Source: Streptomyces sp. Edi2
Lineage (GTDB): Bacteria; Actinomycetota; Actinomycetes; Streptomycetales; Streptomycetaceae
Assembly: GCF_040253635.1 (NCBI RefSeq)
Contig: NZ_JBEJGX010000003.1
Location: 7,403,501-7,467,500 of the forward strand
DNA length: 64,000 nucleotides
Direction of reading: 5' to 3'
Notes under the pieces: model-generated
Database searches by the model: none
What the model saw: the letters and a program-made list of their open reading frames with translations, nothing else
What the model was told of the DNA's origin: nothing
Made by a program: the position numbers and the translations under genes
Shown: piece by piece, positions 1-64,000 of the stretch
Layout: each line of letters begins with the position of its first letter
How positions within the stretch are numbered: the stretch's first letter is position 1

Positions 1-78
1 GTAGCAGCGATGCGCAGGAGCACCGTCGCCTGAGAACGTTCACGACAGAAAAGTTCCCGAGCCGGCGCCTGAAAGGCC

Positions 79-807
79 ATGATGAAAACGAGATCCGCGT
101 CGCACTCCGAATTCCGCACCTCCGTGATCACAAGGATCGGCGCCGCGGCATGGATTGTTGCCGTCGTGCAGTTCGTCGTCGTGCAGTTGGCCGTGGAGTC
201 AGGCTGGCGCACTCCCTACAGCTGGGCGGAGAACAACATCAGCGATCTCGGCAATGTCAGCTGCCGGATGTGGGATGACTCCCGGCCTCGGTATGTGTGC
301 TCGCCGCTGCACGAGGCCATGAACGCCGGCTTCGCCGTCCACGGTGGTCTACTGCTCGCCGGCATGCTGCTGACCGGACCCTGCTGGGGCCGCGGTGGGA
401 TATCGGCAAGTTCCCGCATTCTGCTGGCCGTCGGTGCCGTTGGGTGGATTGTGGTCGGCCTTGTTCCCGCAGACGTCGACGAGAACCTTCATGTCGGGGG
501 CGCGCTTCTCATCATGGGGCTGGGAAATCTCGGGCTCCTCCTCGCCGGATTTTCCTCCCGAGATTCCCTCTTCGGCAGGCGGCGAAGCGTAACCCTCTCC
601 CTGGCTGTCGCCGCGGTGCTTGCGGCATGGATGTTCTTCGGTCAGCACGATCCCGGAATCGGGCTGGGCAGCCTGGAACGTATCGCCGCCTGCGCGCTGG
701 ACGCGTGGAGCGTCGTCATGGCCCTTGCCATACTCCGTGCCCGCCGGCCGGACAACTCGGGCGGGATAACGACCCTTCGAAGCCATCACGCGCCGCGCTA
801 TGGGTGA
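79..807 (+). CDS. DUF998 family integral membrane protein
   Basis: Predicted 242-residue membrane protein with about six hydrophobic segments (near residues 20-40, 88-105, 115-130, 138-158, 172-188 and 200-220). An early extracytoplasmic stretch carries the NNISDLGN motif and cysteines that fit the DUF998 family. The function of this family is unknown. Two consecutive ATG codons start the frame; the purine-rich GAAAGG just upstream is better spaced for the second (position 82). It stands alone, followed by about 210 bp of non-coding sequence. The family assignment rests on motif and topology recognition by eye. Confidence 0.75.
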   Translation: MMKTRSASHSEFRTSVITRIGAAAWIVAVVQFVVVQLAVESGWRTPYSWAENNISDLGNVSCRMWDDSRPRYVCSPLHEAMNAGFAVHGGLLLAGMLLTGPCWGRGGISASSRILLAVGAVGWIVVGLVPADVDENLHVGGALLIMGLGNLGLLLAGFSSRDSLFGRRRSVTLSLAVAAVLAAWMFFGQHDPGIGLGSLERIAACALDAWSVVMALAILRARRPDNSGGITTLRSHHAPRYG

Positions 808-1021
808 CGACGCGTTGGGGGGCGTGCACTGAAGAGGCCATCTCGTGGCGCTGGGACAGGTGCTTGTCGGTCGTGGTGGGTGGAGCGTGGAGCTGTTGGT
901 GCCCGATGAGCTGTGGGAGTGGCCGGCCGGGGGCCGGGGAGGACGTCTCTCGCGAGGGAACCAAGGGGGCGGCTTGCGGGCTCTCCTCCCATGAGCCACA
1001 CCTACGTTGGGGGACCGAGGA

Positions 1022-1705
1022 ATGAGTTCACGTACGGGCGACAGCCCTTTACTCCGGCGCATGGCGGTTGCCGTAACGGTGGCCGTGGGATGCGTGGCGG
1101 TATCGGCGTGCGGCCCGGACGGCATACCAGCCTCCGGCGGCGCACCGACCTCCGACGGCACACGCACATCAAGCCCGGCCGGCGAACGTCCCACAGCCTT
1201 ACCCGACTTCAGGAAGGCCTATGAGGCGGGGTACGCGGCAGGTCAAAAGCTCTATGGCGCGGGCGGCAAAGGCGCTGCGGTACGCGAGGTGGTGGGGGGT
1301 GGCTGTGCTCGTCGCGCCCTTGAGGCGGGAGCCGAGGCCGAACGGGACCGTGGGGCCTGGGTGAACGGCTGCCATGACGGGATCGGCGACGCCCCGCGGC
1401 ACCCCCCGGCCCATCCCCTCACCAAGCGGGAGTCGAACCCGCGGCTCCTCAAAGACTTCCGCGCGTGGGCCCGGCCCGAGGGTGATGCAGCGACCGCCCG
1501 TCATGCCGGCCGCGTCTTCACCGTCGAACTCACCGGCCACGACTATGACGTGGAAGTCTCCACCGACTACAACTCGCGAGCTGAGGCCGCAGAGTTCGCC
1601 GCCGCCTTCGTGGAGTGGTGGGACGCCGACGACGGGCCCGCGGTGGCGAGGAACCTCGTCATTCTCGACGCCCGCGACCATCGCCTCGCCACCAAGCGCC
1701 TGTGA
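1022..1705 (+). CDS. Putative secreted lipoprotein
   Basis: Predicted 227-residue lipoprotein. After the start there is a short basic region (LLRR), a hydrophobic stretch of about 16 residues, and a lipobox VSAC whose cysteine would be lipidated, so the mature protein is probably anchored to the outer face of the membrane. A Pro/Ser/Thr-rich linker follows. The rest shows no domain I recognise, although GYAAGQKLYGAGG resembles glycine-rich repeats of small exported proteins. I chose ATG 1022 over TTG 1007 because GGGGGA lies 8 bases upstream of 1022. Function unknown. Confidence 0.7.
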   Translation: MSSRTGDSPLLRRMAVAVTVAVGCVAVSACGPDGIPASGGAPTSDGTRTSSPAGERPTALPDFRKAYEAGYAAGQKLYGAGGKGAAVREVVGGGCARRALEAGAEAERDRGAWVNGCHDGIGDAPRHPPAHPLTKRESNPRLLKDFRAWARPEGDAATARHAGRVFTVELTGHDYDVEVSTDYNSRAEAAEFAAAFVEWWDADDGPAVARNLVILDARDHRLATKRL

Positions 1706-1873
1706 AGACGGAAGACCGCACATCACGGCCTCGGACCCATCAGATGTCCCCTAAGGGCGGCCCCCGTCATACTTGAGAGCTACCCGGGCAGTGAGCTCTT
1801 GAGGGTGACGCGCGAAGCGGGCGCGGGAAATAGCGTCTTTCCTGTCATCGAAGTGAGCAGGAAGGCGGGTCTC

Positions 1874-2875
1874 GTGCGAGCATCCGTGGTGCGCCGTGCG
1901 TTCGCGGTCTGCGTGGCCGCCGGTGCGATGGTCTTCTCCGTCGCCGCGGCTTCTGGTTCGGCGGCCAACGCCATGCCCGCCCCGCCGCGGCTGCCCGCCG
2001 TCCAGGCGGACACCCTGGCCGAGCGGTACCAGGCCAACCACGACTTCATCGTGCGGTCCGAGCGCGCCGCGCGCCGGATGGGCGACACCTCCAGGGCGGG
2101 CCATCTGGCCGGACTCGCCGCGCACGGACGGACGTTCCTCTCCTTCGCCACCCGTGATGACGGCCTGGCCGTGGAGGTGCTGGGCGACCTGGCGCATGCG
2201 GACCGTGTGGTCGTGGTGGTGCCCGGTTCGGACACCACCATCGACACCTTCGACGAGCTCGGTACCCGCCAGGCCGCACTGGCCGGCGGGGCCCGTGCGG
2301 TGCGGGCGGAGATGCGCCGGCTCGCCCCGGACACCGATGTCGCGGTGGTGGCCTGGCTCGGCTACCACGCGCCGCGCACCCTCAGCCGTGATGTGGTCAC
2401 CACCGCCCGCGCCCGGGCCGGCGGCAACCAACTGCGCACGTTCGTCACCGAGTTGAAGAGGGTCAATCCGGCCGCTCCGGTCACCCTCCTGTGCCACTCC
2501 TATGGCTCGGCGGTCTGCGGCAGTGCCGTCGCGAGCCCGACGGACGCGGCCGCCCCGATGGACAACCTCGCCGGGATCGCCGTCGTCGGCAGCCCCGGTA
2601 TGGGCCTTCGGTCCGTCTCCGATGTCGCCGTGCGGGTGCCGGTGTGGGCGGGCCGGGGTGCGCAGGACTGGATCGCCGGTGTGCCGCACACCAGCGTCAG
2701 CGTCCCCGGCGCCACGATCGGGTTCGGTACGGACCCGGTCAGCCGCACCTTCGGGGCCCGCGCGTTCGACGCGGGCCGCGGCGGCCACAGCGACTACTTC
2801 AAGCCCGGCGGCCTCGCCGTGCGCAACCTCGCGATGATCGGCCTCGGCCGTGGTGCGGCGGTGTCCCATGGCTGA
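1874..2875 (+). CDS. Secreted alpha/beta hydrolase, DUF1023 family
   Basis: Predicted exported serine hydrolase of about 333 residues. The N terminus has a basic start and a long hydrophobic core ending in Ala-rich residues (signal peptide, about residues 1-35). The hydrolase fold is marked by the nucleophile elbow CHSYGS (near mature residue 205) and a late GGHSDYF segment that likely supplies the catalytic His, as in DUF1023 proteins. Substrate unknown. GTG 1874 is preferred because AGGAAGG lies about 8 bases upstream and gives a proper signal peptide; TTG 1799 is an alternative. Its stop overlaps the next start by 8 bases, which suggests translational coupling. Confidence 0.75.
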   Translation: MRASVVRRAFAVCVAAGAMVFSVAAASGSAANAMPAPPRLPAVQADTLAERYQANHDFIVRSERAARRMGDTSRAGHLAGLAAHGRTFLSFATRDDGLAVEVLGDLAHADRVVVVVPGSDTTIDTFDELGTRQAALAGGARAVRAEMRRLAPDTDVAVVAWLGYHAPRTLSRDVVTTARARAGGNQLRTFVTELKRVNPAAPVTLLCHSYGSAVCGSAVASPTDAAAPMDNLAGIAVVGSPGMGLRSVSDVAVRVPVWAGRGAQDWIAGVPHTSVSVPGATIGFGTDPVSRTFGARAFDAGRGGHSDYFKPGGLAVRNLAMIGLGRGAAVSHG

Positions 2876-4259
2876 TCTTCAGACGCGCTCCGAGGCGAGC
2901 CCGGTCCGTCCGGCGCGGCCGGCCGCCGACGCCAAGCCGGTCACCGACGCCAAGCCGGCCACCGACCCCGCTCGTGCGGCCCCCGTCCGTACGGCCCCCG
3001 CCCATACGACACCAGCCCGTACAGCCCTCGACCGGCTGCACGCGGCGGTCCTGCGGATCGACGCGGCCACCCCGGACGGACGGGACCGGGCGCTCGACGT
3101 CCTGCGGGTCCTGGCGGTGACCGGTGTGGTGCTGGGGCACTGGCTGGTCAGCGCGGTGGTGCTGCGCGCGGACGGGCATCTGCTGGGGGACAGCCCGCTG
3201 GCCCATATGCCCGGGCTTACCCCGCTGTCGTGGGTACTCCAGACGTTGGCGGTCTTCTTCCTCGTCGGCGGGCGGGTCGCGGCCCAGGGCTACGACTCCG
3301 CGAGGGCGCGCGGTGTCGGCTACGGCGCGTGGCTGCGGCAGCGGCTGCGCCGGCTGGCCGGACCGGTGGGTGCCTTGCTGGGGATGTGGCTTCTGGTGCT
3401 GGCCGGCCTGGTCGTGGCCGACACCGCCCACGAGACGATCCACACGCTGCTCAACCTGGTGCTGTCCCCCCTGTGGTTCCTGCTGGTCTTCGCCCTGCTG
3501 ACGGCCCTCACGCCGCTGGTGCGCCGGGCGGGCGTGACGGCGGCGGTCCTGGGCGGCGGCTATGTGGCGGTGACGGACGGCGCCCGGATGGTGTTCGGCG
3601 ACGCCGGCTGGGTCGACACGGCCCGTCAGGGCAACGTCCTCGCGGGCTGGTTGGTGCCCTTCGCCCTGGGCGCGGCCTGGGCCGCGGGCGGATTCGCCCG
3701 GCGACGGTACGCCGTGGTGCTGCTGGCCGCCGGCGCCGTGAGTACGGCAGGGCTGATCCTGTGGTGCGGCTACCCCGCGAGCATGGTGGGCGTCCCCGGC
3801 TCGCAGCTCTCCAATCTCAACCCCGTCACCCTGGCCGCCGTCACCTTCGGGCTCGCCCAGTGCGGTGCCGCGGTGCTGCTGTGCGGTCCGCTGCGGCGCC
3901 TGGTGGGCCGGCCGCCTGCCGGCTCGACACGTGCCCTGCCGGGGAAGGAACTGCGGGCCTGCCCGGGGCAATTCGCCTGGGCAGGAGTGACCGTGATAAA
4001 CCTTTCGGCGATCACGATCTTTCTCTGGCATCAGACGGCCATGCTCACGGTCACGGTGACCTCCCTCGGAACGGGGCGGCCGTTGTTCGGATTGCACACC
4101 AATCCCGATCACCCGCTGTGGGCGCCGGCCCGTATCGGCTGGGTACCGGTATTCGCGATCGTGCTCGTGGTGCTGTGCATCGCCTTCCGTGAGGCGGAGA
4201 ACATGTCCCGGACCGGGCGCGGGCGTACCGCTCGCAAGCCGTCGGGCCGGCCCGTCTGA
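2868..4259 (+). CDS. Acyltransferase-3 family membrane protein
   Basis: Predicted 463-residue polytopic membrane protein of the acyltransferase-3 (OafA/WecH-like) superfamily, which O- or N-acylates extracellular or cell-envelope substrates. The first 50 or so residues are a Pro/Ala/Thr-rich cytoplasmic tail encoded by short direct repeats (DAKPVTDAKPAT). RALDVLRVLAVTGVVLGHW then begins TM1, with the conserved Arg and His expected of the family. About ten hydrophobic segments follow, including FLWHQTAML near the end. ATG 2868 overlaps the upstream hydrolase gene. It lies 50 bp before the methyltransferase gene, so the three are probably one transcript. The acceptor is unknown. Confidence 0.75.
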   Translation: MADLQTRSEASPVRPARPAADAKPVTDAKPATDPARAAPVRTAPAHTTPARTALDRLHAAVLRIDAATPDGRDRALDVLRVLAVTGVVLGHWLVSAVVLRADGHLLGDSPLAHMPGLTPLSWVLQTLAVFFLVGGRVAAQGYDSARARGVGYGAWLRQRLRRLAGPVGALLGMWLLVLAGLVVADTAHETIHTLLNLVLSPLWFLLVFALLTALTPLVRRAGVTAAVLGGGYVAVTDGARMVFGDAGWVDTARQGNVLAGWLVPFALGAAWAAGGFARRRYAVVLLAAGAVSTAGLILWCGYPASMVGVPGSQLSNLNPVTLAAVTFGLAQCGAAVLLCGPLRRLVGRPPAGSTRALPGKELRACPGQFAWAGVTVINLSAITIFLWHQTAMLTVTVTSLGTGRPLFGLHTNPDHPLWAPARIGWVPVFAIVLVVLCIAFREAENMSRTGRGRTARKPSGRPV

Positions 4260-4309
4260 ACGTCACGGAAGCGGCTGGAGCGGCCCTTCCGGTATTCCTT
4301 GGAGGAGCA

Positions 4310-5011
4310 ATGGAAGCACTCTCTCTCGATTCGCTGCGCACGCTGTACACCAAATACGAGGCCGACTTGAGGAAGGTCAAGGACGCCCAGCGCAGTCTCC
4401 TGAGGGAGCGCGGCAAGGCCATGAAGGCCCAGCTGGATGACGTGGAGGCGGAGATCTCCTACATGCGTCTGCGGGAGCTGCGGCCCGCGAAGGTGGTGGA
4501 GATCGGTACCTTCTACGGCTGGTCCACCATCTGGCAGCTGAGCGCGCTGCGCGACAACGGCACCGGACACCTGTACTCGTTCGACATCGTGGACCACGTG
4601 GTGCGCAACGTGCCGGGCGAACTGACCGGCCAGTGGACCTTCACCAAGGGCGATGTCCGCGAGAACCTGGACAGCATTCCGCAGGATGTCGACTACCTCT
4701 TCATCGACGCCGACCACGGTGCGCGCTTTGCCCGCTGGTACATAGAGAACCTTTTCCCGGCCGTGCCCGGCGGCACGCCCACCAGCGTGCACGACGTCTA
4801 CCACGGCCGTCGCCCCAAGCCCTTCAGTGAGGGTTCCGTCATCGTCAAGTGGCTGGCCGACAACAACGTGGAGTTCTTCACGCCGTCCCCGGCCAAGTCC
4901 CCGGCGGAGTACGCGGAGATAGCCGAGATCAAGAAGGGGCTCGGGCTGGACGAGCCGGTGCGCGACAGCCGCCACAACCCCATGATCTTCTTCGATCTGC
5001 CCAGCCTGTAA
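4310..5011 (+). CDS. Class I SAM-dependent methyltransferase
   Basis: Predicted 233-residue methyltransferase of the Methyltransf_24 / catechol-O-methyltransferase-like type. An N-terminal charged helix (residues 10-50) precedes the SAM-binding glycine motif VEIGTFYGWST (about residue 63). An acidic SAM-ribose residue follows in YSFDIVD, and FIDADHG (about residue 131) is typical of metal-dependent O-methyltransferases. GGAGGAG sits 5 bases before the ATG. The substrate cannot be read from sequence. The position after the acyltransferase suggests modification of the same envelope or small-molecule target. It is unlikely to be an NRPS tailoring enzyme because a terminator separates it from the regulator. 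Confidence 0.75.
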   Translation: MEALSLDSLRTLYTKYEADLRKVKDAQRSLLRERGKAMKAQLDDVEAEISYMRLRELRPAKVVEIGTFYGWSTIWQLSALRDNGTGHLYSFDIVDHVVRNVPGELTGQWTFTKGDVRENLDSIPQDVDYLFIDADHGARFARWYIENLFPAVPGGTPTSVHDVYHGRRPKPFSEGSVIVKWLADNNVEFFTPSPAKSPAEYAEIAEIKKGLGLDEPVRDSRHNPMIFFDLPSL

Positions 5012-5083
5012 CCCTGGCCCGAAACCCCGGGCTGTAACCCTGGCCCGAAATCGTGGCCTGTAGCCCTGGCCTGAAACCCCCGG
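5006..5083 (+). repeat. Three 26-bp tandem repeats at the methyltransferase stop codon
   Basis: The element CTGTAACCCTGGCCCGAAA starts at 5006, 5032 and 5058 with a constant period of 26 bp; the third copy has a few substitutions. The first copy contains the TAA stop of the methyltransferase gene, so the array has grown into the 3' untranslated region. It may be a simple replication-slippage array. Confidence 0.8.
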
Positions 5084-5112
5084 TCCACCTCCCTGCGGCG
5101 CCCATCCCCCGC

Positions 5113-5140
5113 GCCCCGCGCCGCCCGTGCGGCGCGGGGC
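5113..5140 (+). terminator. Strong hairpin after the 1.9-5.0 kb operon
   Basis: A perfect 12-bp stem, GCCCCGCGCCGC pairing with GCGGCGCGGGGC across a CCGT loop, lies 100 bp after the methyltransferase stop. There is no T-run, as is usual in Streptomyces. Apart from this hairpin and the 26-bp repeats, I see no gene in 5012-5469. The rest is presumably the promoter of the SARP regulator gene. Confidence 0.7.
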
Positions 5141-5469
5141 GGGGCGCCGCCCTCTTGGGAGGCGTGGCGAGAGTTCACGCCACTACGGGCACACCGCGGG
5201 CGGAAAGCATCAAGAAAGAGTCAACCTACGGTCGGATCCGGACAGATATGCCGCGCACCGCAACCCTCCCATACCGCCGCCCCGAAGCTGACCGGTGGCG
5301 ATCCGCACGGTGACGACCACTACGTACCCAGCGGAATGTTCATTCCGTTTTACCCGCTTAAAGAGGGGATCAGCGAAACATTTCGGCCAGTCCCGCGATC
5401 TTGGCGAAGATTCTGCTCTAGGGTGACTCGGCCGTACGTTCGGTGCGGCAGGAGGCATGGGGGTATGCC

Positions 5470-7977
5470 GTGGGGGAGCGGTCACAGGGTGACTGGGTTG
5501 CGTTTACCTTGCTGGGGTCGCTGTCGGCGAGAGCCGGCGACGAGGCCGTCATCATCGGAGGGCCCCGGCAGCGGATCATCGTTGCCGCACTGGCGCTGGC
5601 CTGGGGGCGGGTGGTCTCCGTCGATGCGCTGATCGACGCGGTCTGGGGCGATGAACCACCGGCCTCGGCACGCACTCAAGTCGCCATCTGTGTGGGCGCC
5701 TTGCGCAAGGCATTCAAGGCCGCCGGGCGGCAGGCCCCGGTGATCGTGACCGCCCACCCCGGATACCGCCTGAACACCGAGTGCAGCTCCCTCGATGTCC
5801 GCGAGTTCGAGAAGCTGGTGGCCGAGGCGGGGGACAGAGCCCGCAAAGGCTTCCTGGAGGACGCCAGCCGGCTCTGCAAACAGGCCCTGGACCTCTGGAG
5901 CGGCCGGCCGCTGAGCGGTGTGGGCGGGCAGCTCGCGGAGGACGCGGAGACGCGCCTGGAGGCCAAGCGGCTGGCGGCGTACGAAGTATGGACCGGCGTC
6001 GAACTCGAGCTGGGACGGCACCAGGAACTCATCCCGGTGCTGTCCGCCGTGGTGAACGACTACCCCCAGCACGAACAGTTCCGGCACAACCTGATGCTGG
6101 CCCAGTTCCGCTCCGGGCGGCGGGTCGAGGCCGCCGAGGGCTTCCGCGCCTGGCGGAACGAGCTCGTCGAGGAGCTGGGCCTGGAGCCGAGCTTGTCGAT
6201 CCAGCAGCTGCACCACGCCATCCTCCGCGACGAGCCCGGAGCGGACCGCGCCGAGGAGAGCGAGCGCCCGCCGGCGGCCCCGGCCGCCCGCACCGTACCG
6301 GCCGAACTCCCGCCGGACGTGCCCTCCTTCATCGGCCGGGAGGCGGAGCTGCGACGGCTGGACGCCCTGCTGGCCGGCGACACCCTCGGGACGGTGCCGC
6401 CCACCGGCTTCGTCACCGGCATGGCCGGCGTCGGCAAGACCAGCCTCGTGGTGCACTGGGCACACCGCGTCGCCGACCGCTTCCCCGACGGGCAGCTCCA
6501 TGTGGACGTCTCCCAGCACGACCGGGGGAAGGGTCCTGACACCGCTCACGCGCTGCTCGGGCGCCTGTTGCGGGCCCTGGGCGTGCCCGGCGGGCAGATC
6601 CCCGACGATCCCTGGGAACGGATCTCGCTCCACCGCAGCATCCTCGCCGACCGCCGCGTCCTGGTGCTGCTGGACAACGTCCGCACCGTCGACCAGGTCC
6701 AGTCGCTGCTGCCCGGCAGCGGCCGCAGCTGTGTGGTGGTGACCAGCAGGGAGCAACAGGAGCACATGGCGGCGCTCCACGGCATGGTGCATATCGCCCT
6801 CGGCCTGCTGTCCGCCCGGCAGGCGTCCGTACTGGTCCGGCGGATCGCGGGCGAGGGCCGCGAGGCCACCGACCTCGCGGCGGTGGACACCCTGTGCGCC
6901 CTGTGCGACGGACTGCCCCTGGCGCTGCGGATCGCCGCCACCCGCCTGGCCGCCAAGCCGCACTGGTCCGTCCGCCACCTGGTCGACCGCCTCGCCGAGG
7001 AGCCGCGGCGGCTGGACGAACTCTGCGCGGGCGGCCTGGAGATGCGCTCCGCCTTCGCCGCCGCCTACCGCGCCCTGCCCGTGGACCTGGCCCGGATGTT
7101 CCGCAGGCTGTCCCTGCTGGAGGTGCCGGACTTCGCCGCCTGGGTCGGCGGCGCCCTGCTCGATCTGCCCACCGCCGAGGCCGAAAAGCTCATCGAGCAG
7201 CTGGTCGATGTCAACCTGCTCACCGTCGTCGGTATCGACGGCGCCGGCGCCGTCCGCTACGGCTTCCACAGCCTGCTGAAGCTGTACGCGCGGGAGCGGG
7301 CGGGCGCGGAGGAGCCGGAGCGGGAGCGGCGGGCGGCCCGCGAGCGTGCCTGGCAGGGCTGGCTCACCCTCGCCGGGGAGGCGCACCGCCGGGAGTTCGG
7401 CGACAACTTCACCATGCTGCTCGGCAGCACCCCGCGCCGCCCCCTCGAACCGGACCTGGCCGGAAGGCTGCTGGAGTCCCCGCTCGCCTGGTTCGACGCC
7501 GAGCGGGCCTCGGTGGTCGCCGTGGTCCGGCAGCTCTCCCGGCTCGGCGAGGATGAACTCGCCTGGGAAATGGTGATGTCCACCGCGGCACTCTTCGAGG
7601 CCCGCAACGCCTGCGACGACTGGCGGGCGGTCACCGAGAGCGCGCTGGTGGCCGTGCGGCGGGCCGGGAACCGCCGCGGAGAGGCGGCCATGACCCTGGA
7701 GCTGGCCTCGGTGGAGATGCGCCGGCACCGCTACGACCGCGCCAGGGACCTGCTCGGGACCGCGCTGCGCCTCTTCACCGACCTCGGCGAGACCTATGGC
7801 CGGGCGCTGGCGCTGTGCGGGATGGCCGCCCTCGACCGGGTCGGGGACGACCTGCTTCCCGCGGTGGGCCGTCCCGGGCAGCCGGCTGCCGCGCTCGGCG
7901 CGGGGGAGGCCCGCGTGGCCGCCGGGCTGGTCGACAATGCTTCCGCCCTGCTGTTCCAGTCCCTGGCGATCGCCTGA
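5470..7977 (+). CDS. AfsR/SARP family transcriptional regulator (winged helix, BTAD, NB-ARC)
   Basis: Predicted pathway-type activator of about 835 residues. Order: an OmpR-like winged-helix DNA-binding domain (residues 1-95, containing VVSVDALIDAVWG); a BTAD all-helical domain (about 100-245, ending ELGLEPS); a linker; an NB-ARC ATPase with P-loop GMAGVGKTSL (about 318) and Walker-B-like VLVLLDN; and a helical C terminus with weak TPR character. This is the AfsR layout, so activity is probably ATP- and possibly phosphorylation-dependent. It converges on the NRPS genes, sharing a bidirectional terminator, and is the best candidate for their activator. The start is uncertain: GTG 5470 is used, GTG 5443 is possible. 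AGGAGG lies at 5450. Confidence 0.85.
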   Translation: MGERSQGDWVAFTLLGSLSARAGDEAVIIGGPRQRIIVAALALAWGRVVSVDALIDAVWGDEPPASARTQVAICVGALRKAFKAAGRQAPVIVTAHPGYRLNTECSSLDVREFEKLVAEAGDRARKGFLEDASRLCKQALDLWSGRPLSGVGGQLAEDAETRLEAKRLAAYEVWTGVELELGRHQELIPVLSAVVNDYPQHEQFRHNLMLAQFRSGRRVEAAEGFRAWRNELVEELGLEPSLSIQQLHHAILRDEPGADRAEESERPPAAPAARTVPAELPPDVPSFIGREAELRRLDALLAGDTLGTVPPTGFVTGMAGVGKTSLVVHWAHRVADRFPDGQLHVDVSQHDRGKGPDTAHALLGRLLRALGVPGGQIPDDPWERISLHRSILADRRVLVLLDNVRTVDQVQSLLPGSGRSCVVVTSREQQEHMAALHGMVHIALGLLSARQASVLVRRIAGEGREATDLAAVDTLCALCDGLPLALRIAATRLAAKPHWSVRHLVDRLAEEPRRLDELCAGGLEMRSAFAAAYRALPVDLARMFRRLSLLEVPDFAAWVGGALLDLPTAEAEKLIEQLVDVNLLTVVGIDGAGAVRYGFHSLLKLYARERAGAEEPERERRAARERAWQGWLTLAGEAHRREFGDNFTMLLGSTPRRPLEPDLAGRLLESPLAWFDAERASVVAVVRQLSRLGEDELAWEMVMSTAALFEARNACDDWRAVTESALVAVRRAGNRRGEAAMTLELASVEMRRHRYDRARDLLGTALRLFTDLGETYGRALALCGMAALDRVGDDLLPAVGRPGQPAAALGAGEARVAAGLVDNASALLFQSLAIA

Positions 7978-8007
7978 CGGGCCGGCGCCCTCGCGCCGTT
8001 CGCCTGA

Positions 8008-8034
8008 GGGGGGCGGCCGTTGCGGCCGCCCCCC
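8008..8034. terminator. Bidirectional hairpin between the SARP gene and the NRPS operon
   Basis: A perfect 12-bp stem, GGGGGGCGGCCG with CGGCCGCCCCCC and a 3-base loop, sits between two converging stop codons (7977 and 8052). It should terminate both transcripts. Confidence 0.75.
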
Positions 8035-8051
8035 TTCCCTGCCGTGCGGGG

Positions 8052-11000
8052 TCAGGCGGTCGAGGAAGCAGCCGCGGCCGCCTCTCCGGTGCGCGCGGCG
8101 GCCCCCGGCGCCCGTCCGATCCGCGGCGCGACAATCCGCGCGATCTGCTCGGCGGGGCCCGGATCCATCATCTGGGAGTGCTCGCAGTCCACCTCGGCGA
8201 TCTCCATCCGGCCTGCCAGGAACTCCTCCCACGCCTCGGGCACCACGGCCTCCAGGCGTTTGCGGGTGGCCAGCACCAGCAGCAGGTCGGCGCGCAGCAC
8301 ATCCGGCCGCCGTTCCGCCGCCAGGTAGGCGTTGTTGATGCTGACCTCCAGTGCGGCGGCCCGGTGCTCGCGGCCCAGGTAGCGCAGCTCGCTGCTGCCC
8401 TCCCCGTACCACTCGACGATCTGGGCGCGCATCCGGTCCGCGGTCGGCTCCTCGGGTGCACCCTCCGGAATGCCGTAGATCTTGCCGTAGCCCTCGTACA
8501 TCTGGGTGAGGATTTCCTCGCGCGTTCCGGTCCCCTGGCTTCCGGGCTCGGGCGGTGAGGTGTCCAGCACCGCCAGCAGCCCGATCTGCTGTCCGTCCGC
8601 CTCCAGCGCGGTGGCCACGGCCTGCGCCATGATCCCTCCCAGCGACCAGCCCAGGAGGTGGTACGGGCCTTCGGGCTGTACCGCGCGGATCTGCCGGGCG
8701 TAGTCCGTGGCCAGCTCGTCCATGGAAGCGGGCAGCGGCTCCGTCCCGTCCAGGCCTCTGGCCTGCACCGCGTACACCGGGTGATCGGCGCTGAGCGCGC
8801 TCAGCAGCGTCGAGTAGCGCCAGCTGAGGCCGGCGATGGGATGGACGCAGAACAGCGGGGCCGCGCTGCCGGAGGTGCGCAGCGGAAGGATCACCTCGAA
8901 GGCGCTGCCGCCGTCCCCGTCGAGCTGTTCGCACAGCCGGGCCGGGGTGGGCGCGGCGAAGATGTCCCGCAGCTCCAGCGGGCGGCCCAGGGCCTGCCCG
9001 ATGCGGTGTGTCAGCCGGGTGGCGAGCAGGGAGTGCCCCCCGAGCTCGAAGAAGCTGTCGTCCACGCCGACCCGCTCCACGCCGAGCACGTCGCCGAACA
9101 GCCGGCAGACCAGCTCCTCCTGGGGGGAGCGCGGCGGCCGGTACGTGCCTGCGGCGGGCTGCGCGGGCGCGGGCAGCGCCCGGTGGTCCAGCTTGGCGTT
9201 GGGGGTCAGCGGCCACTCGTCCACGACGACGAAGGCACCCGGCACCATATAGGCGGGCAGCCGCTCGGCGACCTCGGAGCGCAGCGCCCGCGCCGTCAAC
9301 TCTCCGTATTCGCAGGCGGTTTCGACGTAGGCCACCAGGCGCTGGTCGCCGGGACGGTCCTCGCGGACCATCACCACGGCCCGCTCGACCCCGGCGCAGC
9401 CCGCGACCACGGCCTCCACCTCACCCAGCTCCACCCGGAATCCGCGCACCTTGACCTGGGTGTCGGCGCGGCCGCGGAACTGCAGCTGCCCGTCGGCGTT
9501 CCATGCCGCCAGGTCACCGGTGCGGTACATCCGGGTGCCCGGCGCGCCGTACGGGTCGGCGACGAAGCGCTCCGCGGTCATACCGGGACGGGCCAGGTAG
9601 CCGCGCGCCAGCCCGCCGCCGGAGAGGTACAACTCGCCCTCGACGCCCGGCGGTACCGGCCGCAGGGCCTGGTCCAGGACGTACATCCGGTTGCCGGCGA
9701 TGGGCCGGCCGATGACCGACGCCGCGGCCGCGTCGGGGACCAGGCGCCGCGCGAAGCTCACGTCACAGGTGCCCTCGGTGGGGCCGTACGCGTTGATCAG
9801 CAGCCGGTCGCGGCCCCAGAACCCGGCCAGCTCGGGGGAGAGCGGTTCCGCGCCGGTGACCACGGTGCGCAGCTCGGGGAGCTCGGTCCGCGGTACCTGT
9901 GCCAGCGCCGAGGGGACGATGAGCAGGTGGGTGATGCGCCGCTCGGCGAGGAACGCGGCGAGCGGCGGTCCGGCCGGGGTGTCGGCGGGTACGACCAGGC
10001 ACGCGCCGGACAGCAGGGCGAGGCAGAACTCCGCCACCGACACATCGAAGCTGGGCGAGGCGCACTGCAGCACCCGGCTCTCGGGACGCACGGCGTAGTG
10101 GGCCAGCTGATGGGCGGCCAGCGCACCGATCCCGGCATGGCTGACCATCACGCCCTTGGGGCGGCCGGTGGAGCCCGAGGTGAAGATGACATAGGCGGGG
10201 TGGGCGACCCGCAGCGGGGCCCGGCGGTCGGCGTCGCCCAGGTCCGTCCCCGGCAGCGCGGCCCGTTCGGCGGCGGTGGCCGCCTCGTCGGCCAGCAGCA
10301 CGTCGAGGCCCCCGGGGTGCGGCAGCCGGCCCGCCAGCTCCGTGGTGGTCAGCAGCAGCGCGGGCGCGCTGTCCGCCAGCATCGCCGCCAGCCGCTCGGC
10401 CGGGTAGGCCGGGTCCAGCGGCAGATACCCCGCCCCGGCCTTCATGACGGCGAGCATGCCCTCCAGCATCTGCGCCGAGCGGGGCAGCGCCACCGCGACA
10501 TAGCTCTCGGGGCCTGCGCCCCGGGCGACCAGCTGCCGGGCCAGGCGGTTGGCCCGCTCGTTGAGCTCGGCGTAGGTCACGGTGGCGGCCGCGGACTCCA
10601 CGGCGGACTCCACCGCGGGCCGTTGCGGGGTGCGCCGCACCTGTGCCTCGAACAGCTCGGGGAAGGTGCCCACCGGGACCGGCCCGCCCGCGGCGGGCTC
10701 GTCGCTCTGCAGCAGCGCCCGCCGCTCGTCGGCGGAGAGGATCTCCAGCGCGGAGACCGCGGTGCCGGGGTCGGCGGTGGCGCTCTCCAGCAGCCGGCAC
10801 AGGCGGTCGGCCAGCCGCTGCACGGTGTGCGGTGCGAACAGCTCGGCGGCGTACTCCACGAGACCGTCGATACCGGCCGGCGCGCCGTCCCCGGTGTGGT
10901 TCTCGCCCATGTTGAAGGCAAGGTCCACACGGGCGTTGCCGGTGGCCTCGCCCTCGAAGGAGACCCGCACCCCGGGCAGGTCCAGCGCGCCGCGCTCGTT

Positions 11001-13760
11001 GTTCTGGAAGACCAGGGTGACCTGGGTGAGCGGAGCGTGCGAGAGGGAGCGCCCGGGGTTGACGGCCTCCACGATCCGCTCGAAGGGCAGGTCCTGGTGG
11101 GCGTAGGCGCCCAGGTCCGTCTCCCGCACCCGGGCGAGCAGTTCGCGGAAGGCCGGGTCGCCGGACACATCCGTACGCAGCACCAGGGTGTTGACGAAGA
11201 ACCCGATGAGGTCGTCCAGCGCCTCGTCGGTACGCCCCGCCAGCACCGCCCCGATCGGGATGTCGCTGCCCGCGCCCAGCCGTGCGAGCAGCGCCGCCAG
11301 CGCCGCCTGGACGACCATGAACACGGTGACGTCCGACTGCCTGGCCAGCTCGGTGATCCGGGTGTGCAGGGCGGCGTCCAGGGCGAAGCGCACGGTGGCA
11401 CCGCGCCGGCCGGCCACCGCCGGGCGCGGATGGTCCAGAGGCAGCTGGAGAAGTTCCGGCACTCCGGCCAACTGCCGCTGCCAGTAATCGAGTTGGCGAG
11501 CGGCGACGCTGTCGGGGACCGACTCGGCGCCCAGCAGCTCCCGCTGCCACAGCGCGTAGTCCGCGTACTGCACCGGCAGCGGCTCCCACCGGGGGGTCCG
11601 GCCCGCTGTACGGGACCGGTAGGCGGCGGACAGGTCGCGGACCAGGGGGGCCAGCGACCAGCCGTCGCTGGCGATGTGGTGGGTGAGCAGATACAGCACA
11701 TGCTCACGCTCGGACACCCGGAAGAGCGTGGCCCGCAAAGGAGCCTCGGTGGCCAGGTCGAAGGCGTGGCCCGCCGCCCCCGCCAGCGCGTCCGGCAGGT
11801 CCCCTTCGCCCGCCAGCTCGACGCACTCCAGCCGGATGTCTGCCTCTCGGGAACTCATGACGACCTGGCACGGCCGGCCCGCGAACTCGGCGAAGCGGGT
11901 GCGCAGCACCTCGTGCCGCTCCACCAGGTCCGCGAGCGCGGCGGCCAGCGCGGCCCGGTCCAGGTCGCCGGAGAGCCGCAGCGGCAGCGGGTTGTTGTAC
12001 GTCACGCCGGGCCCGTTGAGCCGGAAGGCGAACCACAGGCCGCGCTGGGCGTAGGACATCGGCACCAGCTCGGGACGCTCCACGGCCACCAGCGGCGGCC
12101 GGGCCGTACCCGCCTGCGCCAGCTGCGCGGCCAGCCCGGCCACCGTCGGCGCCTCGAAGACCGCACGCACCGACAGCTCCACCCCGAAGGCGGCCCGGAC
12201 CTGGCTCAGCAGCCGGATCGCGGTCAGCGACTGGCCGCCCAGCTCGAAGAAGCTCTCGTCCACCGAGGGGCAGGGCCGCCCCAGCACCTTCTCGAACAGT
12301 CCGCAGAGGATTTCCTCCACCGGCGTCTGCGGCGCCCTGGGACCCGGCGCGGCCGGGCCGTGGTCCCCGGCGTCCGCCCCGGTACCGTCCCCGGCGTCCG
12401 CCCCCGTACCGTCCCCGGCGGGTGCGGTGGCACGACGGAACGACGACGGCAGGGTGAACTCCACGTCCCCGGCGCTGCCGTCCGGAGCGGCCACGACCGC
12501 CTTCAGCACGTCGGTGAGCGCGGTGAGCACCACCTGTGCCTCGTCCTCGTCGATCAGGTCCGGCTGGTACTCCAGCTCGATCACCAGCCGCTGTCCGGCC
12601 AGCCCCGCGATGACCCGCAGCGGGTAGTGCGCGGCATCGTGGCCGCCGGCCACCTCGACCCCGACCCCCGCGTAGGACGGGCGGGCCGCTTCGTCGTCCG
12701 GGTAGTTCTCGAACACCATGAAGGTGTCGAAGAGGTCGCCGTGCCCGGCCATCCGCTGCAGCCGGCCCAGCCCCAGGTGGTGGTGGGGCAGCAGCGCCGC
12801 CTGCTCCCGGCGCAGCCGGTCGAGGTTCTTGAGCACCGACTCCGCCGGCTCCAGGCGCACCCGCACCGGAATGGTGTTGATGAACATCCCGATCATCGTC
12901 GCGATGCCGGGAATCTCCGGCGGGCGGCCGGAGACCAGCGTGCCGAACACCATGTCGTCCCGGCCGGTGAGCCGGGCCAGCACCATGGCCCAGGCGCCCT
13001 GCACGAGATGATTGGCCGTCAACCCGCGGTCGCGTACCAGCGCGTCCATGGCGGCGCCGAATTCGGCGGACAGCGAGGTCGTCACCCGCGCGGGCATGCC
13101 CGGCACCCGCGACGGATCGGCGGAGAACACCAGCGTCGGCCCCGCCAGCCCTTCCAGGGCACCGCGCCAGGCCCGCTCCGACTCCGCGTCGTCCTTCCCC
13201 GCCAGCCAGCTGAAGTAGCTCCGGTGCGCTACGGGCCGGGGCAGCGCCGAGTCGTCTCCCCCGCCCTCGTACAGCGTGAACAGCTCACGGATCAGCACGG
13301 GGGTGGACCAGCCGTCCAGCAGCATGTGGTGGCTGGTCATCACCAGCCGGTGCCGCCCGGCGCCCAGCCGCACCAGGGTGAAGCGCATCAGCGGCGGCCG
13401 GTCGAGCGGGAAGCGGCGCATCCGGTCGGCGGCCAGCAGCTCCGTCAGGCGCGCCTCGGCCTGTGCGACGTCGGCGGCCGACAGGTCGGCCTCCTCCCAC
13501 GACAGCGGCACCTCGCGGTGGATGACCTGCATCGCCTGCCCGTTCTGCCGCTGCCGGAAGCCGGCGCGGAGGTTGGGGTGGCGGCGGATCAGCGCCGCGG
13601 CGGCGGTTTTGAGGACGTCCGGCCGCAGCGGGCCCTCCAGGTCGAGGACCATCTGGGTGTTGTAGAGGTCCACCGCGTCATCGTCGTAGAGGGAGTGGAA
13701 GAACATTCCCTCCTGGAGCGGGGTCAGCGGCAGCACGTCTTCGAGCGCGGGCCGGTTCAT
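8052..13760 (-). CDS. Non-ribosomal peptide synthetase C-T-C-A-T-TE (modules 6 and 7, terminal)
   Basis: Predicted 1902-residue terminal NRPS. Order by residue: C6 (1-430, HHMLLDGWS near 143, with the PLTPLQEGM start typical of DCL condensation domains); a short Gly/Ala/Asp linker (450-480); T6 (FFELGGQSL near 508); C7 (565-990, HHIASDGWS near 697); A7 (1010-1520, [11 protein letters not shown] near 1195); T7 (FFELGGHSL near 1572); and a type I thioesterase (1610-1870, GWSLGG near 1706) that releases or cyclises the peptide. Module 6 has no A domain. The A7 code reads DVALVGACDK by eye and I do not assign a substrate. Its ATG overlaps the upstream NRPS stop by one base (TGATG), so translation is coupled. 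The DCL-type C6 suits a donor ending in a D-residue, which the upstream E domain supplies. Confidence 0.95.
12365..12420. repeat. 24-bp direct repeats in the linker of the A-less module
   Basis: Two 24-bp copies starting CCCCGGCGTCCGCCCC (12365 and 12389, one mismatch) plus a partial third encode the repeated GDGTGADA peptide between C6 and T6. This is where an A domain of about 500 residues would normally lie. The repeat may be a deletion scar or a flexible linker. Confidence 0.8.
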
Positions 13761-16700
13761 CAGAGCATCCTCAGTTCTGCTTCGAGTTCGTCGATCTCAG
13801 CCTGGGAAAGACCGAGGGAGAGATCGGAAGGGCTGTGGCCACCGGCACGGTCCCCCCGGGCGTGGGCGGTCAGGGCGTCCAGGGCGGCGAACCACAGCTC
13901 GGCCAGCTCGCGGACGTCCTCCTCCGGCAGGAGGTGGCCGGCCCAGGTCCAGGTGGCCCGCAGCCGCGGGCCGTCGGCCAGGTCTTGGGTGAGCGCGTTG
14001 AGTTCGACGGGATGCGCCAGCGGCATCCCGGCGTCCCACGGCGCGGGGGAGGGCAGTCCGCTGACCATCGTCCACGGCCGTCCCTCACCGGCTGCCGCGT
14101 CCGTCGCCTCGAACCGCCCGAGGTAGTTGAACCCCAGCTGCGGAGCGGGGAGCGTGGCGAGTACGGGGCCGAGGCGCGGATTGAGGTAGCGCAGCATGCC
14201 GTGGCCCACGCCGTTGCCGGGCAGCGCCCGCAGCCGCTCCTTGACCAGCTTGAGGGATTCGCCGACCGCCGGGCCGCCCGCCTGCACCTCGGTCCAGTCG
14301 GCGGCGGCCAGGGGCAGCCGCACCGGGTAGAGACTGGTGAACCAGCCCACCGTGCCCGACAGGTCGGCACCCGGCACGATGTCCTCGCGGCCGTGCCCCT
14401 CCAGGTCCACCAGCACCTCGTCCGCCGCCTCGCCGCGGCGCCGCCGCCATTCGCGCACCGCCAGCGCGAACCCGCTCAGCAGCACATCGCCCACGTTCGC
14501 GTGGAACGCCGCCGGAACGTCCGTCAGCAGCGGCCTGGCGCGCTCGGGCGGCAGGCTCAGCTCCAGCATCCGTACCGTCCCGGCGGTGTCCCGTCGTGGG
14601 TCCAACTGCCGCTCGCCCAAAGGCGCTTCGGCCGCCATCGCGCCGTCCGCGCCACCGGAGGCGGCCCGCGTCCACACGTCAAGACCCGCCTCCCACGCGG
14701 GCTCCTGCGCGGCCTCGGCGAGCCGCCGCGCCCACGCCCGGAAGGAGGTGGCCACCGGCGCGAACTCCGGGCCGCGCCCGGCGGCCACCGCCTCCCATGC
14801 CTCGCGCAGATCCGGCACCAGGATGCGCCAGGACACCCCGTCGACGGCCAGGTGGTGCGCCACGATCTGCAGCAGCCCCGGCGCCTGGGATCCGGCGTCA
14901 TACCAGACCAGCTGGACCACCGAACCGTCCTGTGGGGACAGCCGCAGCCGCGCCTTCTCGCCCTCGTCGGCCATGGCGGCGTCCCGCGCCTCCGGCGGCA
15001 GCCCGGCGATGTCCACCCGGTGCAGCACCGCATCCGCGGCCACCGCTCCGCGCTCCGCCACGGCCGGCTCCCAGGAACCGTCCTCGGCAGTCGTCATACG
15101 CAGCCGCAGGATGTCGTGATGGTCCAGCCACCTCTGCACCGAGGTGGTCAGCCGCGCCAGGTCCGCACCGGCCGGAACACGCACCGTGGCCGACTGGTTG
15201 AAGCCCGCCACCGGGCCGTCCAGCTCACGGAGCCAGTGCATGATCGGCGTCATCGGGAAGGCGCCCACGCCGTCGTCCGCCGTGGCCCACGAGCCGGTGA
15301 TCTCGGTGGCCACAGCGGCCAGTTCGGCGACCGTACGGTGCTGGAATACCTGCTGCACCGTCAGCGTCAGCCCCTCCTCCCGGGCCTGGGACACCACCCG
15401 CATCGAGCTGATGCTGTCGCCGCCCAGCTCGAAGAAGTTGTCGTCGATGGTGACGCTGTCGAGACCGAGGACGCCGGCGTAGATACCGGTCAGGATCTCT
15501 TCCCGGGGGGTGCGCGGGGCGCGTCCGGTGGTGGCGGAGCCGGTGAAGGCGGGAGCGGGCAGGGCCTTACGGTCGATCTTGCCGTTGGGGGTCAGGGGCC
15601 AGCGGTCGAGGACGACGATGGCGGCCGGGACCATGTAGTCCGGCAGGGTCGCGGCGAGGTGGGCGCGGAGGGCGGCGGGGTCGGGGGCCGGGGCGTCAGC
15701 GGTGACATAGCCGATCAGCCGCGGTCCGGCCGGGCCGTCTTGCCGCACCATCAGCAGGGCGTCGGTGACCCCGGTGGCCTGGGTGAGGGCGGTTTCGATT
15801 TCGCCGGGTTCGATGCGGAAGCCGCGGATTTTGATTTGGTTGTCGGTGCGGCCGAGGTATTCGAGGGTGTGGTGGGTGGTCCAGCGGGCGAGGTCGCCGG
15901 TGCGGTAGAGGCGGGTGCCGGGTGGGCCGTAGGGGTTGGCGATGAAGCGTTGGGCGGTGAGGTCGGGGCGGTTGTGGTAGCCGCGGGCGAGGGCGGGGCC
16001 GGTGGTGTAGAGCTCGCCGGGGACGCCGGGGGGTGTGGGGCGGAGTGCGGGGTCGAGGAGGTAGAGGTGGGTGTTGGTGATGGGGGTGCCGAGGGGTGGG
16101 GTGATGGTGCCGGTGAGGGGTGGGCTCATGGTGGTGCAGATGGTGGTTTCGGTGGGTCCGTAGGCGTTGATCATGTGTCGGCCGGTGGACCAGCGGCCGG
16201 TTTGTTCGGGTGGGCAGGCTTCTCCGGCGACGATGAGGGTCATGTCGGTGGGGAGGCTGTGGTCGGGGAGTGTGGTGAGGATGGCTGGGGGGAGGGTGGC
16301 GTGGGTGATGTGTTGTTGGTGGAGGAGGGTGGTGAGTTCGTCTCCGGTGAGGCGGGTGGGGGGTGCCATGACGAGGGTGGCGCCGTGGGTGAGGGCCATG
16401 ATGATTTCCCAGGTGGCGGCGTCGAAGCTGAGGGAGGCGAACTGGAGGGTGCGGGAAGTGGGTTGTATGTGGAGGTGTTGGGTTTGTGCGGTGGCGAGTG
16501 AGGCGATGCCGGTGTGGGTGACGAGGACGCCTTTGGGGCGGCCGGTGGAGCCGGAGGTGTAGATGAGGTAGGCGGGGTGGTGCAGGTTGAGGGGGGCGTG
16601 TCGTTCGTCGTTGCTGAGCGGCCCGTCGGGCCGCTCCGTCAGCCGGGCGGTGGTGTTGGCGTCGTCGAGTACGACCTGTGGGCAGGGCACTTCGGGCAGG

Positions 16701-19700
16701 TGGTCGGCCGTCGCTGACGCCGTCAGCACACAGACCGGGTTGGCGTCCCGCAGCATGTAGGTGATGCGGTCGGTGGGGTAGTCGGGGTCGATGGGGAGGT
16801 AGGCTCCGCCGGCTTTGTGGATGGCGAGGGCGGCGGTGACCATGTCGGCGGAGCGGGGCATGGCGAGGGCGACGAGGCGTTCGGGTCCGACTCCGTGGGT
16901 GATCAGGAGGCGGGCGAGCTGGTTGGCGCGGCGGTCGAGTTCGCCGTAGGTGAGGACGGTGTCCTCGTAGACCACGGCCTCGGCGTGCGGGGTGCGGGCG
17001 GCGTGGGCCTCGAACAGTTCCGGCATCGTCAGCGCCGGAACCGACCGCCCCGTGGCATTACGGTCGTGGACCAGCTCCTGGTACTCCGTCGCCGTCAGGA
17101 TCTCGGCGGCCCCCACGGCCTTGTCGGGCTCGGCCACGAGCGTCCGCAGGAGGCGTACGAACCTCTGGGCGACGGCCTCTGCGCTCGCGGGCTCGAAGAG
17201 GTCCGTGGCGTAGGTGAGCGTTCCGGTGAGACCGGCCGGTTCACCGGCTGCCGTGTGCTGCTCGCTCAGGCCGAAGACCAGCTCGGACTTGGCGGCATCC
17301 TGGCCTACGGGGTGGGATTCCACCCGCAGCCCCGGCAGGGCCGGCGCATCCGCTGCGCTCTCCTCAAGGTTGAGGGAGACCTGGAAGAACGGGGTGTGGG
17401 AGAGCGCACGGGCCACCCCCGCCGCCTCGACGACCCGCTCGAACGGGATGTCCTGGTGGGCGTAGGCGGTCAGGTCGGATTCGCGGACCCGGGCCAGGAG
17501 TTGGCGGAAGGTGGGGTCGCCGGAGACGTCGGTGCGCAGGACGAGGGTGTTGATGAAGAATCCGACGAGGTCGTCCAGGGCTTCGTCGGTACGGCCGGCC
17601 ACTGCGGTGCCGATCGGGATGTCGGTGCCCGCGCCCAGGCGGGAGAGCAGGGCCGCGAGGCCGGCCTGCAGCACCATGAACACCGTGACATCGCCTGCGC
17701 GCGCCAACTCCACGAGCTGTGCGTGGAGTTCTGCGTCCAGCGTGAAGCGCTCCGTGGCGCCGCGGTGGCTGGCGACGGCCGGACGGGGCCGGTCCAGCGG
17801 TAGTTCCAGCAGCTCCGGGGCGCCGCTGAGTTCCTTGCGCCAGAAGTCGAGCTGTTGGGAGAGGACGCTGTCGGGGTCGTTCTCGTCGCCCAGCATGTCG
17901 CGTTGCCACAGGGCGTAGTCGGCGTACTGCACCGGCAGCGGTTCCCAGGCGGGGGCGTGGCCGTTGACGCGGGCGGTGTAGGCCTGGGACAGGTCGCGGG
18001 AGAGCGGGCCCATGGACCAGCCGTCGCCGGCGATGTGGTGCAGGAGGAGGAGCAGGACGTGCCGGTCCTCGGAGACCTTGAAGAGGGTGAGTTTGAGGGG
18101 GACGCCGGCGGTCAGGTCGAAGCCGTACGCGGCGGCGTCCGCCAACGCCGTCTCCAGCAGATCCGGAGCGTCCAGCTCGGTGAACTCCACCACGGGACGG
18201 GCCTGTTCACCGCTGAGCACCATCTGACACGGCTCGCCGGACTCCTCGGCGAAGCGGGTGCGCAGCGCCTCGTGCCGCTCCACCACATCGGCCAGCGCCG
18301 CTTCCAGCGCCGCACGGTCCAGAGCGCCGGTCAGGTGCAGGGCGACCGGGATGTTGTAGGTCGGGCTGGGGCCCTCCACCTGGAAGGCGAACCACAGCCG
18401 CCGCTGTGCGAAGGACATCGGCAGTGCGCCGGGGCGTGCCCTCGGCACCAGTGCCGCCCGCGTCGAACCCGCCTCGCCCAGCCGGGCGGCCAGCCTCGCG
18501 ACGGTCGGTGCCTCGAACACCGCCCGGATCGACAGCTCCACGTCCAAAGCGGTGCGGATACGGCTGATCAGCCGGGTGGCCAGCAGTGAATGCCCGCCCC
18601 GTTCGAAGAAGTTGTCATCGGCGGTGACCGAGTCCACGCCCAGGATCTCGGCGAAGACACCGGCCAGGATCTCCTCCCGGGGGGTGCGCGGAGCGCGTCC
18701 GGCGGCACCCGCGCCCGCGAAGCCCGGGGCGGGCAGCGCCGTGCGGTCGATCTTGCCGTTGGGGGTCATCGGCCAGCGGTCGAGGACGACGAACGCGGCC
18801 GGGATCATGTGGTCGGGCAGCGTGGCGGCCAGATGGGCACGCAGCGCGGCGGGCTCGGGGGCCGCGCCGTCGATGGTGGTGACATAGCCGGCCAACTGCT
18901 GCCCGGCCGGGCCGTCGTGGCGCGACATCACCAGGGCGTCGGCGACGCCCGCCGCCTCGGAGAGCACCGCCTCGATCTCGCCGAGCTCGATACGGAAGCC
19001 GCGGATCTTGACCTGGTTGTCGGTGCGGCCGAGGTATTCGAGGGCGCCGTGGGTGGTCCAGCGGACGAGGTCGCCGGTGCGGTAGAGCCGGGAGCCGGGC
19101 GGGCCGAACGGGTCGGCGACAAAGCGTTCGGCGGTGAGCGCCGGACGGCGCAGGTAGCCACGGGCCAGACCGGGGCCGGCGGTGTACAGCTCACCGGCCA
19201 CTCCGGGTGGCACCGGGCGCAGCGCGCAGTCCAGGACGTACACCCGCCCGTTGACCACCGGTCCGCCGATCGGCGGGATGCCCTCGCCGGTCAGCGGCTC
19301 GCTCATGGCGGCGACCACCGTGGCCTCGGTGGGGCCGTAGGAGTTGATCATTCGGTGCCGCTCGGACCAGCGGGCGGCCAGCTCGGTGCCGACCTTGTCG
19401 GCGCCGGTGGCCAGGGTCCGCAGGTGCGGCAGCTCGATCTCGGGAAGGGTGGCCAGCGCCGCGGGCAGCATCAGGGTGTGGCTGATCCGCTCGTCGGCCA
19501 GGACCCGGGCCAGCTCCTCGCCGACCAGCTGCCTGCCGTCCGGTACCACCAGGGTGGCGCCGTTCGTGAGCGCCATGACGGTCTCCAGCACCGAGGCGTC
19601 GAAGCTGGGCGAGGCCAGCTGGAGCACCCGGCTGTCCCGGTCCAGCAGATAGCGCTCCGTCACGCTCACCGACAGATCGCCCAGGCCGCGGTGGGTGACC

Positions 19701-21607
19701 ACGACGCCCTTGGGGCGGCCGGTGGAGCCGGAGGTGTAGATGACATAGGCCGGGTGGTGGACCTCCAGCGGGGCGGTGCGCTCGGCGTCCGTCAGCGTGA
19801 CATCGGACAGCTCCGCCAGCCGGGCGGTGGTGCCGTCGTCGTCCAGGACGACCTGCGGGCAGGGCACCTCGGGCAGGTGGCCGGCCGTCGCCGACTCCGT
19901 CAGCACGCACGTTGGCGCGGCGTCCGCCAGCATGTAGGCGATCCGGTCCACCGGATAGGCGGGGTCGACCGGGAGATAGGCGCCGCCCGCCTTCTGTACC
20001 GCCAGCGCGGCCACGACCAGTTCGGCGGACTTCGGCAGGGCCAGCGCCACGATGTGCTCGGGGCCGACGCCGCCCGCGATCAGCAGCCGGGCCAGCCGGT
20101 TGGCGCGCCCCTCCAGCTCCCGATAGGTGAGCGTACGGCCCTGGTGCGCCAGCGCCGGGGCGTCCGGCGCGGCCTGCGCCTGTGCCTCGACGAGCTGGGG
20201 CATCGTACGGGCCGGGCCGTTTCTGGCGGTGTCGTTCCAGCCGGTGAGCAGCAGCTCCCGCTCCCGGGCGGTGAGGATCTCCGCCCGGCTGACGGGGGCG
20301 TCCGCGTCGGCGACGACGGCGGCCAGCAGCCGCACCAGCCGGCCGGCCAGCGCCTGCGCGGTCTCCGGCTCGAACAGGTCGGTGGCGTACTGCACTTCGC
20401 CGCCGATGCCCGCCGGGGCGCCCTGGGGCGTGTGCCGCTCGCGCAGCGTGAAGGTCAGATCGACCTTGGCCACCCCGGTGTCCAGGTCGCTGACGGAAAC
20501 CTCCAGCCCCGGCATGGTGCACCCGCCCTCGTCGGCGCTCTGCAGCGACAGCAGCGTCTGGAAGAGGGGGGCGTGGGACAGCGACCGGGCCGGGTTGACC
20601 GCCTCGACGACCCGTTCGAAGGGAATGTCCTGGTGGGCGTAGGCGGTCAGGTCGGTCTCCCGCACCCGGGCCACGAGTTGGCGGAAGCTGGGGTCACCGG
20701 AGACGTCGGTGCGCAGGACGAGGGTGTTGACGAAGAATCCGACGAGGTCGTCCAGGGCTTCGTCGGTACGGCCGGCCACGGCGGTGCCGATCGGGATGTC
20801 GGTGCCTGCGCCCAGGCGGGAGAGCAGCGCCGCGAGACCGGCCTGCAGCACCATGAACACCGTGCCATCGCACTCGCGCGCCAGCTCCACGACGCGGGTG
20901 TGCAGCTCGGCGTCCAGCTCGAAGCGGGCGCTGCCGCCGCGGTGGCCGGCGACGGCCGGGCGGGGCCGGTCCAGCGGCAGTTCCACCAGCTCCGGCGAGT
21001 CCGCCAACTCCTTCATCCAGAACGACAGTTGCTCGGCGGCCAGGCTGCCGGGGTCGTTCTCGTCGCCCAGTACGTCGCGTTGCCACAGGGCGTAGTCGGC
21101 GTACTGCACCGGCAGCGGTTCCCAGGCGGGGGCGTGGCCGTTGACGCGGGCGGTGTAGGCCTGGGACAGGTCGCGGGAGAGTGGCCCCATGGACCAGCCG
21201 TCGCCGGCGATGTGGTGCAGGAGGAGGAGCAGGACGTGCCGGTCCTCGGAGACCTTGAAGAGGGTGAGCTTGAGGGGGACGCCGGCGGTCAGGTCGAAGC
21301 CGTACGCGGCGGCGTCCGCCAACGCCGTCTCCAGTTGCCCTGGTCCGTCCAGCTCGACGAACTCCATTACCGGCCGGGCCTGTTCGCCGCTGAGCACCAC
21401 CTGGCACAGCTCGCCCGATTCCTCCTCGGCGAAGCGGGTGCGCAGTACCTCGTGCCGCTCCACCACATCGGCCAGCGCCGCCTCCAGCGCCGCACGGTCC
21501 AGGGCGCCGGTCAGGTGCAGGGCGACCGGGATGTTGTAGGTCGGGCTGGGGCCCTCCACCTGGAAAGCGAACCACAACCGCCGCTGCGCGAACGACACCG
21601 GGTACAT
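13760..21607 (-). CDS. Non-ribosomal peptide synthetase C-A-T-C-A-T-E (modules 4 and 5)
   Basis: Predicted 2615-residue NRPS. Order: C4 (1-430, HHIAGDGWS near 132); A4 (465-960, [11 protein letters not shown] near 625); T4 (FFERGGHSL near 1003); C5 (1060-1490, HHIAGDGWS near 1193); A5 (1514-1990); T5 (FFELGGDSI near 2063); and an epimerisation domain (2110-2560, [12 protein letters not shown] near 2253 and EGHGRE). The A5 code DAWTIAAICK equals that of GrsA, so D-Phe is the expected product of module 5. A4 reads DALLAGSVVK, which I do not recognise. T4 has Arg where FFELGGHS normally has Leu. ATG 21607 has GAGGAG 8 bases upstream and lies 49 bp after the module 1-3 gene. Confidence 0.95.
15789..17066 (-). 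repeat. 1.28-kb duplicated A-domain core, copy in module 5
   Basis: This stretch appears identical to 22204-23481 at a constant offset of 6415 bp, and the two encoded proteins match at every residue. It spans the A domain from the C-A linker (RNATGRS) to just after A8 (EPGEIETAL). The coding strand here is unusually rich in ACC and CAC codons and poor in G, unlike the flanking C and T domains, which suggests imported sequence. Confidence 0.9.
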
Positions 21608-21656
21608 GGCGGAACTCCTCTTGGAACGGAAATACGAGCGGTGCGGGAAGGAGAGG

Positions 21657-24600
21657 TCAGGAGCTGCGCATACGGCGGAGCGAGGGCCGGGCCCGGCGGG
21701 CCGTGCCGATCTCCTCGGCCAGCCCGGCGACGGTCGGCTTCTCGAAGACCGTCCGGACCGGCAGTTCGGCGCCCAGCGCCGTCCGCACCCGGCTGATCAG
21801 CCGGGTCACCAGCAGCGAGTGGCCGCCCAGCTGGAAGAAGCTGTCGTCGATGCTCACCGAGGCCGCCCCCAGCAGCTCCCCGAAGATCCCGCACAGGGTC
21901 TCCTCCTGCGGAGTGCGCGGGGCCCGGCCGTCGGCGGACCCGGTCGGCTGCTCCGGGGCGGGCAGGGCCTCGCGGTCCACCTTCCCGTTCGGCGTCAGCG
22001 GCCACTCCTGAAGGACCACGACCGCCGACGGCACCATGTACGCGGGCAGTTGCCCGGCACACCGCCCGAGCAGTTCCTCGACCAGCCGCGCCGCGGCGGA
22101 CGCGTCGGCAGGACCTTCGACATAGGCCACGATCCGCTGCTCACCGGGACGGTCCGTACGCACCAGCGCCAACGCCCGGCCGACCTGCGGATGGTCCGCG
22201 AGCGCGGTTTCGATTTCGCCGGGTTCGATGCGGAAGCCGCGGATTTTGATTTGGTTGTCGGTGCGGCCGAGGTATTCGAGGGTGTGGTGGGTGGTCCAGC
22301 GGGCGAGGTCGCCGGTGCGGTAGAGGCGGGTGCCGGGTGGGCCGTAGGGGTTGGCGATGAAGCGTTGGGCGGTGAGGTCGGGGCGGTTGTGGTAGCCGCG
22401 GGCGAGGGCGGGGCCGGTGGTGTAGAGCTCGCCGGGGACGCCGGGGGGTGTGGGGCGGAGTGCGGGGTCGAGGAGGTAGAGGTGGGTGTTGGTGATGGGG
22501 GTGCCGAGGGGTGGGGTGATGGTGCCGGTGAGGGGTGGGCTCATGGTGGTGCAGATGGTGGTTTCGGTGGGTCCGTAGGCGTTGATCATGTGTCGGCCGG
22601 TGGACCAGCGGCCGGTTTGTTCGGGTGGGCAGGCTTCTCCGGCGACGATGAGGGTCATGTCGGTGGGGAGGCTGTGGTCGGGGAGTGTGGTGAGGATGGC
22701 TGGGGGGAGGGTGGCGTGGGTGATGTGTTGTTGGTGGAGGAGGGTGGTGAGTTCGTCTCCGGTGAGGCGGGTGGGGGGTGCCATGACGAGGGTGGCGCCG
22801 TGGGTGAGGGCCATGATGATTTCCCAGGTGGCGGCGTCGAAGCTGAGGGAGGCGAACTGGAGGGTGCGGGAAGTGGGTTGTATGTGGAGGTGTTGGGTTT
22901 GTGCGGTGGCGAGTGAGGCGATGCCGGTGTGGGTGACGAGGACGCCTTTGGGGCGGCCGGTGGAGCCGGAGGTGTAGATGAGGTAGGCGGGGTGGTGCAG
23001 GTTGAGGGGGGCGTGTCGTTCGTCGTTGCTGAGCGGCCCGTCGGGCCGCTCCGTCAGCCGGGCGGTGGTGTTGGCGTCGTCGAGTACGACCTGTGGGCAG
23101 GGCACTTCGGGCAGGTGGTCGGCCGTCGCTGACGCCGTCAGCACACAGACCGGGTTGGCGTCCCGCAGCATGTAGGTGATGCGGTCGGTGGGGTAGTCGG
23201 GGTCGATGGGGAGGTAGGCTCCGCCGGCTTTGTGGATGGCGAGGGCGGCGGTGACCATGTCGGCGGAGCGGGGCATGGCGAGGGCGACGAGGCGTTCGGG
23301 TCCGACTCCGTGGGTGATCAGGAGGCGGGCGAGCTGGTTGGCGCGGCGGTCGAGTTCGCCGTAGGTGAGGACGGTGTCCTCGTAGACCACGGCCTCGGCG
23401 TGCGGGGTGCGGGCGGCGTGGGCCTCGAACAGTTCCGGCATCGTCAGCGCCGGAACCGACCGCCCCGTGGCATTACGGTCGACGAGCAGTTCCCGCCGCT
23501 CCTCCTCGGTAAGGATCTCGGCACTGCCCACCGTGCGGTCCGGATCGGCCACGATGGTCCGCAGCATCCCGATCAGTCGCCCGGCCAGGGCCTCGGCGCT
23601 GATGCGCTCGAAGAGGTCCGTGGCGTAGTTGAGTTCACCGGTCAGACCGGCCGGCTCACCGGCTGCCGTGTGCTGCTCGCTCAGGCCGAAGACCAGCTCG
23701 GACTTGGCGGCCGGGACGCCGACCGGCTCGGGCCGGACCTGGAGGCCGGGCAGGTCCGGGGTGATGGCGGTGCCGTCCTCCAGGTTCAACGAGACCTGGA
23801 AGAGCGGCGTGTGCGAGAGCACTCGGGTGACCTGAGCGGCTTCCACCGCACGCTCGAAGGGGGTGTCCTGGTGGGCGTAGGCGGCGAGGTCGGTCTCGCG
23901 GACCCGGGCCAGGAGTTGGCGGAAGGTGGGGTCGCCGGAGACGTCGGTGCGCAGGACGAGGGTGTTGACGAAGAATCCGACGAGGTCGTCCAGGGCTTCG
24001 TCGGTACGGCCGGCCACGGCGGTGCCGATCGGGATGTCGGTGCCCGCGCCCATACGGGACAGCAGGGCCGCCACCGCCGAGTGCAGCACCATGAACAGCG
24101 TGGCGCCCGAGCCCTGGGCGAAGGACAGCAAGGCGCGGTGCAGCTCGGCGTCGATGTTCAGCTCCACCGTGGCGCCGCGGTGGCTGGCGACGGCGGGGCG
24201 GGGCCGGTCCAGTGGTAGCTCCAGCAGTTCGGGGGCGCCGCTGAGTTCCTTGCGCCAGAAGTCGAGCTGTTGGGAGAGGACGCTGTCGGGGTCGTTCTCG
24301 TCGCCCAGCATGTCGCGTTGCCACAGGGCGTAGTCGGCGTACTGCACCGGCAGCGGTTCCCAGGCGGGGGCGTGGCCGTTGACGCGGGCGGTGTAGGCCT
24401 GGGACAGGTCGCGGGAGAGCGGGCCCATGGACCAGCCGTCGCTGGCGATGTGGTGCAGGAGGAGGAGCAGGACGTGCCGGTCCTCGGAGACCTTGAAGAG
24501 GGTGAGCTTGAGGGGGACGCCGGCGGTCAGGTCGAAGCCGTACGCGGCGGCGTCCGCCAACGCCGTCTCCAGCAGATCCGGAGCGTCCAGCTCGACCCAC

Positions 24601-27600
24601 TCGACCACCGGACGGGACGGTTCGCCACTGAGCACCATCTGACACGGCTCGCCGGACTCCTCGGCGAAGCGGGTGCGCAGCGCCTCGTGCCGCTCCACCA
24701 CATCGGCCAGCGCCGCCTCCAGCGCCGCACGGTCCAGAGCACCGGTCAGCCGTACCGCGACGGGCACGTTGTACGTCGGGCTGGGACCCGCCAACTGGTG
24801 CAGGAACCACAGCCGTTGCTGTGCGGGGGACAGCGGCAGCCGCGCCGGACGCCCGCCCGCCACCAGCGGCGGACGGGCCGTGCCCGCGTCGGCCAGGCGC
24901 GCGGCGAGCCCGGCGACGGTCGGTGCCTCGAACACCGCGCGGATCGGCAGCTCCGCCCCCAGCGTCCGGCGCAGCCCGGCGATCAGCCGGGTCACCAGCA
25001 GCGAATGCCCGCCCAGCGCGAAGAAGTTGTCGTCCACGCCCACCCGTGGCAGGCCCAGTATCTCCGCGAACGCGCCGCACAGGATCTCCTCGTGCGCGGT
25101 GCGCGGCGCACGCCCCGAAACGCCGGCCGCGACGCCGTAGTCGGGCGTGGGCAGCGACTTGCGGTCCAGTTTGCGGTTCACCGTGAGCGGGAGCTCTTCG
25201 AGCAGCACGAAGACCGCGGGCACCATGTAGTCGGGCAGTTGCCCGGCCGCGTAGCGGCGCAGCTCGGCGGAGTCCACGCTCTGCCCGGGCGCGGGGACGG
25301 CGTAGCCGACCAGGCGCTTGTCACCGGGCTGGTCCTCGCGGACGATCACGGCCACCTGCGCCAGCTTCGGGTGCGCCCCGATGACGCCCTCGATCTCGCC
25401 CAGCTCGATACGGAAGCCGCGCAGCTTGACCTGGTCGTCGACGCGCGCGACGAACTCCATCTGGCCGTCCACCCGCCACCTGGCCAGGTCACCCGAGCGG
25501 TACATCCGGCTGCCCGGCGGCCCGTAAGGGTTGGCGACGAAGCGGCCCGAGGTCAGGTCGGGGCGCCGGTGGTAGCCGCGCGTCACCAGGTCACCGGCGA
25601 TGTACACCTCGCCGGTGCTGCCGGTGGGCACCGGCTGCAGCCGGGCGTCCAGCACGAACATCTGGGTGTTCCAGATCGGCCGGCCGATGGTGACCACGCC
25701 CGCCGGGACGCTCTGGCCCGGCTCGATGCGGTACTCCGAGCAGCCGACGGTGGTCTCCGTCGGGCCGTACTCGTTGATGACGGTGGCACCGGGGTGCCGG
25801 CTCCGCCACTCGTCCAGCACCTCGCCCATCAGCGACTCGCCGCCGAGCACCAGCTGCTCCTTCGGCGAGTACTGCCCGGGCAGTTCGATGAGCAGCGGCA
25901 GGTGGCTGGGGGTGGCCTTGACGAAGGTGGGCTGCGGCCGTCCGTCCGCCGCTCGGGTCCGGCCGTCCAGCTCGACGAGCTCGACGCAGCCGCCGGAGGT
26001 CAGGGGCGCGAACAGGCCGGTGGCGGTGAGGTCGAAGGCCACCGGCGAGTGCACCAGGGCCCGTCCGGCCACACCCGGGTACGCCGTGCGGGTCCAGCTC
26101 AGGTAGGCGTCCAGCGAGCGGTGCTGCACGGTGACGCCCTTGGGGCGGCCGGTCGACCCGGAGGTGAAGATGACGAAGGCCGCGTTGTCCGCCAGCAGCG
26201 GCGCGTTGCGGTCGGCGTCGGTGAGGTCCGTGGAGTCCTGCGCGGTCAGTTCCGCGACGGCCTCGGGGTCGTCCAGGCGCAACGACGGGCACGGCGCGGG
26301 GACGTGGTCGAGCACGCCCCGGGCCGTGACGGCCAGCACGGGCGCCACGTCCTCCAGCATGAAGCCGAGCCGGTCCGCGGGGTAGGACGGGTCCAGCGGC
26401 AGATAGGCGCCACCGGCCTTGACGATGGCCAGGAGGGTCACCACCAGGTCCACCGAGCGGGGCAGCGCCACCGCGACATACCGCTCCGGACCGACACCGC
26501 GCCGGACCAGGAGCCGGGCCAGGCGGTTGGCGCGCGCGTTGAGCTCGGCGTAGGTCAGGCCGGTCTCCTCGTGGACGACCGCGGGAGCATCGGGTGCCCG
26601 CCGGGCCTGCTCCTCGATGAGGACGGGCAGCGTCTTCCCCGAGATCTCGTGCGGACGGCCCTGCCACTCCTCCAGCGCCTGCCGCCGCTCCTGCTCCGTC
26701 AGGATCTCCAGTTGGCCCACGGGGGCGTCGGGCCGGTCGGTGGACTCGCCCAGCAGCCGCACCAGACGGGCGGTCAGCGCCTCGACGGTGGCCCGGTCGA
26801 ACAGGTCGGTGGAGTACTCCAGCGAGGCGTCGATGCCCGCGGGCCTACCGTCCCGCGCCGTCCTCTCCTTGGTGTGGAAGGAGAGGTCGAACTGCGCGAC
26901 CCCCTTGGCCACGTCCTGCACCACCGCCTCCAGGCCCGGCAGCGCCATGCCCTCCTCGGGAGTGTTCTGCGAGGTCAGCATGGTCTGGAAGAGGGGGGCG
27001 TGGGACAGCGACCGGGTCGGGTTGACGGCCTCGACGACTCGTTCGAAGGGGGTGTCCTGGTGGGCGTAGGCGGCGAGGTCGGTCTCCCGCACCCGGGCCA
27101 GGAGCTGGCGGAAGGTCGGGTCGCCGGACACGTCCGTGCGCAGGACGAGGGTGTTGACGAAGAATCCGACGAGGTCGTCCAGGGCCTCGTCGGAGCGCCC
27201 GGCCACGGCGGTGCCGATCGGGATGTCGGTGCCCGCCCCCAGGCGGGAGAGCAGCGCCGCGAGACCGGCCTGCAGCACCATGAACACCGTGACGTCGCAC
27301 TCGCGCGCCAACTCCGCCATACGGGAGTGAAGGCCGGCGTCGAAGGTGAAGTGGGTGAGGGCCCCGCGGTAGCCGGCGACGGACGGGCGGGGCCGGTCCA
27401 GCGGCAGCTCCAGCAGCTCCGGAGCGCCGTTCAACGCCTGCTTCCAGAAGGCCAGTTGCCTGGCCGCGGTGCTGGCCGGGTCGCTCTCGTCCCCCAGCAT
27501 CTCGCGCTGCCACAGGGTGTAGTCCGCGTACTGCACCGGCAGCGGTTCCCAGGCGGGGGCGCGGCCGCCGGCGCGGGCGGTGTAGGCGGTGGACAGGTCG

Positions 27601-29924
27601 CGGGTGAGCGGGTCGCGGGACCAGCCGTCGGTGATGATGTGGTGCACCAGCAGGAGCAGGACGTGCTCGCGCTCGCCGAGCCGGTAAAGGGCGGCCTTCA
27701 GAGGCACTCCAGCGGTGAGGTCGAAGCCGTGCCCGGCCTGCGCGGCCAGCGCCCGCTGAAGCTGCTCGGCTCCGTCCACTTCGATGAACTCGACGGCCGG
27801 GGCGGCCTCTTCGGCGTCCAGGATCACCTGGTGGGGTTCGCCGTCGTGCTCGGCGAAGCGGGTGCGCAGCGCCTCGTGCCGCGCCGTCACATCACCCAGC
27901 GCCGCCTCCAGGGCGGTGCGGTCCAGCTCGCCGGTCAGCCGGACGGCGATCGGGATGTTGTAGGCCGGGCCGGGGCCCTCCAACCGGTGGAGGAACCACA
28001 GGCGCTGCTGGGCGGGGGAGAGCGGGATCCGCTCCGGGCGCCGGGCCGGCGCCAGGGCAGCGCGTGCCGCGCCGGCGCCGGCCAGGCGGTCCGCCAGCTC
28101 GGCGACGGTCGGTGCCTCGAACACCGCGCTCATCGGCAGCTCGGCGTCCAGGGCCGCGCGGATCCGGCTGGTCAGCCGGTTGGCCAGCAGCGAGTGACCG
28201 CCCAGAGCGAAGAAGTTGTCCTCGACGCCGACCGACTCCAGGCCCAGCACCTCGGCGGCCAGCCGGCACAGGGTCTCCTCCGTCGCGGTGCGCGGGGCGC
28301 TGCCGGCGCCGGTGCGGTACGCGGGGGCGGGCAGCGCCTTGCGGTCCACCTTCGCGTTCGGCGTCAGCGGCCACTCCTCGATGACGACGAAGGCCGACGG
28401 CACCATGTACCACGGCACGATCGATGCGGCATGGGCCCGCAGCGTTTCGGCGTCCGGCTCGGCGGCGCCCTCCGCGCAGCTCACATACGCCACGATCCGC
28501 TGGTCACCGGGGCGGTCCTCACGGACCAGCACCACGGCGCGCGAGACCTGCGGATGCTGCGTCAGCACGGCCTCGATCTCGCCCGGCTCGACGCGGAAGC
28601 CGCGGACCTTGACCTGGTGGTCGGCGCGTCCGCGGAACTCCAGCTGCCCGTCCTGCGTCCACCGGGCCAGGTCACCGGAGCGGTACATCCGCTCGCCCGG
28701 CGCCCCGAACGGGTCGGCGACGAACCTCTCGCCGGACAGCGCGGGCTGCCTGAAGTAGCCGCGCGCCAGCCCGGGGCCCGCGATGTAGAGCTCGCCGGTG
28801 ACGCCCGGCGCCACCGGGCGCAGCCGGTCGTCCAGGACGTAGCCGCGCATGTTGTCCATCACGCGGCCCAGCGGCAGCACGCCGTCCGGGGTCGGCCGGC
28901 CCGGCTCCAGCCGGAACTGCGCCATGTTGACGGTGATTTCGGACGGGCCGTACACGTTGATGACGGTGGCCCCGGGGTGACGGCGGCGCCACTCGTCCAG
29001 AGTGGCGCCCAGCAGCGCCTCACCGCCGAGCATCAGCTCACCGGTGGGCGAGTAGCCGTCCGGGAGGAGATGGAGTATCGGCAGATGGCTCGGGGTGGCC
29101 TTCATGAAGGTGCAGGAGACGGCGCCGGCGTGCGCGTCCTCCTCCAGTGCGGCGGCCAGCACCCGCCCGCCGGACACCAGCGGCCCCCACAACTCCGAGA
29201 CGGTCATGTCGAAGGACACCGGCGAGTGCCACAGCGAGGTGCCGCCCGGTCCCATGCTCGGGTAGTCCTTGCGGGCCCAGGCCAGATAGTCGGCCAGCGC
29301 GCGGTGCTCGATCACCACGGCCTTGGGCGTCCCGGTGGAGCCGGAGGTGTAGGTGACATACGCCGGGTTGGCCATGCGCAGCGGCCCGGTGCGCTCGGCG
29401 TCGGCCAGATCGGTGTCCGGCAGGCCGGGCAGCGCCTCGTCGACCGCCGGGTCGTCCAGCAGTACCAGCCGGTCGGTGAGCCCTTCCGCGGCGGGGGAGC
29501 CGGCAGTGGTGAGCAGGCAGACGGGGTCGGAGTGGCCGAGCATGTAGGCGATGCGGTCGGCCGGGTAGTCGACGTCCACCGGCAGGTAGGCGGCGCCGGT
29601 TTTGGTCACCGCCACCAGGGACACGATCTGGTGCAGCGAGCGCGGCATCAGCACGCCGACAACCTGCTCGGGGCCGGCGCCGCGCGCCACCAGCAGCCGG
29701 GCCAGCCGGTTGGCGCGCTCGTTCAGCTCGCGATAGCTGAGGGTCTGGCCGCGGAAGGTCGCGGCGGGGGCGTCGGGGGTGCGGCGCACCTGTGCTTCGA
29801 AGAGCTCGGGCAGCTTCAGGGCCGGGACGGCGGACGGTTCGCCCTGCCACCGTGCCGGGACACCTGCGAACAGTTCCTCCCGGGCACCGGACTCCGCCGC
29901 ACCCGCAGTCTTCGCACCGCTCAT
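21657..29924 (-). CDS. Non-ribosomal peptide synthetase A-T-C-A-T-C-A-T (modules 1 to 3, initiating)
   Basis: Predicted 2755-residue starter NRPS. Order: A1 (40-530, [11 protein letters not shown] near 191); T1 (FFALGGHSL near 573); C2 (638-1060, HHIITDGWS near 761); A2 (1090-1590, [11 protein letters not shown] near 1255); T2 (FFALGGHSL near 1636); C3 (1696-2120, HHIASDGWS near 1826); A3 (2148-2650, [11 protein letters not shown] near 2318); T3 (FFQLGGHSL near 2699). With no starter C domain, the peptide should begin with a free amino acid. Codes read by eye: A1 DMSKMGVVNK (unassigned, near the Asp-type DLTKxGAVNK group), A2 DLTKVGEVGK (Asn), A3 DAWTIAAICK (Phe). I chose ATG 29924 because GAGGAG lies 9 bases upstream; the frame runs open to 30155 but without a start context. 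Confidence 0.95.
22204..23481 (-). repeat. 1.28-kb duplicated A-domain core, copy in module 3
   Basis: Partner of 15789-17066. Flanks differ on both sides: after the tract module 3 reads ADHPQV while module 5 reads TQATGV, and before it the linkers also diverge. The unit exchanged is therefore the A core, not the whole module. Confidence 0.9.
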
Positions 29925-30151
29925 TTTCCGAAACTCCTCGTGGCCCGACGACGGGCTTGTGCTCTCGACCTGGCGACGTGTCGGGGGCCGTGTGACTTGG
30001 GCAGAACAGGCATGACGTTCGTGCGCCGAGGCTATGCAGAGCTGATTTCGCCGCGTTATTGAAGCCATTTCGCAGGTGGGCGTGGCCGGATATCGGCTAC
30101 GGGACACCCGCCGTCCTGCGCTGCACCGTCGCCGTCGGGACGGCGCAGACG

Positions 30152-30991
30152 TCACGTGGCCGCGGTGAGCCGCCTGATGCGCTCCTCGTCCCCGGTGCGC
30201 GGGCAGGTCACGCAGGTGTCCTCGGGGCGCAGTGTGTAGAACATGCAGCAGCTGGCACGGTCCCGGGTCGCCAGCGACTCGCCGCCCGGCCCGGCCAGTT
30301 CACGGAATCCCGCACTGCCCACGTACGGAGCGGTGGCACCCGGCAGCAGCAGCTCCAGCTCGGCCACCGCGCGCGGCTCCTCGCCCAGCAGGTGCCCCAG
30401 GTACCACAGGCCCTCCGCGATCTCGTCGGAGGCCATGCCCCACAGCGCCCGCGGCCCGCGCCGCATCCGGGTGCGGAAGCCTTCCAGAACGGGCCGGAGA
30501 TGCTGGGCCACCGCCGCCCGTACCTCCGCCCGCAGGGCCTCCTCGTCCGGGACGACCCGGGCGCCGGGCAGTGCCGCGGCGGAGTCGTCCGGGAGGCAGC
30601 TGAAGGCGCTGACCCGCACCGCCATCCTGCCCAGCTCACGCTGGAAGGAGACGTCCTGCACGGGCAGCCGCGGGACCCGGCGGTGCAGGAACCAGGGGAT
30701 GGTGATCAGCAGGCAGGCGGGCCAGGCGTAGCGGTGCAGGGCGAAGCTCGCGATGACGTCCGGCCGGGCGCGCTGTCCGTAATCCCGCACGATCTGCGCG
30801 TCGTCCCAGGCGAGGAAGGTGTCCAGGCTCTCGCCGCCGGCCGCGAGCCCGGCCGCGCACACCCAGCCGTCGCCGCTGGGCGGGGCCGCGTCCCACAGAG
30901 TCACCCGCAGGCCGGGGAAGACCGCGGAGAGCCGGGCGTAGGCCTCGGCGACGGGGTGGACGGCAGGCGGGGCGGCGGGGGCACGAGTCAT
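30152..30991 (-). CDS. FhuF-like siderophore iron reductase, C-terminal 2Fe-2S
   Basis: Predicted 279-residue cytoplasmic ferric-siderophore reductase. The C terminus carries the FhuF-type cluster motif CC-x10-C-x2-C (near residue 255, SCCMFYTL...TCVTC), which binds an unusual 2Fe-2S cluster and reduces siderophore-bound Fe(III) for release. ATG 30991 was chosen; GTG 31003 is also in frame. An iron-box palindrome lies 23 bases upstream, so iron repression is likely. It precedes the first NRPS gene on the same strand with 227 bp between them, so read-through into the NRPS operon is possible. The N-terminal 200 residues lack motifs I can name. Confidence 0.8.
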
Positions 30992-31013
30992 GCGGGAGAC
31001 CACCGAATCGCGA

Positions 31014-31049
31014 AAGTCTTCAGGTAAGGCTTACCTTACCTGAAGACTT
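31014..31049. promoter_or_regulatory. Iron box (DmdR/IdeR-type operator) upstream of fhuF-like gene
   Basis: A perfect 16-bp inverted repeat, AAGTCTTCAGGTAAGG with CCTTACCTGAAGACTT around CTTA. Positions 31020-31038 match the actinobacterial iron-box consensus TTAGGTTAGGCTCACCTAA at 15 of 19 places. The extra outer arms make the palindrome longer than a minimal site and could allow two repressor dimers. Confidence 0.85.
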
Positions 31050-31174
31050 ACCCGTGCCCGCTGAACGCCAGTCCTGGCACCCCGCACGGCTTCCCGGCGA
31101 CTTCCGGACGGCTCCCCGGATTTGAACTGGGGCGCGCGCCGCCTATGGTGCTGGAAACGTCAGGAGGAACCGTC

Positions 31175-31873
31175 ATGGAGCAGGGCACAGCGGAACAGGA
31201 GCCGTGCGCCGGGGCGTGGGTGCCCGCGCAGGCCGGCCCCGCCGTGCCCCGGCGGCACTCCGTCCGCGGCCAGGTACTGACCGCGCTGCGCCATGCGCTG
31301 GTCGCCGGGGAGCTGGCCCCGGGCGAGGTCTACTCCGCGCCCGCGCTCGCCGAGTGCTACGGGGTCTCCGCGACCCCGGTCAGGGAGGCCATGCAGCAGC
31401 TCGCGGGGGAAGGCGCCGTCGAGGTCGTGCCCAACCGTGGCTTCCGGGTCGCCGAGCGCAGCCCCCGTGACCTCGCCGAGCTGGCCGAGGTCCGGGCGAT
31501 GCTGGAGGTGCCCGCGGTCGTCCGGCTGGCCCGGGCGCTGCCCCCCGAGCGCTGGGAGGAGCTGCGCCCGCTCGCCGATGCGGGCGTCGCGGCCGCCGCC
31601 CGCGGTGACCGCATCGGCTACGCCGAGGCCGACCACGCCTTCCACGACGCCCTGATGTCGCTCACCGGCAACCGCAGGCTCACCGAGGTCACCGGCGATC
31701 TGCTCCGCCGCGCCCAGTGGCCCCCGGCCGGCGGCCCCCGGCGGCGTACGGCCGAGCTGCTGGCCGACGCCTCCGAGCACACGGCGCTGCTCGACGCCCT
31801 GGTCGCCCAGGAGTACGCGGTGGCCGAGCGGATCACCCGCGAGCATGTGTCGGTGGCGCGCCACCCGCACTGA
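31175..31873 (+). CDS. GntR family transcriptional regulator (FadR-like)
   Basis: Predicted 232-residue regulator with an N-terminal winged helix-turn-helix (residues 30-95, AECYGVSATPVREAMQQL) and a C-terminal all-helical FCD effector domain (about 100-220) with conserved Asp and His positions (DHAFHDAL, EHTALLDAL) that usually bind a metal and a small carboxylate. ATG 31175 has AGGAGG 7 bases upstream. It is divergent from the fhuF-like gene and converges on the methyltransferase gene. No ligand can be assigned. Confidence 0.85.
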   Translation: MEQGTAEQEPCAGAWVPAQAGPAVPRRHSVRGQVLTALRHALVAGELAPGEVYSAPALAECYGVSATPVREAMQQLAGEGAVEVVPNRGFRVAERSPRDLAELAEVRAMLEVPAVVRLARALPPERWEELRPLADAGVAAAARGDRIGYAEADHAFHDALMSLTGNRRLTEVTGDLLRRAQWPPAGGPRRRTAELLADASEHTALLDALVAQEYAVAERITREHVSVARHPH

Positions 31874-31912
31874 GCGAGTCCGCCGACGGACCGGCCGGGC
31901 GCCGGGGCGCGG

Positions 31913-32788
31913 CTAGCCGGGCAGCAACTCCTCCAGTGGCAGCGCCGCGACATCGGCGGCGGGCCGGGAGAGATAGAGATCGGCGTGGTAGAAGCCGTCG
32001 GCTTCCTTGCTCGCGGTGGACAGGCCGCGGGCGGCCAGCGCCTCGTACGCCGCCTGCCGTTCGTTGCCGTCGGCGAACTGCCGCTGACGGAACGTGCGGG
32101 TGGTAAGTCTCTCCGTCACCAGTCCTGCCCGGGCCAGCAGGGCGGAGATCGGCCGGTAGGACACCTCGCGCAGCACGAACGCGGCCACCCAGGGTGGCGA
32201 GGACACGCAGTCGAAGAGCCGGCCGAAGGTACGGGCGGAGATATAGCCGACGCCGCCGGTGACGGTGATCAGGTCGGTGCCGGCCAGCACCTTCCGCAGC
32301 TCCGGGCTCGGGTCGTCGAGTTCCAGGTTCTCCGCGAAGCCGTGGTCGAGCAGACCGACCGCCCGGGCGTAGCCGACCGCACGGTCCGCCGCGTCGATGC
32401 CGGTCACCCGGAGGGGTTCGGCACGCCGCCGGGTGGCGAAGAACGTGCGGTCCTCTTCCAGGAGTTGGGCGGTGGGCGGCAGCGCCTTGCCGTTCACGGC
32501 ATAGCGGCTGTAGAGGTCGGTGAGGGAGAGCTGGTGGTTGAGCAGTGCGGCGTTGACCCCGTACGAGCAGCAGAGGTCGACGACGTTCAGGGGCGGGCGG
32601 TCGCTGCGGTGCCGCTGCAGGGTCTCGGCCACGGCACGGAACACCGCTTGGCCGTGGTGCGGAATCTGGTAGTCCAGGGGGTGCAGTGTGGTGAAGTACC
32701 GACGGGGATCCGGGCAGTTGTAGATCGCCTCGAAATCTGCCTTGCCCCAGTCGGTTGCAGCGGTCGTGTTGGTCACTCCTGCTGTCAT
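31913..32788 (-). CDS. Class I SAM-dependent methyltransferase-like protein
   Basis: Predicted 291-residue protein with a Rossmann methyltransferase core. VVDLCCSYGVNAALL (about residue 66) stands in place of the usual glycine-rich loop, GIDAADRAVGYA (about 130) gives the acidic ribose-binding residue, and TVTGGVGYI is a motif-IV-like segment. The C-terminal part has several aromatic residues that may form the substrate pocket. AGGAGG is 5 bases before ATG 32788. Its product is unknown. It stands alone, converging with the GntR gene. Confidence 0.65.
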   Translation of the reverse strand: MTAGVTNTTAATDWGKADFEAIYNCPDPRRYFTTLHPLDYQIPHHGQAVFRAVAETLQRHRSDRPPLNVVDLCCSYGVNAALLNHQLSLTDLYSRYAVNGKALPPTAQLLEEDRTFFATRRRAEPLRVTGIDAADRAVGYARAVGLLDHGFAENLELDDPSPELRKVLAGTDLITVTGGVGYISARTFGRLFDCVSSPPWVAAFVLREVSYRPISALLARAGLVTERLTTRTFRQRQFADGNERQAAYEALAARGLSTASKEADGFYHADLYLSRPAADVAALPLEELLPG

Positions 32789-33225
32789 GTGGCCTCCTGA
32801 AAGGCTGTGCCAGTGGGTGGGGCCGGCTCTGGTCCCGGACCAGCATCCATACCCCGCTGCCGCCTCACAGTGCGACTTGCGGCCATTCTCGGGGCCTGTG
32901 GGGCGTCGTGAGACATCCCTGCCCCGGGCCTTCGGCTCATAGTCCCACCTCAGGGTTCGCCCGGCCCGTCGGCGGCCGCCCGGGCCCGCAACCATCGCGG
33001 CCCAGCCGATCCCTCGCGGGGACCGCCTGGATCCGGCCAATCGTCGAAGGATCCGGCATGGCCGGTGTTGAGGGGTTGACGACGACGCAACGAGCGGGGC
33101 ACGGGCGGGGGATCGAGCGGGGGAGGGCGACAGCGAACGACGGCGGCCGGCCCTCCACGGAAGGTGAAGGGCCGGGCGCCGTCGGTGAGCGCGGCGGACA
33201 TCCGCCGGGGAGACACCCCCTGGGG
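32789..33225. other. Intergenic region without a gene; one small palindrome
   Basis: No supported coding frame. A perfect 7-bp inverted repeat CTGGTCC-C-GGACCAG at 32829-32843 lies about 40 bp before the methyltransferase start and could be an operator or a 5'-UTR hairpin. Confidence 0.6.
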
Positions 33226-34095
33226 CTAGGTCGCCGTGACGCCGGTGGTCAGATGGTCGGCGAGCCAGGTGGGGACGCAGCCCATCAGGCGGAAGAGCCG
33301 GGCCGCCTCGGCGCGCAGCCGGGCCGCGTCGGCGTCCGGGGCGGCGTCGGCCAGTGCCACGAGGGCCGGCGCGGTGCCGACCAGAAAGCCCAGCTCCTCG
33401 CGGATCCGCAGCGACTCGGCGAAACCGTGCCGGGCCTCCGCCAATTCGCCGTCGCGCAGCGCGAGCCCGGCCAGGTGGCGCCAGGTGAAGGACAGCAGCA
33501 GGGTGTCGCCGTGCGCGGTGGCGCCGGCGTGCGCACGGCGGTAGGCGGCCCGCGCCGAGTCCGGGCTGTCGGCGACATGCTCGGCCATCAGCCCGCGGCG
33601 GAAGTCCAACAGCGGCCGGCCGGCCGCGGTGGGCGCCAGCAGCGCGGCGGCCCGGCCGAGTGCCGAGCGGGCCTCGTCGGCGCGGTCACGGACGCCCAGG
33701 ACCGTGGCGGCGTACGCGAGATGGCCGCGTTCGCAGGCTGCGCCGCCCCGCTCGTCGTCGTCGCCCGCCAGCGCCTCGGCGGCGCGCAGCGCGTCCTCGG
33801 CCTCTGCCCAGCCGGCGGCCGTGAACATGCACCGTTCGACCAGCAGCGCGGCGCGACGCAGCGCGGACGGCGCGTGCCGGGCGGAGTGCGGTTCCAGCAG
33901 GGCGGCCGCATCGTCCCAGCAGCCGCGGGAGCGCAGACGCCAAACGGCACGGTCCAGGGGGTCGTCCCCCTCGACCGTGCCGAGTGATCCTGTCTCCGGT
34001 GCGGATGCCGGTGCCGGTACCGCGAGGGGTACCACAACCCTGGAACCGGCTGACTCCGCGGAATCCGCGGATTCCGGCATGGCGGTATCCGCCAC
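33226..34095 (-). CDS. TPR-like helical repeat protein, function unknown
   Basis: Predicted protein of about 289 residues, almost entirely alpha-helical and very Ala-rich. Repeated helix pairs (AEDALRAAEALAG, DEARSALGRAAALL, SARAAYRRAHAGA, ELAEARHGFAESLRIREELG) resemble tetratricopeptide units, like the C-terminal parts of LuxR/SARP regulators, but no DNA-binding domain is present. It may be a stand-alone scaffold or a truncated regulator. GTG 34095 has GGGGAGGG close upstream. Neither neighbour gives functional context. Confidence 0.6.
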   Translation of the reverse strand: MADTAMPESADSAESAGSRVVVPLAVPAPASAPETGSLGTVEGDDPLDRAVWRLRSRGCWDDAAALLEPHSARHAPSALRRAALLVERCMFTAAGWAEAEDALRAAEALAGDDDERGGAACERGHLAYAATVLGVRDRADEARSALGRAAALLAPTAAGRPLLDFRRGLMAEHVADSPDSARAAYRRAHAGATAHGDTLLLSFTWRHLAGLALRDGELAEARHGFAESLRIREELGFLVGTAPALVALADAAPDADAARLRAEAARLFRLMGCVPTWLADHLTTGVTAT

Positions 34096-34391
34096 ATTGC
34101 CCTCCCCGAGCGCGCCATTGAGCTGGAAGTGAAGCAGTGGGCGAATCTCAGCACGGATTCCGCTGCCCGGCCAAGGGGGTGGGTGAATGAATTCACAATC
34201 CCCGGGCGGGCGGTCCGGGCCTCCCGCGCGGCCCTGATCGGGCACATCGCCGCACCGTGTGGCAGGCCCGGGGCACCACGACGTGCCGCGCGATGCCGCC
34301 CGATCGAGTTACCCCGAATGGCGTAATCGGGCCCTGCCGGTGCGAGCGGCGGGCCCCGATCAGGCTGCGGGCGGCGGCAGGCGCTTCACGA

Positions 34392-34464
34392 GACACCGCG
34401 ACGCGAGACGGACACCGTGACGCGGGACGACACCGCGACGCGAGACGACACCGTGACGCCGGAC
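34392..34464. repeat. Four 18-bp tandem repeats
   Basis: Units beginning GACACCG(C/T)GACGCG at 34392, 34411, 34429 and 34447 (periods 19, 18, 18), alternating between C and T at one position. They lie just downstream of the pucR stop codon. Confidence 0.8.
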
Positions 34465-34471
34465 CGCGCCC

Positions 34472-36208
34472 TCAGCTCATCCGCAGCGCCAGGAAGAAGT
34501 CGAGCTTGTCCTCCAGGCGGGCCAGATCGCGGCCGGTCAGCTGCTCGATGCGGCCCACCCGGTAGCGGAGGGTGTTGACGTGCAGGTGGAGGCGGCTGGC
34601 GCAGCGGGTCCAGGAGCCGTCGCAGTCCAAGAACGCCTCCAGGGTGGGGATCAGCTCGGCGCGGTGCTTGCGGTCGTAGTCGCGCAGCGGGTCCAGGAGG
34701 CGGGCGGTGAAGGCCCGTCGGACGTCGTCCGGCACGAAGGGCAGTAGCAGGACGTGCGAGGCCAGCTCCTCGTGCCCGGCGGCGCAGACCCGGCCCGGGC
34801 GGGCCGCGGCGACCCTGCGGGCGTGCCGGGCCTCCTCCAGGGCGCCGCGCAGCCCCTCGGCGGAGTGGACCGCGGCGCTCACCCCGACCGTCAGCCGCCC
34901 GTCGTCCGCCAGACCGCGGCCGAGCGGCTGCCGGACGGCGGACAGCAGCTCACCGGCGTGCAGACCGGCCGCCGAGGCGGCACCGGGCTCGTCCGGGACG
35001 GGCAGCGGCACCAGTGCCACCGCCTCGTCGCCGGTGTGTGCCACCGCGATGCGGTCGGAGGGCTCCGGGCCGAAGGTGCCGGGGTCGACCAGCATTTCCT
35101 CCAGCAGGCTCTGCGCCACCGGACCGCCGGGCACCTCGCCGTCCTCCCACTCGACCCTGGCCACCACGATCTGCCAGTGCGGTGCGGCGCCCAGGCCGGG
35201 CAGCAGCACCGGGGCCGCCACCCGCAGCCGGGCCGCGATTTCGGCGGGCGGTGCACCGGTCTGGACGAGCTCCAGCACCTCCTGGGCGAGCCGGCGGCGC
35301 ACCGTACGGGCGGCGTCGCGCCGGTCGCGTTCCACGACGATCAGCTGGGTGACCCCGTGCAGCAGGTCAAGGCGTTCTTCGGACCAGTCTCCGGCGTCCG
35401 CCTCGACGGCCAGCAGCCAGTCGCTCAGCAGCGTCCGGCGCAGATCACGGCCCTCGTGGCGGATCGGGAAGAGGGAGAAGGTGGAGCTGGCCGGCCCGTC
35501 GCCGGGACGCCGTCCCTCACCGGGCTTCCCCCGGACCTCGTCCGCAGCCCCTGTCGCGGCGCTCTCGACCGTGACGCGGTGCGGGCCCCGGCGGCCGGAA
35601 CGGGCCGCCGCCAGATGCTCGCCCGCGAGCCGGGCGGCCAGTTCACCGGAGAGTTCGGGCCCGGAGTCCGCCAGCGTGGAGCCCGCGATCTGCCGGCCCG
35701 TGGGGGAGAGCACCCAGGCCCGCAGATCCAGGTCGGAGCCGAGCAGGTCCAGGACCACCTCGGGGCCGCCGCCCGTGGGGCCCGACGTCATCAGCCGCCG
35801 GTGGCGGTCCACCACGGCCGCCAGATCGCCGGCCCGTTCGCTGGAGACCTGGCGGACGACATGCTCGGTGATGGAGGCGAACGAGACGTCCTCGACGACG
35901 GAGAACAGCGGCAGCCGGTGGCGGAGGCAGGCCTGTACGAGGTCGTCGGGGACCGAGCCGAGTTCCGCCTCGCCCGCCGCGAGCCCGGCGACTCCCGCGG
36001 TGGCCAGGATGCGCACGAATCGTTCGGAGTCCTCCGGTTCACGGCGCCACGCCAGGCCCGTCAGCACCAGTTCGCCGCCGGAGAGGTAGCGGCTGGGGTC
36101 GCGCAGGTCGGTGGTCATCACGCCGCGTACCGTGCGGTCCAGCTCTTCCTCGCCCCCGAGCAGCCGGAGGCCAAGGGTGTGGGTGTCCAGGAGTGCGCGG
36201 AGCCGCAT
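34472..36208 (-). CDS. pucR: PucR family transcriptional regulator of purine catabolism
   Basis: Predicted 578-residue regulator. The N-terminal PucR domain (residues 1-125, starting MRLRALLDTHTLGLRLLGG) is the ligand-sensing part. A GGDEF-like middle region follows, then a C-terminal helix-turn-helix of the PucR type (about 510-570, CASRLHLHVNTLRYRVGRIEQLTG). It is divergent from the xanthine dehydrogenase genes with 276 bp between, which strongly suggests control of that operon. In Bacillus subtilis, PucR responds to allantoin-type compounds; the ligand here is not known. Residues 215-240 form a Gly/Pro-rich linker. Confidence 0.9.
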   Translation of the reverse strand: MRLRALLDTHTLGLRLLGGEEELDRTVRGVMTTDLRDPSRYLSGGELVLTGLAWRREPEDSERFVRILATAGVAGLAAGEAELGSVPDDLVQACLRHRLPLFSVVEDVSFASITEHVVRQVSSERAGDLAAVVDRHRRLMTSGPTGGGPEVVLDLLGSDLDLRAWVLSPTGRQIAGSTLADSGPELSGELAARLAGEHLAAARSGRRGPHRVTVESAATGAADEVRGKPGEGRRPGDGPASSTFSLFPIRHEGRDLRRTLLSDWLLAVEADAGDWSEERLDLLHGVTQLIVVERDRRDAARTVRRRLAQEVLELVQTGAPPAEIAARLRVAAPVLLPGLGAAPHWQIVVARVEWEDGEVPGGPVAQSLLEEMLVDPGTFGPEPSDRIAVAHTGDEAVALVPLPVPDEPGAASAAGLHAGELLSAVRQPLGRGLADDGRLTVGVSAAVHSAEGLRGALEEARHARRVAAARPGRVCAAGHEELASHVLLLPFVPDDVRRAFTARLLDPLRDYDRKHRAELIPTLEAFLDCDGSWTRCASRLHLHVNTLRYRVGRIEQLTGRDLARLEDKLDFFLALRMS

Positions 36209-36484
36209 GACCTCGCCCGCCGTTCTTTGCTGTCTGGGTGTTGCCGGTGGAATGCCGCGAGGTTTCCGAGCCTCGTCTTTCGTTCGAATCTACAAGACAT
36301 GTGGTGTGGCCAGCCAACCGCTTCATGGTTTCGGTGACTGCACCGGGTGGGCCCCGGGCGCGTTCACTGAAGCCATCTCCATGAACAAGACATGAATGAA
36401 CGACTCCGTGGCGATGCCGGCGCAGCGTCCTCACCATGAGTAGCGAACGACCCGATTTCGTAGAATTCGTAGAAGAGGCCAACG

Positions 36485-37372
36485 ATGGACTTCCTTCGCC
36501 CCGCCAGCTGGGAGGAGGCGCTCGCCGCCAAGGCCGAGCACCCTACCGCTGTGCCCATCGCGGGCGGCACGGACGTGATGGTCGAGATCAATTTCGACCA
36601 CCGCCGCCCCGAGTACCTGCTCGACCTGAACCGCATCGGTGACCTGAACGAGTGGGAGGTCGGCGAGAAGACCGTACGCCTGGGTGCCTCCGTCCCGTAC
36701 ACGCAGATCATGGAGAACCTGCGGGCCGAACTCCCGGGCCTGGCCCTGGCCTCGCACACGGTGGCCTCCCCGCAGATCCGCAACCGCGGCGGCGTCGGCG
36801 GCAACCTCGGCACCGCCTCCCCGGCAGGCGACGCGCACCCCGCGCTGCTCGCGGCCGGCTGCGAGGTCGAGGTGGAATCCGTGCGCGGCCGCCGCATGAT
36901 CCCGATCGACGACTTCTACACCGGGGTCAAGCGCAACGCCATGGAGCCCGACGAGCTGATCCGTTCGGTGCATCTGCCCAAGGCGGACGGCCCGCAGCAG
37001 TTCTCCAAGGTCGGCACCCGCAACGCCATGGTCATCGCGGTCTGCGCCTTCGGTATCGCGCTGCACCCCGAGACCCGCACGGTGCGCACCGGCATCGGCT
37101 CCGCCGCACCCACCCCCGTACGGGCCCGTGCGGCCGAGGACTTCCTCGCCGCGGCGCTGGAGGAGGGCGGCTTCTGGGAGTCGGGCGGGCCCCTCCCGCC
37201 GTCCCTCGCCAAGCAGTTCGCGCAGCTCGCCTCCGGCGCCTGCAACCCGATCGACGATGTGCGCGGCAGCGCCAAGTACCGACGCCATGCGGTCGGCATC
37301 ATGGCGCGCCGCACCCTCGGCTGGACCTGGGAGTCCTACCGGGGCAAGGAGAGGAGCGCACAGTGCGCGTGA
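36485..37372 (+). CDS. Xanthine dehydrogenase, FAD-binding subunit
   Basis: Predicted 295-residue flavin subunit of a heterotrimeric molybdenum hydroxylase (equivalent to B. subtilis PucC or E. coli XdhB). The FAD pyrophosphate loop AGGTDVMVE (about residue 26) and the second FAD motif RNRGGVGGNLGTASPAGD (about 99) are intact. It passes electrons from the 2Fe-2S subunit to the final acceptor. GAGG sits 8-9 bases before ATG. The stop overlaps the 2Fe-2S subunit start by 10 bases, indicating an operon. Confidence 0.93.
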   Translation: MDFLRPASWEEALAAKAEHPTAVPIAGGTDVMVEINFDHRRPEYLLDLNRIGDLNEWEVGEKTVRLGASVPYTQIMENLRAELPGLALASHTVASPQIRNRGGVGGNLGTASPAGDAHPALLAAGCEVEVESVRGRRMIPIDDFYTGVKRNAMEPDELIRSVHLPKADGPQQFSKVGTRNAMVIAVCAFGIALHPETRTVRTGIGSAAPTPVRARAAEDFLAAALEEGGFWESGGPLPPSLAKQFAQLASGACNPIDDVRGSAKYRRHAVGIMARRTLGWTWESYRGKERSAQCA

Positions 37373-37962
37373 CATTCACCGTCAACGGCCGCCGGCAGGA
37401 AGCCGACGACGTCTGGGAAGGCGAGAGCCTGCTGTACGTCCTCCGTGAGCGGATGGGCCTGCCGGGCTCCAAGAACGCCTGTGAGCAGGGCGAATGCGGG
37501 TCCTGCACGGTCCGTCTGGACGGTGTGCCGGTGTGCTCCTGCCTGGTCGCCGCAGGCCAGGCCGAGGGCCGCGAGGTGGTGACCGTCGAGGGCCTGGCGG
37601 ACTTCGCCAGGCAGCGCGCCGAGAGCGGCGGCTGTGCCTCCGGCGCCTGCGGTACGAGCATCGACGAGGCCCAGCGGTGGCAGGCCCGTCCGGCGGATTC
37701 GCAGACCGGCGAGGGGGCTGAACTCTCCCCGATCCAGCAGGCGTTCATCGACGCCGGCGCGGTCCAGTGCGGCTTCTGCACCCCGGGCCTGCTGGTCGCC
37801 GCCGATGAGCTGCTGGAGCGCAACGACTCCCCGTCGGACGCCGATATCCGTGAGGCGCTGTCGGGCAACCTGTGCCGCTGCACGGGCTACGAGAAGATCC
37901 TCGACGCGGTCCGGCTGGCGGCCGCCCGCGGCGAGCACCGGACCGCCGGACAGGGGGCCTGA
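37363..37962 (+). CDS. Xanthine dehydrogenase, 2Fe-2S subunit
   Basis: Predicted 199-residue iron-sulfur subunit (like PucE or E. coli XdhC). The N-terminal ferredoxin-like cluster motif C-x4-C-x2-C-x(n)-C is present (CEQGECGSC, then VCSC, about residues 40-62). The C-terminal helical cluster motif is CGFCTPG with CRCTGY (about 130-170). Compared with typical 150-170-residue subunits there is an extra segment between the two clusters (about residues 75-115, SGGCASGACGTSIDEAQRW) that adds two cysteines. GTG 37363 has a GAGGAG sequence upstream. Confidence 0.92.
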   Translation: MRVTFTVNGRRQEADDVWEGESLLYVLRERMGLPGSKNACEQGECGSCTVRLDGVPVCSCLVAAGQAEGREVVTVEGLADFARQRAESGGCASGACGTSIDEAQRWQARPADSQTGEGAELSPIQQAFIDAGAVQCGFCTPGLLVAADELLERNDSPSDADIREALSGNLCRCTGYEKILDAVRLAAARGEHRTAGQGA

Positions 37963-37967
37963 TCGCC

Positions 37968-40379
37968 ATGGCAGGTAAGGAGACCCGCCTCGCGACGGCT
38001 CCGGGCCGCACGCCCACGAGCCTCACCCAGGGCGGCCAGACCAAGGCCGGCATCGGTGAGTCCACGCTGCGGCCCGACGGCACCCTCAAGGTGACCGGCG
38101 AGTTCGCCTACTCCTCGGACATGTGGCACGAGGACATGCTGTGGGGCTACACCCTGCGTTCCACCACGGCGCACGCCGAGATCAGGTCGATCGACACGTC
38201 CGAGGCGCTGGCGACCTCCGGGGTCTACGCCGTCCTGACCTACGACGACCTGCCCACCGACGTGAAGAACTACGGCCTGGAGATCCAGGACACGCCGGTG
38301 CTCGCGCACGGCAAGGTACGCCACCACGGGGAGCCGGTCGCGCTGGTCGCCGCCGACCATCCGGAGACCGCGCGCCGCGCCGCCGCCAAAATCAAGATCG
38401 ACTACGCCGAGCTGCCGGTCGTCACCGACGAGGCCTCCGCCACCGCCGAGGGCGCCCCGCTGGTCCACGAGAACCGCGACGACCACCACGTGGGCCATGT
38501 CCCGCACCCGAACATCGTCCACCGCCAGCCGATCGTCCGCGGCAACGCCGCCGAGGCCGCCGAGAAGGCCGACGTCATCGTCTCCGGCGAGTACGTCTTC
38601 GGCATGCAGGACCAGGCCTTCCTCGGCCCGGAGTCCGGCCTCGCGGTGCCCGGCGAGGACGGCGGCGTCGATCTGTACGTCGCGACCCAGTGGCTGCACT
38701 CCGACCTGCGCCAGATCGCCCCCGTCCTCGGCCTGCCGCCGGAGAAGGTGCGGATGACGCTCTCCGGCGTCGGCGGCGCGTTCGGCGGCCGCGAGGACCT
38801 GTCGATGCAGATCCACGCCTGCCTCCTGGCGCTGCGCACCGGCAAGCCCGTCAAGATCGTCTACAACCGGTTCGAGTCCTTCTTCGGACACGTCCACCGG
38901 CACCCGGCGAAGCTCTGGTACGAGCACGGCGCCACCAAGGACGGCAAGCTCACCCACCTCAAGTGCCGCATCGTGCTGGACGGCGGCGCCTATGCCTCCG
39001 CCTCCCCGGCCGTCGTCGGCAACGCCTCCTCGCTCGCCGTGGGCCCGTACGTGGTCGACGACGTCGACATCGAGGCCATCGCGCTGTACTCCAACAACCC
39101 GCCCTGCGGCGCGATGCGCGGCTTCGGCGCCGTCCAGGCCTGCTTCGCCTACGAGGCGCAGATGGACAAGGTCGCCAAGAAGCTGGGCATGGACCCGGTC
39201 GAGTTCCGGCAGCTCAACGCCATGGAGCAGGGCACGATCATGCCCACGGGCCAGCCCGTCGACTCCCCGGCCCCGGTCGCCGAACTCCTGCGCCGCGTCA
39301 AGGCGATGCCGCTCCCGCCGGAGCAGCAGTGGCTGACGGCCGGGGCGGGCGCCGATGTCCGGGCGCTGCCCGGCGGGCTGTCCAACACCACCCACGGCGA
39401 GGACGTGGTCCGCGGCATCGGCTACGCCGTCGGCATCAAGAACGTCGGCTTCTCCGAGGGCTTCGACGACTACTCCACCGCCCGGGTGCGGATGGAGGTC
39501 GTCGGCGGGGTGCCGGTCGCCACCGTCCACACCGCGATGGCGGAGGTCGGCCAGGGCGGTGTCACCGTCCATGCCCAGATCGCCCGTACGGAGCTGGGGG
39601 TCCAGCAGGTCACCATCCAGCCGGCCGACACCCGGGTCGGCTCGGCCGGTTCGACGTCCGCCTCCCGCCAGACCTATGTCACCGGCGGCGCGGTCAAGAA
39701 CACCTGTGAGCACGTCCGCGAGCAGGTCCTCGACATCGGCCGGCGCAAGTTCGGCACCTACCACCCGGCGTGGGCGACCGCCGAACTCCTGCTGGAGGGC
39801 GGCAAGGTCGTCACCGACGGCGGTGAGGTGCTGGCCAACCTGGCGGACGTCCTGGAGGACGAGGCGGTCGACCTGGAGCTGGAGTGGCGGCACCGCCCGA
39901 CCGAGCCCTTCGACCTGCACACCGGCCAGGGCAACGGCCACGTCCAGTACTCCTTCGCGGCCCACCGCGCGGTCGTCGAGGTGGACACCGGACTCGGCCT
40001 GGTCAAGGTCATCGAGCTGGCCTGCGCCCAGGACGTCGGCAAGGCGCTCAACCCGCTGTCCGTGGTCGGCCAGATCCAGGGCGGGACCACCCAGGGGCTG
40101 GGCGTGGCGGTCATGGAGGAGATCATCGTCGACCCCAAGACCGCGAAGGTGCGCAACCCCTCCTTCACGGACTACCTGATCCCCACGATTCTCGACACCC
40201 CGACCATCCCGGTCGATGTGCTCGAACTCGCCGACGAGCACGCGCCGTACGGGCTGCGTGGCATCGGTGAGGCCCCCACCCTGTCGTCCACCCCGGCCGT
40301 CCTCGCGGCGATCCGGAACGCGACCGGGCTGGAGCTCAACAAGACGCCGGTGCGGCCCGAACACCTCACCGGCACGTAG
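37968..40379 (+). CDS. Xanthine dehydrogenase, molybdopterin-binding subunit
   Basis: Predicted 803-residue catalytic subunit (like PucD or E. coli XdhA). An aldehyde oxidase/xanthine dehydrogenase a/b hammerhead (residues 20-140) precedes the Mo-cofactor domain. Seen motifs are GGAFGGRED (about 268), GAMRGFG (about 383), and near the C terminus LRGIGEAP (about 762), whose Glu is the usual catalytic base. It oxidises hypoxanthine and xanthine to urate. ATG 37968 lies 5 bp after the 2Fe-2S stop, with AGGGGG as ribosome binding site. A hairpin follows the gene. Confidence 0.92.
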   Translation: MAGKETRLATAPGRTPTSLTQGGQTKAGIGESTLRPDGTLKVTGEFAYSSDMWHEDMLWGYTLRSTTAHAEIRSIDTSEALATSGVYAVLTYDDLPTDVKNYGLEIQDTPVLAHGKVRHHGEPVALVAADHPETARRAAAKIKIDYAELPVVTDEASATAEGAPLVHENRDDHHVGHVPHPNIVHRQPIVRGNAAEAAEKADVIVSGEYVFGMQDQAFLGPESGLAVPGEDGGVDLYVATQWLHSDLRQIAPVLGLPPEKVRMTLSGVGGAFGGREDLSMQIHACLLALRTGKPVKIVYNRFESFFGHVHRHPAKLWYEHGATKDGKLTHLKCRIVLDGGAYASASPAVVGNASSLAVGPYVVDDVDIEAIALYSNNPPCGAMRGFGAVQACFAYEAQMDKVAKKLGMDPVEFRQLNAMEQGTIMPTGQPVDSPAPVAELLRRVKAMPLPPEQQWLTAGAGADVRALPGGLSNTTHGEDVVRGIGYAVGIKNVGFSEGFDDYSTARVRMEVVGGVPVATVHTAMAEVGQGGVTVHAQIARTELGVQQVTIQPADTRVGSAGSTSASRQTYVTGGAVKNTCEHVREQVLDIGRRKFGTYHPAWATAELLLEGGKVVTDGGEVLANLADVLEDEAVDLELEWRHRPTEPFDLHTGQGNGHVQYSFAAHRAVVEVDTGLGLVKVIELACAQDVGKALNPLSVVGQIQGGTTQGLGVAVMEEIIVDPKTAKVRNPSFTDYLIPTILDTPTIPVDVLELADEHAPYGLRGIGEAPTLSSTPAVLAAIRNATGLELNKTPVRPEHLTGT

Positions 40380-40384
40380 AGAGC

Positions 40385-40406
40385 CGTCCGGGGGCGACCC
40401 CGGACG
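40385..40406 (+). terminator. Hairpin after xanthine dehydrogenase genes
   Basis: A 9-bp perfect stem, CGTCCGGGG with CCCCGGACG and loop GCGA, starts 6 bases past the stop codon. It may attenuate or end the xdh transcript before the permease gene. A fourfold CACCACG microsatellite lies at 40474-40501. Confidence 0.6.
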
Positions 40407-40636
40407 CCGGTCTCCGGGCGGTGGGTGTCAGGGGGGTCCCTGTCCGTCCTCCGCCGAGCACCGCCCGGAGTCCCACCACGCACCACGCACCACGCACCAC
40501 GCAGTCGCTGCTCCGCTCCGGCGGAGCCAGTACCCCCCGTTCGCCTCGGGCCGTCCCCCGGGTCGTGCAGCCGGAATCCATCCCAAATCTCGCACCTCGC
40601 GGCGAGTGCCCCTGTGAACCTTGGGAGTAAGGCACC

Positions 40637-42094
40637 ATGACCCAGCAGTCCACCGAGCCGAGGACCACGGCGGAAGACGCGGGCGCCGGCTCGTGCCAGC
40701 CCGCCGGCCGGTCCTGGCTCGACCGGTACTTCCACATCTCCGACAGAGGATCGACGCTTGCGCAAGAGGTGCGCGGCGGCATCACCACCTTCATGGCGAT
40801 GTGCTACATCCTCCTGCTCAACCCGCTGATCCTGTCGACCCCGGACGTGGAGAAGAACACCCTCGCGCATGCGGGAGTGGTCACCGCGACCGCGCTGGCC
40901 GCGGCCCTCTCCACGCTGCTGATGGGCTTCATCGGCAAGGTACCGCTGGCCCTGGCGGCCGGCCTGAACGTCTCCGCCGCGCTGACCGCGCAGGTCGTCC
41001 CGCACATGACCTGGCCACAGGCAATGGGCATGTGTGTGGTCTACGGCGTGGTGATCTGCCTCCTGGTGGTCACCGGCCTCCGCGAGATGATCATGAACGC
41101 CATCCCGCTGGCGCTCAAGCACGCCATCACCATGGGCATCGGTACCTTCGTCGCCCTGCTGGGGCTGGTGAAGGCCGGTTTCGTGGGCAAGGGCGAGGGC
41201 GGCCCCGTCACCCTCGGCCTCAACGGGCAGCTGTCCGGCTGGCCGGTGCTGTTCTTCTGCGTCACCCTGCTGCTGATCTTCATGCTGCAGGCCCGCAAGG
41301 TGTCCGGCGCGATCCTCATCGGCATCGTGGCCGGCAGCGTGCTGTCCATCGCTGTGACCAGGATCGGCGGCCTCACGGCCAAGGACTGGGGCGGTACGCC
41401 GCCGCAGCTGGGCGGCGGCGCGGTCGCGATGCCCGACTTCGGCCTCTTCGGCCATGTCGAATTCGGCGGCTGGGGCTCGATCGGCGCGCTCAGCGTCGGC
41501 ATGATCGTCTTCACCCTGGTGCTGGCCGGTTTCTTCGACGCCATGGCCACCATCATCGGCGTCGGTACCGAGGCCGGGCTGGCCGACGACAAGGGCCGGA
41601 TGCCGGGCCTGTCCAAGGCGCTGTTCGTGGACGGCGCGGGCGGGGCGATCGGCGGGGTGGCCGGAGCCTCCGGCCAGACGGTATTCATCGAATCGGCGAG
41701 CGGTGTCGGCGAGGGAGCCCGCACCGGCCTGTCGTCCGTGGTCACCGGCCTGCTCTTCGCGGCCTGCCTGTTCTTCACCCCGGTCACCCAGCTCGTACCG
41801 GCCCAGGTCGCCTCGGCCGCCCTGGTCGTCATCGGCTCGATGATGATGAGCGCCGCCGGCCACGTGGACTGGCGCGACCGCTCGGTGTCCATCCCGGTCT
41901 TCCTGACCGTGGTCCTGATGCCGTTCACCTACAGCATCACCGCAGGTGTGGGCGCGGGCGTCATCGCCTACGTTGCCATTAAGGCGGCACAGGGCAAATG
42001 GCGCGAGGTCGGCGGCTTCATGTGGGTGCTGACCGCGATCTTCGTCCTCTACTTCTCGCTCCATCCGATCGAGCAGTGGCTGGGCGTCAAGTAA
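40637..42094 (+). CDS. NCS2 family purine permease (AzgA/PbuG-like)
   Basis: Predicted 485-residue inner-membrane symporter with about 12-13 hydrophobic segments. The start RYFHISDRGSTLAQEVRGGITTFMAM fits the AzgA-like branch of NCS2, which imports adenine, guanine and hypoxanthine with protons. Other conserved stretches include GLNV (about 112), DAMATIIGVG (about 295) and SASGVGEGARTG (about 355). It lies between the xdh structural genes and xdhC, so it probably feeds purines to the dehydrogenase. About 257 bp separate it from xdh, so it may also have its own promoter. Confidence 0.9.
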   Translation: MTQQSTEPRTTAEDAGAGSCQPAGRSWLDRYFHISDRGSTLAQEVRGGITTFMAMCYILLLNPLILSTPDVEKNTLAHAGVVTATALAAALSTLLMGFIGKVPLALAAGLNVSAALTAQVVPHMTWPQAMGMCVVYGVVICLLVVTGLREMIMNAIPLALKHAITMGIGTFVALLGLVKAGFVGKGEGGPVTLGLNGQLSGWPVLFFCVTLLLIFMLQARKVSGAILIGIVAGSVLSIAVTRIGGLTAKDWGGTPPQLGGGAVAMPDFGLFGHVEFGGWGSIGALSVGMIVFTLVLAGFFDAMATIIGVGTEAGLADDKGRMPGLSKALFVDGAGGAIGGVAGASGQTVFIESASGVGEGARTGLSSVVTGLLFAACLFFTPVTQLVPAQVASAALVVIGSMMMSAAGHVDWRDRSVSIPVFLTVVLMPFTYSITAGVGAGVIAYVAIKAAQGKWREVGGFMWVLTAIFVLYFSLHPIEQWLGVK

Positions 42095-42131
42095 CCGCCC
42101 GCCCTCTCCCCCCGTCCGTAAGGAGACCGAC

Positions 42132-43472
42132 ATGCTGGACATCGCCGAAGAGCTGCACCGGTGGGTCAAGCAGGGACGCGACTTCGCGGTGGCCACCGTG
42201 GTGGCCACCCACGGCAGCGCGCCCCGCCGCCCCGGAGCCGCCCTGGCCGTCGACAGTGACGGCACGGCGATCGGGTCGGTCTCCGGCGGATGCGTGGAGG
42301 GGGCGGTGTACGCACTGTGCCAGGAGGCGCTGCAGACCGGCGAGCCGGTCCTGGAGCGCTTCGGCTACAGCGACGAGGATGCCTTCGCCGTGGGCCTGAC
42401 CTGCGGCGGAGTCATCGACATCCTCGTCCAGCCGGTACGCACGGGCGTCCGGAGCCCGGCGGGCGGCCACGTGCCGGGGGAGCCGGTCGGCGGCCTCGCG
42501 CCGGGCGAGTCGGCGGGCGGCCACGCGCCGGGCGAGCCGGTGGACGGCACCGCCCGGACGCTCGCCACCGGGCTGGCCGCCGCCGCCACCGGGGAGGCGG
42601 CGGCCCTCGCCCGGATCATCGACGGTCCCGCCGAGCTCCGCGGCCGTGCCCTGCTGGTCCGCCCCGACGGCAGCCACACCGGCACCCTCGGCGGCCACCC
42701 CGCCCTCGACCGCACCGCGACCGCCCTCACCCGCGCCCTGCTGGACGCCGGGCGCACCACGACCATCGAGATCGGGGCGGGCACGGCGACCGAGGACGGC
42801 GCCCGGGGCGAAGGCCCGGGGCAGCCGGGCGGGGAGCAGCGCGAAGGCGCAGGGCAGCCGGGCGGGGAGCAGCCGAGTGGAGAGCAGTGCGGCAGGCCCG
42901 TCCTCCTCCTCGTCGAATCCTCCGTCCCCGCGCCCCGCATGATCGTCTTCGGTGCCATCGACTTCGCCGCCGCACTGGTCAAGGTCGGCAAGTTCCTCAA
43001 CTACCACGTCACGGTCTGCGACGCCCGCCCCGTCTTCGCCACCCGCACCCGCTTCCCGGACGCCGACGAGATCGTTGTCGACTGGCCGCACCGCTACCTG
43101 GACTCCCAGGACCTCGACCCCCGCACGGTGCTGTGCGTGCTGACCCACGACGCCAAGTTCGACGTACCGCTGCTGGAGCGGGCGCTCAAGCTCCCGGTCG
43201 CCTACGTCGGCGCGATGGGCTCCCGCCGCACCCACCTGGACCGCCTGCAGCGGCTGCGCGACACCGGCCTGACCGAACTCGAACTCAACCGGCTGCGCTC
43301 GCCCATAGGCCTCGACCTCGGCGCCCGCACCCCCGAGGAGACCGCGCTGTCCATCGCCGCCGAGATCGTCGCCAACCGCCGCGGCGGCACCGGCGCACCG
43401 CTGACCGGCGCGCACACCCCCATCCACCACGACACGGCCCGTCCGGTGGGGCGGATCGGGTCGGTGGCCTGA
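42132..43472 (+). CDS. xdhC: XdhC family xanthine dehydrogenase maturation factor
   Basis: Predicted 446-residue accessory protein that binds the molybdenum cofactor and helps insert it, in sulfurated form, into xanthine dehydrogenase. The N-terminal XdhC domain includes ATHGSAPRRPGA and SVSGGCVEGAV (about residues 20-70). The C-terminal Rossmann domain (about 270-420) has IVFGAIDFAAALVKV and AYVGAMGSRRT. Two low-complexity inserts break it up: a PGEP/GGHAPG repeat at about 103-140 and a GEGPGQPGGEQ repeat at about 218-255. Orthologues without these inserts are around 370 residues. GGAG is 8 bases before ATG. It starts 37 bp after the permease. Confidence 0.9.
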   Translation: MLDIAEELHRWVKQGRDFAVATVVATHGSAPRRPGAALAVDSDGTAIGSVSGGCVEGAVYALCQEALQTGEPVLERFGYSDEDAFAVGLTCGGVIDILVQPVRTGVRSPAGGHVPGEPVGGLAPGESAGGHAPGEPVDGTARTLATGLAAAATGEAAALARIIDGPAELRGRALLVRPDGSHTGTLGGHPALDRTATALTRALLDAGRTTTIEIGAGTATEDGARGEGPGQPGGEQREGAGQPGGEQPSGEQCGRPVLLLVESSVPAPRMIVFGAIDFAAALVKVGKFLNYHVTVCDARPVFATRTRFPDADEIVVDWPHRYLDSQDLDPRTVLCVLTHDAKFDVPLLERALKLPVAYVGAMGSRRTHLDRLQRLRDTGLTELELNRLRSPIGLDLGARTPEETALSIAAEIVANRRGGTGAPLTGAHTPIHHDTARPVGRIGSVA

Positions 43473-43495
43473 GGGCGTGGGGCCCGACGGCCGGC

Positions 43496-43524
43496 GGAGG
43501 GCGCCGTCACGGGTGGCGCCCTCC
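43496..43524 (+). terminator. Hairpin after xdhC
   Basis: A 10-bp perfect stem, GGAGGGCGCC with GGCGCCCTCC and a 9-base loop, lies 24 bases after the xdhC stop codon. Confidence 0.65.
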
Positions 43525-43683
43525 GGTGGTGAGGTGGGGCCGTGAAGGGCCCGCTGCCTCAGCCGCTGGACGTGACGTGCTGTCGCCGCTGGACGTGACG
43601 CGCTGCCGCCGCAAGACGTGACGCGTGCCGCCGCGGCACATAACCGGATGACGCTCCCGGCGCACCGCGTTAGCGTCCCCCGG

Positions 43684-44946
43684 GTGACCACCGACGCCGC
43701 CGCCCACGCCACCACGGACATCCGGGACCTCGCCGAAGCCGATCTCGACCCGGCCCTGGACCTGTGCTACTCCGTCTTCCACCTGAAGCCCGGTGACCGG
43801 ACCCGGAACTTCCACCGGGATCTGCTGCGGGACGGCCTCCGGTTCGGCGCGTACGACGGCGGACAACTGGCCGGTCTGGCCGGGGCCCATCGCCGCACCC
43901 TCTCCGTTCCGGGCGGTCAACTCCCCTGTGCGGCAGTGGACTTCGTCTCCGTACTCCCTACGCACCGGCGCCGCGGCATCCTCACCTCGATGATGGACGC
44001 GCTCTGGAGCCGCTGCGCCGCCGACGGGCGGCCGGTGGCCTGCCTGTGGCCGTCCGAGAGTGCCATCTACGGCCGCTACGGCTTCGGCGCCGCCACCGAG
44101 GTGTACGGCATCGAGATCGACACGTCCCGCCCGCTGGCGCTGCGCCTCGCCCCGGACAGCCGCCCGCTGCGGCTGATCGACCCCGCCGAGGCGCCCGCGC
44201 TGCTCGCCCCGCGCTACGACGCGACCCTGCCGCAGCGGGCCGGCCGCTTCACCCGCGACCGGAGCTGGTGGCGCAACGGAGCGCTGGACCTCGACGGCGC
44301 CGGTATGGACGCCGGTCAGGAAGGGTTCGGAGCGGCGCGCGTCGTGGTGCTCGGCGCCCCCGGCGAGGAGCCCGGCGGCTATGCGGTCTACCGCACCCGC
44401 GCCTCGGGCGAGGGCCGCTCCGGCGCGGTCCGTGTCGGCGAACTCGAAGCGGAATCCGGACCGGCCGCCGCCGCCCTGTGGTCCTACCTCGTCTCGATCG
44501 ACCTCACCACGACCATGGAGGTCCAGGGACGTCCCGCCGACGACCCGCTCCTGTACCTGGCAGCCGACCGCGACCAGGTCCGCGTCACCGGTCAGGAAAG
44601 CAGCCTGTGGCTCCGGCTGGTGGACGTCCGCGCCGCGCTGACCGCCCGCTCCTGGGCGGCCCCCGTCGACCTCGTCGTCGACCTGCGGGACACCGCCCTG
44701 CCGGCCAACGCGGGCCGCTTCCGGCTGACCGCCGGGCCCGGCGGCGGCGCCACCTGGGAACCCGCCACGGAGGCGCCCGATATCTCCCTGGACGTACGGG
44801 AGTTGGGGTCCTGCTACCTCGGGGGCACCCCGCTGCGGCACTTCGTTCACGCCGGACTGGCCACCGAGCACACCCCGGGTGCGGTCCGCCGCCTGGACGC
44901 CGCCCTGGAGACCGAGTGGCTGCCCTTCACCGGCGAGAATCACTGA
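43684..44946 (+). CDS. Eis-like GNAT N-acetyltransferase
   Basis: Predicted cytoplasmic acetyltransferase of about 420 residues, the Eis layout: an N-terminal GNAT domain with the acetyl-CoA loop VLPTHRRRGIL (about residue 92), a second degenerate GNAT-like half starting near 190, and a C-terminal SCP2-like domain (about 320-420). The C-terminal carboxylate of Eis enzymes acts as a general base. Eis proteins acetylate amines such as aminoglycosides; the substrate here is unknown. GTG 43684 is preferred and may be leaderless; ATG 43648 and 43618 are upstream alternatives. Confidence 0.8.
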   Translation: MTTDAAAHATTDIRDLAEADLDPALDLCYSVFHLKPGDRTRNFHRDLLRDGLRFGAYDGGQLAGLAGAHRRTLSVPGGQLPCAAVDFVSVLPTHRRRGILTSMMDALWSRCAADGRPVACLWPSESAIYGRYGFGAATEVYGIEIDTSRPLALRLAPDSRPLRLIDPAEAPALLAPRYDATLPQRAGRFTRDRSWWRNGALDLDGAGMDAGQEGFGAARVVVLGAPGEEPGGYAVYRTRASGEGRSGAVRVGELEAESGPAAAALWSYLVSIDLTTTMEVQGRPADDPLLYLAADRDQVRVTGQESSLWLRLVDVRAALTARSWAAPVDLVVDLRDTALPANAGRFRLTAGPGGGATWEPATEAPDISLDVRELGSCYLGGTPLRHFVHAGLATEHTPGAVRRLDAALETEWLPFTGENH

Positions 44947-45044
44947 GCGACGGGCACACGGGCGGGGGCCGGGCACGCCGACCGCGCCCGGCCCGGGGCT
45001 GCCCGCGCGCCCGCCCTCAGCTGGTACCCCTCAGCCGATACCCC

Positions 45045-45647
45045 TCAGTACGCGCACTCGCTCCGTGCCCTCAGTCCGTGCCCTGAGCCCGTGCCTTCGG
45101 CCCGCCGCGTCCGCAGCGCGGCCATCACGAACACGTCGTGCCACGCGCCGTCCCAGAACAGCGCCTCCCGCATCCGGCCCTCCACCTCGAAGCCGCACTT
45201 CTCGTACGCCCGCCGGGCCCGTGGGTTGTAGTCGTAGACCTCCAGCTGGACGCGGTGCAGGCCCACCCGGTCGAAGGCGTAGTCCAGCAGCAGCCGGATC
45301 GCCTCGCTGCCGATGCCGCGGCCGGTGGCGCCCGCGACCAGGGCGATCCGGAAGCTGCCCCGGGCGTTCGGCGCATCGATGTCGTTCAGCGCGAGTTCGC
45401 CCAGGAAGGCGCCCGATTCCCGGTCCTCCACGGCGAGGTCCAGCCGGTCCGTACAGCCGGCCCGGCCGGCGCACCACGCCTCCATCTCCTTCAGCGTGAA
45501 GTCGTGGTGGGTGCCGGTCAGCCGACGGGTCTCCGGGTCGACGGCGGAGGCGTGAAAGCCGGCCGCATGGCGCATCGACAGCGGCGTGAGACGGATCCGG
45601 TCGCCCGTGAGCACCGGTTTCTCGGAGAGTGCGGTGGCGTCGATCAT
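45045..45647 (-). CDS. GNAT family N-acetyltransferase (RimJ/RimL type)
   Basis: Predicted 200-residue acetyltransferase. The start KPVLTGDRIRLTPL and the middle ALVAGATGRGIGSEAIRLLL (acetyl-CoA loop, about residues 103-122) followed by HRVQLEVYDYNPRARRAYEKCGF are characteristic of RimJ/RimL-type enzymes, which acetylate protein N termini or small amines. ATG 45647 has no clear Shine-Dalgarno, so it may be leaderless. It is divergent from the LysR gene across a repeat-rich spacer. Confidence 0.82.
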   Translation of the reverse strand: MIDATALSEKPVLTGDRIRLTPLSMRHAAGFHASAVDPETRRLTGTHHDFTLKEMEAWCAGRAGCTDRLDLAVEDRESGAFLGELALNDIDAPNARGSFRIALVAGATGRGIGSEAIRLLLDYAFDRVGLHRVQLEVYDYNPRARRAYEKCGFEVEGRMREALFWDGAWHDVFVMAALRTRRAEGTGSGHGLRARSECAY

Positions 45648-45677
45648 GGAGGGATGATGTCCGGGACGCGGGCCGGC

Positions 45678-45791
45678 CGGCAACGGAAAATTGATCGGCA
45701 ACGGAACGGACCGGCAACGGAGCGGACCGGCAGTGGAACGGGGGGCGGCAGTGGAACGGTCGGCACTGGAATGGGCCGGTAACGGAACTGA
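45678..45791. repeat. Degenerate CGGCAACGGA repeats between divergent GNAT and LysR genes
   Basis: About seven imperfect copies of CGGCA(A/G)(C/T)GGAACGG, spaced 15-18 bp, fill the intergenic promoter region. They could be slippage products or a cluster of weak LysR binding sites. Confidence 0.65.
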
Positions 45792-45860
45792 TCCCCGGGG
45801 GAGTGCCGGAACGGGGCGGATGCGGCCGGGCTTGGGGAGCGGGCCGGAAAGGGGGGAGGC

Positions 45861-46790
45861 GTGGAGCTGCGGCAGGTGCGGTACTTCGTCATGGTCGCGC
45901 AGGAGCTGCATTTCGGGCGGGCAGCGGAGAAGCTGCACATCGTGCAGTCGGCGGTGAGCCAGCAGATCAGGAGGCTGGAGCGGGAGTTGCAGACCGAGCT
46001 GTTCGACCGGTCGGCGCGCCAGGTGCGGCTGACCGCCGTCGGCGAGCGGTTCCTTCCGGAGGCGCGGGCCCTGCTCGCCGCCGAGCAGCGCGCCCGTGCC
46101 GTCGTCGCCGAGCTGACCGCCGGTCGCGCCGCCACCCTGCGGGTGGGAACGAGTACCGGCCTGGGCGCCCATCTGGACCGCGTACTGGAGACGCTGGCAG
46201 GGCTGGCCCCGGAGATCCGGGTGGAGCTGGTGGCCGCGCCGGCCCGGGAACGGCTCGGCCGGGTGGCGTCCGGCGCACTGGACGCCGCTTTCCTCCGCGG
46301 TGAGCCGGAGGAGCACGGGCGGGACGGCCTGCGCTTCGTGCCGCTGTGGCAGGACCCGCTGGTGGCGGTCGTCCCGGCCCGTCACCCGCTGGCCGCCTCA
46401 CCGGGCACCGTCGCGCTCGCCGCGCTCGCGTCCGTCCCGCTGGTGCTGACCGCGCGCCGCAACAACCGAGCCCTGGTCGATCTGGTCGTCGACGTCTGCC
46501 ACGGCGCCGGCTTCACCCCGGCCCCGGGGCCCGTCTACGGCTCGCTGGACGACACCCTGACCGCGATCGGCGCCGCCGGTGCGAGCGACGGGCTGTGGAC
46601 CGTCGTCTACGCCTCGCACGCCGCCCGGCTGAGCACCCCCAGGGTCGCCTTCCTGCCGTTCCGCACCCCGGGCATGGAGCTCACCACCTCGCTCGCGGTG
46701 CGCCGTACCGACCCGCCCGCCGGGCTGGCGCAGCTGCTGCGGGCCTGCGCGGTGACGGACGGCGGCGCGGGGTCCGATCGCGATCGGTGA
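45861..46790 (+). CDS. LysR family transcriptional regulator
   Basis: Predicted 309-residue regulator. An N-terminal winged helix-turn-helix (residues 1-60, RYFVMVAQELHFGRAAEKLHI and SAVSQQIRRLE) precedes a periplasmic-binding-protein-like effector domain (about 90-295). The GTG start has a GGGGGGAGG purine run almost abutting it; the conserved N-terminal MELRQVRYF supports this start. A divergent GNAT gene and a downstream 4-OT tautomerase gene are its likely targets by position only. Confidence 0.85.
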   Translation: MELRQVRYFVMVAQELHFGRAAEKLHIVQSAVSQQIRRLERELQTELFDRSARQVRLTAVGERFLPEARALLAAEQRARAVVAELTAGRAATLRVGTSTGLGAHLDRVLETLAGLAPEIRVELVAAPARERLGRVASGALDAAFLRGEPEEHGRDGLRFVPLWQDPLVAVVPARHPLAASPGTVALAALASVPLVLTARRNNRALVDLVVDVCHGAGFTPAPGPVYGSLDDTLTAIGAAGASDGLWTVVYASHAARLSTPRVAFLPFRTPGMELTTSLAVRRTDPPAGLAQLLRACAVTDGGAGSDRDR

Positions 46791-46962
46791 TCGCTGGGTG
46801 CGCGGTCCGCTTCTTGGTCGCACGGCCCGTTCGCGATGGACTGAGGGCACGCCGGTCAACCACCGCAAACCCGCGGAGAACCCGGGAGCCCGGCCGCGGG
46901 ACACGGGGGAGTCCCCTGCGTTTCTGCCTCTCAACAGCCTCATCCGACACAGGAGTTCCGTC

Positions 46963-47145
46963 ATGCCGATCGTCACCGTCCAGCAGGGTCCGCGCAGCGT
47001 CGAGCTGAAGCGGGAGCTGGTCCGCCAGATCACCGACGCGTTCGTGGACGCGTACCGGATCCCCGCCGAGACCGTGCAGGTCTGGATCCAGGAAGTCCCC
47101 ACCGACAGCTGGGGCGCGGCGGGGACGCTGACCGCCGACAAGTAG
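46963..47145 (+). CDS. 4-oxalocrotonate tautomerase family protein
   Basis: Predicted 60-residue small tautomerase, the usual subunit length of the family. After Met removal the N-terminal Pro (MPIVTV) would be the catalytic base, and the conserved pattern RSVELKRELVRQITDAF and VQVWIQEVP follows. Such enzymes form hexamers that interconvert enol and keto acids. AGGAG is 7 bases before ATG. Substrate not known. Confidence 0.85.
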   Translation: MPIVTVQQGPRSVELKRELVRQITDAFVDAYRIPAETVQVWIQEVPTDSWGAAGTLTADK

Positions 47146-47218
47146 CCGCGGAGTTCCCGACGAGCACCTGACGTGCAGCGGGCAGGCCTTCACGGGGGAG
47201 GGCCGGCCTGTGCCCCGT

Positions 47219-47358
47219 ACGGAGCCGCCCCACGCCTCGTACGGGAGCGCCCGGCCCCTTAGGGGAGTGCCCGGCCCTTACGGGAGGTACCCCGCCCCTT
47301 ACGGCCCCTACGGGAGCGCCTGCCCCCCTACGGGCCCCCTACGGAAGCGCCCCCGCCC
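47219..47358. repeat. Degenerate (C)CCTTACGGGAG-type repeats between tautomerase and LuxR genes
   Basis: About five or six imperfect units of the form TACGGGAGCGCCCGGCCCC, roughly 20-25 bp apart, run up to and into the last codons of the convergent LuxR gene. This looks like expansion by slippage; some units can form short hairpins that may help terminate transcription. Confidence 0.5.
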
Positions 47359-48187
47359 GCCGCGCCGCGATCACCGCCTGCAGCCGGGTGTGCGCGCCCA
47401 ACTTCCGCATACCGGACCGGAGATAGCTCTTGACCGTCTCCGGGCGCAGCCCCAGCCGCTCCGCCACCACCACATTCGTCGCCCCCGACGCCACGCAGGC
47501 CAGCACGTCCACCTCGCGCGGCGAGAGCGCCGGGCCCGCACCCTCGTCCGCCTCGGGCCGCTGTGACGAGGCCTTCGCGAGCCGGCCGCACGCCGCCAGC
47601 ATCTCCTGCCGCAGCAGCGGATCGGCGATGCGCTGCGCCAGCGCCCGCAGCTCACCGTGCGCCTCCCGTACCTCCTCCCGCATCGCCGGATCGGCGGCGG
47701 TCGGCTGCCGGGCCAGCGACAGCAGCCGCGCCGCCTCGTCCTGCAGCACCAGCGCCTGCTCCAGCTCCCGCGCCGCCTCCACGGCCGCCGACAGCGGCCG
47801 GTCGCCCAGCCGGACCGGGCGGCGCAGTGCCCCGTACAGCACCCCGCGCACCCGGCGCCGGACGATCACCGGCACCGCGAGCACCGACCGCAGCCCCTCC
47901 GCGGCCACCGCCGCGTCGTACTCATGGCTGATCACCGCCGAGACGCTGTAATCGGTCACCGCGAACGGCCGGGACAGCGCCACGGCCTTCCCGCCCAGCC
48001 CGTTGCCCTGCAGGATGTCCAGGCCGCGCAGCACCGAGGTCTCCGTACCGGCCAGCTCATTGATGCGATAGCGCCCCGTGCCGGCCAGCAGTCCGCCGAA
48101 CGCCACCGGCAGCCCGCTCGCCCGCCGCAGCCGCGACAGCGCCGCCCGTACGTCCACCGCATCGCCCGCCACCGACTCGAGCTGCAC
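47339..48187 (-). CDS. GAF-like / LuxR helix-turn-helix transcriptional regulator
   Basis: Predicted 282-residue regulator. The N-terminal half (residues 10-160) resembles a GAF sensor (LRGLDILQGNGLGGKAVALSRPFAV, EGLRSVLAVPVIVRRRVRGVLYGAL). The C terminus is a LuxR/NarL helix-turn-helix (about 218-275, LSPREVDVLACVASG with NVVVAERLGLRPETVKSYL). GTG 48187 has GGAGG 8 bases upstream. It is divergent from the acyl-CoA synthetase gene, and a perfect palindrome lies between them, so it likely controls fatty or aromatic acid activation. Confidence 0.85.
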   Translation of the reverse strand: MQLESVAGDAVDVRAALSRLRRASGLPVAFGGLLAGTGRYRINELAGTETSVLRGLDILQGNGLGGKAVALSRPFAVTDYSVSAVISHEYDAAVAAEGLRSVLAVPVIVRRRVRGVLYGALRRPVRLGDRPLSAAVEAARELEQALVLQDEAARLLSLARQPTAADPAMREEVREAHGELRALAQRIADPLLRQEMLAACGRLAKASSQRPEADEGAGPALSPREVDVLACVASGATNVVVAERLGLRPETVKSYLRSGMRKLGAHTRLQAVIAARRAGALP

Positions 48188-48375
48188 GCCGATACCTCCG
48201 CTTCCCCCCGTTCGGGGGTGGTGAGACCTGCGCCACTGATTACACGATGGCAGGGAGCCGTGCGGCAATGAGGAGGCGTCCGAATCAGGAGGCATTACCT
48301 TTCCCTTGCAGCTGACTGCTTGACATCGCCGTCGCGGAGTCTGCTGCTCAGCGTGCCGTTGCCGCGGCACAACGA

Positions 48376-48392
48376 CTGTCGCCGGGCGACAG
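48376..48392. promoter_or_regulatory. Perfect palindrome CTGTCGCC-G-GGCGACAG, candidate operator
   Basis: A 17-base palindrome with 8-bp arms lies in the 267-bp divergent spacer between the LuxR regulator and the acyl-CoA synthetase gene, 62 bp before the synthetase start. Its dyad symmetry fits a dimeric HTH regulator. Confidence 0.55.
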
Positions 48393-48454
48393 CCGACCCC
48401 GCTTTCCCCTTCCAGGCGTGTTTGTACCGGATCCCTCCGAACACAGGAGAAAAC

Positions 48455-49996
48455 ATGCGGACACCGATGACGATCGCGGATTTCCTTGACCGCGCGGACC
48501 TGGGCTTCCGCGAGAGCCCGGGCGTGGTCGACGAACCGCAGCAGCCCGCCCCGCCGGTACCCGTATCGACGTACGGGCGGTTCGCCGAACGGGTCCGTGC
48601 CTGGCAGGCGGGCCTGGATGCCCTCGGGATCGGTGAGGGCGAGCGGGTGGCGGTGGTCAGCCACAACTCCACCCGCCTGCTGGAGCTGCTGTTCGCGGTG
48701 CCGATGAGCGGCCGCATCTGTGTCCCGGTGAACTTCCGCCTCACGCGTGAAGAGGTCGACTACGTCGTCCGGCAGAGCGGGGCCTCGGTCGTGCTCATCG
48801 ACCCGGAGCTGGAGGAGGCACTGGCCGGCCTCGACGCTCCGCACCGCTTCGTGCTGGGCGAGCAGACCGAGTCCGAACTGATGCGGTTCGGCGTGGACCC
48901 GCGCCCGTGGTCGCACCCGGACGAGGACGCCACCGCGACGATCAACTACACGTCGGGCACCACCGCCCGCCCCAAGGGCGTGCAGCTCACCCACCGCAAT
49001 ATCTGGGTCAACGGCCTGACCTTCGCCCTGCACACCCGCGTGTGGGAGCGCGACGTCTATATGCACACGCTGCCGATGTTCCACTGCAACGGCTGGGGGA
49101 TGCCGTATGTGATGGCCGGACTCGGCGTCAAACAAGTGGTGCTGCGCAAGGTCGACGGCACGGAGATCCTGCGGCGGGTCGAGGAGCACGGCGTCACCCT
49201 CATGTGCGGTGCGCCCGCTGTGTGGAATGCCGTCCTCAACGCTGCCGCAACCTGGCCCGGCGAGATCCCGGGGCGCGACCGCGTACGCGTGGTCTGCGCG
49301 GGGGCGCCGCCGCCGAGCGCGACGATCGCGCGCATGGGCGAGGAACTGGGCTGGGAGTTCACCCAGATCTACGGCCTCACCGAGACGTCGCCACTCCTGA
49401 CCTTCAACCGGACCCGGCCCGGCGACGCGGACCTTCCCGCCGCGGAGCGGGCCCGCAAGCTGTCCCGTGCGGGTCTGCCCGCGCTCGGGGTCAAGCTGAA
49501 GATCTCCGACTCCGGCGAGGTCCTGGCCCGCTCGAATACCGTGCTCGACGGGTACTGGGACAAGCCGGAGGAGACGTCGGCGGCGCTTGCGGACGACTGG
49601 TTCCGCACCGGCGACGGCGGCACCCTGGACCCCGCCGACGGCCACCTCACCATCTCCGACCGGAAGAAGGACGTCATCATCACCGGCGGCGAGAACGTGT
49701 CGTCGATCGAGGTGGAGGACACGATCTTCAGCCACCCGGCGGTCGCCGAGGTCGCCGTGATCGGCGTGCCGCACGAGAAGTGGGGCGAGACGATCAAGGC
49801 CCTGGTGGTCCTCGCCGAAGGCGCGACGGCCGACGAGTCCGACATCATCGCCCACTGCAAGCGCCACTTGGCCGGCTACAAGGCCCCGACCTCCGTCGAA
49901 TTCCGCGACGCGATCCCCCGCACGGCCACCGGCAAAATCCAGAAGTTCAAGCTCCGCCGCCCGTACTGGTCAGGTCTCGACCGGGGGGTCAACTGA
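48455..49996 (+). CDS. AMP-dependent acyl-CoA synthetase / ligase
   Basis: Predicted 513-residue adenylate-forming enzyme that activates a carboxylic acid to its CoA thioester. Signature motifs are [16 protein letters not shown] (about residue 165), YGLTETSP (about 307), the hinge [15 protein letters not shown] (about 405) and the C-terminal catalytic Lys in [14 protein letters not shown] (about 495). The family includes medium-chain and aryl-acid ligases; the substrate is not readable. AGGAGA is 5 bases before ATG. A second, distinct acyl-CoA synthetase follows 188 bp downstream. Confidence 0.88.
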
Positions 49997-50140
49997 CAAC
50001 CGTCCCCGGACACGGAGCCGGACGCGAGACCGGCCACGAGACCGGACACGACGCTTCCGCCCCATGTGGCCCGGGGACGGGCCGCGGGAGCCCACCGCGC
50101 AGAGCGACGGAAGTGCCTCGTGCCGCGAGGAGAACCACCG

Positions 50141-50188
50141 ATGAGCCGGCCGCACCGTGCCGACGACCGCAAGGAGAACCACCGATGA
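50141..50188 (+). CDS. 15-codon minicistron overlapping the next start (possible leader peptide)
   Basis: The sequence AGGAGAACCACCGATGAG occurs twice (50128-50145 and 50172-50189), 44 bp apart. The first copy forms a full Shine-Dalgarno and ATG at 50141, opening a frame that encodes [15 protein letters not shown]. It ends in a TGA overlapping the true start as ATGA. The duplication therefore created a coupled minicistron. Whether it is translated is unproven. Confidence 0.5.
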
Positions 50189-51825
50189 GTGAGCCGCACC
50201 AGGAACTGTCGTATGCCAGCGGGGTCGCCGAGCAGCCGCTGCTCGGGCACACCATCGGGGCCGATCTGGCCCGCACCATCGCCCGGTTCGGCGGCCGTGA
50301 GGCGCTGGTCGAGGTGGCGAGCGGCCGCCGGTGGTCCTACACCGAACTGGGCCGCGCGGTTGACGAGGTGGCGCTCGGCCTGCTGGCCAAAGGCGTCGGC
50401 AAGGGCGACCGGGTCGGTATCTGGGCGCCGAACTGCGCCGAATGGGTCCTCGTCCAGTACGCCACCGCGCGGATCGGCGCCGTCCTCGTCAACGTCAACC
50501 CCGCCTACCGGGTCCACGAGTTGGCGTATGTGCTGCGACAGGCCGGCATCTCGCTCCTGGTCTCGGCGACCCACCACAAGACCAGCGACTACCGCGGGAT
50601 GATCGAGGAGGTGCGCGCCGGGAGCCCGGCGCTGCGCGAGGTGGTCTACATCGGCGACCCCACCTGGGACGGGCTGCTGGCCGCAGGCGCCACCGTCGGC
50701 CGCACCCGGCTCACCGAGTGCGAGAAGACCCTCGCCGCCGACGACCCGGTCAACATCCAGTACACCTCGGGCACCACCGGCTTCCCCAAGGGCGCCACCC
50801 TGTCCCACCACAACATCCTCAACAACGGTTACTGGGTCGGCGAGACCGTCGCCTACACCGAACAGGACCGGGTGTGTCTGCCGGTCCCCTTCTACCACTG
50901 CTTCGGCATGGTCATGGGCAACCTCGGTGCCACCTCGCACGGCGCCTGCATCGTCATCCCGGGCCCCGCCTTCGACGCCGCCACCACCCTCCAGGCCGTC
51001 CAGGACGAGCGCTGCACCTCCCTCTACGGCGTCCCCACCATGTTCATCGCCGAGCTCAACCACCCCGACTTCGCCGGCTACGACCTCACCTCGCTCCGTA
51101 CGGGCATCATGGCGGGCTCGCCGTGCCCCGAGGAGGTGATGAAGCGGGTGGTCGCCGAGATGCACATGACCGAGGTCTCCATCTGCTACGGCATGACCGA
51201 GACCTCCCCGGTCTCCACCCAGACCCGCCGCGACGACGACCTCGCACACCGCACCGCGACCGTCGGCCGGGTGCTGCCGCACATCGAGGTGAAGGTCGTC
51301 GACCCGGCGAGCGGCGTGACCGTGCCCCGCGGCGCCCCCGGCGAACTGTGCACCCGCGGCTACAGCGTGATGCTCGGCTACTGGGAGGAGCCCGAGCGGA
51401 CCGCCGAGGTCATCGACGCCGCCCGGTGGATGCACACCGGCGACCTCGCGGTAATGAACGACGACGGTTACGTCCGGATCGTCGGCCGCATCAAGGACAT
51501 GATCATCCGAGGCGGTGAGAACGTCTACCCGCGCGAGATCGAGGAGTTCCTTTACACCCACCCCAAGATCGCCGATGTCCAGGTCGTCGGCGTCCCCGAC
51601 GCGAAGTACGGCGAGGAGATCGCCGCCTGCGTCATCCTCCGCGACCCCGAAGACCCGCTCACCCGGGACGAGTTGGCCCACTACTGCCACTCCCGCCTCG
51701 CCCACTACAAGGTGCCGCGCCACCTCCACATCCTCGACGCCTTCCCGATGACCGTCAGCGGCAAGGTCCGCAAGATCGAACTGCGCGAGCGGCTGGCGGA
51801 GGAGCTGGGGCGCGTCTCGCCATGA
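50185..51825 (+). CDS. AMP-binding acyl-CoA synthetase (medium/long-chain type)
   Basis: Predicted 546-residue fatty acyl-CoA synthetase. Motifs: [18 protein letters not shown] (about residue 193), [10 protein letters not shown] (about 335), [32 protein letters not shown] (about 420-452, in part) and the C-terminal Lys in [12 protein letters not shown] (about 525). The [13 protein letters not shown] hinge is typical of medium- and long-chain enzymes. AAGGAG lies 8 bases upstream of ATG 50185. It shares only the superfamily fold with the preceding synthetase, so the pair are not recent duplicates. A hairpin follows. Confidence 0.88.
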
Positions 51826-51842
51826 CCCGCGCGCCGGGCGGC

Positions 51843-51877
51843 CGGCGGGGCACGGCGACGCGCGTCGTGCCCCGCCG
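51843..51877 (+). terminator. Hairpin after the acyl-CoA synthetase genes
   Basis: A 12-bp stem, CGGCGGGGCACG with CGTGCCCCGCCG and an 11-base loop, lies 18 bases after the stop codon. The remaining gap to 52155 shows no gene. Confidence 0.65.
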
Positions 51878-52155
51878 GGCAGGCGGGTGAGGTGCGGATA
51901 CCGGCAGGTTCGGATATTCCTCTGTGCGGAATAGCGACTCAGGGCGGCGCCTCGTGCGTAGGCCGCAGGTCCCGGCACCGGGGTCGGTGACCAGCTGCTT
52001 GGCCGTGGCCGCGTGCGGGCCTCGGGGGTGACCGCAGTGCTTGCAGGGCTTGGCAGTTGAGCGGTTGCAGCAGCTGCCGCAGGCGCTGCCCGCCTGGGGC
52101 GTTGAGGACCGGCCCAGCCGTGCCGCCATACGCGGCGACGCAGCCGGGCGGCCGT

Positions 52156-52536
52156 TCAGGCCCGCCGCTCACCCGGCCAGTCGAGCAGCAGGCGCTGAGC
52201 GCGGGGGAGCGAAGCGACCACGAGGTCGTAGGAGTCCTCGATCATGTCGAGGACCAGCCGGTCGGGCAGGGCGCCGTTCAGGGAAACGGTGTTCCAGTGC
52301 CGCTTGTTGAGGTGATAGCCGGGCACCACCTCGGGATGCGCCGCACGCAACCGCTCCGCCAGCTCGGGCTCGCACTTGACGCTCACCGTGAGCGGCGCAT
52401 CCGTCAGCGTCGTGAGCGCGAAGATCTTTCCGCCGACCTTGAAGGTGGACACGTCCGGGTGCCGCGGAAAGGGGAACTCCTCCACCGCGCCATTGAAGTC
52501 CAGACAGACGGCCCGCAGAGTATTCGCGTCGATCAT
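52156..52536 (-). CDS. MmcQ/YjbR family DNA-binding-like protein
   Basis: Predicted 126-residue protein of the YjbR/MmcQ (CyaY-like fold) family. The sequence AVEEFPFPRHPDVSTFKVGGKIFAL and the late HLNKRHWNTVSLNG are family hallmarks. The fold is known to resemble double-wing DNA-binding proteins, but its role is unclear. ATG 52536 is used; an upstream ATG at 52614 lacks family similarity. It is followed on the same strand by nothing, and preceded by a GNAT gene 35 bp upstream, so the two may be co-transcribed. Confidence 0.82.
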   Translation of the reverse strand: MIDANTLRAVCLDFNGAVEEFPFPRHPDVSTFKVGGKIFALTTLTDAPLTVSVKCEPELAERLRAAHPEVVPGYHLNKRHWNTVSLNGALPDRLVLDMIEDSYDLVVASLPRAQRLLLDWPGERRA

Positions 52537-52571
52537 TCCGTCATTGTGCAGGCGAGCCGCGGCATACCGGT

Positions 52572-53117
52572 TCACGCCCCGCTGCCCGCCCCGCCGGCCT
52601 CCCGCCTCATGCACACCCGCGGCCAGCGGTCGAGTCCCAGTGTGGCCTCGTGGGCGCGGATTGCCCGCAGTCCCGGGGTGAGTTCGGCATCGGTGAGGGT
52701 CCGGAATCCGAGGCGGGAGTAGTACGGCGCGTTCCAGGGCACCTCGGCGAAGGTGGTCAGGGTGAGCGGGGCCGAGCTGCCCTCGCGCTCCGCCCGGTCG
52801 ATCAGTGCCCGGCCGATGCGGCGGTGGGCGTGCTGCGGGTGGACCGATACCTGCTCGATGTGGGTGCAGCCATCGACCGGTTTCCAGAGCAGAAAGCCGA
52901 GTGCCTGTCCGGCGCCGCCGGTGGCCGCCGCCCCGTCCGGTTCCTCGTACGCCGCCAGTACCAGGCCCGCGCGCAGCAACTCCGTCAGCTGGGCGAGGGA
53001 GGGTGGCTCTGCGTCCGCGACCGTCGCCATGCCGAGTCCGCGGAATGGCGTGCCGGCCGCGCTCTCGATGCTGCGCAGGGTGGGTAGCTCGGCGAGGGAG
53101 GGGGCTTGGATGCGCAC
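52572..53117 (-). CDS. GNAT family N-acetyltransferase
   Basis: Predicted 181-residue acetyltransferase. The acetyl-CoA-binding segment HIEQVSVHPQHAHRRIGRALIDRAE (about residues 85-110, in part) and the C-terminal NAPYYSRLGFRTL are clear. The acceptor is unknown. The GTG start gives the family-like N terminus MRIQAPSLAEL. It lies 35 bp upstream of the YjbR-like gene on the same strand. Confidence 0.82.
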   Translation of the reverse strand: MRIQAPSLAELPTLRSIESAAGTPFRGLGMATVADAEPPSLAQLTELLRAGLVLAAYEEPDGAAATGGAGQALGFLLWKPVDGCTHIEQVSVHPQHAHRRIGRALIDRAEREGSSAPLTLTTFAEVPWNAPYYSRLGFRTLTDAELTPGLRAIRAHEATLGLDRWPRVCMRREAGGAGSGA

Positions 53118-53183
53118 GGTGTCAGTGTCGCCGGTCCGGGCGGGGGTGGCGAACGGATTTCGGTGGCCCGTCCGCCGTGGGCA

Positions 53184-53933
53184 TCACCGGCCCGTCGCGC
53201 CGTACTTGATCAGTTCGTCGGCGGGGTCGTTGACCGGCTGCGGGGTGCCGGTGAGGTCCATGACGAACAGCGGGATGTGCAGGCCGTCGGCGCGGGAGCG
53301 GGCGTCGCGGGCGTAGCCGGCGAGGGAGAAGAAGACCGCGATGGCCGAGGCGTTGAGGCCGTTGAGCCAGACGCACTCGATCTCGCGCAGCTGGGTGGCG
53401 CGGGTGGTCGGGTCGACCTGGGCGACCACACCCGTACCGCGGAGGTCCACACCGGAGGCGGTGCGCTCCTGGGTCCGGGCGACATCGGCGTAGCCCAGCC
53501 ACTTCAGATACTGCTCGGCGGCGGTGACACAGTCGCGGGCCGTACGGATCGTGACCGGGCGGAACGCGGGCCGCAGGGCGGGGCGCGGCGTCCCGGGAGC
53601 GGGGGCGGGAGCCGGTGCGCGCCTGGGGACGGGCGGGCCGAACGAGGGGAAGTTGGGCGGTGGTTGGACCGGAGCGGGGGCGACCGGGACCCGTACGACC
53701 GTGCCGCAGGCGCAGCCGGACTCCGGCGCCGGCCACTCGTCCTGCCGTCCGCAGACCTCGCAGCGCACCTCCACCCAGGAGGCCTGCCACGTGCGGTGCA
53801 GTATCTCGACGGGCACCCCGCCGCGCAGCACGGGCAGGGTCAGCGGGGCACCGCACGCGCACGGGAAGGTGGGCGGGGTGAAGGCGTTCTCGCGGCGGCA
53901 CGTGGGGCACGGCACCGGCACGCTGTCGGCCAT
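53184..53933 (-). CDS. Zinc-ribbon protein with degenerate Mrr-like endonuclease domain
   Basis: Predicted 249-residue protein. The N terminus has four cysteine pairs (CPTC, CAC, CEVC, CAC; residues 9-75) forming likely zinc ribbons. A Pro/Ala-rich linker (about 80-120) leads to a C-terminal domain (about 130-249) resembling Mrr-type restriction endonucleases: a helix TAAEQYLKWLGY then SGVDLRGTGVVAQVD. The Mrr catalytic pattern D...QxK reads QVD here, so the Lys is missing and nuclease activity is doubtful. AGGAG is 7 bases before ATG 53933. Family assignment is by eye. Confidence 0.6.
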   Translation of the reverse strand: MADSVPVPCPTCRRENAFTPPTFPCACGAPLTLPVLRGGVPVEILHRTWQASWVEVRCEVCGRQDEWPAPESGCACGTVVRVPVAPAPVQPPPNFPSFGPPVPRRAPAPAPAPGTPRPALRPAFRPVTIRTARDCVTAAEQYLKWLGYADVARTQERTASGVDLRGTGVVAQVDPTTRATQLREIECVWLNGLNASAIAVFFSLAGYARDARSRADGLHIPLFVMDLTGTPQPVNDPADELIKYGATGR

Positions 53934-54130
53934 GGTCGGCTCCTGGCAGGTCGGGCGGCAGACAGGTCGGATCTGCTGCTGCTCCCATGGTCTCTCCAAA
54001 ACCCGGCGCAGGGGGGCGATTTGCGAGGAGAGCCGCAGGTGGGGGTGAGCCACGGGGGAGCCACGGGCGCACGGGGGGAGCGCATCGCGGCGCGCAGGGG
54101 CCGTCCGGCAGGGCGGGCGCCACGCAGACA

Positions 54131-54165
54131 GGGCCCGGAATCCGTGACGTACGGATTCCGGGCCC
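54131..54165 (-). terminator. 15-bp hairpin downstream of catalase
   Basis: A perfect stem, GGGCCCGGAATCCGT with ACGGATTCCGGGCCC and a 5-base loop, lies about 270 bp past the catalase stop and 200 bp before the zinc-ribbon gene on the same strand. The 500-bp gap 53934-54433 holds no gene I can support. Confidence 0.65.
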
Positions 54166-54433
54166 GCTGTGGTTCCCGTCCGACGGCGCGAGGATCGGGC
54201 GCGACAGGACATCGTGCCGCCGGACGGAGTCTGTGGGGTGGCGGAGGAGTGAAGAGGCGAGGTGGAGCAGGCGGGCTCCGCGGTGGGGGAGAGGTCCGCC
54301 CCTTCTGCCGGGCGGGCGCGGCCACCGCACTGGTTCTCCCCGTGTACCGCGGAGCTCGCGCTGCCGTTCCGTACCGGCCGGCCACCCCTCAAACGGGCCG
54401 GCCGGGACGGATGCGCGAGGAGACGGCCTCCCG

Positions 54434-55906
54434 TCAGTCCTCGCGCAGCTCGCGGACCCTGGCCTCGACGCGCGCGCCGTAATCCGGGTCGGCGGCGTGG
54501 AAGTGAGCGAGGTTCTTCTCGATCACGTCGTCGCGGCTGACCTGGGAGAGGCCGCCGGCGATGTTGTCGATCAGACGGGTCTTCTCGTCCTTCGACATGA
54601 GGCGGTAGAGCTCACCGGCCTGGAAGAAGTCGTCGTCCTTGGTGTGCGCCGGGGCCTCGTGGGTGCCGGTGTGGCCGGAGACGGCGAGCGGGGCGGAGAG
54701 TGCCTGGTCCGTCTGGACGGGGCCGCCGTAGGAGTTCGGCTCGTAGTTCTTGGCGTGCCGGTCGTAGCGGTGGGTGGCCATCAGGCCGTCCCGGCCGTAG
54801 TTGTGGGCCTCGGTCGCCTTGGGGGCGTTCACCGGCAGCTGGGTGTGGTTGACGCCCAGACGGTAGCGGTGCGCGTCGGCGTAGGCGAAGAGCCGCCCCT
54901 GGAGCATCTTGTCCGGGGACGGGCCGATGCCGGGCACGAAGTTGTTCGGGGAGAAGGCCGACTGCTCGACCTCGGCGAAGACGTTGTCGGGGTTGCGGTC
55001 CAGGACCAGGCGGCCCACCCGCTGCAGTGGGTAGTCGCGGTGCGGCCACACCTTCGTCAGGTCGAACGGGTTGAAGCGGTAGTCCGCCGCCTCGGCCGCC
55101 GGCATGATCTGCACGTACAGCGTCCAGGAGGGGTAGACGCCCCGCTCGATGGACTGCAGCAGATCGGTCTGGTGGCTGTTCGGGTCCTTGCCGGACAGCT
55201 CGGCGCCCTGCTCGGCGTCCAGGCAGCGGATGCCCTGGTTGGTCTTGAAGTGGTACTTGACGAAGAAGGCCTCGCCCTCGGTGTTCGTCCACTGGTAGGT
55301 GTGCGAGCCGTAGCCGTTCATATGGCGGTAGGAGGCCGGGATGCCGCGGTCGCCCATCAGCCAGGTGACCTGGTGGGTCGCCTCGGGGGAGTGCGCCCAG
55401 AAGTCCCAGACGTTGTCCGGCTCCTGCTTGCCCGTGAAGGGGTCGCGCTTCTGGGAGTGGATGAAGTCGGGGAACTTGATCGGGTCCTTGATGAAGAACA
55501 CCGGGGTGTTGTTGCCGACGAGGTCGTAATTGCCCTCTTCGGTATAGAACTTCAGGGCGAAGCCACGCGGGTCACGGGCCGCGTCCGGGCCGCCGAGGCT
55601 GTCGGCGACGGTCGAGAAGCGGATGAAGGTCTCGGTGCGCTTGCCGACGGCGTTGAGGAAGTCCGCGCGGGTGAAGCCCGTGACGTCGTCGGTCACCTCG
55701 AAGTAGCCGTACGCGCCGGAGCCACGGGCATGCACGACGCGCTCCGGGATGCGCTCGCGGTTGAAGCGGGCGAGCTTCTCCAGCAGGTGCTGGTCCTGGA
55801 GGACGATCGGGCCGCCGGCGCCTGCGGTGGCGGAGTTCTGGTTGTCGGCGACGGGGGCGCCAGCCTCCGTAGTGAGAAAGCGCGCCGTCAGCGTGGGCTT
55901 CGACAT
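54434..55906 (-). CDS. katA: Monofunctional heme catalase
   Basis: Predicted 490-residue small-subunit catalase. The distal His is in [16 protein letters not shown] (about residue 56), the catalytic Asn in VGNNTPVFF (about 129), and the proximal heme-binding Tyr in [14 protein letters not shown] (about 335). It disproportionates hydrogen peroxide. GGAAGG is 7 bases before ATG. The promoter shares a perfect operator with the urate genes 2.9 kb away, which fits removal of peroxide made by uricase and xanthine oxidation. It lies directly upstream of the converging hairpin and follows glxR and hyi on the same strand. Confidence 0.95.
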
Positions 55907-55952
55907 GGTGACCTTCCGTACGAGAGCGCGGAAGTTGGCTTCCGCGTGTCGG

Positions 55953-55993
55953 AGCGTAAGAAGCGCTACGACCAAACGTCAACAGTTTGTTGA
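55953..55993 (-). promoter_or_regulatory. Catalase promoter with operator TCAACA-N3-TGTTGA
   Basis: On the minus strand, -35 TTGACG (55982-55977) and -10 TACGCT (55958-55953) are 18 bases apart. The perfect palindrome TCAACA-GTT-TGTTGA at 55979-55993 overlaps the -35 box, so a bound repressor would block RNA polymerase. The same arrangement precedes uraD. Confidence 0.75.
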
Positions 55994-56178
55994 AACAAGC
56001 TGAGAGGTGTCCGGGGGTGTTCCGGGCGGCGGTCACGCCTGGGCGCGACAGGACAAGTGTCGGCGCGGCCGCCGCCCGGAAGCCGGAGGGGACTTGCTGA
56101 AGGTCCCGTGGGAGGGGGCCGGAACGAGGCCCCCTGGGCGCACTCGTGCACGGGGCCCGGGTCCGTGCCGCCAAGGGC

Positions 56179-57075
56179 TCAGTGCGTGGTGGCGTGCCCG
56201 GAGAGCCGTTCGACGCCGCGGAGGAGGGCGGAGTGGTCGAGGCCGCCGTCGCCCTGGGCGCGCAGCGAGGCGACGAGGGAGGCGACGAGGGTGCCGACGG
56301 GCAGGGCGGCGCCGACCGTGCGGGCGGCGTCGGTGACGATGCCCATGTCCTTGTGGTGGAGGTCGATGCGGAAGCCGGGGCGGAAGTCGCGGTCCTTGAA
56401 GTTGTCCTTCTTGCGGGCCAGGACGGTGGAGCCGGCCAGGCCGCCGCCCAGGACGTCGAGGGCCGCGGTGAGGTCGACGCCGGACTTCTCGAGGAAGACG
56501 ACGGCTTCGGCGCAGGCCTGGATGTTGATGGCGACGATCAGCTGGTTGGCGGCCTTGACGGTCTGGCCGGCGCCGTGGGGTCCGCAGTGGACGATGGTCT
56601 TGCCGAGGGCTTCGAACAGGGGACGGGCGGCGTCGAAGTCGGCCCGGTCGCCGCCGGTCATGATGGACAGGACGGCTTCGACGGCGCCCGCCTCGCCGCC
56701 CGAGACGGGGGCGTCCAGCACGCGGATGCCCTTGTCGGCGGCGGCGTGTGCCAGGTCGATGGAGGTCTGCGGGGTGATCGAGGACATGTCGATCAGCAGG
56801 GCGCCGCGCCGGGCGTTTTCCAGGATGCCGTCGGGGCCGTAGGCGATGGCTTCGACCTGGGGGGAGGCCGGGACCATGGTGATGATGACGTCGGCGTCGG
56901 TGACGGCTTCGGCCAGGGAGGCGGCGGCGGTGCCGCCGGCCGCCGCGAGGCGCTGGAGCTTGTCGGCTTCAAGCGTGTAGCCGGTGACCTGGTAGCCGGC
57001 CTTGATCAGGTTTTCGGCCATGGGGGAGCCCATGATGCCGAGACCGATCCACGCGATCTTGGGCAGGTTGCTCAT
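56179..57075 (-). CDS. glxR: 2-hydroxy-3-oxopropionate (tartronate semialdehyde) reductase
   Basis: Predicted 298-residue beta-hydroxyacid dehydrogenase. The N-terminal NAD(P) loop IGLGIMGSPMAENL (about residue 10), the substrate-binding DAPVSGGEAGA (about 118) and catalytic Lys in GQTVKAANQ (about 172) are intact. It reduces tartronate semialdehyde to glycerate in glyoxylate assimilation from allantoin. It starts 40 bp after hyi on the same strand, so the two form an operon. No glyoxylate carboligase gene is seen in the window. Confidence 0.92.
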   Translation of the reverse strand: MSNLPKIAWIGLGIMGSPMAENLIKAGYQVTGYTLEADKLQRLAAAGGTAAASLAEAVTDADVIITMVPASPQVEAIAYGPDGILENARRGALLIDMSSITPQTSIDLAHAAADKGIRVLDAPVSGGEAGAVEAVLSIMTGGDRADFDAARPLFEALGKTIVHCGPHGAGQTVKAANQLIVAINIQACAEAVVFLEKSGVDLTAALDVLGGGLAGSTVLARKKDNFKDRDFRPGFRIDLHHKDMGIVTDAARTVGAALPVGTLVASLVASLRAQGDGGLDHSALLRGVERLSGHATTH

Positions 57076-57115
57076 CGGGGTGCCTCTTTCACGGTTTTCG
57101 CAGTGCGGGAAGTCG

Positions 57116-57958
57116 TCAGGGGCGGGCCGCGCGCAGCGGGGCGGGGAGCCAGGCGAAGGCGCTCGCGCTCGGTCCGTCGCCGGGCTTGTACTCCAGGCCG
57201 GTCCAGCCCTGGTAGCCGGCCTTCTCGAGGCGGCCGAGCAGGGCGGTGAAGTCGAGGTCGCCGGTGCCGGGGGCACCGCGGCCGGGGTTGTCGGCGATCT
57301 GTACGTGGGCGGTCCTGTCGGTGTAGCGGTCGATGACCTCGTCCAGGTCCTCGCCGTTCATCGACAGGTGGTAGAGGTCCATCAGGAAGCGGGTGTTGTC
57401 CAGCCCGGTGGCCGCGTTCACCGCGTCCACCACCTCGATGGCCTTCGGTGCGCTGACGATCGGGCAGTTCGGCGACTCCGGTGCGTTCAGGGCCTCGATC
57501 AGCACCGTCCCGCCCACCTCCGCGACCGCCCGCGCGGTGAACGCCAGGTTCTCCAGCGCCAGCGCGTCCTGTTCCGCCGCGGAGACCCCCGGGACCCGGT
57601 TGCCGTACAGGGCGTTGAAGGCCGTGCAGCCCAGCGAGCGGCCGAACTCCACCGCCACCGGCACGTTCGCCCGGAACTTCTCCGACTCCTCGCCCGGGAC
57701 CGACAGGGCTCCGCGGTCCGGGCCCGGCAGCTGCCCGGCGTAGAAGTTCAGCCCCACCAGCCGCGTCCCCGCATCCGTCAGCGCGGTGCGCAGCGCCGCC
57801 AGCTCCGCCTGCTCGGGCACCGGGGCGTCCACCCACGGCCACCACAGCTCCACCGCCGTGAAGCCCGCTGCCCGCGCGGCCGCCGGCCGCTCCAGCAAGG
57901 GAAGCTCGGTGAACAGGATCGACAGATTGACGTTGAAGCGCGTGTCCGTGAAACCCAT
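57116..57958 (-). CDS. hyi: Hydroxypyruvate isomerase
   Basis: Predicted 280-residue TIM-barrel isomerase of the AP-endonuclease-2 fold. NVNLSILFTELPLLERP begins the barrel; GTVLIEALN (about 148), MDLYHLSMNGED (about 188) and GLEYKPGDG near the end supply the metal-binding Glu and His residues. It interconverts hydroxypyruvate and tartronate semialdehyde. ATG 57958 has AGGGAG upstream. It is the first gene of the hyi-glxR operon and is divergent from the small gene at 58096. Confidence 0.92.
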   Translation of the reverse strand: MGFTDTRFNVNLSILFTELPLLERPAAARAAGFTAVELWWPWVDAPVPEQAELAALRTALTDAGTRLVGLNFYAGQLPGPDRGALSVPGEESEKFRANVPVAVEFGRSLGCTAFNALYGNRVPGVSAAEQDALALENLAFTARAVAEVGGTVLIEALNAPESPNCPIVSAPKAIEVVDAVNAATGLDNTRFLMDLYHLSMNGEDLDEVIDRYTDRTAHVQIADNPGRGAPGTGDLDFTALLGRLEKAGYQGWTGLEYKPGDGPSASAFAWLPAPLRAARP

Positions 57959-57974
57959 CAGGCCCGGCGCTCCC

Positions 57975-57989
57975 TTCCGGATAGTGGAA
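57975..57989. promoter_or_regulatory. TTCC-N7-GGAA inverted repeat before hyi
   Basis: A short dyad 17 bases upstream of the hyi ATG in an AT-richer stretch (57970-58015) that also holds further GGAAC/GGAAG half-sites at 57986 and 58007. It differs from the operator at catalase and uraD. It is a candidate site only. Confidence 0.35.
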
Positions 57990-58095
57990 CTGTTTTTCTG
58001 CTTATTGGAAGACTGCCTGGCGGGTTCAAAGGCTGTCAAGGGGGCTCCGGGGCAATTTCTGGTGGCCGGGCGCCACCGCGCGTAGGTTGAGCGGC

Positions 58096-58365
58096 GTGCG
58101 ATTGAGAGTGGAGTTCACGACGGAACCGTTCGACCTGGACGAGGCGCCGGCGCATGCGGTGGTGGCGCGGGACGTCGTCACGGGCGCCGAGCTGGACGCC
58201 GTCGATGTCGGCCCCTTCGGCAATACGGCGGAGGGCGACGCCGACCAGGTGCTCGGCGCCGTGGCCGATCTGCTGCGGGAGTCGCTGCAGGCGGGCGCCA
58301 CCCGGGTCTCCCTGCAGGTCAATGTGATCCGGGACGCCGGGCAGGGTGCGGGGGAGGCGACGTGA
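58096..58365 (+). CDS. Small protein of unknown function
   Basis: Predicted 89-residue soluble protein (from GTG 58096; TTG 58087 is possible). It has a beta-rich start (RLRVEFTTEPFDL), a run of acidic residues, and a final ATRVSLQVNVI strand, suggesting a small alpha/beta fold. I recognise no family. Its stop overlaps the following HTH gene by four bases (GTGA), so the two are translationally coupled and may work together as sensor and DNA-binding partner. Confidence 0.65.
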   Translation: MRLRVEFTTEPFDLDEAPAHAVVARDVVTGAELDAVDVGPFGNTAEGDADQVLGAVADLLRESLQAGATRVSLQVNVIRDAGQGAGEAT

Positions 58366-58760
58366 CGGAGCCCGCCGACCACCCGTTCGTCCAGGCGGTC
58401 AAGCCGCTGGTTGACGCGATGGGCGGACAGATGATCGCGCCGGACCAGGCGCAGGGTGACGATGTCGTGCTGACCTGGGAGGGGCGGGAACGGGTGGCCG
58501 TACGGCTCCCGCATCTGTCGGACTCGCTCGACCACATCCTCGCCGAGCTCCAGCGCCGGCACGGCATGCCGCTCGCGGAGCTGGACCGTAAGACCAAGCA
58601 GTCGGTGGTGCGGATCCTGGAGTCCCGCGGGGCCTTCTCGGTCCGGCACGGCGTCGAGACGGTCGCCGGCGCCCTCGGGGTCAGTCGGTTCACCGTGTAC
58701 AACTACCTCAATCGCGAGAATGCGGCGAAGGACGGGAGCGCGCAGGTGGAAGGCTCGTAG
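58362..58760 (+). CDS. YheO/DauR-type helix-turn-helix regulator, short form
   Basis: Predicted 132-residue regulator. The C-terminal half (residues 80-120, VVRILESRGAFSVRHGVETVAG then LGVSRFTVYNYLN) is a clear YheO/DauR-type HTH domain. YheO and DauR proteins are usually about 220 residues with an N-terminal PAS-like sensor. Here the N terminus is shorter and unlike PAS, so sensing may lie in the coupled upstream protein. It sits between hyi and the urate genes and is a candidate regulator of either operon. Confidence 0.75.
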   Translation: MTEPADHPFVQAVKPLVDAMGGQMIAPDQAQGDDVVLTWEGRERVAVRLPHLSDSLDHILAELQRRHGMPLAELDRKTKQSVVRILESRGAFSVRHGVETVAGALGVSRFTVYNYLNRENAAKDGSAQVEGS

Positions 58761-58810
58761 GCGGCCCGGGGCGGCCCGGGGCGGCCCGCGGTGGCCCGGG
58801 GCGGCGCCGG
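58761..58810. repeat. Five 10-bp tandem repeats
   Basis: GCGGCCCGGG-type units in exact 10-bp register, the last degenerate, directly after the stop of the HTH gene. Probably replication slippage. Confidence 0.8.
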
Positions 58811-58872
58811 ACGGCTCCCCGGGGAAGCGGCTGCCCCCGTCACCCGGCCGGTGGCTCGGCGTCGCCGACTTT

Positions 58873-58913
58873 TCAACAAAGTGTTGACGTGTCGTTGCCG
58901 GGGGTCTTAGCTG
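58873..58913 (+). promoter_or_regulatory. Urate-operon promoter with operator TCAACA-N3-TGTTGA
   Basis: The palindrome TCAACA-AAG-TGTTGA at 58873-58887 overlaps -35 TTGACG (58884-58889). The -10 TAGCTG follows after 18 bases. Operator arms, spacer length, -35 sequence and -35/-10 spacing are the same as at the catalase promoter, so the same repressor probably acts at both. Confidence 0.8.
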
Positions 58914-58960
58914 TTTCCAGCCAAGCAGAGCTGTCCAGCACCAGGCCACGGAGGCTTCCC

Positions 58961-59512
58961 GTGTCTTCGCGTTCACCACGCTCGACGGGGGACACCCGCG
59001 AGCCCACGCCGGGGCTCACCCGGTTCAACACCGCCGACGACGGTACGGCCCTGGCCGCACTGCACGAGGTATGTGCCAGCCGGGCATGGGGGAGCAAGCT
59101 CCTTGCGCAGCGTCCCTACGCCACCGCCGATGCCCTGTACGCCGCGAGCGACGCCGCCATGGCCGAGCTGAGCGACGGGGACCTGGCCGAGGCGATGGCC
59201 GGGCACCCGCCGATCGGCCGGCCGAAGCCGGGCGACCCCACCTCGCGCCGCGAGCAGAGCGGGATGGCCGGCGCCTCCGACGCGCTCAAGGCCGACATGC
59301 TCGAACTCAACCTGGCCTACCAGGAGAAGTTCGGGCACGTCTTCCTGATCTGCGCCTCCGGCCGGACCGGGGAGCAGATGCGGGACGCCGTTCGTCACCG
59401 GATCGACAACACGCCGGAACAGGAACGCGAGATCGTTCGTGCGGAACTCGGCAAGATCAACCGCATCCGCCTGACCCGTATCGCCGAGCACGCAGAAGGA
59501 GACGCAGCATGA
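58961..59512 (+). CDS. uraD: 2-oxo-4-hydroxy-4-carboxy-5-ureidoimidazoline (OHCU) decarboxylase
   Basis: Predicted 183-residue enzyme that converts OHCU to S-allantoin, the last step of urate oxidation. Family motifs: GHPPIGRP (about residue 86, catalytic His), SRREQSGM (about 100, catalytic Glu) and FLICASGRTGEQM (about 128). GTG 58961 has GGAGG 6 bases upstream. The in-frame GTG 58889 lies inside the -35 box, so it is excluded. The stop overlaps uraH by four bases (ATGA). Confidence 0.93.
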   Translation: MSSRSPRSTGDTREPTPGLTRFNTADDGTALAALHEVCASRAWGSKLLAQRPYATADALYAASDAAMAELSDGDLAEAMAGHPPIGRPKPGDPTSRREQSGMAGASDALKADMLELNLAYQEKFGHVFLICASGRTGEQMRDAVRHRIDNTPEQEREIVRAELGKINRIRLTRIAEHAEGDAA

Positions 59513-59934
59513 GCAGCGAGACGGCTGCCCGGACGTCGGTGTCCACGCACATCCTGGACACCAGCGTGGGCCGCCCCGCGGAGGGCGTCGCCCTCACGCT
59601 CGCGGTGCGCTCCGGCCGCGACGGCGCCTGGACCGCCCACGGCGCGTCCACGACCGATGCGGACGGACGCTGCAAGGACCTGCCGGCCCTGCCGGAAGGC
59701 ACCACCCATGTGCGCCTCGACTTCGCCGTCGAGGAGTACTTCGTCTCTCCCCAGCACCGCGCACACCACAAGGCAACCCAGCAAGCCGAGGAACAGCAGG
59801 ACGCCCCCCGCGTAAGGGACAGCGGAGCTTTCTTCCCGGAGGTGGCGATCACCTTTGCCGTCACGCCGGGCGAGCACTATCACGTACCGCTGCTGCTCAA
59901 CCCGTTCGGCTACTCCGTATACCGAGGGAGCTAG
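59509..59934 (+). CDS. uraH: 5-hydroxyisourate hydrolase (transthyretin-like)
   Basis: Predicted 141-residue hydrolase converting 5-hydroxyisourate to OHCU. Signature STHILDTSVGRPAEGV near the N terminus and the C-terminal YRGS are both present. Most family members are 110-120 residues. The extra length is a Gln/Glu-rich insertion around residues 86-106 (KATQQAEEQQDAPR) between the active-site strands, probably a surface loop. ATGA overlap with uraD and 8-bp spacing to uricase indicate one operon. Confidence 0.93.
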   Translation: MSSETAARTSVSTHILDTSVGRPAEGVALTLAVRSGRDGAWTAHGASTTDADGRCKDLPALPEGTTHVRLDFAVEEYFVSPQHRAHHKATQQAEEQQDAPRVRDSGAFFPEVAITFAVTPGEHYHVPLLLNPFGYSVYRGS

Positions 59935-59941
59935 CACCGAC

Positions 59942-60913
59942 ATGACTGCCCAATCCCGCCCGGCCCGCGCTGCCGATTCCCGCCCGGCCCGCCCGGTGAT
60001 TCTCGGCCAGAACCAGTACGGCAAAGCGGAGAACCGCGTCGTCAAGATCACCCGCGACGGCGACACGCACCACATCAAGGACCTGAACGTCTCGGTCGCG
60101 CTCTCCGGCGACCTGGAAGAGGTCCACCTCTCCGGCTCCAACGCCCACTGCCTGCCCACCGACACGACCAGGAACACCGTGTACGCCTTCGCCAAGGAGC
60201 ACGGGATCGAGTCGGCCGAGCAGTTCGGCATCCACCTGGCCCGGCACTTCGTCACCAGCCAGGAGCCGATCCACCGGGCCCGCATCCGGATCGAGGAGTA
60301 CGCCTGGGAGCGGATCGCCCCCTCCGACGCCAACTCCCGCTTCATCGGCGCCGACGAGGTCCAGCACTCCTTCGTCCGCAAGGGCCAGGAGACCCGCCTG
60401 ACCGAGATCACCTACGACGGTGAGCGGTGGCAGGTCATCTCCGGCCTGAAGGACCTGGTCGTGATGAACTCCACCAACTCGGAGTTCTGGGGCTACATCA
60501 AGGACAAGTACACGACCCTCAAGGAGGCCTACGACCGCATCCTGGCCACCGAGGTGTCCGGCCGCTGGCGGTTCAACTGGACCGACGACGAGCAGCGGAT
60601 GCCGAACTGGGAGCGTTCGTACGAGCAGGTCAAGAAGCACATGCTGCAGGCGTTCGCGGAGACCTACAGCCTCTCGCTCCAGCAGACGCTGTACCAAATG
60701 GGAGCGCGTGTGATCAACAACCGTTCGGAGGTCGACGAGATCCGCTTCTCGCTCCCGAACAAGCACCACTTCCTGGTGGATCTCGAGCCGTTCGGGCTCA
60801 AGAACGACAACGAGGTGTACTACGCGGCCGACCGCCCGTACGGCCTGATCGAAGCCACAGTTCTGCGCGACGGTGTCGAGCCCGAGATCCCGGTGGATCT
60901 GACGAACCTCTGA
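59942..60913 (+). CDS. pucL: Urate oxidase (uricase, cofactor-free)
   Basis: Predicted 323-residue uricase that oxidises urate with O2 to 5-hydroxyisourate and hydrogen peroxide. The catalytic Lys (NQYGKAENRVVK, about residue 27) and Thr (CLPTDTTRNTVY, about 77) are present, as are FIGADEVQHSF and the late LPNKHHFLVDL His (about 281). The N-terminal 20 residues are Ala/Arg/Pro-rich. No N-terminal OHCU decarboxylase fusion is present; the decarboxylase is a separate gene. A strong terminator follows. Confidence 0.95.
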   Translation: MTAQSRPARAADSRPARPVILGQNQYGKAENRVVKITRDGDTHHIKDLNVSVALSGDLEEVHLSGSNAHCLPTDTTRNTVYAFAKEHGIESAEQFGIHLARHFVTSQEPIHRARIRIEEYAWERIAPSDANSRFIGADEVQHSFVRKGQETRLTEITYDGERWQVISGLKDLVVMNSTNSEFWGYIKDKYTTLKEAYDRILATEVSGRWRFNWTDDEQRMPNWERSYEQVKKHMLQAFAETYSLSLQQTLYQMGARVINNRSEVDEIRFSLPNKHHFLVDLEPFGLKNDNEVYYAADRPYGLIEATVLRDGVEPEIPVDLTNL

Positions 60914-60939
60914 GCTGCTCCGACGCAACGCCGTGCCGC

Positions 60940-60977
60940 GCGTGCCCCTCCCCGCCCCGCAGCGGGGAGGGGCACGC
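60940..60977 (+). terminator. 16-bp hairpin after uricase
   Basis: A perfect stem, GCGTGCCCCTCCCCGC with GCGGGGAGGGGCACGC and a 6-base loop, lies 27 bases after the uricase stop. Confidence 0.75.
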
Positions 60978-60998
60978 GGAACCCGAGGGGAACGACCC

Positions 60999-61437
60999 AT
61001 GGCACAGCACACGCACACCCCGCACCACCTGGCGCCACCGGTCCACCCGGTGGACGAGAAGCCGGCTGCCAAGCGGCTCGTCCCGGCCGCGCTCCAGCAC
61101 ATGGCCGATGCCGGTCCTCGGCGGCGCGGGCATCGTGCTGTTCGGGTCGATCGCGGTCAGCGGCATCCGTACGCTCGCCGAGGCCGGTCTCGACGAGAGC
61201 TCGCACATCGTCCTGGTGGCCGTCTCGCTCGGCTCCGGCCTCGTCCCGCTCGCCGCACCGGCCTTCTACGACGACTTTCCGGCCTGGGCACAGACCGTGC
61301 TCGGCTCGGGGATCAGCGCCGGCGCCCTGGTCGCGGTGCTGCTCAACCTGTTCTTCCCTCACCTCGGCACCCGGAGCACCCCACGGGCAGCGGCACTGTC
61401 AGCCGCCTCGCCCGGCTCCGGCACTCAAATCCCGTAG
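60999..61437 (+). pseudogene. Remnant of an NCS2 purine/xanthine permease
   Basis: The N-terminal 36 codons (from ATG 60999, ending RLVPAALQHM) match the start of NCS2 uracil/xanthine permeases, including the LQH motif. The reading frame then jumps to a second frame encoding the C-terminal permease part (PVLGGAGIVLFGSIAVSGIRT, in part, then three membrane segments to 61437). About 300 residues in the middle are missing and the junction, near 61100, shifts the frame. This is a broken transporter gene between uricase and the deaminase. Sequencing error alone could not remove this much. Confidence 0.85.
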
Positions 61438-61479
61438 GGCCATGCCGTGCCCACCGCCGGAATCGAAAGTAGGAGCACC

Positions 61480-62880
61480 ATGGCTGCCTCGGCATCCCCT
61501 GACGGCGCGATCGAGCGTCTCGTCATCGAGAACTGCGCCATCGCGACGGTCGACGCCCACGACACCGAGTACGCCACCGGTCATGTCGTCGTCGCCGGGA
61601 ACACCATCGAGTCGGTCGGCGCGGGCAAGGCCCCCGAGGACCTGGCACATGTCGTCCGCCGGATCGACGGCACCGGGCACCTGGTCACCCCCGGCCTGAT
61701 CAACACTCACCACCACTTCTACCAGTGGATCACCCGGGGCCTGGCCACCGACCACAACCTGTTCAACTGGCTGGTCGCGCTCTACCCGACCTGGGCCCGC
61801 ATCGACGCCCCGATGCTCGCCGCGGCCACTCAGGGCTCCCTGGGCATGATGGTCAAGGGCGGCGTCACCACCGCCTCCGACCACCACTACGTCTTCCCGC
61901 AGGGATCCGGCGACCTCGTCGCCGCGGAACTCGCGGCCGCCGCCGAGATCGGCGCCCGGATCACCCTCGCCCGCGGCTCCATGGACCGCAGCGAGAAGGA
62001 CGGCGGGCTGCCCCCGGACTTCGCCGTCGAGACCACCGAGGGCGCCCTGCTGGCGACCGAGGAGGCCATCGACACCCACCACGACGCCTCCTTCGGCTCG
62101 ATGGTGCAGATCGCCGCCGCGCCCTGCTCGCCGTTCTCCGTCTCCACCGAACTCATGCGACAGGGCGCCGAGTTGGCCCGCCGTAAGGGCGTACGCATGC
62201 ACACCCACGGCTCGGAGACCGTGGAGGAGGAGAAGTTCTGCCACGAGCTGTTCGGCATGGGCCCGACCGACTACTTCGAGTCGACCGGCTGGCTCGGCGA
62301 CGACGTGTGGATGGCGCACTGCGTCCACATGAACGACTCCGACATCGCCGCCTTCGCCCGCACCGGCACCGGCGTGGCCCACTGCCCCTCCTCCAACGCC
62401 CGTCTCGCGGCCGGGATCGCGCGCGTCCCCGACATGCTCGCGGCCGGCGTCCCGGTCGGCCTCGGCGTCGACGGCACCGCCTCCAACGAGTCCGGCGAGC
62501 TCCACACCGAGCTGCGCAACGCCCTGCTGATCAACCGCCTCGGCGCCCACCGGGAGGCCGCGCTGAACGCCCGCAAGGCGCTGCGGCTGGGCACCTACGG
62601 CGGCGCCCAGGTCCTCGGCCGGACCGCCGAAATCGGTTCGCTGGAGGCCGGCAAGCTCGCCGACCTGGTGCTGTGGAAGCTGGACGGCCTCGGCCACTCC
62701 TCCATCGCCGACCCGGTCACCGCTCTGGTCTTCGGCCCGGCCGCACCGGTCACCCTCTCCCTCGTCGGCGGCCGGCCGGTCGTCGAGGAAAACCACCTCA
62801 GCAACGTCGACGAGGACGCCATCGCCCGCACCGCGCGGGCCGAGGCACAGCGTCTGGCCCGGATCGCCGCCGAGGGCTGA
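61480..62880 (+). CDS. 8-oxoguanine deaminase-like amidohydrolase
   Basis: Predicted 466-residue metal-dependent deaminase of the amidohydrolase superfamily. Metal ligands: NTHHHFYQW (about residue 80), MHTHGSE (about 241), AHCVHM (about 278) and the Asp of GVDGTASNE (about 329). The TNHHFY-like segment near the first ligands matches 8-oxoguanine deaminases, which convert 8-oxoguanine to urate, rather than classical guanine deaminases. AGGAG is 5 bases before ATG 61480. Its position after uricase fits a supply of urate. Specificity is inferred, and isoguanine or guanine remain possible. Confidence 0.85.
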   Translation: MAASASPDGAIERLVIENCAIATVDAHDTEYATGHVVVAGNTIESVGAGKAPEDLAHVVRRIDGTGHLVTPGLINTHHHFYQWITRGLATDHNLFNWLVALYPTWARIDAPMLAAATQGSLGMMVKGGVTTASDHHYVFPQGSGDLVAAELAAAAEIGARITLARGSMDRSEKDGGLPPDFAVETTEGALLATEEAIDTHHDASFGSMVQIAAAPCSPFSVSTELMRQGAELARRKGVRMHTHGSETVEEEKFCHELFGMGPTDYFESTGWLGDDVWMAHCVHMNDSDIAAFARTGTGVAHCPSSNARLAAGIARVPDMLAAGVPVGLGVDGTASNESGELHTELRNALLINRLGAHREAALNARKALRLGTYGGAQVLGRTAEIGSLEAGKLADLVLWKLDGLGHSSIADPVTALVFGPAAPVTLSLVGGRPVVEENHLSNVDEDAIARTARAEAQRLARIAAEG

Positions 62881-62946
62881 CCCCTCGGCGCGGCCGCGGC
62901 CGACGCCACCTCTGAACTCGGCCGGGAGGGACGGCTCCCGGCCGGG

Positions 62947-63013
62947 CTTGTGGATCCGAGCGGGGTCCACAAGCGCCGGACCCGGGGGTACGGGAACTTC
63001 TCGTACCCCCGGG
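62947..63013 (+). terminator. Two hairpins after the deaminase gene
   Basis: CTTGTGGA/TCCACAAG (62947-62973, 8 bp) and CCCGGGGGTACG/CGTACCCCCGGG (62981-63013, 12 bp). The second is the stronger. No gene is seen in the 312-bp gap before the permease. Confidence 0.65.
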
Positions 63014-63192
63014 CCGGTCGGCTCCCACCCCCGGGCCGGCCGGCCCCACCGCCTTCCGTGCGCGCCACGAGCGCGGAGTCTCGCAGCACCGCCCACCAGG
63101 CAACTGCTTGCACCACGCACCACATGGCAAGCCCTCCGTGACAGCCTCGCCTCGCCGGGCCCCGGCGACGCAGAAAACGAAGGAGGCCCGCA

Positions 63193-64000
63193 GTGGCCGC
63201 AATGACCGAGCAGAAGCCGGAGGAGGACCGGAAGCATCCGGTCGACCGGACCCTCCCGCCCTTCAAGATGTTCACCAGCGGCCTCCAGCACGTGGCCGCG
63301 ATGTACGCGGGAGTGGTGGCCCCGCCGATGATCGTGGGGCCGGCCTGCGGGCTGAGCGCCACCGAGACCGCGTTCCTGATGGGTGCCAGCCTCTTCACCG
63401 CGGGCATCGCGACGCTGCTGCAGACGCTCGGCTTCTGGAAGGTCGGCGCCAAGCTGCCCTTCGTCAACGGCGTCTCGTTCGCCGGCGTCACCCCGATGGT
63501 CGCCATCGGCAAGGCGCACAGCCCCGGCGACGCACTGCCGATCATCTTCGGCGCGGTGATCGTCGCCGGTGTGCTGGGATTCGTCCTCGCCCCCTACTTC
63601 TCCAAGCTCGTACGGTTCTTCCCGCCGGTGGTCACCGGCACCGTCATCACCCTGATCGGTGTCTCACTGCTGCCGGTGGCCTTCAACTGGTCCCAGGGCG
63701 GCAACGACCGGGCCCCGGACTACGGTTCACTGAAGAACATCGGCATGGCCGCGCTGACCTTCCTGATCGTGCTGGTGCTGCGCCGGGTGCTGCGCGGCTT
63801 CCTCCAGCAGATCGCGATCCTGCTCGGCCTGATCGCCGGCACCCTGATCGCGATACCCGTCGGCATCACCCACTTCTCCGCGCTCTCCCAGGCGTCCCTG
63901 ATCGGCTTCCCGACGCCCTTCCACTTCGGCGCCCCGCAGTTCGACCTCGCCGCGATCGTCTCCATGTGCATCGTGATGCTGGTCTGTATGACCGAGTCGA
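63193..64000 (+). CDS. NCS2 family nucleobase/urate permease (partial, cut by window end)
   Basis: First 269 residues of a permease of the uracil/xanthine/urate branch of NCS2. SGLQHVAAMYAG (TM1, LQH motif, about residue 30), PFVNGVSFAGV (about 95) and PPVVTGTVITLIG (about 141) are typical; about seven hydrophobic segments are seen before the window ends. GTG 63193 is preferred because AGGAGG lies 6 bases upstream; ATG 63202 is in frame. By family and position it imports xanthine or urate. It is intact where visible, unlike the remnant at 60999. Confidence 0.9.
   Translation, partial: MAAMTEQKPEEDRKHPVDRTLPPFKMFTSGLQHVAAMYAGVVAPPMIVGPACGLSATETAFLMGASLFTAGIATLLQTLGFWKVGAKLPFVNGVSFAGVTPMVAIGKAHSPGDALPIIFGAVIVAGVLGFVLAPYFSKLVRFFPPVVTGTVITLIGVSLLPVAFNWSQGGNDRAPDYGSLKNIGMAALTFLIVLVLRRVLRGFLQQIAILLGLIAGTLIAIPVGITHFSALSQASLIGFPTPFHFGAPQFDLAAIVSMCIVMLVCMTES

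Follow-up and report, generated by a model that had tools for sequence, protein, structure and literature searches.

A palindromic operator at catalase and urate oxidation promoters of Streptomyces and its candidate two-part HTH_22/PF01910 repressor

HucR and PecS, of the MarR family, and PucR control uricase or urate-linked genes, but they belong to protein families other than that of the HTH_22 protein considered here. The regulon of AllR, an IclR repressor, was reportedly described in Streptomyces coelicolor by Navone et al. in 2015, with publication of the AllR motif, and we take hyi to be one of its targets. The locus reported here, from Streptomyces sp. Edi2, resembles that regulon in its pathway, in its conserved palindrome and in having allB and aceB as probable targets, and an IclR gene lies beside aceB and allB in the same genome (L016:5837-6751); it is named AllR by position, and its protein falls under the cut-off of each NCBIfam model matched, the E. 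coli AllR model included. It differs in that its palindrome, TCAACA-N3-TGTTGA (Op1), follows the gene of an HTH_22 protein, whereas AllR appears to go with TTCC-N7-GGAA (Op2), and in that hyi carries no Op1. For BhcR, a relative of AllR, the available part of PMC11323563 presents a putative palindrome whose letters it does not give.

In the portion of PMC4991794 available to us, the HbpS-SenS-SenR system of S. coelicolor is reported to control the urate operon SCO6209-SCO6211, which likewise ties the operon to oxidative stress; SenR, however, is a response regulator whose predicted site is rich in GC and differs from Op1. YheO, DauR and Cj1387 combine PAS_6 with the HTH_22 domain (PF13309) that the Edi2 protein shares, but the Edi2 system has a PF01910 protein in the sensor place, and its proposed targets are urate genes rather than RidA or amino acid genes. 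A search of the 132-residue protein for an N-terminal PAS_6 domain (PF08348) found HTH_22 alone, PAS_6 being present in locus L256. Proteins of the PF01910 family (YqgV/DUF77, MTH1187, TM0486, YkoF) match the partner domain in sequence and fold, yet the Edi2 member is encoded with, and elsewhere fused to, a DNA-binding domain. The titles and abstract beginnings listed, a scope without the term HTH_22, the operator letters and the 2015 AllR paper, contained neither an HTH_22 regulator of urate genes nor Op1. From comparison of sequences, we consider it likely that Op1 is the operator of a two-part HTH_22/PF01910 repressor encoded between its two sites, and that AllR uses TTCC-N7-GGAA.

Op1 at the catalase and urate operon promoters

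The window, by which we mean the whole 64-kb stretch of DNA analysed, contains the following features.

54434..55906, minus strand: catalase coding sequence, 490 aa; catalase HPII model 474.5 bits, under the equivalog cut-off of 1102
55953..55958, minus strand: putative -10-like hexamer TACGCT of catalase, 18 bases from the -35
55977..55982, minus strand: putative -35 hexamer TTGACG of catalase, overlapping Op1
55979..55993, minus strand: Op1 of the catalase promoter, TCAACAAACTGTTGA; letters checked, window scan, conserved at other catalase promoters
56179..57075, minus strand: glxR, tartronate semialdehyde reductase; TIGR01505, 465.6 bits, above cut-off
57116..57958, minus strand: hyi, hydroxypyruvate isomerase; TIGR03234, 295.8 bits, under the cut-off of 353
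58087..58365, plus strand: thiBP, thiamine-binding-like PF01910 protein, proposed sensor subunit; 24.1 bits, slightly under the cut-off of 24.9
58362..58760, plus strand: HTH_22 (YheO-type) protein, 132 aa, proposed Op1-binding regulator; PF13309, 7.3e-20, above cut-off
58873..58887, plus strand: Op1 of the urate operon promoter, TCAACAAAGTGTTGA; letters checked, window scan, conserved at other uraD promoters
58884..58889, plus strand: putative -35 hexamer TTGACG of the urate operon, overlapping Op1
58908..58913, plus strand: putative -10-like hexamer TAGCTG of the urate operon, 18 bases from the -35
58961..59512, plus strand: uraD, OHCU decarboxylase; TIGR03180 and NF010372 above cut-off
59509..59934, plus strand: hiuH, hydroxyisourate hydrolase; TIGR02962, 99.8 bits, above cut-off
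59942..60913, plus strand: uox, urate oxidase, which produces hydrogen peroxide; TIGR03383, 362.4 bits, above cut-off

The catalase is 97% identical to a gene of S. angustmyceticus annotated as catalase. The start of thiBP is TTG as listed, GTG at 58096 being likelier, and its stop overlaps the start of the HTH_22 gene. The HTH_22 protein, whose recognition helix is SRFTVYNYLNR, scores 71.2 bits against PF13309 (cut-off 29.6) and is the single HTH_22 match in the genome; a structure search by sequence with this protein alone returned four matches at chance level (E 0.7 to 0.97).

The sequence-only reading had described a perfect palindrome at both sites with an identical TTGACG and a -10-like hexamer 18 bases on. 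The letters bear this out, the right half-site of each copy continuing into TTGACG, and a spacing of 17 bases (TTACGC, TTAGCT) is as possible as one of 18 at both promoters. Among 183 distinct TGTTGAC contexts, TANNNT stands 16-18 bases off in 33%, as against 2% in shuffles, and is missing at that distance in two thirds, which lends independent support to reading TTGACG within Op1 as a promoter element. The position over a -35 box bears on the direction of control, since class II activators can act from sites at -35, and the HTH_22 protein could thus bind Op1 as an activator rather than as a repressor. We regard this as unlikely: the hexamer within Op1 comes close to the consensus, reading TTGACG in 157 and TTGACA in 15 of the 183 contexts, so that an activator seems unneeded. 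In Campylobacter jejuni, moreover, the protein adjacent to the YheO-type gene cj1387c increased when that gene was lost, according to the part of PMC4519771 available to us.

Exact Op1 occurs twice in the window and in none of 300 Markov resamplings of it. The earlier claim that the window holds no further intergenic copy stands for exact copies. With up to two mismatches allowed, four copies are found against 0.27 expected, a number reached in 0 of 100 shuffles. The whole genome of 9.8 Mb has three exact copies and, in a search allowing one mismatch, 13 further places, while the reversed exact pattern used as a control has no match there. The third exact copy (C3:7476346-7476360) lies 8.8 kb past the window, upstream of allB (allantoinase), and a degenerate copy, TCAACAAACCATTGA, matching at 10 of 12 positions, lies at the promoter of the malate synthase gene aceB past the window end.

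Distribution of Op1 and the HTH_22 gene

The motif scan of related genomes proposed in the first reading found exact Op1 in 98 of 101 Streptomyces genomes and the reversed control pattern in four of the 101. Unless otherwise stated, counts from genome-search loci cover the best 30 among some 100 genomes; among the allB loci so defined, 27 of 30 carry Op1 at 11/12 or better. The orthologous promoters had been set beforehand as the place where the proposal could be refuted, and a perfect core was present in all 39 readable uraD promoters elsewhere and in 31 of 33 readable catalase promoters (18/18 and 13/15 in two sets). The idea of one operator on two promoters is strengthened by these counts, and the sequences support control of catalase together with urate oxidation, though not AllR as the reader of the operator. 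The Op1 regulon appears from sequence to exceed its first description: allB and aceB belong to it, as does a cyclophilin-like gene in several Streptomyces other than Edi2. As separate observations, a lone exact Op1 copy stands before ureA (G018, L040), which may be chance, and the exact copies TCAACAGCCTGTTGA at L029 and L049 sit inside long open frames.

In 138 Streptomyces genomes (101 from a genus draw and 44 from a class draw, 7 being common to both), each of the 132 whose HTH_22 gene is intact carries exact Op1, and none of the other six does, giving a Fisher p of 1e-10 that ignores common descent. Because the genomes are related and HTH_22 lies close to uraD, the two may have been lost jointly; of the six genomes lacking an intact gene, G050 is just 82% complete, and G043 is also without an allB ortholog. 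Beyond Streptomyces, the 15-base core was found at the urate operon in all five class genomes with an HTH_22 ortholog, and the 16-mer in four of these, at an ortholog threshold of E<=1e-34 under which two of the five score 2.1e-35 and 3.6e-35 and the next match 7e-18. The 16-mer occurred in 9 of 81 AllR genomes without an HTH_22 ortholog and in 25 of 263 genomes having neither.

At the level of single loci, the gene end was located in 74 of 80 named HTH_22 loci, and 54 of these have a perfect core within 420 bp past it; of the 20 without one in the stretch read, seven carry Op1 at uraD, perfect or at 11/12, while the other 13 gave no match for uraD. Among 20 further Streptomyces HTH_22 loci, 16 have a perfect core nearby, and four (G035, G051, G091, G018) lack one there but have copies elsewhere in the genome. 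Where uraD is displaced or divergent (L318, L329, L341, L309, L310), Op1 stays with uraD, and in other genera, too, Op1 is seen in sequence comparison to accompany the uraD promoter.

These patterns could also arise if an unlinked third regulator, such as the Fur-type CatR, a MarR-type urate sensor, a PucR type or the redox-linked SenR, read Op1 with HTH_22 as a passenger of the urate operon. The presence/absence profiles covered HTH_22 and AllR only, and co-occurrence of HTH_22 with Op1 is partly built in, because HTH_22 is physically linked to uraD; the SenR-dependent change of SCO6209-SCO6211 given in the available part of PMC4991794 points the same way. In that same part, however, the site predicted for SenR before SCO6209 differs from Op1, and this promoter is outside the five shifted. 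Of four uraD-uox operons for which the 9 kb read contain no HTH_22, moreover, none has an Op1-like site before uraD (0/4), whereas at L383 a perfect Op1 lies 65 bp ahead of an HTH_22 match on a 3.6 kb contig without a uraD match, and Op1-like sites stand upstream of same-helix YheO-type genes in unrelated settings. We therefore judge a third regulator to be very improbable. Of the three candidate regulators put forward at the outset without a choice among them, the YheO-type HTH protein is favored, while the AllR-type IclR protein is not, Op1 being absent from four AllR-bearing Streptomyces and not enriched in the 81 genomes.

AllR and the second motif

Two sites of a different kind lie between hyi and the divergent thiBP.

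57975..57989, minus strand: Op2, TTCC-N7-GGAA, TTCCACTATCCGGAA, probable AllR site
57996..58010, minus strand: putative second Op2-like site, TTCCAATAAGCAGAA, its centre 21 bp away from that of the first

The location of Op1 in the gap between allR and allB led us at first to take AllR for its reader, a view dropped after the second motif was found and the presence/absence pattern obtained. It could nonetheless be that AllR, encoded beside allB, binds Op1 and Op2 alike and that the urate operon and catalase are part of its regulon. Of 30 Streptomyces allR loci (subject to the same limit to the best 30 genomes), 26 have Op1 at 11/12 or better near allR, where an AllR site is expected, in addition to the allB loci above; Op1 and Op2 adjoin each other at aceB; and the E. 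coli IclR site is likewise a 15-bp palindrome, according to the available part of PMC8222616. Four of the six HTH_22-less, Op1-less Streptomyces nevertheless retain AllR (G010, G043, G228, G272), whereas Op1 and HTH_22 are kept without a detected AllR in G237 and the fragmented G073, and Op1 is present with AllR not found in G423, a genome outside those two Streptomyces. In eight IclR-flanking gaps outside Streptomyces, TTCC-N7-GGAA ranked first of 256 half-sites with Op1 at background, and the aceB promoters of four HTH_22-less genomes keep Op2 (7-8/8) with Op1 at the background level of 6-7/12. The hyi promoters have Op2, and among the 48 read none has the Op1 core at 12/12 and one has it at 11/12. 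This makes common recognition of both motifs by AllR distinctly improbable, and we infer that AllR goes with TTCC-N7-GGAA. As a repressor of the IclR family serving the same pathway, it would use this site to control allR, aceB and hyi, with the thiBP-HTH_22 genes as a probable further target.

The proposed two-part repressor and its relatives

Sequence comparison brings out the operators, their conservation, their co-occurrence with HTH_22 and the fusion described below; binding of HTH_22 to Op1, its dimeric state, repression and the ligand are what we infer from them. The HTH_22 protein (58362-58760) would bind Op1 as a dimer, and its PF01910 partner (58087-58365) would sense a ligand, probably an intermediate in the breakdown of urate or ureides. 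When free of ligand, the dimer would cover the -35 box ahead of uraD-hiuH-uox; in Streptomyces the -35 boxes of the catalase, allantoinase and malate synthase genes would be covered as well. The ligand would release the repressor at Op1, and uricase and the peroxide-removing catalase would thus appear together.

Among 18 YheO-type loci, an Op1-like site lies upstream in six of seven with the helix [ST]R[FY][TS][VI]YNYL and in none of 11 with other helices, helix classes that were defined after the sites were known, and the Op1 half-site outscores all 59 permutations at these loci. Same-helix genes preceded by the palindrome, the operator also seen in the window, occur in Variovorax and on a Klebsiella plasmid; in R. 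jostii (L389) the helix is the same, yet yheO has no site upstream. No operator for YheO-type regulators was found in the available parts of PMC10717218 and PMC4519771.

Taken more broadly, these findings raise the possibility, which we hold tentatively, that actinobacterial urate breakdown is under a new two-part repressor, in which a PF01910 sensor of a purine-ring intermediate, from an overlapping gene or fused, is combined with HTH_22 on TTCAACA-N3-TGTTGAA, that the helix [ST]R[FY]T[VI]YNYL sets the operator for this YheO branch, and that catalase was recruited in Streptomyces. A regulator of urate breakdown would thereby be given with its gene pair, exact operator and target list, over a range from Streptomyces to Nocardia, Kribbella, Nocardioides, Saccharopolyspora and Tsukamurella. 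Under the proposal, transcription in Streptomyces is predicted to couple the removal of peroxide to uricase. The proposal also offers a rule of DNA recognition for some members of the YheO (HTH_22) family and sets apart two overlapping regulons, AllR and HTH_22. Their boundary would bear on antibiotic production because hyi presumably belongs to the AllR part.

A role in gene control is also proposed for the PF01910 domain, which is joined to HTH_22 in a single protein in other actinobacteria. The thiBP and HTH_22 genes form one open frame in four fetched genomes, and a PF01910-HTH_22 fusion is present in 114 of 120 homologs among the matches listed. The partner domain matches 1YQH, 1LXN, 1VK8 and 2EKY by profile and fold. 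In the fused homolog L247, PF01910 scores 41.2 bits, above the cut-off of 24.9, and the modelled protein matches 1YQH, 1LXN and 1VK8 in fold.

Op1 copies and gene layout in this genome

The sequence-only reading had placed one palindrome, TCAACA-N3-TGTTGA (Op1, its core scored out of 12), over both the catalase and the urate-oxidation promoters, and a check of the sequence letters in the window confirms that both copies are exact and correctly positioned. The relevant features, with L016 denoting this genome's allB/allR/aceB locus, are:

55979-55993, first Op1 palindrome, between catalase (left, minus strand) and glxR-hyi (right, minus strand)
57975-58010, tandem sites resembling a second element, Op2 (TTCC-N7-GGAA), between hyi and thiBP; spacing of 21 bases, conserved in aligned hyi promoters
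58087-58365, plus strand, thiBP, PF01910-like, proposed sensor
58362-58760, plus strand, HTH_22 gene, YheO-type, proposed Op1 reader
58873-58887, second Op1 palindrome, followed on the plus strand by uraD, hiuH and uox, in that order
L016:2128-3813, minus strand, malate synthase gene aceB
L016:5837-6751, minus strand, IclR gene called AllR, named by its position beside aceB and allB
L016 9347, third exact Op1 copy, upstream of the allantoinase gene allB

These are the only three exact copies in a genome-wide scan, and all lie within 17 kb. The aceB promoter carries a degenerate Op1, TCAACAAACCATTGA, which also overlaps a -35-like TTGA. The thiBP and HTH_22 genes overlap by 4 bases, and the gene called AllR falls under the cut-off of each NCBIfam model that it matches. 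Since Op1 contains the -35 of near-consensus promoters, repression by blocking of the polymerase would be the simplest reading.

The nucleobase permease gene expected between uox and 8-oxoguanine deaminase is shortened (60999-61437): 109 bases at its start and 334 at its end match a 1404-base S. angustmyceticus gene, and the middle is absent. The 27-kb record holding that gene (L398), labelled plasmid p3, contains the cluster from catalase to aceB, including both Op1 sites, and may be a chromosomal fragment; two short annotated thiamine pyrophosphate enzyme genes occupy the place where glyoxylate carboligase might be expected. In Edi2 the latter lies about 1.25 Mb from the urate cluster (C3:8715969-8717729, genome coordinates), unlike in a Tsukamurella record, where it comes after the 2-hydroxy-3-oxopropionate reductase gene.

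Conservation of Op1 and of a second element, Op2

The motif scan of related genomes that the sequence-only reading had called for recovered exact Op1 in 98 of 101 Streptomyces, with 1 to 5 copies each, and a reversed-pattern control matched in four. Readable promoters were drawn from the best-scoring loci of one search and from named loci (L359-L388). The perfect core is present in 18/18 and 13/15 catalase promoters of these two sets, respectively, in 18/18 and 21/21 uraD promoters, and in 0/30 and 0/18 hyi promoters, one of the latter 18 scoring 11. The two catalase promoters without a perfect core (L359 and L361) each score 10; judging from these two loci, catalase may have been added to the Op1 regulon within Streptomyces. 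Among the best 30 loci from about 100 genomes in each case, Op1 scores at least 11 at 27 allB loci (L097-L126; L103, L104 and L123 stay below 10) and at 26 allR loci; at aceB it scores at least 10 in 28 and at least 11 in two. Eight permuted half-sites never reached 11, at either the 30 allB or the 30 aceB loci.

In seven Streptomyces loci (L030, L031, L033, L045, L046, L048 and L052, near 1501), a gene of 122-131 aa also has a perfect Op1 roughly 10 bases ahead of its start codon. The one Pfam-scanned, in L033, encodes a cyclophilin-like protein (PF04126), and this gene probably belongs to the regulon too. The exact copy just upstream of ureA (urease gamma) in one Streptomyces (G018; L040 1501-1515) is a single case that may be due to chance.

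Alignment of hyi promoters revealed the separate conserved element Op2, mostly in duplicate, 21 bases apart, which is probably the AllR operator. At aceB, Op1 is followed by Op2, a strict Op1 pattern occurring in 23 and the Op2 pattern in 29 of the best 30 loci. In eight IclR-flanking gaps outside Streptomyces, four of them from Nocardia, TTCC ranks first of 256 half-sites at this spacing (61/64, runner-up 53), and Op1 scores at background (5 to 7 of 12); on this basis, two regulators seem to meet on the urate/allantoin pathway. In this genome Op2 lies in the hyi-thiBP gap, and in four Nocardia loci (L321, L322, L324 and L329) in the allR-thiBP gap, which suggests that AllR may control the HTH_22 genes as well.

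The HTH_22 protein and AllR as candidate readers of Op1

An AllR-type repressor and the YheO-type protein were both among the candidate regulators put forward, and their distributions bear on the choice. In the genus set (15-mer query), an intact HTH_22 ortholog occurs in 98/101 Streptomyces, and the three genomes without one are the same three without exact Op1: G043 and G050 (82% complete) give no HTH_22 match, and the G010 copy is in two pieces in different frames, with an 11-of-12 Op1 remaining at its urate operon. In the class set (16-mer query), ortholog and Op1 occur together in 41/44 Streptomyces; G228, G272 and G348 have neither, the last two giving weak matches at E ~4e-11. The union of both sets is 138 genomes, with seven in common, and since genomes share descent, p values overstate the evidence. 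A perfect core lies nearby in 16 of 20 further, hand-picked Streptomyces HTH_22 loci.

AllR was called at E<=1e-70 in the class set and in the genus set from orthologs at 1e-118 or better (next matches 5e-49). It is kept in G010, G043, G228 and G272, all lacking an intact HTH_22. It was not found in G237, where HTH_22 and Op1 are both kept, nor in G073 (1140 contigs), though both are present there, nor in G050 and G348, where both are absent. At the aceB promoter of four HTH_22-less genomes, Op2 is kept and Op1 is absent.

Outside Streptomyces, an HTH_22 ortholog at E<=1e-34 occurs in 5 of 349 class genomes (G140, G384, G385, G423 and G434), and the 15-base core adjoins HTH_22 at the urate operon in all five (four by the 16-mer); at E<=1e-70, no AllR was found in G423. 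Nine more have weaker matches (1e-8 to 1e-18), three of which (G346, G377 and G483) hold the 16-mer somewhere. Among genomes that carry AllR but lack HTH_22, the 16-mer shows no enrichment (9/81, versus 25/263 with neither gene).

A scan of named genomes with an HTH_22 alignment covered 80 loci out of 569 relatives, 74 with a readable gene end, and among these a perfect core follows the HTH_22 gene within 420 bases in 54, from Nocardioides, Kribbella, Nocardia, Modestobacter, Saccharopolyspora, Actinopolyspora, Kitasatospora, Yinghuangia, Streptomyces and others. Within the remaining 20, a displaced or divergent uraD bears a perfect core in six (L318, L329, L321, L341 and the Tsukamurella loci L309 and L310) and an 11-of-12 site in L322; the other 13, mainly unclassified or Acidimicrobiia metagenome bins, gave no uraD match, and one of them, L383, has a perfect core upstream of HTH_22 itself. 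Plasmid urate operons with HTH_22 carry Op1 in 2/2 cases, and those without HTH_22 in the 9 kb read have none before uraD (0/4). In four Nocardia loci (L317, L322, L327 and L328) uox occurs twice in a span of 12 kb, one copy neighbouring 8-oxoguanine deaminase and the other HTH_22.

Recognition helix, published expression and the PF01910 partner

YheO-type genes were compared at 17 loci hand-chosen among 40 listed of 108 matching records, together with L256, in which PAS_6 and HTH_22 were found; plasmid genes were assigned by similarity to L256. With the helix [ST]R[FY][TS][VI]YNYL, 6/7 genes have, in the 500 bases upstream, an Op1-like site scoring 10 to 12, the exception being R. jostii (L389), in contrast to 0/11 with other helices (p 4e-4, with helix classes set after the sites were seen and several of the 11 being close pairs). 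The half-site summed to 165, whereas its 59 permutations averaged 137.3 (sd 4.3) and reached at most 147. In Variovorax and on a plasmid of Klebsiella, YheO-type genes with RidA or PLP-enzyme genes as neighbours (L392, L399 and L400) have upstream Op1-like sites, up to perfect.

According to the abstract of PMC4519771, the protein encoded next to a YheO-type gene is more abundant in a Campylobacter mutant of that gene. Published expression data are consistent with shared control but do not prove it: passages of PMC6629963 report SCO6209 (OHCU decarboxylase), SCO6247 and SCO6248 of S. coelicolor as up together in one comparison (log2 3.11, 2.92 and 2.43), and catalase SCO6204 does not appear in them. 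Those of PMC4991794 describe SenR-dependent lowering of SCO6209-SCO6211 in the wild type, with a predicted SenR site that differs from Op1.

The PF01910-like region and HTH_22 form a single open frame in G140, G384, G423 and G434. Pfam found both domains in the three scanned (G140, G423 and G434), with PF01910 over its cut-off in G140 and under it in the other two, and precomputed annotation gives both in 114 of 120 homologs listed of 1025. For the G140 protein, AlphaFold gives a model with a mean pLDDT of 87.8 and a pTM of 0.49, so that the position of one domain relative to the other is not fixed. In this model the C-domain is helical and the N-domain is ferredoxin-like, with matches to 1YQH, 1LXN, 2EKY and 1VK8, and a sequence profile search agrees with these fold matches.
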